The notes below the pieces were generated by a model. The model was given only the letters and a program-made list of their open reading frames with translations, ran no database searches and was not told the DNA's origin. A DNA stretch of 35,088 nucleotides from Dethiobacter sp. (lineage in GTDB: Bacteria > Bacillota > Dethiobacteria > DTU022 > UBA8154), in contig QZJM01000033.1 of NCBI GenBank assembly GCA_003605065.1, positions 1 through 35,088 of the forward strand. Direction: 5' to 3'. Positions 1 to 35,088 of this stretch are shown in pieces. Every line of letters starts with the position of its first letter. Position 1 is the stretch's first letter. The position numbers and the translations under genes were made by a program.

Positions 1-99
1 GTAAACCACAAAACTGCCCAGGATAGGTATTAATACCAACCACAGGGGCAGGGCACTCGTTAATTCAACTGTCTCCACTACAGGTACGGATGCTGCCAT
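1..99 (-). CDS. N-terminus of a membrane protein (truncated at window edge), probably another proton-conducting antiporter/complex I-like subunit
   Basis: Minus-strand ATG at 99 gives MAASVPVVETVELTSALPLWLVLIPILGSFVVY, running off the left edge. It lies immediately downstream of, and co-directional with, the antiporter-like gene. Confidence 0.5.
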   Translation of the reverse strand, partial: MAASVPVVETVELTSALPLWLVLIPILGSFVVY

Positions 100-117
100 T
101 TTGCCCCAACTCCCTTT

Positions 118-1623
118 CTAGAATCTAACAAAAAGTTCCTGGACTACGGCTTTAGCCAGTTGCAGAGGCCAGTTTTGCGGCATAACGGCAAAAGCAATAC
201 AGCCTATAGCCAGGATCATAATGGGGATAAGCATACTTAACGAAGCCTCAGGTACCTTTGAAGTCCCGTCAACATGCCCGGAGTCGCCTTTGGGAACACC
301 GAAAAAAGCGGCAATAATAATGGGGAAATAATAAGCCGCGTTCAGCAGGCTGCTGACAATGAGGAGAATAACATAAAACGGCTGACCGATATCCAGGGCT
401 CCCAGGCACATCTGCCATTTGCTGATAAAGCCGTTAAAAGGAGGAATACCGACCATAGAGAGGGAACAGAGCGTAAAAGCGATCATAGTAAGAGGCATCT
501 TCAATCCCAAGCCTCCCATATGACTGATCCGCCGCTCCCCGGTGCGGACAATAATAGCTCCGGCAATGAGGAATAAGCATCCCTTCATAAACGCATGGGT
601 AAAGATGTGGTATACGGCGCCGGTAAAAGCGCGCTCGCTTAACAGCGAGATGCCAAGAAGGATATACCCGATCTGGGCGATACTGGAATAGGCCAGCCGC
701 CTTTTAATATCATCCTGCAGCAGGGCCATAGCCGACCCCAGAAGAATAGTAATCGTAGCCAGGGTAAGAGTGATCTTATCCCAACCCATGGCCCGCAGGT
801 ACTCAAAACCGTAGACCTGGTAAAAGACCCGGATTAATCCATAGGCCCCCACCTTGATCATCACCCCTGAAAGCAAAGCACTTACCGGAGAAGGTGCCGC
901 AGGGTGAGCATCCGGTAACCAGACATGAACGGGGAAAATACCGGCTTTAATGCCAAAACCGAGAAGATAGCCCATAAAAGCGATAAAGGATAGCGAGGAA
1001 ACATCCCGGATAAGGCCGAAACCGTCCAGGGAGGTGGTCCCGCTCAGGTAATAAGTAATCATGATGCCTAGAAAGATGGCTAATCCGGCGCCAATAGACA
1101 TGAAAAGATACTTGGCACTGGCAAACATGGCATAGGAGTGTTCCTCGTGCGCTACCAGAACAAAAGATGATACAGCCATTATTTCAAAGAAAAGAAAAAG
1201 ACCCACAAGGTCGCCGGAAAATACAGTCCCCAGGCAGCCGCCGAGAGCCACGAGAAAAAAGCTGTAATAGCGCTCATGGGCATGTTCGTGCGCCATATAG
1301 CCAACGGAATGAATTGCGGCCAGCAGCCATAAAAAAATGATCAATAAACCCAGGAAAAAACTCAGCATATCTACCCGGAAATAAATAGACAACGGCAGGG
1401 AAAGAAAGGTATAACGGCTGAAGATAATATTGCCCGCCATAACAGTGCGGTACATAGAAAAGATAGCTATAAAAAGTACGGCTATCGTTGAAATTGTAAA
1501 AACCTCACCTAATTTCCGGTTGTAACGAGTCAAAAAGAAAGCGACAACAGCAGCCATAAAAGGGATGAAAGTTATAATCGACATTAAACTGCTTGAAACT
1601 CTCTCCCCCAAGAATCCTTGCAT
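118..1623 (-). CDS. Proton-conducting membrane transporter, NuoL/M/N - MrpD - HyfB-like family
   Basis: 501 aa, highly hydrophobic. Contains family-like stretches such as GIKAGIFPVHVWLPDAHPAAPSPVSALLSGVMIKVGAYGLIR and HIFTHAFMKGCLFLIAGAI. Confidence 0.9.
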   Translation of the reverse strand: MQGFLGERVSSSLMSIITFIPFMAAVVAFFLTRYNRKLGEVFTISTIAVLFIAIFSMYRTVMAGNIIFSRYTFLSLPLSIYFRVDMLSFFLGLLIIFLWLLAAIHSVGYMAHEHAHERYYSFFLVALGGCLGTVFSGDLVGLFLFFEIMAVSSFVLVAHEEHSYAMFASAKYLFMSIGAGLAIFLGIMITYYLSGTTSLDGFGLIRDVSSLSFIAFMGYLLGFGIKAGIFPVHVWLPDAHPAAPSPVSALLSGVMIKVGAYGLIRVFYQVYGFEYLRAMGWDKITLTLATITILLGSAMALLQDDIKRRLAYSSIAQIGYILLGISLLSERAFTGAVYHIFTHAFMKGCLFLIAGAIIVRTGERRISHMGGLGLKMPLTMIAFTLCSLSMVGIPPFNGFISKWQMCLGALDIGQPFYVILLIVSSLLNAAYYFPIIIAAFFGVPKGDSGHVDGTSKVPEASLSMLIPIMILAIGCIAFAVMPQNWPLQLAKAVVQELFVRF

Positions 1624-2041
1624 AACCCCTTCACCTCTTAACGCAGATATAAAGAGAATTATATTAGTAAATCAAAAAGCAGCTCATGAGCTCGGGAGAT
1701 ATTTCCATACAAAAAAACAGCATTGTACAACTAGGTTCAGGCAAAAAACCAAAAATAAAAAAGGATTTTACTTTCTGAAAAGTTACTAAGTTCACAAACT
1801 TTGACAATTTCCTTCCAGCACTGTAGCATTATAACACATCTTCATATCTTTGAAAAGACTTATCCCCCCCTTTTTACCCCCTTTTTCCTTTCTATTATAA
1901 AATACAAAATCCCTTTCAGAAATCAAAAATTTTTGGTGGAAAATATTAACCTGTATTACGAAAAAAGCCCTTTACCACATGAATATTTTAGTACTCTTTT
2001 TGCATAATAAGAATACCTTTATTTCAAAAGGAGGGATAAAC

Positions 2042-2212
2042 ATGGCCCAAACCAACCTGACCTTTGCCAGCCTTACGGAAAGCGAACTACAAGCCCTAAA
2101 AGATGCGGAAAAATTTTTAAACAACCAGCCGGATCATAGAAAAGAGAGGCCGGAAGGAAAAGAAATCGTTCTCCTTGCCTACTTATATGGGAACAAGGAG
2201 CAAAAACTTTAG
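2042..2212 (+). CDS. Small hypothetical protein, 56 aa (MAQTNLTFASLTESELQALKDAEKFLNNQPDHRKERPEGKEIVLLAYLYGNKEQKL)
   Basis: Strong Shine-Dalgarno AAAGGAGGGATAAAC before the ATG at 2042. The track's longer start at 1979 lacks such an RBS. Confidence 0.65.
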   Translation: MAQTNLTFASLTESELQALKDAEKFLNNQPDHRKERPEGKEIVLLAYLYGNKEQKL

Positions 2213-2307
2213 ATCATAAAGCTGATGAATGAAAAATATTCGTTACATGTATCCAGCCGCTGCCAGCCCCCAACGGCTCCGTTAATAAGCAATGGCCATA
2301 TACGGGC

Positions 2308-3621
2308 CTAGGGCAGGGCTTTCAGGCTGTTTTTCTTTAAAAACTGGCGGGCATCGCTAATTACGTACAGGGACCCGGCAATAAGAACCAGATCCGGTGC
2401 TTTGGCCAGGGAAAGAGCCAGCTTTATGGCATCGGAGATGTTTTCTTTAACGTAAACAGGTCCGGGAATCATTTGAGCAGCGGTTTTTTCCAACATCCAC
2501 GGATCGGCAGCCCGTGGGCTGTTGGGTGTTGTAATAACAAGAATATCTGCAACCGGTAAAATTTCCTGTAAGATTTCTTCCACGGCCTTGTCACCAAGGA
2601 TACCGAGGACCAGTATAAGACGGCGGTAAGAAAAAGTATTAAACAGTGTCTGCCGCAGGTTTTGAAAGGCTTCTAAATTATGGGCTCCATCAATAACTAC
2701 CAGCGGGGAACGACGCATAATTTCCAGACGGCCGGGCCACCTGGTATGGAACAGGCCCCTGCGGATAGCGTCCTCCGGTAAAAGAAAACCTTTTTCCTGT
2801 AACAGTTCCAGTGAAGCCAGGGCCAGGGCGGCATTGTTAACCTGGAAATCTCCCAGGAGGCTTATATGTAAATTGAAATAATCATGCCGGAGTCCCCGGT
2901 AATGAAAACCCTGACCGTTTAGGTCACCGGAAACTTTTTCACCTTTAAAATCTTTCCCCAGGCTAAAAAGGGGAACATTTCTTTCCCGGCAGGTATCTTT
3001 GAAAACCTCCAGGGCAGATCCCTTTACCTGGGTTACTACTGCGCTCCCCTCTTTAATAATACCCGCTTTTTCCCGGGCGATAGCTTCAATGGTATTGCCC
3101 AGGACCTGGGTATGTTCCAGGCTGATGGTTGTTATCGCCGTGGCCAGAGGCTGGACCACGTTTGTAGCATCCAACCTGCCCCCCAGCCCGACTTCCAGAA
3201 CGATGATATCGGGGCATTCCTCGGCAAAATAGGTAAAGGCTATGGCTGTTACCACTTCAAATTCCGTCGGATGCCCGTAAGGAAATTCTGCGGCAACCTT
3301 TTCCACCAGGGGCTTTACTCTTTTAACCAGAACTACCAGGCGTTCCCTGGAAATATCTTCACCATTAATAGCCATACGGTTGGTAAACTGCTCCAGGTAT
3401 GGTGAAGTGTACAGGCCCACCCTGTAACCGGCAGCTTCAAGAACAGAGGCGGCCAAAGCAGCGGTTGAGCCTTTGCCGTTAGTTCCCCCGATGTGCAGGA
3501 ATTTTAGTTTTTTATGGGGATCCCCCAGGTAATGGAGCAGCAGCTCGATTCTTTGCAAACCCTGGTTCATACCAAACCTGCCGATGCTATGAATCCAGGA
3601 AAGAGATTCCTGGTAATCCAT
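2308..3621 (-). CDS. folC: Bifunctional folylpolyglutamate synthase / dihydrofolate synthase
   Basis: Mur-ligase-type P-loop HIGGTNGKGSTAA, plus GLGGRLDATNVV and VVIDGAHNLEAF motifs. Adjacent to valS, a common Firmicutes arrangement. Confidence 0.95.
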   Translation of the reverse strand: MDYQESLSWIHSIGRFGMNQGLQRIELLLHYLGDPHKKLKFLHIGGTNGKGSTAALAASVLEAAGYRVGLYTSPYLEQFTNRMAINGEDISRERLVVLVKRVKPLVEKVAAEFPYGHPTEFEVVTAIAFTYFAEECPDIIVLEVGLGGRLDATNVVQPLATAITTISLEHTQVLGNTIEAIAREKAGIIKEGSAVVTQVKGSALEVFKDTCRERNVPLFSLGKDFKGEKVSGDLNGQGFHYRGLRHDYFNLHISLLGDFQVNNAALALASLELLQEKGFLLPEDAIRRGLFHTRWPGRLEIMRRSPLVVIDGAHNLEAFQNLRQTLFNTFSYRRLILVLGILGDKAVEEILQEILPVADILVITTPNSPRAADPWMLEKTAAQMIPGPVYVKENISDAIKLALSLAKAPDLVLIAGSLYVISDARQFLKKNSLKALP

Positions 3622-3624
3622 TTT

Positions 3625-6276
3625 TTATGCACCCCCGAGCTTTCTGAGTTCCCCAAGCCTGGCTAAGAGCTTTTCCTGTTTAGCACTCAGTTCTTCTTTT
3701 TTGTTCCTCTCTTTTTCAACAACATCTGCCGGTGCCTTATCTATAAAACTTTTATTGGCACTCTTGGCAGCGGCCCTGGTCAGCTCTTTTTCCACTCCCT
3801 GCATCTCCTTTTCCAGCCGGGTTATTTCCTGGGAAAGGTCAATAACTCCTTCCAGAGGCAGGTAAATCTCGATCTCCTCCACCAGGGCGGTTAGAGCCTG
3901 GGAGGGCTTTTCCTCCACATCTTGAAGAAACGTTACCTGTTCGACCCAGGCAAGCTTTTCAATAAAGGTTTGCTCCTGGCGCAATAAGGTCAGGAGCTCC
4001 CGGGGAGCCTGCAAAATTACGGGAGATTTTTGCCCTGTGGAAAGCCCGATCTCACTGCGCAGGTTACGGATAGCCCTGATGACTTCCATAACCAGCTCCA
4101 TCTCCCGCCTGGCTTGTTGATCCTCCAAATTATCCCGGGGTTCAGGCCAGGAGGATATTACCAGGGCATCTTTTTTAGAGCTGCGGGGCAGGTGCTGCCA
4201 TATTTCTTCGGAAATAAAGGGCATAAAGGGATGTAAAAGCCGCATAGCCCCTTCCAGGACATAGTAGAGCACAGCCTTCGTCCTTTCCTTTTTCTCTTCG
4301 TCTTTTCCGTAAAGGTACACCTTGCTCAATTCAATATACCAGTCGCAAAAATCACCCCAGATAAAGTCGTAAACCGTACGGGCTGCCTCTCCCAATTCGT
4401 ACTGCTCTAAAAGGGCAGTGGTCTTCTCCGCCACCTGGTTAAAGCGATCCAGGATCCAGCGGTCATGTCGGTTTAGCACCGCAGGCAACCCTGCCGGCTG
4501 AAATTCTTCCAGGTTCATGAGCACGTAACGGGAGGCATTCCAGATCTTGTTGGAAAAATTACGGCTGGCCTCTACGTTTTCGTATCTGAAACGCTGATCG
4601 TTTCCGGGAGCCTGACCTGTAATGAGGGTAAAGCGTAAGGTATCGGCACCGTACTTTTCGATCACCTCCAGGGGATCCACACCGTTTCCCAGTGATTTGC
4701 TCATTTTTCTCCCCAGGGCATCTCGTACCAGCCCATGAACACTTACCTCGCTGAAAGGAATGTCTTTCATAAATGCCAGGGACATAAAGATCATGCGGGC
4801 AACCCAAAAAGAGATGATGTCGTAACCGGTGACCAGCACGCTGGTGGGGAAGTAATGCTTCAGATCGGCCGTAATTTCCGGCCATCCCAGGGTGGAAAAA
4901 GGCCAGAGGGCCGAACTGAACCATGTGTCCAGCACATCAGGGTCCTGCTCCAGTTCAGCCTGGCCGCACGATGGGCACACAGCAGGATCCTCCCTGGAAA
5001 CAATTACTTTTCCACAGGAACAGTACCAGGCGGGAATACGGTGTCCCCACCAGATCTGCCGTGAAATACACCAGTCCCGGATATTTTCCATCCAGTTCAG
5101 GTATGTGCGGGTAAAACGCTCGGGAATAAAGCTCGTCTTCCCCTCCTTTACCACCTCAACAGCCGGTTCGGCCAGGGGCTTCATCCTGACAAACCACTGC
5201 AGGGAAACCAGGGGCTCTATTTCCGTGTTACAACGCTGGCAGTGCCCCACAGCATGGATATAATCATCAACTTGTTCCAGCAGGCCCAGCTTCTCCAAAT
5301 CGTCTAGAATCTGCCTGCGGGCCTCATAACGATCCATTCCCGCATACTTGCCCATTTCCGGGGTCATCGTACCCCTGTTTCCAATCGCCCTGATGGTCTC
5401 CAGTCCATGCCTCTGCCCAATCTCAAAGTCATTGGGATCATGAGCGGGCGTTATCTTCACAGCCCCCGAGCCGAAGGAAGGATCCACATATTCATCTGCG
5501 ATAATGGGAATCTCCCTGTTCATCAGCGGAAGCAATACCTTTTTGCCAACCAGCCCCTGGTAGCGTTGATCATCAGGGTGAACAGCCACTGCAGTATCCC
5601 CCAGCATTGTTTCCGGCCTGGTGGTAGCCACCACAATAGAACCATCCCAACCCACTCCGGGATAACGGACATGGGTAAGGGTAGAGGCCTTTTCTTCATG
5701 CTCTACCTCGATATCGGAAATGGCCGTGTGGCAGCGGGGGCACCAGTTAACCATGTAGTCTCCCCTGTAAATAAGCCCCTGCTCGTAAAGAGAAACAAAC
5801 ACCTCGCGTACCGCCCTGGAACAACCTTCGTCCATGGTGAAACGTTCACGGGACCAGTCGCAGGAAACCCCCAGTTTGTACAGCTGCTTTAAAATACGGG
5901 CATGATATTCTTCTTTCCACTTCCAGGCCCTTTCCAGGAATTTTTCCCGCCCCAGGTCGTGCCGGGAAAAACCTTCGGAAGCAAGGTGCTCTTCAACCTT
6001 GTTCTGTGTGGCAATACCGGCATGGTCCGTCCCCGGGAGCCAGAGAGTATCATAACCCTGCATACGCCTCCACCTGATAATAACATCCTGAATGGTGTTG
6101 TCCAGGGCGTGTCCCATATGCAGGGAGCCCGTAACATTGGGTGGGGGAATAACGATGGTAAAAGTTCTTTTACCCTCTTCCCTGGGAGCCTTGAAATGAT
6201 TTTTCTCCAGCCAGAACTGGTAGATTTTATCCTCTACCTTTTCCGGCTCATAGACGGGTGGAAGGTTAACAGCCAT
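3625..6276 (-). CDS. valS: Valyl-tRNA synthetase
   Basis: PPPNVTGSLHMGHALDNTIQD (HIGH motif), GRKMSKSLGN (KMSKS) and a C-terminal coiled coil. Start set at 6276 (MAVNLPPVYEP) because AAGGAG sits just upstream; the track ORF extends to 6297. Confidence 0.96.
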   Translation of the reverse strand: MAVNLPPVYEPEKVEDKIYQFWLEKNHFKAPREEGKRTFTIVIPPPNVTGSLHMGHALDNTIQDVIIRWRRMQGYDTLWLPGTDHAGIATQNKVEEHLASEGFSRHDLGREKFLERAWKWKEEYHARILKQLYKLGVSCDWSRERFTMDEGCSRAVREVFVSLYEQGLIYRGDYMVNWCPRCHTAISDIEVEHEEKASTLTHVRYPGVGWDGSIVVATTRPETMLGDTAVAVHPDDQRYQGLVGKKVLLPLMNREIPIIADEYVDPSFGSGAVKITPAHDPNDFEIGQRHGLETIRAIGNRGTMTPEMGKYAGMDRYEARRQILDDLEKLGLLEQVDDYIHAVGHCQRCNTEIEPLVSLQWFVRMKPLAEPAVEVVKEGKTSFIPERFTRTYLNWMENIRDWCISRQIWWGHRIPAWYCSCGKVIVSREDPAVCPSCGQAELEQDPDVLDTWFSSALWPFSTLGWPEITADLKHYFPTSVLVTGYDIISFWVARMIFMSLAFMKDIPFSEVSVHGLVRDALGRKMSKSLGNGVDPLEVIEKYGADTLRFTLITGQAPGNDQRFRYENVEASRNFSNKIWNASRYVLMNLEEFQPAGLPAVLNRHDRWILDRFNQVAEKTTALLEQYELGEAARTVYDFIWGDFCDWYIELSKVYLYGKDEEKKERTKAVLYYVLEGAMRLLHPFMPFISEEIWQHLPRSSKKDALVISSWPEPRDNLEDQQARREMELVMEVIRAIRNLRSEIGLSTGQKSPVILQAPRELLTLLRQEQTFIEKLAWVEQVTFLQDVEEKPSQALTALVEEIEIYLPLEGVIDLSQEITRLEKEMQGVEKELTRAAAKSANKSFIDKAPADVVEKERNKKEELSAKQEKLLARLGELRKLGGA

Positions 6277-6325
6277 CTTCAATCTCCTTCTCTTCAATGA
6301 AAATCAACCCAAAATCTTCTCTCTT

Positions 6326-6354
6326 ATATTACATTTTTCCATAAATAAAGTCAA
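6326..6354 (-). promoter_or_regulatory. Sigma-A type promoter of valS
   Basis: Minus strand TTGACT (6354-6349), 17-nt spacer, TAATAT (6331-6326). Implied leader is about 45 nt before the valS ATG. Confidence 0.75.
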
Positions 6355-6422
6355 CTTGGTATCTAAAAGGTCGGAATTGCCTGAGACCTGCCAGGATTAT
6401 GATGGTTACTAAGATAGCAGGG

Positions 6423-6450
6423 CGAGCACTTACTGGTGCACTCGGTTTTT
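6423..6450 (+). terminator. Terminator-like hairpin with U-tract
   Basis: CGAGCAC-ttactg-GTGC(A)CTCG followed by GTTTTT on the + strand. No annotated + strand gene lies directly upstream. Confidence 0.5.
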
Positions 6451-6459
6451 GCATAAAAT

Positions 6460-6491
6460 TTGTTAACCTTTCCTTTAAAAGTAGTTGACAA
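6460..6491 (+). promoter_or_regulatory. BirA operator (biotin-regulated inverted repeat)
   Basis: TTGTTAAC (6460-6467), 16 nt, GTTGACAA (6484-6491): one mismatch from a perfect TTGTTAAC-N16-GTTAACAA BirA box, located upstream of birA. Confidence 0.8.
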
Positions 6492-6513
6492 TTAATTTTT
6501 TAAATGGTATAAA
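6485..6513 (+). promoter_or_regulatory. Sigma-A promoter of birA-bioY
   Basis: TTGACA (6485-6490), 17-nt spacer, TATAAA (6508-6513). The -35 lies inside the right half of the BirA box. Confidence 0.8.
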
Positions 6514-6551
6514 GTTAATAGAATTGATGAAAAGTTTTAGAGGTGAAGTAA

Positions 6552-7562
6552 ATGCGCCATAAAATCTTAAAACTGCTCAAGGATAGGAGTCCTTCGTACC
6601 TCTCAGGAGAAGAAATGGCGCAATTGCTCAATGTAAGCCGTACCTCCATCTGGAAAAATATCCATTCCCTGCAATCCGATGGTTACCGTATTAAAGGAAG
6701 CCCCCGCCTGGGCTACCGCCTGGCAGGAATCCCCGACCTGCTGTTTCCTGCCGAAATTGCCGGGGAATTGCAGACAAAAATTATTGCCTCTTCTCCGGAA
6801 ATAATACACCATTACCGGCAAATTGATTCCACCAACAGCGCCTTAAAAACCCTGGCCGAAAAAGGGGCACCGGAAGGAACAATTGTGATCGCAGAAGAAC
6901 AAACCGGGGGCAGGGGAAGAATGGGACGTTCCTGGTCTTCTCCTTTCAGCAAGGGCATCTGGCTTTCCATCTTGTTAAAACCACCGCTGGCACCACAGGA
7001 TACACCGCTATTCACTCTCCTGGCTGCTGCAGCCGTAGTAAAGGGAATACTGGTCAACCTGCCGGATCTTCCCGTGGGGATCAAGTGGCCCAATGACCTG
7101 CTCATCAACAACCGCAAGGTTTGCGGCATATTGACAGAATTAAAAGCAGAAGCAGACCTCCTTCACTATCTTGTTATAGGGATAGGCCTAAATGTTAATT
7201 CTAAAGAAGAAGATTTCCCTGCAGAGCTAAGAAATACCGCTACCTCTCTTTATTTGGAAAACAACAAAGAAGAAGTTTCGCGGCAAAAGCTTGCCAGCAG
7301 TATCCTCCAGGAAATGGATAATTCCTACCTGGACTACCTTAATAACGGTCCGGGAATGGTTATCTCCGCATGGAAAAAATATAATATAACCCTGGGTAAA
7401 GATGTAACCATAAAAACCGTCCAGGGCAGCTTTAGCGGAAAAGCGGCAGACCTGGACAGCGACGGTGCTCTGATTGTGGAGGAAGAAAAGGGAATTAAAA
7501 AGCGTTTTCAGGCGGGAGAAGTCACCCTGGAAAATTTTACAGGGGGTCAAGACCCCTTTTAG
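6552..7562 (+). CDS. birA: Biotin-[acetyl-CoA-carboxylase] ligase / biotin operon repressor (with N-terminal HTH)
   Basis: N-terminal HTH (SGEEMAQLLNVSRTSIWKNIHSLQSDGY), GGRGRMGRSWSSP biotin-binding loop, and GIKWPNDLLINNRKVCGIL. Confidence 0.96.
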   Translation: MRHKILKLLKDRSPSYLSGEEMAQLLNVSRTSIWKNIHSLQSDGYRIKGSPRLGYRLAGIPDLLFPAEIAGELQTKIIASSPEIIHHYRQIDSTNSALKTLAEKGAPEGTIVIAEEQTGGRGRMGRSWSSPFSKGIWLSILLKPPLAPQDTPLFTLLAAAAVVKGILVNLPDLPVGIKWPNDLLINNRKVCGILTELKAEADLLHYLVIGIGLNVNSKEEDFPAELRNTATSLYLENNKEEVSRQKLASSILQEMDNSYLDYLNNGPGMVISAWKKYNITLGKDVTIKTVQGSFSGKAADLDSDGALIVEEEKGIKKRFQAGEVTLENFTGGQDPF

Positions 7563-7585
7563 AAGAATATGGAAGGCGGTTTAAA

Positions 7586-8119
7586 ATGTTAAAAACAAAA
7601 TATCTGATCTTGAGCGGCCTGTTTGCCACTATAACAGCCTTACTGGCCCAGATTTCCATTCCGCTCCCTTTCAGCCCGGTTCCCATTACCGGGCAAATAT
7701 TCGGCGTATTCCTGATAGGCACTATTCTGGGAGGACGCTGGGGCGCCATATCCATGCTCACGTACGTTTTTCTGGGTGCCATAGGACTGCCTGTTTTTCA
7801 TAACGCCCAGGGCGGGCTGCATATTGTCCTGGGACCGACAGGAGGCTATCTCTGGGGTTTTGTGCTCGGCAGCTATCTGCTGGGAAAAACCGTAGAAAAA
7901 AGGAACTCTTACCTCTCCATAATTCTGGGGATGTTCCTCTGCCTGGCGGCCACTTACTCCCTGGGAGTATTACAGCTGTCATTTATCGCCGGCTTGAATC
8001 TCCGCCAGGGCCTGCTGCTCGGTGCAGCACCTTTCCTTCCCCTGGACATTGTTAAACTATTTGCCGCCAGCGGCCTGAGCCTTTCCGTAAGACAAAGGCT
8101 GCTTAAGGCCGTGTATTAA
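7586..8119 (+). CDS. bioY: Biotin transporter, BioY family (ECF S component)
   Basis: PLPFSPVPITGQIFGVFLIGTILGGRWGAISMLTYVFLGAIGLPVF is typical of BioY. Immediately downstream of birA. Confidence 0.95.
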   Translation: MLKTKYLILSGLFATITALLAQISIPLPFSPVPITGQIFGVFLIGTILGGRWGAISMLTYVFLGAIGLPVFHNAQGGLHIVLGPTGGYLWGFVLGSYLLGKTVEKRNSYLSIILGMFLCLAATYSLGVLQLSFIAGLNLRQGLLLGAAPFLPLDIVKLFAASGLSLSVRQRLLKAVY

Positions 8120-8125
8120 CAACAT

Positions 8126-8190
8126 CTATAACGCAAGGCAAGAACCGTCCCCGCTTGCTCCTATAACGCAAGGCAAGAACCGTCCCCGCT
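8126..8190. repeat. Tandem pair of a 30-bp direct repeat (CTATAACGCAAGGCAAGAACCGTCCCCGCT)
   Basis: Identical copies at 8126-8155 and 8161-8190, separated by 5 nt (tgctc). Confidence 0.95.
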
Positions 8191-8210
8191 CTCACCTTAG
8201 ACTGCTATTA

Positions 8211-8307
8211 GCGGATATAAGCTTTCTTCCCTATAACTTCTCTCTAAGACTATCAGCTTGAGAGACCGACAGTATCCGCGGGATGGATAAAAAATTGCAC
8301 ATCCATC
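8211..8307. repeat. Nested inverted repeats / structured intergenic segment
   Basis: GCGGATA (8211-8217) / TATCCGC (8273-8279) encloses a TCTCTC...GAGAGA stem. It is followed by a GATGGAT (8282-8288) / ATCCATC (8301-8307) hairpin. Confidence 0.6.
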
Positions 8308-8316
8308 TGTTTAATT

Positions 8317-9102
8317 CTATCCTTCCTTTTTTTCCAGCCCTTCCTCAGCCAGGAGAGCGGCACCAAGGGCTCCCACCACCTGGGGCTCCTGCGGTACTGT
8401 TATTTTAATTCCCAGACTTTCCTGCAGCGCTTTGACGATGGCTGCGTTTTTAGCCACACCCCCGGTCATCATTAATGTTCCTTCAACTCCGACACGGTTG
8501 GCCATGCTTACAGTACGCTCCACGATAGAGGTAATGATACCTTTAACAATTTCTTCCCTGGGATAGCCTTCAGCGATCAGGGAAACCACTTCCGACTCGG
8601 CAAAAACTGTGCACATACTGCTGATGGTTACCGTTTTCCTGGCCAGCGGCGCCAGACGGGACATCTCTGCCAGGTCCATCTCCAGGGCATGGGCCATTAC
8701 TTCCAGGAAGCGCCCCGTCCCCGCAGCACATTTTTCATTCATAACAAAGTCAACTACTTTACCCCGGGAATTGAGGCGTATAACCTTGCTATCCTGGCCA
8801 CCAATATCGATTACAGTCCGCACCCCGGAATCCAGGGAAAAAGCTCCCCTGCCGTGACAGGTTATCTCTGTAACTTTTTCATGAGCAAAAGGAGCACTTA
8901 CCCTCCCGTAACCGGTGGCAATAATATATTGTAAGTTATCCCGGGCCAGGCCGCTTTTTTCCAGGGCCATCTGCATGGCTTTTTCTGCGGCCACTTTGCT
9001 GTTTGCTCCGGTGGAAACGATAATACCGGCCAGGATTTTCCCTTTTTCCAGGATCACTACTTCTGTCGATAAAGAACCTATATCAACACCGGCAACAGGC
9101 AA
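8317..9102 (-). CDS. Acyl-CoA dehydratase activase (HgdC/BcrA/D-type ASKHA ATPase with [4Fe-4S])
   Basis: GVDIGSLSTEVVILEKGKI, DIGGQDSKVI, NEKCAAGTGRFLEVMA, SSMCTVFAESEVVSLI and GGVAKN motifs. A TTG start at 9102 with GGAGGGGAGGGG upstream is preferred over the track start at 9222, which overlaps the neighbouring gene. Confidence 0.92.
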   Translation of the reverse strand: MPVAGVDIGSLSTEVVILEKGKILAGIIVSTGANSKVAAEKAMQMALEKSGLARDNLQYIIATGYGRVSAPFAHEKVTEITCHGRGAFSLDSGVRTVIDIGGQDSKVIRLNSRGKVVDFVMNEKCAAGTGRFLEVMAHALEMDLAEMSRLAPLARKTVTISSMCTVFAESEVVSLIAEGYPREEIVKGIITSIVERTVSMANRVGVEGTLMMTGGVAKNAAIVKALQESLGIKITVPQEPQVVGALGAALLAEEGLEKKEG

Positions 9103-9139
9103 AATATTCCCCTCCCCTCCTGTTGTATTATGTTTTTTT

Positions 9140-10396
9140 TCAGGCAAGCATTTCCAGAAAGCCGTCAATCCTGGTTTGCACCTGCCCGGGAGCATAATTG
9201 CGGTTATCGATGCAATCACCATCCAGCACCAGAAAAGGCAGCCCCTCTTTCTGCAAAGAATCGCGTATCATCCTTAAAGAACCGCAGCTCTGCCGGCAGC
9301 CCCAGTGGGAAAAATGGATTACCCCGTCAACATTATAATCCGCGGCCAGTTCTTTAATAATTTCTATCCTGCGGCTAATGTGCCCGTAACTGAAATGGGA
9401 GAGCATGCGCCCGGCGATAGACTCCAGCGGCCTGCTAACATCCATAGCCCCCCAGTAGACGTGATTAAATTCCTCAAAAACAACCCTGGCCCCTTTTTCT
9501 TCCAGGTATTCCAGAATATTATTCCTGTAAAATGGCGGGAGATGCAGCCACAGCAGTTTGAAACGGAGAGGTTTTTCAGGGGTCTTTTTCTCCCTGATTC
9601 TCTCCTCCAGTTCCCGGGCCAGGGTCTCATACACGCGCAGCATGGCCCGGCTTCCCAGACCGGTAAAATTCAGGTAAAGATAACTAAAGGCTTCCCTGGA
9701 AGTCAGAGGGGAATAGGGGTGCCTGCGCAGCTCGTTAATTTCCTGCATGGCCCGGCGGGTTCCCTCAGCATTGGCAACAGCTTCCTGCAGCTTCCCGTTT
9801 TGTAAAGTGATACCTGTAATTTCCTCCAGGGACGAGATAATTTGCTTAAGCTGGCCAATTACATAATTAAGGGAATCATCCTCCTGTTCCACCGGCACAT
9901 CCAGGAGCATAAAGGGGCGATGATAGACCCTGGCCAGGCTTCCGAACATCAGGACAGCGCCTTCACATAGATGGGAACTGGCACAAAAAGCGCTGGGTAA
10001 GGGATAATAATGTGAAAAAAGCCCACCTATGGCACAACGATGAAAAGAGCAGTTATCCCTTCCCCACCACCTGCTCTCCGCTTCCCTGAGAAAATTTCCC
10101 TGAAATCCCAAAGAAGCTGCCAGGGCTGCGGCTATCTCCGGAGAAAAAGCAGGGATTCCCATGGCGTGAAGCAACTCCGTGGGGAAAAAAGCGCTTGTCC
10201 ATACAAACGGCAGCCGCCTGTTATAAACCTTTTTAGTTTGTTCCAGCCCGTACTCCACCATCATGGCCGTAGCCCTGTAGGGAAACTTGAGCAGGTTGTA
10301 CCGTACCATGGCCTGCCCCAGGGAATAGATCGCTGGCCGACGCAGCATATCCGGTCCTTTTTCCCGGGCCATGTATTTTTTGATCAAATCGAGCAA
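9140..10396 (-). CDS. 2-hydroxyacyl-CoA dehydratase family subunit (HgdB/FldC/DCCP-like)
   Basis: HFSHWGCRQSCGSLRMIRD and VLDGDCID...QVQTRIDGFLEML C-terminal motifs, WTSAFFPTELLHAMG N-terminal motif. TTG start at 10396 preceded by AGGGGG. Confidence 0.88.
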   Translation of the reverse strand: MLDLIKKYMAREKGPDMLRRPAIYSLGQAMVRYNLLKFPYRATAMMVEYGLEQTKKVYNRRLPFVWTSAFFPTELLHAMGIPAFSPEIAAALAASLGFQGNFLREAESRWWGRDNCSFHRCAIGGLFSHYYPLPSAFCASSHLCEGAVLMFGSLARVYHRPFMLLDVPVEQEDDSLNYVIGQLKQIISSLEEITGITLQNGKLQEAVANAEGTRRAMQEINELRRHPYSPLTSREAFSYLYLNFTGLGSRAMLRVYETLARELEERIREKKTPEKPLRFKLLWLHLPPFYRNNILEYLEEKGARVVFEEFNHVYWGAMDVSRPLESIAGRMLSHFSYGHISRRIEIIKELAADYNVDGVIHFSHWGCRQSCGSLRMIRDSLQKEGLPFLVLDGDCIDNRNYAPGQVQTRIDGFLEMLA

Positions 10397-10411
10397 GTTA
10401 TTTCCCCCTGT

Positions 10412-11509
10412 TTACCTGATCATCTCCAGAAAAGCGGAGATACGGGTGCGCATCTGTCCCGTTCCTGCCGAAGCATATTCCCCTTCCAGAATGAGCACGG
10501 GGATATCCTTTACGATTTCTTTTAACAGCTGGCCGTAATAGTACCAGGGATCACAAAATTTCAGGTAAAAAAAGATCATACCTTCAATCTGATATTTTTT
10601 AAGCATATCTTCAAGCTTAGCTAAATTTTCCCCGGCAGACTTCATACGGGCACAGGGCTCTCTCTGCAGGTACTGGCGGGCCAGGAAACTGTAGGGGTCC
10701 TCTCCGGCCTCCGGTTCCCCTGTAAATTGGAGGATACGCCTTCCGATACAGAGATCATCGAGAACCAGGACTCCTCCTGATTCATGGATTAATTTCGCCA
10801 GGCCCCCGGGCATTGAACTTCCCGTAAGAAAAATACGGGGGCCGTTCAGGGTGTTTTTCTTATTAAAAATATCCCGGGAATAAGCCTCGTAAATTTCCTG
10901 AAAATCCGCCGGGGGAAGGATCGTAAAGGCCTCCACAAGGCGGATTAGCTCATGCCCATCTGCAGCCACTTGGCCCTCCCGCCGTTCATAAAGCTGCTGC
11001 AGCCTTCGCCGGTTTTCCCGGTAAAGGTAAATTTGTTCCCAGAGCTCTTTTTCGGTGCTCTCAATTCCGCGGTATTTACTTAAAGCCCGGTGAAATTTTC
11101 GCAGCACCTGGGACCAGAACTCCCGGGCCGGCTGGGAATCGTACCTGGGAAGATCCAGTAAATAGCTGAAAGAGCAGGAACTGTATTTTTGTAAAGCAAA
11201 AAAGAGGTGTGACATGGCCAGGCAGGAATTTACCAGAACCACACCTTCCAAATTTTTTTCCTCTCCCTTAAGAACCCTTTCCAGACAGCCCCGTACAAAA
11301 AAACAAAGGCTGGAATGCAGAAAAGAATCGGCATAATAAGATGTCCCTTCCTTACCGGAAAAACGATAAGGGTGCAGCCCGCAGGAGGAAATTATTTCCA
11401 CCGGCGTGTAGCTGCAAAACCAGGCTATCTTACCATTTTTTTGCCGGAAATCGTTTTCCGCTTCTTCCAGTCTCTGCCAAAAAGCTTCTTCCCAAGCTGT
11501 CTGTCCCAA
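10412..11509 (-). CDS. 2-hydroxyacyl-CoA dehydratase family subunit (second, divergent)
   Basis: WFCSYTPVEIISSCGLHPYRFSG, VNSCLAMSHLFFAL, FFYLKFCDPWYYYGQLLKE and GQMRTRISAFLEMI motifs. TTG start at 11509 preceded by GGAGGAAGCGTT. Confidence 0.88.
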   Translation of the reverse strand: MGQTAWEEAFWQRLEEAENDFRQKNGKIAWFCSYTPVEIISSCGLHPYRFSGKEGTSYYADSFLHSSLCFFVRGCLERVLKGEEKNLEGVVLVNSCLAMSHLFFALQKYSSCSFSYLLDLPRYDSQPAREFWSQVLRKFHRALSKYRGIESTEKELWEQIYLYRENRRRLQQLYERREGQVAADGHELIRLVEAFTILPPADFQEIYEAYSRDIFNKKNTLNGPRIFLTGSSMPGGLAKLIHESGGVLVLDDLCIGRRILQFTGEPEAGEDPYSFLARQYLQREPCARMKSAGENLAKLEDMLKKYQIEGMIFFYLKFCDPWYYYGQLLKEIVKDIPVLILEGEYASAGTGQMRTRISAFLEMIR

Positions 11510-11535
11510 AACGCTTCCTCCGCGAAAAACTTTGT

Positions 11536-12126
11536 TTAATCAGCTTCTTCAAGCTTTTTTTCTATAATCCTGCACAGCTCCTCCCGTCCTTCCCTTGTTC
11601 CCGAAGAAAAAAGCAGTACTTCTTCAGGGGCAACTTCTAAAGCACGGGCAACGAGCTGTCTCTGTTTTTCCCTTTTTCCACGGGGAACTTTATCGGCTTT
11701 GGTAGCCACCACCACGGCTGGCAAAGAGAAATGGCGCAGCCAGGCAGCCATCTGTTGATCCTGTTCAGAAGGCTCATGACGCAAATCTACCAGGAGAATA
11801 ACCATGATTATGGTCTTCCTGTTTACAAGGAAATCCTCAATAAGGGAACCCCATTCCTTCTGCTGCTGGTGGGAAACCCTGGCATAGCCGTACCCCGGCA
11901 GGTCAACAAGAAACCATGAATCGTTAACAAAATAAAAATGAACAGCACGGGTTTTACCGGGAGTATTGCTTGTCCTGGCCAGGTTCCTGCGTTCTACCAG
12001 GGTATTAATAAGCGAGGACTTACCCACATTAGAACGCCCGGCCAGGGCAATCTCCGGGAATCTTTCCGGCGGAAAATCGTTCTTACTGCAAGCTAACTTT
12101 AAGAGTTCCGCTTTCTTTACTTTCAT
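11536..12126 (-). CDS. engB: Ribosome biogenesis GTP-binding protein EngB/YsxC
   Basis: [36 protein letters not shown] and [12 protein letters not shown]. Downstream of lonA as in many Firmicutes. Confidence 0.95.
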
Positions 12127-14440
12127 CTTTTTCTTTCTTCAATAAGGCTTTTTCCAAAACCTGGTCGATGTGTTCCACAAAAACAAATTCCATCCGCCTG
12201 CGCACATTGCCGGGAATTTCTGCCAGATCCTTCTTGTTGTCCACGGGAAGAATGATTCTTTTTATACCGGCACGGTGGGCGGCAAGAACTTTCTCTTTAA
12301 CGCCCCCGACAGGAAGTACCCGGCCTCTTAAAGTAATCTCACCGGTCATGGCCACCTGGTGATCAACCTGTATACGGGTCAGTGCTGAAATCATGGCCGC
12401 AGCCATGGTTATTCCTGCAGAAGGTCCATCTTTGGGTATAGCTCCTTCAGGGACATGAATATGAATGTCATATTCATTATGAAAATTTTCGTCAATACCC
12501 AGGGCTTCGACCCTGGAACGAATAAAGCTCAAAGCAGCATGGGCCGATTCCTGCATAATATCTCCCAGTTTACCGGTCAGGATAAGTTTGCCTTTGCCCT
12601 TCATTAAAGTTACTTCAATGGCCAGCAGATCCCCTCCCGACTCTGTCCAGGCCACACCCATGGCCACACCGATCTCATTTTCCGTTTCGGCCAGTCCGTA
12701 GCGAAAGCGAGGGGGGCCAAGGTATTTATGCAAATTACTGCGGCTTATGGTAACACGGTAACCGTTGTTTTTGACAACTTCCCGGGCTGTTTTCCGGCAT
12801 ATATTGGCAATCTCTCTTTCCAGGTTCCGCACACCGGCTTCTCTGGTATATTCCCTGACAATATGGCGGATCGTCCCTTCGGAAATACGCAAGTTTTTTT
12901 CGGAAAGCCCGTTTTCCTGTAACTGCTTGTTGATAAGATGCCTTTGGGCGATCTTGACCTTTTCTTCTTCCGTATACCCCGGTAAATAGATGGCCTCCAT
13001 ACGGTCCAAAAGGGGCTGCGGTATGGTGAAACGGTTATTGGCCGTGGTAATAAACATTACCTGGGACAGATCAAAAGGGACTTCGATATAATGATCGCTG
13101 AAGGAATTGTTCTGCTCCGGATCCAGGACCTCCAGGAGAGCAGAAGAAGGATCGCCCCGGAAATCGGTAGACATTTTATCCACTTCGTCGAGCAGAAAAA
13201 CAGGATTACGGGATTTGGCCTGGCGAATACCCTGGATAATCCTGCCGGGAAGCGCTCCCACGTAAGTCCGGCGATGACCTCGTATTTCGGCCTCGTCCCT
13301 GACACCTCCCAGGGAAATACGCACAAACTTTCTCTCCAGGGCCCTGGCAATGGAACGCGCCAGTGAAGTCTTTCCTACACCGGGCGGGCCTATCAGGCAG
13401 AGAATGGGCCCCTTTATTTTTTGAGTCAGGCTACGCACGGCCAGGTATTCAATAATCCGTTCTTTAACTTTCTCCAGGCCGTAGTGGTCTTCATCCAGAA
13501 TTTTTTCCACGATCTTGAGATCGAGGCGGTCTTCAGTCTGAACAGACCAGGGAAGCTCCAGCATCCAGTCCAGATATGTCCTGATTACAACGGCTTCCGC
13601 TGCGGCTGAAGGCATTTTTTCCAGGCGCTCGATTTCCTTGATAACTTTCTTCTCTACTTCCTCCGGCAGATCAACGTCCTTCATTTTATCCCGGTACTCC
13701 TCCGCTTCCGCGGTTCGTTCGTCTCTCTCCCCCAGTTCCTTTTGAATGGCCTTCATCTGTTCCCTCAGATAGTACTCTTTCTGGGTTTTTTCCATCTGCT
13801 TACGTACACGTAAGTTTATCTTTCTCTCCAGCTCCAGGATCTCCATCTCGTGGCCTAAGATTTCGGCCAGTATCTCCAACCTGTCTTTGGGATCGACAGC
13901 TTCCAGAATGCTCTGCTTCTGGTCAATTTTTAACGATAAATGTGAAGTAATAATATCCGCCAGCCTACCCGGTTCTTCAATTTCCGAAACAGTGGAAAGG
14001 ATTTCCAGGGGAATTTTTTTGCTTAATTTTATATATTGTTCAAATTGTACAAGAACGCTGCGCATCAGCGCTTCCGTTTCAGCAGTTTTTATTTCACTTT
14101 CCTCCAATTCTTCTGCCATTACTTTAAAGTAAGGTTGACTGTGTAGAAAATCCTTGATCCGTACACGGTTCAACCCTTCCACCAGGACACGAATAGTTCC
14201 TCCCGGAAGCTTTAACATCTGCTTAATGTTAACTATTGTTCCCAGGAGGTAGAGATCGCCGGTTTCCGGTTCATCGATCTGTGCTTCTTTCTGGGCAACC
14301 AGCAAAATTAAATTTTCTTTTAACATGGCTTCATCCAGAGCCTTTTTGGAACATTCTCTTCCCACATCAAGGTGAAGAACCATGTTAGGAAAAACAATAA
14401 CGCCACGTAAAGGCAGCAGTGGTAGTTCTTTGATACTCAT
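12083..14440 (-). CDS. lon: ATP-dependent protease La (LonA)
   Basis: [53 protein letters not shown]. Catalytic [12 protein letters not shown] and [15 protein letters not shown]. Confidence 0.97.
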
Positions 14441-14545
14441 TATCTCTCCTCCCCTTTCAATATGTGGGACCGGTAAATCTTTTTAAAAAAAATAACCTTG
14501 CCCCCTTTATTTCTATGCTGAAAGTTATTTTCCTCTTTTCTTAGC

Positions 14546-16246
14546 TTAACTTCCTCTTTTGGCATTAAAAGAAAGGGAACTGGCGGCATAAAGCTCGCTT
14601 TCCTGGCGGAATGACGGTTCCCATTGCTCTGTTTTTACCAGGGCCTTTTCTAAAATTTCGCTTATATGGGTCACAAGAATTATTTCAATATCATTCTTTG
14701 CTTTATAAATATGCTGCCAATTCTTATTTGGGATAAATATTTTCTTTGCGCCTGCCTCCCGGGCCGCATCAATTTTAGCCGATACACCACCCACAGGGCA
14801 GACAAAGCCCCTGATGGAAAGTTCCCCCGTCATGGCGATGGTATTATCAACGGGAATCCCCCTGAGAGCTGAATAAACAGCTGTGGCAATGCCCACTCCG
14901 GCCGAGGGCCCGTCGACAGGAACACCCCCGGGGAAATTAAGGTGGATATCGTAATTACGCATACTTTCTCCCAGGAGGCGGCCCAGGACAGTGAGAACAT
15001 TCTCCACTGAACCCTTGGCTGTACCCTTGCGGCGGAGTGTCCGGCCCATGCCGCCCACCTCTTCTTCTTCCACGATTCCGGTAATGTTGAGCCGTCCCTC
15101 ACCTTTTTCCACGGGAATTACCGAGGCTTCAATCTCCAGGATTGCTCCCAGATTGGAGCCGTAAACTGCCAGCCCGTTAACCAGGCCGACCTGGGGATAT
15201 TCGGGAATCTTTTTCTCCGGCCTTGGTGACAGCCTGCTGTTATTAACAACCCATTCCATATCTTCAATTTCCAGGGTATTTCTCCCTTCACCCTGGGCAA
15301 TGCCTACGGCCAGCTGGACCATGTTTACAGCATCCCTGCCGTTAATGGCAAAGGTAGTTATTACTTTTAAAGCTTCGGGGGTCAGACTAAAACCCACCCT
15401 CCGTGTGGCATTAAGGGCAATCTTTCCGATCTCCTCCGGTGAAAGAACACGGAAGAAAATCTCCATGCAGCGGGAACGCACTGCCGGCGGAAGTTCCTCT
15501 GCCTGGCGTGTTGTAGCTCCTATGAGGCGGAAATCCGCCGGTAAACCGTTCTGAAAAATTTCATGGATATGCCGGGGTATATTTCGCTCTTCGCTGTTAT
15601 AATAAGCGCTTTCCAGAAAAACCTTACGATCTTCTAAAACTTTGAGCAGTTTATTGATTTGGATAGGATGCAGCTCACCGATTTCGTCGATAAAAAGTAT
15701 ACCGCCATGAGCCTTGGTTACCGCTCCCGGTTTTGGCTGGGGTATTCCCGCCATGCCCAGGGGCCCGGCTCCCTGATAAATAGGATCGTGAACAGTACCC
15801 ATCAAGGGATCAGCGATACCCCTTTCGTCAAAGCGCAGAGTGGTAGCATCAACCTCCACAAATTTAGCATCTTTAGTAAAAGGGGAAAGGTCATTTTTTT
15901 TGGCCTCTTCCAGAACCAGCCGTGCCGCTGCAGTTTTTCCAATTCCGGGAGGACCGTAAAGCAAGACATGCTGGGGGTTTGGGCCACAAAGAGCTGCGCG
16001 TAAAGCCTTAAGCCCCTCATCCTGGCCGATGATTTCATCGAAAGAGGAAGGACGAACTTTTTCAGAAAGAGGTTCTGTAAGGGAAAGGGAGCGCAGGCGG
16101 TGGAGCTCTTCCATTTCCTTGGATGATTCCCTGTCTATGGCCACCTTGCTCCCCCTTTGATTGCGCAAAAGGTTCCAAAAGTAAAGGCCTATTACAACAG
16201 CAAAAAACAGTTGGATTATGCCAACCATGCCAGCCCAACCGTACAA
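14546..16246 (-). CDS. lonB: ATP-dependent protease LonB (Firmicutes membrane-anchored type)
   Basis: N-terminal TM segment, LLYGPPGIGKTAAARLVLEEA, VDGPSAGVGIATAVYSAL and CPVGGVSAKIDAAREAG. Probable TTG start with GGAGG upstream, or the internal ATG MVGIIQ. Confidence 0.93.
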   Translation of the reverse strand: MYGWAGMVGIIQLFFAVVIGLYFWNLLRNQRGSKVAIDRESSKEMEELHRLRSLSLTEPLSEKVRPSSFDEIIGQDEGLKALRAALCGPNPQHVLLYGPPGIGKTAAARLVLEEAKKNDLSPFTKDAKFVEVDATTLRFDERGIADPLMGTVHDPIYQGAGPLGMAGIPQPKPGAVTKAHGGILFIDEIGELHPIQINKLLKVLEDRKVFLESAYYNSEERNIPRHIHEIFQNGLPADFRLIGATTRQAEELPPAVRSRCMEIFFRVLSPEEIGKIALNATRRVGFSLTPEALKVITTFAINGRDAVNMVQLAVGIAQGEGRNTLEIEDMEWVVNNSRLSPRPEKKIPEYPQVGLVNGLAVYGSNLGAILEIEASVIPVEKGEGRLNITGIVEEEEVGGMGRTLRRKGTAKGSVENVLTVLGRLLGESMRNYDIHLNFPGGVPVDGPSAGVGIATAVYSALRGIPVDNTIAMTGELSIRGFVCPVGGVSAKIDAAREAGAKKIFIPNKNWQHIYKAKNDIEIILVTHISEILEKALVKTEQWEPSFRQESELYAASSLSFNAKRGS

Positions 16247-16324
16247 TGTCCCAACCTCCTTCTCAGATTTATAGTTACAAGTCGCTTAATCTATTATTTC
16301 CTGAGAAGGAGACAAATAACCATA

Positions 16325-16366
16325 TAGAAAAAATTGTAAAGGGTGGCCGCCCGAAGGGGCCACCCC
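16325..16366 (-). terminator. Rho-independent terminator of the tig-clpP-clpX unit
   Basis: Minus strand GGGGTGGCC (16366-16358) - loop - GGCCACCC (16348-16341), followed by TTTACAATTTTTT. Directly after the clpX stop. Confidence 0.85.
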
Positions 16367-16372
16367 GCAAAA

Positions 16373-17635
16373 TTAAGAGGCGGATACTTCCTTCTTATGT
16401 CTCTTTCCGGAAGTTAACAGCTTCGGTTTCTCCTCTTTTTTTACTACCCCGGGAGTAACAATACATTTATCCACATCGTCCCTGGAAGGAATTTCATACA
16501 TGATGTCCAGCAGAAATCCTTCCATAATACTGCGCAAACCCCGGGCTCCTGTCTTATGCTGGATAGCATCATCAGCGATAGCCTCCAGGGAGCCATCTTT
16601 GAATTCAAGCTGGACACCATCCAGCTCAAACATTTTCTGGTACTGCTTTACCAGGGCGTTAACCGGCTCCGTTAAAATCCTGACGAGGGCATCACGGTCC
16701 AGGGAATCAAGTACAGCTATCACCTGGAGCCGCCCGACACATTCCGGAATCAGTCCGAACTTGATCAAATCCTCGGGATGTACCTGGCGAAGCACGTCGC
16801 CTATTTGCAAGTCAACTTTGGGCCTGACATCAGCTCCGAAGCCCATTCCGCCTCCACCGGTACGCTTCATGATAATTTTTTCCAAGCCGTCAAAAGCTCC
16901 ACCACAAATAAAAAGAATATCCGTTGTATCTATCTGCATAAATTCCTGGTGGGGATGCTTGCGTCCCCCCTGTGGAGGTACGCTGGCGATGGTACCCTCC
17001 AGTATTTTTAACAGGGCCTGCTGCACTCCTTCACCGGAAACATCCCTGGTAATGGAGGGGTTTTCACTTTTGCGGGCAATTTTATCAAATTCGTCGATAT
17101 AAACGATCCCTTTTTCAGCTTTTTCCAGATCGTAGTCAGCTGCCTGGATCAGCTTCAGAAGAATGTTCTCCACATCCTCGCCAACATAGCCTGCCTCCGT
17201 CAGCGATGTGGCATCGGCAATGGCAAAGGGAACATTTAACAGGCGCGCCATGGTTTGAGCCAGAAGCGTTTTCCCCACCCCTGTGGGTCCGATGAGAATG
17301 ATATTGCTTTTTTGGAGTTCCACATCATCCATTTTCTGGCTGGCGTTGACTCTCTTGTAATGGTTATAAACGGCTACGGAGAGGACCTTTTTAGCATCTT
17401 CCTGGCCAATAACATATTTATTTAAAACCTCGTGTATTTCTGCCGGCTTGGGCAAATCGACCAGATTTAACTCCAGATCATCTCCTATTTCCTCTTCAAT
17501 AATCTCGTTACAGAGCTCGATGCACTCATCACAGATATAAACACCCGGACCGGCGACCAGTTTGCGCACCTGCTCCTGGTTTTTACCGCAAAAGGAACAT
17601 TTGAGCTGTCCTTTTTCATCGCTGAATTTAAACAT
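16373..17635 (-). CDS. clpX: ATP-dependent Clp protease ATP-binding subunit ClpX
   Basis: N-terminal C4 zinc finger (CSFCGKNQ...CDECIELC), [49 protein letters not shown]. Confidence 0.98.
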
Positions 17636-17645
17636 CGCTTTTATT

Positions 17646-18272
17646 TCACCTCTTCGCTAGTTCCCTTTTCTCCAGTATAGCATCTATCAGGCCATATTCC
17701 AAGGCCATTTCCGCTGACATGAAGAAATCCCGGTCTGTATCATTGGCAATACGCTCTACCGGCTGCCCTGTGTGGGAGGCCAGGATCTTATTAAGAGTCT
17801 CCCTGATACGTAAAATCTCCCTGGCATGAATCTCGATATCCACGGCCTGCCCCTGGGCGCCACCCAGCGGCTGGTGAACCATGATCCGGGAGTTGGGTAA
17901 TGCAAAGCGCTTACCCTTGGCTCCGGCTGATAAAAGTACCGCCCCCAGGCTGGCGGCAAGTCCGACGCAGATTGTGGAAACATCCGGTTTAATATACTGC
18001 ATGGTATCATAAATAGCCATGCCGGAATAAACTTCACCTCCGGGTGAGTTTATATAAATGTTTATATCCTTATCGGGGTCTTCCGATTCCAGGAAGAGCA
18101 GCTGGGCAATAACCAGGTTGGCAACAATATCATTTACAGGGCTGCCGATAAAAATAATCCTATCCTTTAAAAGGCGGGAGTAGATATCATAGGCCCTTTC
18201 TCCACGACTTGTTTGTTCCACTACCATGGGAACAAGCTGCATTAAAGTTTTATCTTCTTTCATATTATTCAT
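17646..18272 (-). CDS. clpP: ATP-dependent Clp protease proteolytic subunit ClpP
   Basis: [56 protein letters not shown] and [24 protein letters not shown]. Confidence 0.98.
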
Positions 18273-18311
18273 CCTCCCTACGTTAATCCTCTCCAGTAGA
18301 GGATCTATTTT

Positions 18312-19625
18312 TTAATTTTCTTCTTCCTCAACCTCAACAATATTAGCATTCTCCACAAGTAAATCTATAACCTTGCGATAACGCATTTCATGTGCCATAA
18401 TATCAAGCCGTCCCTGCCTGGCAAACTGTTCTTTCACCTGGGCAAGATCTACACCCTCCTGGTTCCGGACAATTTCCTTAATTCTCTCCTCGATTTCTTC
18501 CGGCGAGACGTCAATTGCTTCTTTCTTGATAATGGCATCCAGTACCAGGTTTGCCTTGGCACGCTTTAAAGCCTCTTCCCGGCGTTCCTCTCTTAATTTT
18601 TCCAGACCCCCTTCTACCAGGCGCCCGTACTGTTCCAGGGAAAGGCCCTGCATGCGCAGGTAATATTCAAACTCACCAAAGATATTATCCAGTTCCCTTT
18701 CCACCAGAACATCAGGAACATCTACTTTGGATTCTTCCGCAACTTTTTCCACAATCTCGCTTTCCAGGGACATCTTTTCCCTGTTTCGCAGGCTCTCTTT
18801 TAGCTTATTCTCCACATCGGCCCTGAATTCCTCTAAAGTGGAAAATTCTTCCGTAAGTTCCTGGACGAAAGCATCATTTAGTTCAGGCAGCTGGGGCCTT
18901 TTAATTTCCTTAACCAAAACAGTAAAAACAGCTTCTTTCCCGGCCAATGCCTCCTTGGTGTAATCTTCGGGAAAAGCGGCCTTTACTTCCCTTTGCTCAT
19001 CTTTACGGGCGCCCAATAACTGCTCTTCGAAACCCTTAATAAAAGTACCCGATCCAATCTCCAGAGAATAATTTTCGGCTTTGCCTCCTTCGAAAGGCTC
19101 GCCGTCAATGACTCCCTCAAAATCGATCACCGCCAGGTCCTTTTCCTGCAATTCCCCGTCATCGACTGTAACCAGCCGGCCATGCTGTTCTCTCAGGGAA
19201 CTCAAATACCTATCCACATCTTCAGGAGTTACTTCTTTTTTTACCTGTTTTACAGTAACTCCCCTGTACTCACCCAGTTCCACTTCAGGCTTGACATCTA
19301 CAGTAATCTTAAAAATAAGGGATTTATCTTTCTCCATCTGCACAAGCTCCATCTCGGGCTTGTTAATGGGCCCCAGCTGGCAATCTTTGACAGCTTTACT
19401 GTAAGCCGGGTCCACCAGTATCTCCAGCGCTTCGTTATAAAAAATTTCCGGTCCATAACGGGATTCCAGTACCTTTCTGGGAATCTTACCCTTACGAAAA
19501 CCCGGAACGCTGAGTGTTTTAACCATTTTTCGGTAAGCCTTATCCAGAGCCTCATTGACCTCCTCGCTGGGGACCTCGATCTCCAGACAGACTTTATTGT
19601 TGTCTATTTTCTCCCACTTGTACAC
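18312..19625 (-). CDS. tig: Trigger factor (peptidyl-prolyl isomerase/chaperone)
   Basis: SVPGFRKGKIPRKVLESRYG ribosome-binding signature, FKBP-like central domain, upstream of clpP-clpX. Apparent GTG start. Confidence 0.97.
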   Translation of the reverse strand: MYKWEKIDNNKVCLEIEVPSEEVNEALDKAYRKMVKTLSVPGFRKGKIPRKVLESRYGPEIFYNEALEILVDPAYSKAVKDCQLGPINKPEMELVQMEKDKSLIFKITVDVKPEVELGEYRGVTVKQVKKEVTPEDVDRYLSSLREQHGRLVTVDDGELQEKDLAVIDFEGVIDGEPFEGGKAENYSLEIGSGTFIKGFEEQLLGARKDEQREVKAAFPEDYTKEALAGKEAVFTVLVKEIKRPQLPELNDAFVQELTEEFSTLEEFRADVENKLKESLRNREKMSLESEIVEKVAEESKVDVPDVLVERELDNIFGEFEYYLRMQGLSLEQYGRLVEGGLEKLREERREEALKRAKANLVLDAIIKKEAIDVSPEEIEERIKEIVRNQEGVDLAQVKEQFARQGRLDIMAHEMRYRKVIDLLVENANIVEVEEEEN

Positions 19626-19990
19626 TTATTATGCTAACCTCCTTTTATTTAACAGGACATTGAAGTACCTCGAAGATATATATATTAAAAAGAATTCCGG
19701 CCGGGCAGGCCGCTTTCCTTTGATACCTGTTTTAAACCATAGTATTTATTTATCATAGTAAGCCCATAATTTCAAGTCCTCGAAAAAAAGACGCCGTTTA
19801 GGCGATTACTTGGAAAATAATATTTTAACTGCATCCCCATTTTAACATAACAAGATGTGGCTGACAATAAAAAAACACCTTTTGGTATGAAAAATAGCGC
19901 ATCGTTTGCCGGCGGCGCAGTTCCGGCAGGATTTTCCTCTCTCCGCAAAGAATATTTATAAGAATAGCTTTGAGGAAAGGATGCTCCGCC

Positions 19991-21022
19991 ATGATCGATT
20001 TTATCACAAAAACGTTATCCACTACCATTCTGGATCCCCGGCAAGGCTTTTCCCCCAAAACCATAGAAACAGAGGTCCGCTATGATCCCCTAACGGGAGA
20101 AAGCGGGAGACTGGCCCATTTCGGCATGATTAAACCGCAAAAAGAAGATTTCTCTTCCTGGGATACTCCGGAAAACCGCAGCCGCTGTCCTTTTTGTTCT
20201 CCAAACATCGACACGGTAACACCAAGATTTCCCCCGGAGCTGCTCCCCGGAGGGCATCTGCACAGGGGCAAAACAAGGGTTATTCCCAATATTGCCCCCT
20301 ATGATCAGTACAGCGCCCTGACAATCATAAGCCCGGAGCACATCGTGCCATTGGAAAAATTGACCATACCGGTTCTAAAAGAAGCTTTTACGGCAGGACT
20401 TGAATTTTTCCACCTTGTAGCGGAAAAGGACCAGGAGTTCCCCTACCATACCATCGCCTGGAACTATATGCCTCCCTCCGGTGGAGGGCTGGTTCACCCC
20501 CATCAACAGGTTATTATCAGCGATTCTCCCGGCAACCTTTACCGTAAAACCATGGAGAAAAGTAGGGATTATTACCGGCGTTACGGTAAAAACTACTGGA
20601 AGGAACTCTGCAGTACAGAGAAAAACCGGGAGGAAAGATTTATTGGAGAACTGGACGGCAGCTGCTGGCTGACCTCTTTTGTTCCCCTGGGTGTCCTGGG
20701 AGAATTTTGGGGTATTTTCCCGGAAATAAACACCATTTTTGACTTCGACGAAACAACACTTGAAGAACTGGCTAACGGGCTGGAGCGCCTGTTTCAGTAT
20801 TTTATTTCGGCCGGAATTTACAGCTTTAACATGGGCCTGTTTTTTGCACCAGCAGGTGAAGCGGAGGAATATCTCTCCCTCCATGCCCGTATTATACCGC
20901 GGACATTCCTGAATCTGCTGCAAAAACCTTCCGATATCAACGCTCTCCAGCTTGTCTTACAGGAACCCTTTACAGTAATCAGCCCGGAAGCACAATGTGC
21001 GGAGCTTAAAGCTTTCTGGTAA
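19991..21022 (+). CDS. Galactose-1-phosphate uridylyltransferase-like nucleotidyltransferase (HIT superfamily)
   Basis: CPFC zinc pair, WNYMPPSGGGLVHPHQQVIISD (HxHxQ active site) and GIFPEINTIFDF. Start at the ATG at 19991 (GAGGAAAGGA upstream) rather than the TTG at 19970. Confidence 0.82.
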   Translation: MIDFITKTLSTTILDPRQGFSPKTIETEVRYDPLTGESGRLAHFGMIKPQKEDFSSWDTPENRSRCPFCSPNIDTVTPRFPPELLPGGHLHRGKTRVIPNIAPYDQYSALTIISPEHIVPLEKLTIPVLKEAFTAGLEFFHLVAEKDQEFPYHTIAWNYMPPSGGGLVHPHQQVIISDSPGNLYRKTMEKSRDYYRRYGKNYWKELCSTEKNREERFIGELDGSCWLTSFVPLGVLGEFWGIFPEINTIFDFDETTLEELANGLERLFQYFISAGIYSFNMGLFFAPAGEAEEYLSLHARIIPRTFLNLLQKPSDINALQLVLQEPFTVISPEAQCAELKAFW

Positions 21023-21740
21023 AAATAGGAGGCACATGGCGCTTATGTTCACTGCCCTGTCGCATTGACTCGATTTTTGTCTCCAGGGAAGCATCAATTC
21101 TTTCTCCCTTTAGATAGCGATCCAGCTCCCGATAAGTAAAGCCCATCTCATCTTCATCAGTCTGTCCTTCCCACAGCCCGGCTGTGGGTTTTTTATCTAT
21201 TATTTCAGCGGGTATCTCCAGGTAAACGGCAAGCTCCCGGACTTCTTCCTTCAGCAGATCGCCTATGGGCTCAAAGTCAACCCCGGCATCACCGTACTTG
21301 GAAAAATAACCGATACTGATCTCGCTTTTGTTCCCGGTCCCTATAACCCGGTAAGAATCCAGGGCTGCATAATAATAAAGGACGTTCATACGCAGGCGGG
21401 GTTTAATATTGGCTCTGGCCAGGTTTCTTCCGCCTTCATCTCTTTTTTTGCCTTCCAGGGCCAGCAGCATCTCGTCAAAGACACGATCCAGGTTAATAAT
21501 TCCAGAGGGAATGGCAAATTTATTTGCTACCAGTTCAGCATGCTCCCGGTCTATCTCCCGGCTGTGGCACGGCATAATAAGCCCCAGGCAGTCGTCAGCA
21601 AAGGCCCTTTTACACAACACCGCCACTACCGCAGAATCAATGCCCCCGCTCAGCCCAAACACAGCCCCTCTGCCTCCCGAAGAAAACACCTTTTCCCGTA
21701 ACCAGCTGACTATGTCCCGGCACAGTTCCGTCATCTCCAT
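21006..21740 (-). CDS. nadE: NH3-dependent NAD+ synthetase
   Basis: FGLSGGIDSAVVAVLCKRA, TGNKSEISIGYFSKYGDAGVDFEPIGDLLKEEVRELA, KPTAGLWEGQTDEDEMG. Confidence 0.95.
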   Translation of the reverse strand: MEMTELCRDIVSWLREKVFSSGGRGAVFGLSGGIDSAVVAVLCKRAFADDCLGLIMPCHSREIDREHAELVANKFAIPSGIINLDRVFDEMLLALEGKKRDEGGRNLARANIKPRLRMNVLYYYAALDSYRVIGTGNKSEISIGYFSKYGDAGVDFEPIGDLLKEEVRELAVYLEIPAEIIDKKPTAGLWEGQTDEDEMGFTYRELDRYLKGERIDASLETKIESMRQGSEHKRHVPPIFTRKL

Positions 21741-21854
21741 ATTAGTAACCCCCTTTGATTATGGTCCTCTTAACTGCGGTCAAAAACCACTTACTGTAAT
21801 TGTGCTTCAATTCCTTTGGACCTTCAGCTCCGTCATAAAACCAGAACCGCCTCT

Positions 21855-22295
21855 TTAGCTTAGCCCCAGAAATGCCCTGATTTTATCCCTGTTACCCCGG
21901 ACAAGGAATAAGCGAACAATATAGGGCAGGTGCTTTTTACGACCGATACCAAAGTAAAACGGGATGCACTTCAGAAAAACTTCCATATAATCTACGGCTG
22001 CTGAAACCAGGTCTTCCGCCGCCTCTTCCTCGGTGTCCCCTTTTCCCCAGACATCAAGTTCGGGCACATAAACCATCCAGATACCGAATTTATGCTCCTT
22101 TTCCCATTCAACCCGGCAGGAAAAGTCCTGAAGCAGCATCTCCGCCATTCTTTCCCCTAAAACCCAGGACTGCAGTTCAGACTGCTCGTCCTTAATTAGA
22201 AAAAAACGCAGCATCTTATTGGATTCCTTGATAACTTCAGCCAGGTCTTTCGCTGCCTCGCCCAGAGCCAGTAATTGCATTTCATCAACCACCAT
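21855..22295 (-). CDS. Hypothetical protein with HicB-like domain (possible orphan antitoxin-like protein)
   Basis: FSCRVEWEKEHKFGIWMVYVPELDVWGKGDTEEEAAEDLVSAAVDYMEVFL resembles the HicB partial-RNase-H fold. The N-terminus (ALGEAAKDLAEVIKES...) resembles a Phd-like segment. Confidence 0.55.
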   Translation of the reverse strand: MVVDEMQLLALGEAAKDLAEVIKESNKMLRFFLIKDEQSELQSWVLGERMAEMLLQDFSCRVEWEKEHKFGIWMVYVPELDVWGKGDTEEEAAEDLVSAAVDYMEVFLKCIPFYFGIGRKKHLPYIVRLFLVRGNRDKIRAFLGLS

Positions 22296-22380
22296 TTTTA
22301 AGCTAATAATACCACAGATTTTTCCTTCAGAAAACGATTATTTCCGCGGTTTATTTTTTAGGATTTTCTCTTTTTTATTA

Positions 22381-22409
22381 TTGACATCTCCCGCCGCAAC
22401 TGCTAAAAT
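22381..22409 (+). promoter_or_regulatory. Sigma-A promoter of carAB
   Basis: TTGACA (22381-22386), 17-nt spacer, TAAAAT (22404-22409). Confidence 0.8.
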
Positions 22410-22426
22410 GAGTCAACGTCAAAATG

Positions 22427-22533
22427 ATCCTTTAAACCAGTCCGGAGAGGCTGGAAAGGAGTTAACAGGTTACTTGATGCATTAAAGGTGGCTTTTAACC
22501 TCCTGAGCCGTTTCCGGCTGTGGGGGTTTTTTT
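22427..22533 (+). promoter_or_regulatory. PyrR-binding attenuator leader of carAB
   Basis: Anti-antiterminator ATCCTTTAAACCAGTCCGGAGAGGCTGGAAAGGA carries the PyrR core CCNGAGAGGCTGG. It is followed by terminator AGCCG-TTTC-CGGCT flanked by CCTCC/GGGGG with TTTTTTT. Confidence 0.9.
22499..22533 (+). terminator. Intrinsic terminator of the PyrR attenuator
   Basis: CCTCCTGAGCCGTTTCCGGCTGTGGGGGTTTTTTT. Confidence 0.9.
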
Positions 22534-22590
22534 ATGCCGCCATGGGTTTGGAGCAAGGTTGTGCTCCGATAATACAAAGGAGGTAAATGC

Positions 22591-23661
22591 ATGGAAGCCA
22601 GACTTGTTTTGGAAGACGGCTCTCTGTTCAGGGGCAGTTCCCGTGGAACCAGGGGCGAAGCCTGGGGTGAAGTTGTTTTTAATACCAGCATGACAGGTTA
22701 CCAGGAAATTTTAACGGATCCTTCATATTGCGGCCATATCCTTACCATGACTTTTCCCCTTATCGGTAATTACGGTATCAACCGGGAAGATTTCGAATCC
22801 AGACGCCCCTTTTTAAGGGGTTTTATTGCCCGCGAATTTTGCTCGACCCCCAGCAACTGGCGCTCCGTAATGACTGTGGAAGAATACCTTAAAGAAAACA
22901 ACATTGTCGCTATGGATGATCTCGATACCAGGGCCATAACGAGGCGGATCAGGGAAAAAGGCAGTATGCGGGGGGTTATTACCACGGAAGATACACCCTA
23001 CGAATCCCTCCTGGAAAAATTAAAGCATATCCCCCATATATCGGAAATGAACTTTATTCCCGAGGTGACCACCCCGGAAATGTACACCTGGGAAAACAAC
23101 GGCCCTCATATTGTTATTGTGGACCTGGGCCTCAAGCTTTCCATCGGGCGCTCCCTGCATAACACCGGCTGCCGTGTCACCGTGGTGCCGGCTTCATTTT
23201 CCGCCCAGGATATTATGGAACTAAAACCGGATGGAGTGGCGTTCTCCAACGGACCGGGAGATCCCCAGATGGCCACTGGGGCCATAAAAACAGTCCAGGA
23301 ACTGGCCGGCAAAGTACCCTTGCTGGGGATATGCCTGGGCCACCAGATCATTGCCCTGGCGCTGGGAGGCAGGACCTACAAGCTTAAATTCGGCCACCGG
23401 GGAGCGAACCATCCTGTAAAAGATCTTATGAGGGACAAGGTTTACATTACCTCCCAGAACCACGGTTTTGCCGTTGATGAGGAGAGCCTGCCCAAAGGTC
23501 TCACTGTAGCTCAGCGCAACCTCAATGACAATACGGTGGAAGGGCTGCAGGAGAAAAAATTAAAAATTGTTTCCGCGCAGTACCATCCCGAAGCATTCCC
23601 CGGCCCTACAGATTCTCACTATCTTTTCGACCTCTACCTGGAATACATGAAGGTTTCCTAA
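22591..23661 (+). CDS. carA: Carbamoyl-phosphate synthase small (glutamine amidotransferase) subunit
   Basis: [49 protein letters not shown] and [18 protein letters not shown]. Confidence 0.98.
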
Positions 23662-23692
23662 GTTTAAAGCATTCTACAGGAGGTGCCCAACA

Positions 23693-26600
23693 ATGCCGAG
23701 AGACCCGATGATCAAAAAAGTGATGGTGATAGGTTCCGGCCCCATTATTATCGGCCAGGCCGCCGAATTTGACTACGCCGGTTCCCAGGCCTGCCGCGCC
23801 CTCAGGGAGGAAGGCGTGGAGGTAGTCCTCGTTAACAGCAACCCGGCCACAATTATGACCGATACAAATATGGCCGATCGCGTGTACCTGGAGCCGTTGA
23901 CTACAGATTTCGTAACCCGCATCCTGGAAAGGGAGAGGCCCGATGGGCTCTTACCCACCCTGGGAGGACAGGTCGGCTTGAATATTGCCAAAGAAATCGC
24001 CTACCAGGGAGTCCTGGATCGCCTGGGTGTCCGGCTTCTGGGAACGCCTCTGGACACCATAGAAAAGGCCGAAGACCGGGAAAGATTCAAGCAGATGCTG
24101 CAGGACATCCATGAACCTGTGCCGCCCAGCGGAATCGTCTCCACCATAGAAGATTCCTTAAAGCTTGCTGAAGAGATCGGTTACCCGGTAATCGTCAGGC
24201 CTGCCTATACCCTGGGGGGAACCGGCGGAGGCATCGTCAAAGATGCCGATGAGCTCCAGGATGTTGCCCGTCGCGGGTTAAAATACAGCCTTATTCACCA
24301 GCTCCTTATTGAAAAGAGCGTAGCCGGGTGGAAGGAAATAGAATTTGAGGTTATGCGGGACCACGCCGATAATTGTATTATGATCTGCAGCATGGAAAAT
24401 ATAGACCCCATGGGAATCCATACCGGGGACAGCATCGTTGTGGCCCCGGCCCTTACCCTCACCGACCAGGAGTACCAGATGCTGCGCAGCGCCTCTTTAA
24501 AAATTATCCGCGCCCTGGGCATCGAAGGGGGCTGTAACATACAATTTGCCCTGGATGTCTCCAGTTTTGACTATTACGTCATTGAAGTCAACCCCAGGGT
24601 AAGCCGCTCCAGTGCCTTAGCTTCCAAGGCTACCGGCTATCCCATTGCCAAGGTAGCCAGTAAAATCGCTATCGGGCTCAGGCTGGATGAAATCAAAAAC
24701 GCGGTAACAGGTAAAACGTGGTCCTGCTTTGAGCCCTCCATAGATTATTGTGTGGTAAAATACCCACGCTGGCCTTTTGACAAATTTGCCACTGCCGACC
24801 GCAAGCTGGGGACACAAATGAAAGCCACCGGTGAAGTGATGGCCCTGGGGCGTTCCCTCCAGGAATCCCTCCTCAAAGCCGTCCGTTCCCTGGAAATAGG
24901 TATCCTCCACCTCGATTTGCCGGAACTGAAGCAGGTGTCTCTCGATGCGCTGAGAACGGAACTTTCTTCCCCCACGGATCGCCGCCTCTTTGCCGTGGCC
25001 GAGGCCATGCGCAGGGGCCTTTCCATCACGGAGATCCACTACCTCTCCCAAATCGATCTCTTCTTCCTGCACAAAATAGAGCAGATCATCCAGCTGGAAG
25101 AAGAATTAAAGGCACAAGGCAGAGAGGGCCTGAGCCGGGAACTGCTCTCCTCCGCCAAGTATTACGGTTTCTGCGATTACACCATCGGCCAGTTAACCGG
25201 AACCGGGGAAGAAGAAATACGTTCCCTGCGCCAGGAGTATGGTATAAAACCGGTCTATAAAATGGTCGATACCTGTGCGGCAGAGTTTGATGCGGAAACT
25301 CCCTATTATTACTCCACCTATGACCAGGAAAATGAAGTCCGGCCTTCCCTCAACAAAAAAATAGTGGTCCTGGGATCAGGGCCTATCCGCATCGGCCAGG
25401 GCATTGAATTCGACTATTGTTCCGTCCACGCCTCCTGGGCCCTGAAGGAAGAAGGGGTCGAATCCATTATCATCAACAATAACCCGGAAACGGTCAGTAC
25501 GGATTTTGATACTTCAGACCGCCTTTATTTCGAGCCCCTGATCCAGGAAGATGTCCTTAATGTACTGGAAATGGAACAGCCGCAGGGAGTGGTAGTGCAA
25601 TTCGGCGGCCAGACAGCCATTAACCTGGCTGAACCCCTGGCCCGGGCGGGAATTAAGATTATCGGTACCACCGTGGAAGATATCGATACCGCCGAAGACC
25701 GCCACCGTTTTGACGACCTCCTGGAGGAACTTAACATTCCACGTCCCCCCGGTGGTACGGCTGTTACAGTAGAGCAGGCCGAAAAGATCGCGCAGAGAAT
25801 AGGCTACCCCGTCCTGGTGCGGCCCTCGTACGTGTTGGGCGGGCGTGCGATGGAAATAGTATATGACAACAAGGACCTGCGGGAGTATATGGCCACGGCT
25901 GTTAAAGTCTCTCCCAACCACCCCGTGCTTATCGACAAATACCTGAAGGGCGTGGAGCTGGAAGCCGACGCCATCGCAGATGGCCGGAAATGCCTTATTC
26001 CCGGCATCATGGAACATATCGAAAAAGCCGGAGTTCACTCCGGTGACAGTATCGCCGTTTACCCCCCGGTAAATGTTTCTCCCGAACTGCAGGAGAAGCT
26101 TGTTTCCTATACTACCAGGCTGTCCCGGGCGCTTAACATCAAAGGAAGCATTAACATACAATATGTCTACCATGAAAATGTTCTCTATGTCCTGGAGGTT
26201 AATCCCCGTTCCAGCCGGACGGTCCCCTTTCTAAGCAAAGTAACGGATATTCCCATGATAAACCTGGCCACCAAAATCGCCCTGGGTAAAACCCTGCATG
26301 ATCTGGGATACCGGGAAGGCCTTCTCCACCCGCCGCCTTTTGTAAGTATTAAGGCACCCGTCTTCTCCTTTTCCAAGCTTTACCAGCTAGAAACTTCCCT
26401 GGGACCGGAAATGAAGTCCACGGGCGAGGTCATGGGTATTAACAGGCATCTTCCCAGGGCCCTTTACAAAGCCCTGGCCGCCTCGGGTTTTAACCTGCCG
26501 CCCCACGGCAACGTGCTGGTTACTATTGCCGATAAAGATAAAAAAGAAGCCCTTCCCTTAATGCAAACGCTCTTTAAGATGGGATTCACAATTCATGCCA

Positions 26601-26938
26601 CCATGGGAACAGCCCTGTTCCTGGAAGAAGCCGGTTTAAAAGTGGAACGCATCAATAAGATCCGGGAAGGTTCTCCCCATGTTGTGGATCTTATTCACTC
26701 CGGTACAGTTGACCTGGTCATCAATACCTTAACCAAGGGGAAAATGCCTAAAACGGACGGCTTCCGTATCCGCCGGGCCGCAGTTGAACATAATATTCCC
26801 TGTTTTACTTCCCTGGACACGGCCCTGGCCGCGGGAGAAATACTGGAGGAGCTAAGTCTGGGGGAAGACCCCGGGGTGTTTTCCCTGCAGGAATATTTAG
26901 CCTTGGGAGGATCTTGTTCATGGAAAACGTCGTCATAA
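23693..26938 (+). CDS. carB: Carbamoyl-phosphate synthase large subunit
   Basis: 1081 aa with two duplicated ATP-grasp halves ([60 protein letters not shown]) and a C-terminal MGS-like domain. Confidence 0.98.
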
Positions 26939-28092
26939 CTTCTGCAGTCCGCACTCCCATCGGAAGCTTTGGGGGTGTCTTTCGCCATGTTATGCCCCAT
27001 AGACTTGCTGCCATTACCATTAAAGAAGCAGTCAAGAGGTCTTCCCTGGAACCTGAGCAGGTACAGGAAGTTATCCTTGGAAACGCTATCATGCGAACGG
27101 ATGAAGCCAACGTGGCCCGGGTGGCTGCGCTCAAAGCCGGTATTCCCGTAGAAGTTCCCGCCTTTACAGTGCAGCGGCAGTGCAGCTCGGGAATGCAGGC
27201 CGTTGTAAGCGCCATGCAGGAAATACTGCTGGGCGACAGCGAGATCGTTGTGGCCGGCGGCGTAGAAAGCATGAGCACAGCACCCTTTGTCCTGAAGACA
27301 GTCCGCTGGGGACACCGCCTGCAGCACGGGGAGATGACCGATTCCCTCTGGGAAATCCTGCATGACCCGAACTATAATATTATGATGGGCATGACAGCGG
27401 AAAACCTGGCGGATAAATACAGCATCAGCAGGGAGGAGCAGGATAAAATAGCCTGCCGCAGCCATAAAAATGCCTCCCTGGCCATAAAAGAAGGTTACTT
27501 TAAGAGCCAGATTGTGCCGGTAGGAGAGGGCAAAACAAAAGGGGGCAAAATAGACACCGATGAGCACCCCAGGCCCGATATCAGCATAGAAGCCCTGGCC
27601 AAGCTGCCCCCCGTTTTTAAAAAAGGCGGAACGGTTACGGCGGGAAATTCTTCCGGCATAAATGACGGCGCCGCCGCTATGGTTTTAATGAAGGAAGCGA
27701 GAGCAAATCAACTGGGAATTAAACCCCTGGCGCGTATTATCTCTTACGCCTGGGCCGGTGTGGAACCCTGGTTAATGGGTTACGGGCCTGTTCCGGCCAC
27801 CAAAAAACTCCTGAAAAAAGTAAACATCTCTTTGCAGGATATCCAGCTTATCGAATTAAACGAAGCTTTTGCCGCCCAGTACCTGACCTGTGAAAAACTG
27901 CTGGGGCTTAACCGGGAGATTGTCAACGTCAACGGCAGCGGTATCGGGTTGGGCCACCCCGGTGGTTGCACTGGGGCCAGGATGATTGTAACGCTTGTTC
28001 ACGAGCTTAGAAGGAGAAATTTAAAACTGGGTCTGGCCTCTTTATGCGTGGCCGGGGGTATGGGCATGTCCATGCTCATCGAAGCCTGCTAA
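26920..28092 (+). CDS. Acetyl-CoA acetyltransferase / thiolase
   Basis: [16 protein letters not shown], catalytic [29 protein letters not shown] and [12 protein letters not shown] at 26920 with GGGAGG upstream. Confidence 0.93.
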
Positions 28093-28997
28093 GGACGAAA
28101 AGGACTGGCAACCCCGGTATTCCGGCAGATCTCTTCCCACTGGCGTTCCACGTTTTCCTGCACTAAGCCCACCTGTGACTGATCCAGGGAGGAAAACCGC
28201 TTCTGCGGCTTTAGATATTCATATACGGGCAGGTACTCCTCCGGCAGGAAATTCAGCTTGTAATGCACCCCGCCTTCAACCTCCCAGAGGGGGAAAAGGC
28301 GGGTTAACACTGCCAGGCGGGAAAGTTCCACCGTTTTATCGATAGGACTGCCCCAACCCTGCGGGCAGGGAGTTAAAATGTGTAAGAAACGGAAGCCTTT
28401 TATTCCCAGGGCCCGCTTCACCTTGGAGATTAAATCTCCGGGGAAAGCTATTGTTGCCGTGGCGGCATAAGGAACCTGGTGAGCATTGATAATTTTCATA
28501 ATATCCTTTTTAGGATTGATTTTTACTTTGGGAGCGGGTGTGGTCGTGGAATAAGACCCGTAAGGGCTGGCAGAACTTTTCTGCATGCCCGTGTTCATAT
28601 ATGCTTCATTATCATAGCAGACAAAAATAATATCCTCGTTGCGCTCGGCAGCACCGGAAAGCCCCTGCAGGCCGATATCAAAGGTGCCGCCGTCCCCGGC
28701 CAGAATAATTACCTGGGTATGAGTATCCCCTACGGCCTCCAGCCCTTTTTTTATGCCTCCACCTGTGGCTGCGGCTGACGGGAAGGGGCAGTGCATGACC
28801 ACCGTTTCCAGGGTACGTAAAGGAACCACTCCGGAGATAATACTCCAGCAAGAGGCCGGAATAACTATAACCGCCCTGGAGGCAGTTGCCTTTATAATAT
28901 GACGCACTGCTATGGCCGGACCACACCCGGGACAGGCATTATGCCCGCTAAACATAAACTCCTCCTGGGAAAAGCTGCCCACCAAAGTATTGATCAT
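28089..28997 (-). CDS. 2-oxoacid:acceptor oxidoreductase, beta subunit (TPP-binding)
   Basis: GHNACPGCGPAIAVRHI, AGDGGTFDIGLQGLSGAAERNEDIIFVCYDNEAYMNTG, TPCPQGW. TAATG overlap with the upstream alpha gene. Confidence 0.93.
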   Translation of the reverse strand: MINTLVGSFSQEEFMFSGHNACPGCGPAIAVRHIIKATASRAVIVIPASCWSIISGVVPLRTLETVVMHCPFPSAAATGGGIKKGLEAVGDTHTQVIILAGDGGTFDIGLQGLSGAAERNEDIIFVCYDNEAYMNTGMQKSSASPYGSYSTTTPAPKVKINPKKDIMKIINAHQVPYAATATIAFPGDLISKVKRALGIKGFRFLHILTPCPQGWGSPIDKTVELSRLAVLTRLFPLWEVEGGVHYKLNFLPEEYLPVYEYLKPQKRFSSLDQSQVGLVQENVERQWEEICRNTGVASPFRP

Positions 28998-30154
28998 TAC
29001 AGATCCACCCCCCAGATAATCTTTCCCCTGCTGCCAGATTTTCCGGCTAGTGCCTGCAGGCCTTTATTTAACAGCTCCGGCGTCAAATCCACTCCCCCGG
29101 CCAGGTTGAGTTCATAGATTTCCCCCCGGTAAAAAGTGCCCTGCAGCAGCGCGCGCAGCTCCTGGGCAAAAATTCCACCTGTTCCCGCGGAAACATTGCG
29201 ATCGATAACCACTATTCTTTTTAAGCCTGGCCGGCTCAGCAGCGATGCAATTTCATCCCCCGGAAGGGGACGGAAAAGTCTGAGGCGCAGAAGCCCCAGT
29301 TTTTCTTTACCACCGTTTAAAGAATAGAGGGTGCTTTTTACTGTCTGTGCCAACGACCCGGCCGTAACAATTACCGTTTCGGCCTCCTCCAGGCCGGCAG
29401 CTTCCGCCAGTGGATAGCTTCGGCCGAAAATCTCCTGAAACTCTAAATCTATTTCCTTTACGACTCCGGGAACCTTGATCATGGATAAATGACGTTCCTG
29501 TAGAACGCGGGACAGGTAACGGGAATCCGTAACTGCCTGAATGGTCTGCGGCCTGGAAGGATGAAAGGCCCCCTGAGAGGGGGGAGAAGGCAAAAAGGCA
29601 TCCACCTGCTCCTGGTTGGGAAGCTCCACCACCTCGTACGTATGGGAAAGAACAAACCCATCATAAACCACCATGCAGGGAATCCTCGTTTGCTCTACCA
29701 GGCGGAAAGAAAAAAGGACTGTATCCATTATTTCCTGCACATTTGCACAGTAAAATTGCACCCATCCCGTATCACGCTGGGAAAGGCTGTCCAGTTGATC
29801 CGGCTCCAGGCTCCAGGGAGCCCCCATGGCCCTGTTTACGTTAACAAGGACAATAGGCAGACGGGCCCCGGCGGCCCAGTGCAGCAGCTCATGCATATAA
29901 GCCAGGCCCTGGCAGGAGGTAGCAGTAAAGGTCCTGGCCCCCGCATAGGAAGCTCCGATCAGGTAGGACATGGCAGAGTACTCTGATTCCACGCTTACAT
30001 ACTCCCCGGGGAAAGTACCCCTGGCCCACATGTCGGCGATATTTTCCACCAGGGAGGTCTGGGGAGTAATGGGGTAGGCACAAACCACCTGAACCCGCGA
30101 CAATTTTACGGCCAGAGCCGCAGCCTGGTTCCCATTCATAAGTTTACGCTCCAC
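28997..30154 (-). CDS. 2-oxoacid:acceptor oxidoreductase, alpha subunit
   Basis: MNGNQAAALAVKLSRVQVVCAYPITPQTSLVE, VSVESEYSAMSYLIGASYAGARTFTATSCQGLAYMHE. GTG start with GGAGG upstream. Confidence 0.93.
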   Translation of the reverse strand: MERKLMNGNQAAALAVKLSRVQVVCAYPITPQTSLVENIADMWARGTFPGEYVSVESEYSAMSYLIGASYAGARTFTATSCQGLAYMHELLHWAAGARLPIVLVNVNRAMGAPWSLEPDQLDSLSQRDTGWVQFYCANVQEIMDTVLFSFRLVEQTRIPCMVVYDGFVLSHTYEVVELPNQEQVDAFLPSPPSQGAFHPSRPQTIQAVTDSRYLSRVLQERHLSMIKVPGVVKEIDLEFQEIFGRSYPLAEAAGLEEAETVIVTAGSLAQTVKSTLYSLNGGKEKLGLLRLRLFRPLPGDEIASLLSRPGLKRIVVIDRNVSAGTGGIFAQELRALLQGTFYRGEIYELNLAGGVDLTPELLNKGLQALAGKSGSRGKIIWGVDL

Positions 30155-31772
30155 TGGAAGTCACCTCCTCCATGTGCAGGGCCCCCGCCGGGCACTCTTT
30201 GACGCATATCCCGCAGCCCTTGCAGTAATCAAGAAGAATCTCAAAGTCCTCCCTGCTGCCGGCAACGGCAAGGTCAGGGCAAAAAACCCAGCAAACCCCG
30301 CACTTATTACAAATACCACAGCTAAAACAGCGCCCTGCCTCTTCCTGCGCCGAACTAAACCGGCCCTGCCGCGGGAAAAGATAGGGATTTAAAGCATCTA
30401 ATGCCACAGCCTCTTCTTTGCCGTTAAAGGGAGGAGCAATAACGGGAAGATCTTTACGCCCATTTTCCGGCCACAATACACCGGCAAGAGAAAGGGCCGC
30501 TTTCCGGCCGCTGAAGATGGCGGCAGCTACGGTGGCGGGCCCGCTCAGGGCATCACCGGCCGCCAATATGATATTTTCATTTTGGGAAATTCCTTCCGCC
30601 GAAAAAGAAAGGGACGTTAATTTAGGCAATCCGCTTTCCTGCCCGGCAGCAATGATGATCAAATCACACTCCAGGTCAAAATATGTGTCAGGAAGAACCT
30701 GCAGCGCTTCCCCCCGCCGGGAAGGGGCGGTACGGGCAGCACGCACTTTCTGTACTTTTTCTTCGCCCATGATTTCTGTTAATACCGTTTGGAAAACAAA
30801 ATTTACCCCGGTCTCCCGGGCGGCATTTATCTCATCGGGATGTGCAGGCATTTCCTCCCGGGAACGGCGGTAAAACAGGGTTACTTCCCCTGCCCCCTGC
30901 AGCGTGGCTGCACAGGCCGCATCAACGGCAGCATTGCCGCCTCCTGCCACGATAACCCGTCCTGAAACTTTCCCCAGCCTGCCCAGGTGCATATCCCGTA
31001 AAAACTCCACTGCTCCGGTAACACCGGGCAGGCCATCCCCTGCTATCTTCAGCGGCCTGCTCTCCTGAGCGCCCACTGCCAGCAGGACAGCATCAAAGTT
31101 TTTCTCCAAGTCATGGAAACTAAGATCTTTGCCCACCTCCAGCCCTGTTTTGATCACAATACCTTCAGCCTGCAAAAGATCCAGCTCTTTTCTTAAAATA
31201 TCCCGTGGAAGACGGTATTCCGGAATACCCGTAGCCAAAAGCCCTCCGGCCAGAGGCATTTTTTCCAAAACAGTTACCTCCGCACCCAGCACATTAAGAT
31301 AATAGGCACAGCTCAATCCCGCGGGCCCGGAGCCTACCACGGCCACCTTCTTAGGCCCTGCTGCCCGGTTTTTCCCCGGCTTGTCCCTGTCAGCAGCAGC
31401 TTTAGTAAGCCCGTAACTTTTGTGGCGCCAGAGACCGACAGCTTTCTCCACTTCACTGATGGCCACGGCATCGTCCAGGGAACTCCTGCTGCATTTTTCC
31501 TGGCAGAACCGGTAACAGGTATAGCCTGTAATAGCCGGAAAAGGGTTGTACTCCTTCATAATATGCCAGGCTCCCTCCCAGTCCCCTTCCCTGGCCTTGT
31601 TCATCCAGCGGGGTATACCATTTTCAAGGGGGCACAACATCCGGCAGGGTGAAACTTTTTCCCGGCGCACGGGAGTTAAAAACCTCCAGAGCCCTGTTTT
31701 GTTCACCAAAGTAGGTACCGTTTCCAGGTATGCAGGGGGCTGAGAGTACTTGTTTTTACCGGAAGATGGCAT
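30144..31772 (-). CDS. GltD-like FAD/NAD(P)-dependent oxidoreductase fused to a C-terminal 2x[4Fe-4S] ferredoxin (delta-like) domain
   Basis: GSGPAGLSCAYYLNVLGAEVTVLEK and VIVAGGGNAAVDAACAATLQGAGEVTLFYRRSREEMPAHPDEI dinucleotide folds. C-terminal CGICNKCGVCWVFCPD...CKGCGICVKECPAGAL. Start at the ATG at 31772 (MPSSGKNKYS) preferred over 31835. Confidence 0.9.
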   Translation of the reverse strand: MPSSGKNKYSQPPAYLETVPTLVNKTGLWRFLTPVRREKVSPCRMLCPLENGIPRWMNKAREGDWEGAWHIMKEYNPFPAITGYTCYRFCQEKCSRSSLDDAVAISEVEKAVGLWRHKSYGLTKAAADRDKPGKNRAAGPKKVAVVGSGPAGLSCAYYLNVLGAEVTVLEKMPLAGGLLATGIPEYRLPRDILRKELDLLQAEGIVIKTGLEVGKDLSFHDLEKNFDAVLLAVGAQESRPLKIAGDGLPGVTGAVEFLRDMHLGRLGKVSGRVIVAGGGNAAVDAACAATLQGAGEVTLFYRRSREEMPAHPDEINAARETGVNFVFQTVLTEIMGEEKVQKVRAARTAPSRRGEALQVLPDTYFDLECDLIIIAAGQESGLPKLTSLSFSAEGISQNENIILAAGDALSGPATVAAAIFSGRKAALSLAGVLWPENGRKDLPVIAPPFNGKEEAVALDALNPYLFPRQGRFSSAQEEAGRCFSCGICNKCGVCWVFCPDLAVAGSREDFEILLDYCKGCGICVKECPAGALHMEEVTSSGA

Positions 31773-32346
31773 CCTGTACGACCTCCTTAACCTCTTTATA
31801 CCCCCTCCGGGCTCCTTCCAGATTTTCTCTTTCAAACTGGGGAATCTTTCCCTGCAAAGCTTCCTCCAGGACCTGCAGCGGAGCCAGCTGCAGGATCTTG
31901 ACCAGGGCCCCCAGCATAACGCTGCTTACAAGGGGCATCCCGGAAGAAAGCAGGCCATAATCAGCAGCGATATGGGAAGCATCGACTAGATAAAGTTTTC
32001 TCCCCGCCGCAACTTCAGACCATACAGGCGAAATATCCTCTGAAGCGTTAACCAGAAGTATGCCCTCTTTTTTAAGTCCCTCCAGGATCACCTCCTTCGG
32101 AAGTGCGGCATCAAACACCACGACACAAAAAGGCTCGTAGATACGGCAGCGGGGCATAAGAAAAGACCTGCTGTAACGTAAAAAAGCCGCTACCGGAGCA
32201 CCCCGTCGCTCTGCTCCAAAAAAAGGAAAGGCCTGGGGATAATAACCCCTTCGGAAGGCCACTTCCGCAGCCAGGGTGGCGGCCAGGACAGCGCCCTGTC
32301 CACCTCTGCCATGGATACGAATCTCCATCAGGTCTTCTGTATACAT
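31756..32346 (-). CDS. 2-oxoacid:acceptor oxidoreductase, gamma subunit
   Basis: MEIRIHGRGGQGAVLAATLAAEVAFRRGYYPQAFPFFGAERRGAPVAAFLR. ATG at 32346 with AAGGGGAGGAATTTC upstream. Confidence 0.93.
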   Translation of the reverse strand: MYTEDLMEIRIHGRGGQGAVLAATLAAEVAFRRGYYPQAFPFFGAERRGAPVAAFLRYSRSFLMPRCRIYEPFCVVVFDAALPKEVILEGLKKEGILLVNASEDISPVWSEVAAGRKLYLVDASHIAADYGLLSSGMPLVSSVMLGALVKILQLAPLQVLEEALQGKIPQFERENLEGARRGYKEVKEVVQDAIFR

Positions 32347-32474
32347 GAAATTCCTCCCCTTGTAAAAATAACTGCCTGGAACAACAATGCTCACGGGTCA
32401 AAATTACTGTTAAAACTGGAAAGGGCCAAAGCCTTTTTATGCAAACCCCCTAAATACTTTACAAATGCTCTCCC

Positions 32475-32483
32475 ATTATAACA
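32475..32483 (-). promoter_or_regulatory. Extended -10 promoter candidate for the 2-oxoacid oxidoreductase operon
   Basis: Minus strand TGTTATAAT. The -35 is poor. Implied leader is about 120 nt. Confidence 0.45.
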
Positions 32484-32655
32484 TAGAAAGATAAGAAAAG
32501 TATTTGCCTTAAGAACCAGGGGAAACCATTATCTGGTTTAGAAGTAGAATTTTTTCAATAATACCTCTTAAAAGTAAAAAAATCAAGCACAAAAATGTGC
32601 ACAAATTACCGCAAAACCTTTTAAATAAGAAATTTCAGGGCAATTTCTGCAGATT

Positions 32656-32781
32656 TTACCTTCTTCGCCCAGCCAGGCACTCCTCGCGCTTTTTAATTCC
32701 GAACCTGTTAACGAAAGCAGAGGCAACATTTCCGCCCATACGGGGGGAAACAGCGTACCAGTAAAGTGGGGCCATTTTCAT
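32656..32781 (-). CDS. Candidate small ORF, 41 aa (MKMAPLYWYAVSPRMGGNVASAFVNRFGIKKREECLAGRRR)
   Basis: Closed reading frame on the minus strand with in-frame TAA just upstream of ATG, GAGGGG about 11 nt before the start, and TAA stop at 32656. Below the ORF-track length cutoff. Confidence 0.3.
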   Translation of the reverse strand: MKMAPLYWYAVSPRMGGNVASAFVNRFGIKKREECLAGRRR

Positions 32782-32898
32782 CCATTATTGTGCCCCTCAG
32801 GGTCATGGACGTTAGTATTGTTTATGATATCTGTACCTCATAATATGGAATGGTAAAGTACAATGGCGTCAAAGGCGTATATTCATATCTTTGGGTCC

Positions 32899-34869
32899 TC
32901 AATCATTAATTTTTAAGCTTTCTTCCCCGGGCAGCTCTTCCAGTTCGGCAGCAATTTTTTCCCATTCCCCATACAACAGGCTCACACGATGACGTACCGC
33001 CTTAAATTCTTCCGTAATCTTGCGCGCTTCGTTAAAATTGTCGTATGTCCCGGGATCAGCCAGTTGTTCCTGCAAAAGCGAAATTTTTTCTTCCCCGGCG
33101 TGTATTTCTTCTTCTAACCCGGCAAGGCGCTTTTCCAGACGGCGTTTTTCGCGGCGCAGCGCCAGGAGTTTTTCCCGTTCTTCCTTTTCCATTTCCCGTT
33201 TTTCACGGCGGGATACCGTCTCGGGATCTTCCTTCCGGACGGCAGCTGTTTTTTCGCCTCCAGCAGCCCTGGCTTCCTCAAACTCATGGTAGGTTCCCCT
33301 GTATAAGCTTACCTGCCCCTCCCTGATTTCCAGGATTTTTGTAGTCGTACGTGCCATAAAATAGCGGTCATGGGAAACTACCAGCAGGGTTCCGGGATAA
33401 CCGGCAAGAGTGGTTTCCAGTTCCTCTACCCCTTTAACGTCCAGGTGGTTGGTAGGTTCGTCCAGGATCAGAAAGTTCCCTTCGGAGAGGGCCACTTTGG
33501 CCAGGGCCAGCCTGCTTCTTTCCCCACCGCTTAAGTCCCCGACTTTTTTAAAAACTTCTTCTCCCCGGAACAGAAACCGGCTTAAATGCTTACGCGCCTC
33601 CGCCTCCATTAAACCCAGGTGTTCCATGACAGTATCCAGGGGAGTACTGTTTAGCTCCAGCCGTTTTTGCTCCTGGTCAAAATAGGCTATCCTGACACCG
33701 TGCCCGACCCTGATATGACCGGAACTCCGGGGTTCTTCCCCCGTAATAAGGCGTAACAGGGTGGTCTTACCCGCACCGTTGGGGCCCACCAGGGCCACCC
33801 GGTCCCCCCATTCAATTTCAAAAGTGGCTTCGGCAAAAAGCTTTGTCTCTCCGAAAGCCTTGGAGACCTTATCAAAGGAGAGCACCATCCTGCTGCTGCG
33901 ACCGGCAAAGGTAAAATTAAGATCGATGTTTTTATCACTGCGGGGCAGGGAAAGCAGCTGCATTTTCCCGAGGCGTTTTTCCCGGCTGTGGGCCTGGCGT
34001 TTTGATCTCTCGTCGGCTGAAGCCGTCCTGATAAAATCGAGATCTTTTTTTACGGCTGCCTGCTGCTTGTTATAAGCTTTTTCCTCACTGGCTTTTTCCA
34101 GCTGCTGCTGTGCAGCATAGGCAGAGTAATTGCCGCGGCAGCATTTAAGCTCTCCTCTTTCCAGAGCGGCAATCCTGCTGACAACCCGGTCCAGGAAATA
34201 GCGGTCATGGGACACGACCAGGAGGGCGCCGGACCAGTTTCGCAGATAATTCTCCAGCCATTCCAGGGCCTCCAGATCCAGGTAGTTGGTGGGTTCATCG
34301 AGAAGAAGCAGCTCCGGTTCTTTAAGGATAAGGGCAGCCAGCTGCACCCTCGTTTTTTCCCCGCCGCTGAACTCCTCCACGCAGCGGACCAGATCCTCTT
34401 CTTTAAAACCCAATCCCCGGGCCACTGCCTTAAAGCGGCTTTCCAGGGTATACCCCCCCTTGTTTTCATAAAGCTGGGACAGGTGTCCGTACCTTTTCAT
34501 CAGGGAGTCAAGAGCGGCGTGGTCCCCACCAGTTCCGGACAGGGACATTTCCTCTTCCAGGGCGGATAACTCCTCCTTAATGGAGAGAATGTCCCTGACA
34601 GTCTCCCTTAAATACTCCTGCAGGGTTGCCGTGGTTGAAAACACAGGTTTCTGTTCCAGGTAACCCAGGGAGGTCCCCCTGGATAAAAAAACCTGTCCCT
34701 CATCGGCTTCTTCCTCAGCCGTGATAATTTTCAAAATGGTGGTTTTACCGGCGCCATTAGGGCCTACCAGTCCTACCTTTTCTCCCTGGTGAATCTGAAG
34801 GGAAACCCCCGCCAGGACCCTGTTATCCCCGTAAGCCTTGTGGATATCGTTTAAACTTAATACGGCCAT
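32899..34869 (-). CDS. ABC-F family ATP-binding protein (YdiF/Uup-like)
   Basis: Two ABC cassettes (GPNGAGKTTILKII, GPNGAGKTTLLRLI; LSGGERSRLALAKVAL; LLLLDEPTNYLDLEALEWLE, LILDEPTNHLDVKGVEELE), no TM domains, C-terminal coiled coil. Confidence 0.96.
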   Translation of the reverse strand: MAVLSLNDIHKAYGDNRVLAGVSLQIHQGEKVGLVGPNGAGKTTILKIITAEEEADEGQVFLSRGTSLGYLEQKPVFSTTATLQEYLRETVRDILSIKEELSALEEEMSLSGTGGDHAALDSLMKRYGHLSQLYENKGGYTLESRFKAVARGLGFKEEDLVRCVEEFSGGEKTRVQLAALILKEPELLLLDEPTNYLDLEALEWLENYLRNWSGALLVVSHDRYFLDRVVSRIAALERGELKCCRGNYSAYAAQQQLEKASEEKAYNKQQAAVKKDLDFIRTASADERSKRQAHSREKRLGKMQLLSLPRSDKNIDLNFTFAGRSSRMVLSFDKVSKAFGETKLFAEATFEIEWGDRVALVGPNGAGKTTLLRLITGEEPRSSGHIRVGHGVRIAYFDQEQKRLELNSTPLDTVMEHLGLMEAEARKHLSRFLFRGEEVFKKVGDLSGGERSRLALAKVALSEGNFLILDEPTNHLDVKGVEELETTLAGYPGTLLVVSHDRYFMARTTTKILEIREGQVSLYRGTYHEFEEARAAGGEKTAAVRKEDPETVSRREKREMEKEEREKLLALRREKRRLEKRLAGLEEEIHAGEEKISLLQEQLADPGTYDNFNEARKITEEFKAVRHRVSLLYGEWEKIAAELEELPGEESLKIND

Positions 34870-34949
34870 TTCCGCCTCCAGCCGAACAATTTATGCTTTA
34901 AATTTATTCCAATCTGCTTTATCTCCCTGAATTCTTATAGCCTCTACTT

Positions 34950-34979
34950 AATATAACAAATGTTTAGGACTCCTGCCAA
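34950..34979 (-). promoter_or_regulatory. Sigma-A promoter candidate for the ABC-F gene
   Basis: Minus strand TTGGCA (34979-34974), 18-nt spacer, TATATT (34955-34950). Confidence 0.55.
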
Positions 34980-35051
34980 CTAGATAACAGAAACCAATAC
35001 CCGGCCAAGAGACCCATATCCCATATATTCCGAAGGAGTTTAAAGGATAGC

Positions 35052-35088
35052 AAAAACGGGGTACCCGGTAACCATAAAGCCGGGTACC
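35052..35088 (-). terminator. Rho-independent terminator of a minus-strand gene beyond the right edge
   Basis: Minus strand GGTACCCGG - CTTTATGGTTA - CCGGGTACC, followed by CCGTTTTTG. Confidence 0.7.

Follow-up and report, generated by a model that had tools for sequence, protein, structure and literature searches.

A conserved three-gene cassette of Dethiobacter sp. encodes a predicted double-cubane heterodimer with a single activase

In an ATP-dependent reductase, catalysis is carried out by a dimer of BzdN and BzdO, in which BzdN carries an [8Fe-9S] double cubane bound by Cys36, Cys73, Cys100, Cys263, Cys293 and Cys327 and BzdO carries a [4Fe-4S]-OH2 centre (PMC11971306). Tyr97 of BzdO forms a hydrogen bond with the thioester oxygen of the substrate (PMC11971306). 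PlsA and Ger are also BCR/HAD-family reductases and act on lipids, not on CoA esters (PMC13274423, PMC12838417).

The window analysed here is a stretch of 35,088 nucleotides from Dethiobacter sp. (contig QZJM01000033.1). As the first-pass annotation had proposed, positions 8317 to 11509 of its minus strand hold three co-directional genes for two HgdA/HgdB-like proteins and an ASKHA activase. They follow engB in the order engB-B-A-C, all in the same direction and with intergenic gaps of 15 to 37 bp, and engB is probably on the same transcript.

11536..12126, minus strand: engB, 26 bp upstream of B (syntenic in four genera or more)
10412..11509, minus strand: gene B, HGD-D subunit of 365 aa, predicted BzdN-like holder of an [8Fe-9S] double cubane (PF06050, PDB, fold)
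9140..10396, minus strand: gene A, HGD-D catalytic subunit of 418 aa, BzdO/HadB-like, predicted to carry a single [4Fe-4S] cluster that has an open site (PF06050, folds)
8317..9102, minus strand: gene C, ASKHA-type activase of 261 aa with a TTG start, predicted ATP-driven electron donor (PF01869, TIGR00241)

The longest open reading frame for C, with its ATG at 9222, would overlap A. The start is likely the TTG at 9102, which has the Shine-Dalgarno sequence AGGAGGGGAGGGG in front of it; the resulting 261 aa agree with the lengths of C orthologs (256-271 aa). The cassette has engB, lon, birA and bioY as neighbours in the window, as noted before, with clpX, clpP, tig, valS and folC further out. 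The cysteine motifs quoted in the first-pass annotation are all present: GCRQSCG in A, VNSCLAM and KFCDPW in B, and NEKCAAGTG and SSMCTVFAESE in C. Its remark that a CoA-activating gene is missing also holds, both in the window, where no CoA-transferase or CoA-ligase adjoins the cassette, and across the family, where none was consistently found near the cassette in 72 loci. By their PF06050 and PF01869 domains and their fold, A, B and C belong to the BCR/HAD superfamily.

Subunit B matches PF06050 with 229.5 bits. Its top sequence match in the PDB is BzdN, which is also its top fold match (8s02_B, TM 0.88), and the AF2 models of the two HGD-D subunits have pLDDT values of 91.6 and 91.9. Six cysteines of B align with the double-cubane ligands of BzdN.

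11414..11416, minus strand: B Cys32 codon, aligned with BzdN Cys36; invariant in A4, a cysteine without counterpart in HadC
11303..11305, minus strand: B Cys69 codon, aligned with BzdN Cys73
11222..11224, minus strand: B Cys96 codon, in VNSCLAM, aligned with BzdN Cys100
10748..10750, minus strand: B Cys254 codon, aligned with BzdN Cys263; no counterpart in HadC or MbdN
10652..10654, minus strand: B Cys286 codon, aligned with BzdN Cys293
10553..10555, minus strand: B Cys319 codon, in KFCDPW, aligned with BzdN Cys327

All six are found in every full-length, reliably aligned copy of B, a conservation that is not by construction, as B never served as a search query. The arginines of BzdN at the distal cluster are retained as well (R49 for Arg53, R258 for Arg267). 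HadC and MbdN lack the extra double-cubane cysteines that B has. Against the double_cubane model NF040772, B scores 150.3 bits, below the cut-off of 350, and A 99.5 bits.

Subunit A matches PF06050 with 252.5 bits, and its fold resembles those of HadB (TM 0.82-0.84) and BzdO (TM 0.81-0.83). HadB is its top match both by sequence, in the PDB, and by fold, which counts against a reductase model.

10136..10138, minus strand: A Glu87 codon, aligned with BzdO Glu65 and HadB Glu55 (66/66)
10049..10051, minus strand: A Cys116 codon, in DNCSFHRC, aligned with BzdO Cys95
10043..10045, minus strand: A Phe118 codon, at the position of BzdO Tyr97 (Phe in 62/66 A proteins)
9965..9967, minus strand: A Cys144 codon, in SSHLCEGA, aligned with BzdO Cys128
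9296..9298, minus strand: A Cys367 codon, in HWGCRQ, aligned with BzdO Cys380

A keeps only three cluster cysteines, those of the catalytic [4Fe-4S] set, together with Glu87, invariant in 66 of 66 relatives; these were fetched by the strings D[NS]C[SA]FHRC or FSHWGCRQ, so the choice of strings itself accounts in part for their conservation in A, but not for that of Glu87, Cys144 and Ala69. GCRQSCG, listed before as a cluster-type motif, stands for its first cysteine, Cys367 (66/66), but not for its second, Cys371, which is kept in only 21 of 66 relatives. Ligand residues alone are thus of the BzdNO type, six for [8Fe-9S] in B and three for [4Fe-4S]-OH2 in A. The HGD-D subunits are so much alike that the number of ligands could mispredict the kind of cluster. 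The BzdNO-type residues Glu65, His131 and Tyr97 are not kept as a set in A, since only the glutamate is conserved. The position of Phe118 is occupied by Tyr in HadB, BzdO and MbdO. His131 is replaced by Ala, with no His among the residues found there; it is a proposed proton relay of BzdO, and its replacement counts against the reductase model. The position of HadB Ser37 is likewise Ala, and Ser in only 2 of 66 relatives.

Activase C matches PF01869 with 213 bits and TIGR00241 with 269 bits, above the cut-off of 125.4. With its ASKHA fold family and both cysteine motifs it belongs to the acyl-CoA dehydratase activases (HgdC/TIGR00241), and it aligns end to end, motifs included, with MbdQ, HadI, HgdC and DCCP-R.

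8728..8730, minus strand: C Cys125 codon, in NEKCAAGTG, activase cluster ligand by alignment
8611..8613, minus strand: C Cys164 codon, in SSMCTVFAESE, activase cluster ligand by alignment

C is the single activase of the cassette, here and in other B-A-C loci, where BzdNO has the pair P and Q. Sister families have the activase alone between engB and bioY, without A or B, so C may serve more than the A-B pair.

Synteny of the three genes extends across four genera or more, and the unit turns up again at dozens of loci in other phyla, which excludes a chance origin. B-A-C, split or fused, occurs in at least five phyla (Bacillota, Chloroflexota, Actinomycetota, Thermodesulfobacteriota and Thermotogota, the last with a fused B-C) and is usually set among housekeeping genes. 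The distances of A and B are correlated (rho 0.77, 0 of 500 permutations). In nine loci of three phyla a SPASM radical-SAM gene, 36-73% identical to the copy of locus L087, adjoins the cassette or lies near it. Most cassettes have no such gene nearby, and the homolog in the Dethiobacter genome adjoins formate dehydrogenase genes. We considered this protein as an Mss-like lipid synthase and rejected the idea: SkfB and anSME, but not Tes, were its PDB matches, and none of the curated models reaches its cut-off. No common neighbour theme emerged from NAD-related genes (Humimicrobiia), an upstream GerMN-like lipoprotein, an upstream response regulator or a Sua5-like gene (Thermotogota), which are all lineage-specific. 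A benzene-activation gene cluster (PMC13101534) did not match the cassette.

In two trees A is split off from HadB and MbdO as a separate clade (99/94 and 98/95), with DCCP and YjiM outside (99/95 and 94/96). Clustering with a characterised dehydratase, named beforehand as the outcome that would speak against a new activity, was thus absent with respect to HadB and MbdO, the references of these trees, HgdA, FldB and LcdA not being included. B appeared as a monophyletic group in one tree (87/82) but not in the other, which also contained pair X as well as YjiM; a robust clade is seen for A alone.

On balance, A, B and C probably make up a reductase of the BCR/HAD family that depends on ATP and works at very low potential, a reading that we hold with modest confidence. 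Judged by its residues, the complex has a BzdNO architecture with one activase in place of two, and this build points to an ATP-driven reductase and away from a 2-hydroxyacyl-CoA dehydratase. C, presumably a homodimer with one [4Fe-4S] cluster, would accept electrons one at a time from ferredoxin or flavodoxin and use ATP hydrolysis to drive them into B. B would store them on its predicted [8Fe-9S] double cubane and pass them to the [4Fe-4S]-OH2 centre of A; there the bound substrate would be reduced with two electrons and two protons, Glu87 being the donor. The housekeeping setting, the lack of CoA genes and the loss of the thioester-contacting tyrosine hint that the cassette may act on a metabolite in wide use and not on an acyl-CoA ester from a catabolic route.

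A class-I-type acyl- or aryl-CoA reductase, similar to BzdNO in both substrate and build and supplied with a CoA ester by enzymes encoded elsewhere, would explain the cluster architecture and the BzdO and BzdN folds. The genome does encode CoA-ligases and a CaiB-type transferase away from the cassette, and A-class PF06050 relatives of known function act on CoA esters. However, A lies outside the HadB/MbdO group and lacks the equivalents of Tyr97 and His131, one activase replaces two, no CoA gene is consistently nearby, and the curated BzdN/BzdO or BcrC/BcrB models miss their cut-offs (95.8/453.8 and 65.2/448.6 bits). The genome moreover already holds a separate four-gene BzdNOPQ-like cluster, on contig C37, with the same cysteine sets; cluster architecture therefore does not fix the substrate class, and we find this possibility doubtful. 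The amino-acid fermentation type of 2-hydroxyacyl-CoA dehydratase, which the Pfam name of PF06050 implies and the first-pass annotation had offered as one option, fits the HadB match of A and the resemblance of C to HadI and HgdC. It is quite unlikely, as A groups apart from HadB and has lost its Ser37, B keeps Cys32 and Cys254 instead of the reduced ligand set of HadC, the NCBIfam HadB and HadC models stay far under cut-off (106/750 and 83.5/700 bits), and a CoA-transferase is missing.

The other option offered there, an ATP-dependent, low-potential, double-cubane-like reductase, is supported by the six cysteines of B, though not as a DCCP proper: A lacks a second cysteine set, so the complex would be heterodimeric like BzdNO. 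A DCCP-like protein, whether it reduces a small molecule (inorganic or organic) or feeds a partner enzyme, for instance the nearby radical-SAM protein, with low-potential electrons, would share the six cysteines and the single activase with DCCP:DCCP-R, and the radical-SAM family near nine cassettes would suit it. It is nevertheless unlikely, since DCCP and YjiM fall outside, the one cluster site of A excludes a homodimer, and most cassettes lack the radical-SAM gene. Finally, the non-CoA lipid substrates of PlsA and Ger, the housekeeping location and ether-lipid-rich carriers such as Thermotogota would fit an ester-to-ether lipid reductase divided into three genes. We rejected this idea as very improbable: PlsA and Ger differ in domain content, the Dethiobacter genome already encodes a protein of 1444 aa that has two activases and is built like PlsA/Ger (contig C12; no PF06050 match), and Tes is missing from the PDB matches of the adjoining radical-SAM protein.

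Within the preferred reading of an ATP-dependent reductase, we tentatively suggest that the cassette might represent a third functional BCR/HAD class, an ATP-driven double-cubane reductase that occurs in at least five phyla and serves a conserved anaerobic pathway by reducing a non-CoA metabolite, in some phyla together with a SPASM radical-SAM enzyme, and that is hidden under the annotation 2-hydroxyacyl-CoA dehydratase. That annotation is probably wrong for the cassette, which suggests the same for many genes of anaerobes; the Cys and Phe/Tyr signatures allow such genes to be sorted. A widespread heterodimer that combines a double-cubane ligand set with a single activase, outside any CoA setting, makes a practical candidate where a second function of double cubanes is sought.

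Among known systems, PlsA/PlsR and Ger, the plasmalogen and ether-lipid reductases, are likewise ATP-driven and of the BCR/HAD family, with substrates that are not CoA esters, but they are large fusions that carry two activase domains. DCCP:DCCP-R of Carboxydothermus and YjiM:YjiL of E. coli share the double-cubane ligands (in B), the single activase and the lack of a known CoA pathway, whereas DCCP is a homodimer in which both subunits hold a double cubane, against two paralogous subunits in the cassette, and is an outgroup in the trees. The (R)-2-hydroxyisocaproyl-CoA dehydratase HadBC with HadI has the same fold, three-gene set, activase type and alpha-subunit set of three Cys and Glu; it differs in the double-cubane ligands lost from HadC, the Ser37 and Tyr of HadB that A does not keep, and its HadA-type CoA-transferase. 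BzdNO(PQ), the class I benzoyl-CoA reductase of Aromatoleum (PDB 8s02; PMC11971306), is only about 20-25% identical, has a second activase, Tyr97 and His131, a gene setting different from that of the cassette, which lacks a CoA ligase, and a catalytic subunit in another clade. Yet it too is an HGD-D heterodimer with an ATP-driven activase, with six double-cubane cysteines and the distal arginines in one subunit and three cysteines and a glutamate in the other.

The draft genome has a size of 2.34 Mb and is 91% complete; the window is its contig 23. Two HGD-D genes and an activase gene are indeed arranged co-directionally at 8317-11509, as the first-pass annotation had described. The three genes lie on the minus strand directly downstream of engB, and their products belong to Pfam families PF06050 (A and B) and PF01869 (C):

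10412-11509, minus strand, HGD-D protein B, 26 bp past engB
9140-10396, minus strand, HGD-D protein A, 15 bp past B
TTG start at 9102, minus strand, activase C, 37 bp past A

As read from the sequence, all three have TTG starts with a good Shine-Dalgarno. An alternative ATG for C at 9222 would overlap A, and the TTG fits the ortholog lengths (256-271 aa) better. No curated NCBIfam equivalog matched A or B at or above its cut-off. Between C and bioY, two 30-bp direct copies with a period of 35 (8126-8190, minus strand AGCGGGGACGGTTCTTGCCTTGCGTTATAG) were observed, for which the tandem-repeat finder gave no call. A 350-aa ORF with no Pfam match (19970-21022, plus strand) is located between tig and an NAD synthase gene.

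In class I benzoyl-CoA reductase, BzdN binds an [8Fe-9S] cluster through Cys36/73/100/263/293/327, and BzdO binds a [4Fe-4S]-OH2 cluster through Cys95/128/380, with Glu65 and His131 close by (PMC11971306). Alignments revealed all six ligands (C32, C69, C96, C254, C286 and C319) in essentially every complete copy of B, the exceptions being truncated or misaligned rows. BzdN Arg53 and Arg267, beside the distal subcluster, correspond to R49 and R258 of B. A harbors C116, C144, C367 and Glu87 in 66 of 66 sequences and lacks the other three double-cubane cysteines. The pair thus has the BzdNO distribution, with a predicted double cubane in B and a predicted single cluster in A. The AF2 models of A and B are confident (pLDDT 91.6 and 91.9); the closest PDB folds are BzdN for the B model (TM 0.88) and HadB and BzdO for the A model (TM 0.81-0.84). 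C is nearest to MbdQ, HadI and HgdC.

The same ligand distribution is observed in the contig 37 pair of the same genome and in X, another HGD-D pair from sister families. This build is thus common, and A is distinguished by its pocket. BzdO Tyr97 hydrogen-bonds the substrate thioester oxygen (PMC11971306). The equivalent residue is Tyr in HadB, BzdO, MbdO, the contig 37 protein and the three-Cys subunit of X, and Phe in 62/66 A sequences. HadB Ser37, an active-site residue of HAD, is replaced by Ala, Leu or Val in A (Ser in 2/66), and BzdO His131 by Ala. The third Cys of A lies in an invariant HWGCRQ, where the CoA-ester group has [NKR][RK][SG]C-like motifs; this invariance is partly by construction, as the motif served to fetch the loci. 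Together, these sequence differences suggest a different substrate head group for A, which might still bind CoA.

One scan of named genomes yielded 72 loci, nearly all metagenome-assembled, from Bacillota, Chloroflexota, Actinomycetota, Thermodesulfobacteriota/Myxococcota and Thermotogota. The order is B-A-C in 31, B-A in 20 and A-C in 11, with contig ends and fusions behind some of the latter two counts. B is fused to C in two relatives of the window as well as in Thermotogota, and A to C in three Thermodesulfobacteriota. Distances correlate between A and B (rho 0.77), A and C (0.87) and B and C (0.69); the A-B value was reached in 0/500 permutations, a statistic that still contains shared species history.

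The order clpP-clpX-lonB-lonA-engB-B-A-C-bioY-birA is conserved in six loci that span at least four genera of the window's family. Other family members have engB immediately beside bioY with no cassette remnant, including some from a genus whose other members carry the cassette, which can thus be lost as one unit. The sister families within this order carry B-A at another site, in several cases behind a radical-SAM gene (L073, L075, L076, L078), or have X near hisG and an aspartokinase. Their loci L185-L187 have C alone between engB and bioY (62-66% identity), and no A homolog was found in some genomes of this group. The engB-site activase may thus predate its association with B-A, and possibly acts with more than one HGD-D pair. 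A conserved pair with six and three Cys (L248-L256; e.g. L248 7948-10414) adjoins hisG, aspartokinase and a UbiA-type prenyltransferase in sister families without an adjacent activase; its activase is likely the one at engB.

Neighbor clustering returned housekeeping families for the most part. No CoA-transferase family recurs among the neighbors of the 72 loci, and an AMP-ligase is found in 5/72, 3-10 kb away. In different phyla only one enzyme recurs next to the cassette, a SPASM radical-SAM protein (at L087 12144-13655 and in eight further loci, 36-73% identity), from Bacillota, Thermodesulfobacteriota/Myxococcota and Chloroflexota. Its gene is immediately adjacent in most of the nine loci, and the protein matched no named model above cut-off. 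The homolog in the window's own genome is sited away from the cassette.

Other HGD-D and activase loci were observed in this genome. On contig 37 (L053, 2228-6350), two HGD-D and two activase genes form a BzdNOPQ-like cluster followed by a branched-chain-type ABC transporter; one HGD-D protein has all six double-cubane Cys, and the cluster is a candidate for an aryl-CoA reductase of class I or some other reductase. On contig 34 (L054, 6545-10392), a protein of 877 aa has two HGD-D domains; its neighbors are a CaiB-type CoA-transferase, components of a peptide ABC transporter and a gene resembling those of glycyl-radical enzymes. A tandem pair of proteins limited to the C-terminal half of HGD-D (L055, contig 5, 6827-8921) lies a few kb downstream of a spoIIAA-spoIIAB-sigF-like and spoVA-like region. 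Finally, a 1444-aa protein with two activase domains and PlsA/Ger-like architecture (L143, contig 12, 4150-8484) points to possible plasmalogen or ether-lipid synthesis in this organism.

The cassette had been proposed to encode either an ATP-dependent low-potential reductase or an acyl-CoA dehydratase. The cluster ligands of B and A, together with Glu87, favor the reductase. The dehydratase is disfavored by the separation of A from HadB and MbdO (99/94 in a tree of 75 rows; 98/95 in one of 57 rows including X and YjiM) and by HadC, which, like MbdN and unlike B, lacks equivalents of C32 and C254. DCCP and YjiM were placed outside the beta-type subunits, and only the first of the two trees recovered B as one group (87/82). 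Computation shows the ligand sets, the folds and the gene linkage; the electron path and chemistry we infer from analogy to the BzdNO and DCCP systems. C would inject single electrons into B in an ATP-driven manner; these would be stored on the predicted double cubane and passed to the open-site cluster of A, where the substrate would undergo two-electron reduction with a proton from Glu87. The cassette is a variant inside the BCR/HAD family rather than a novel kind of system.
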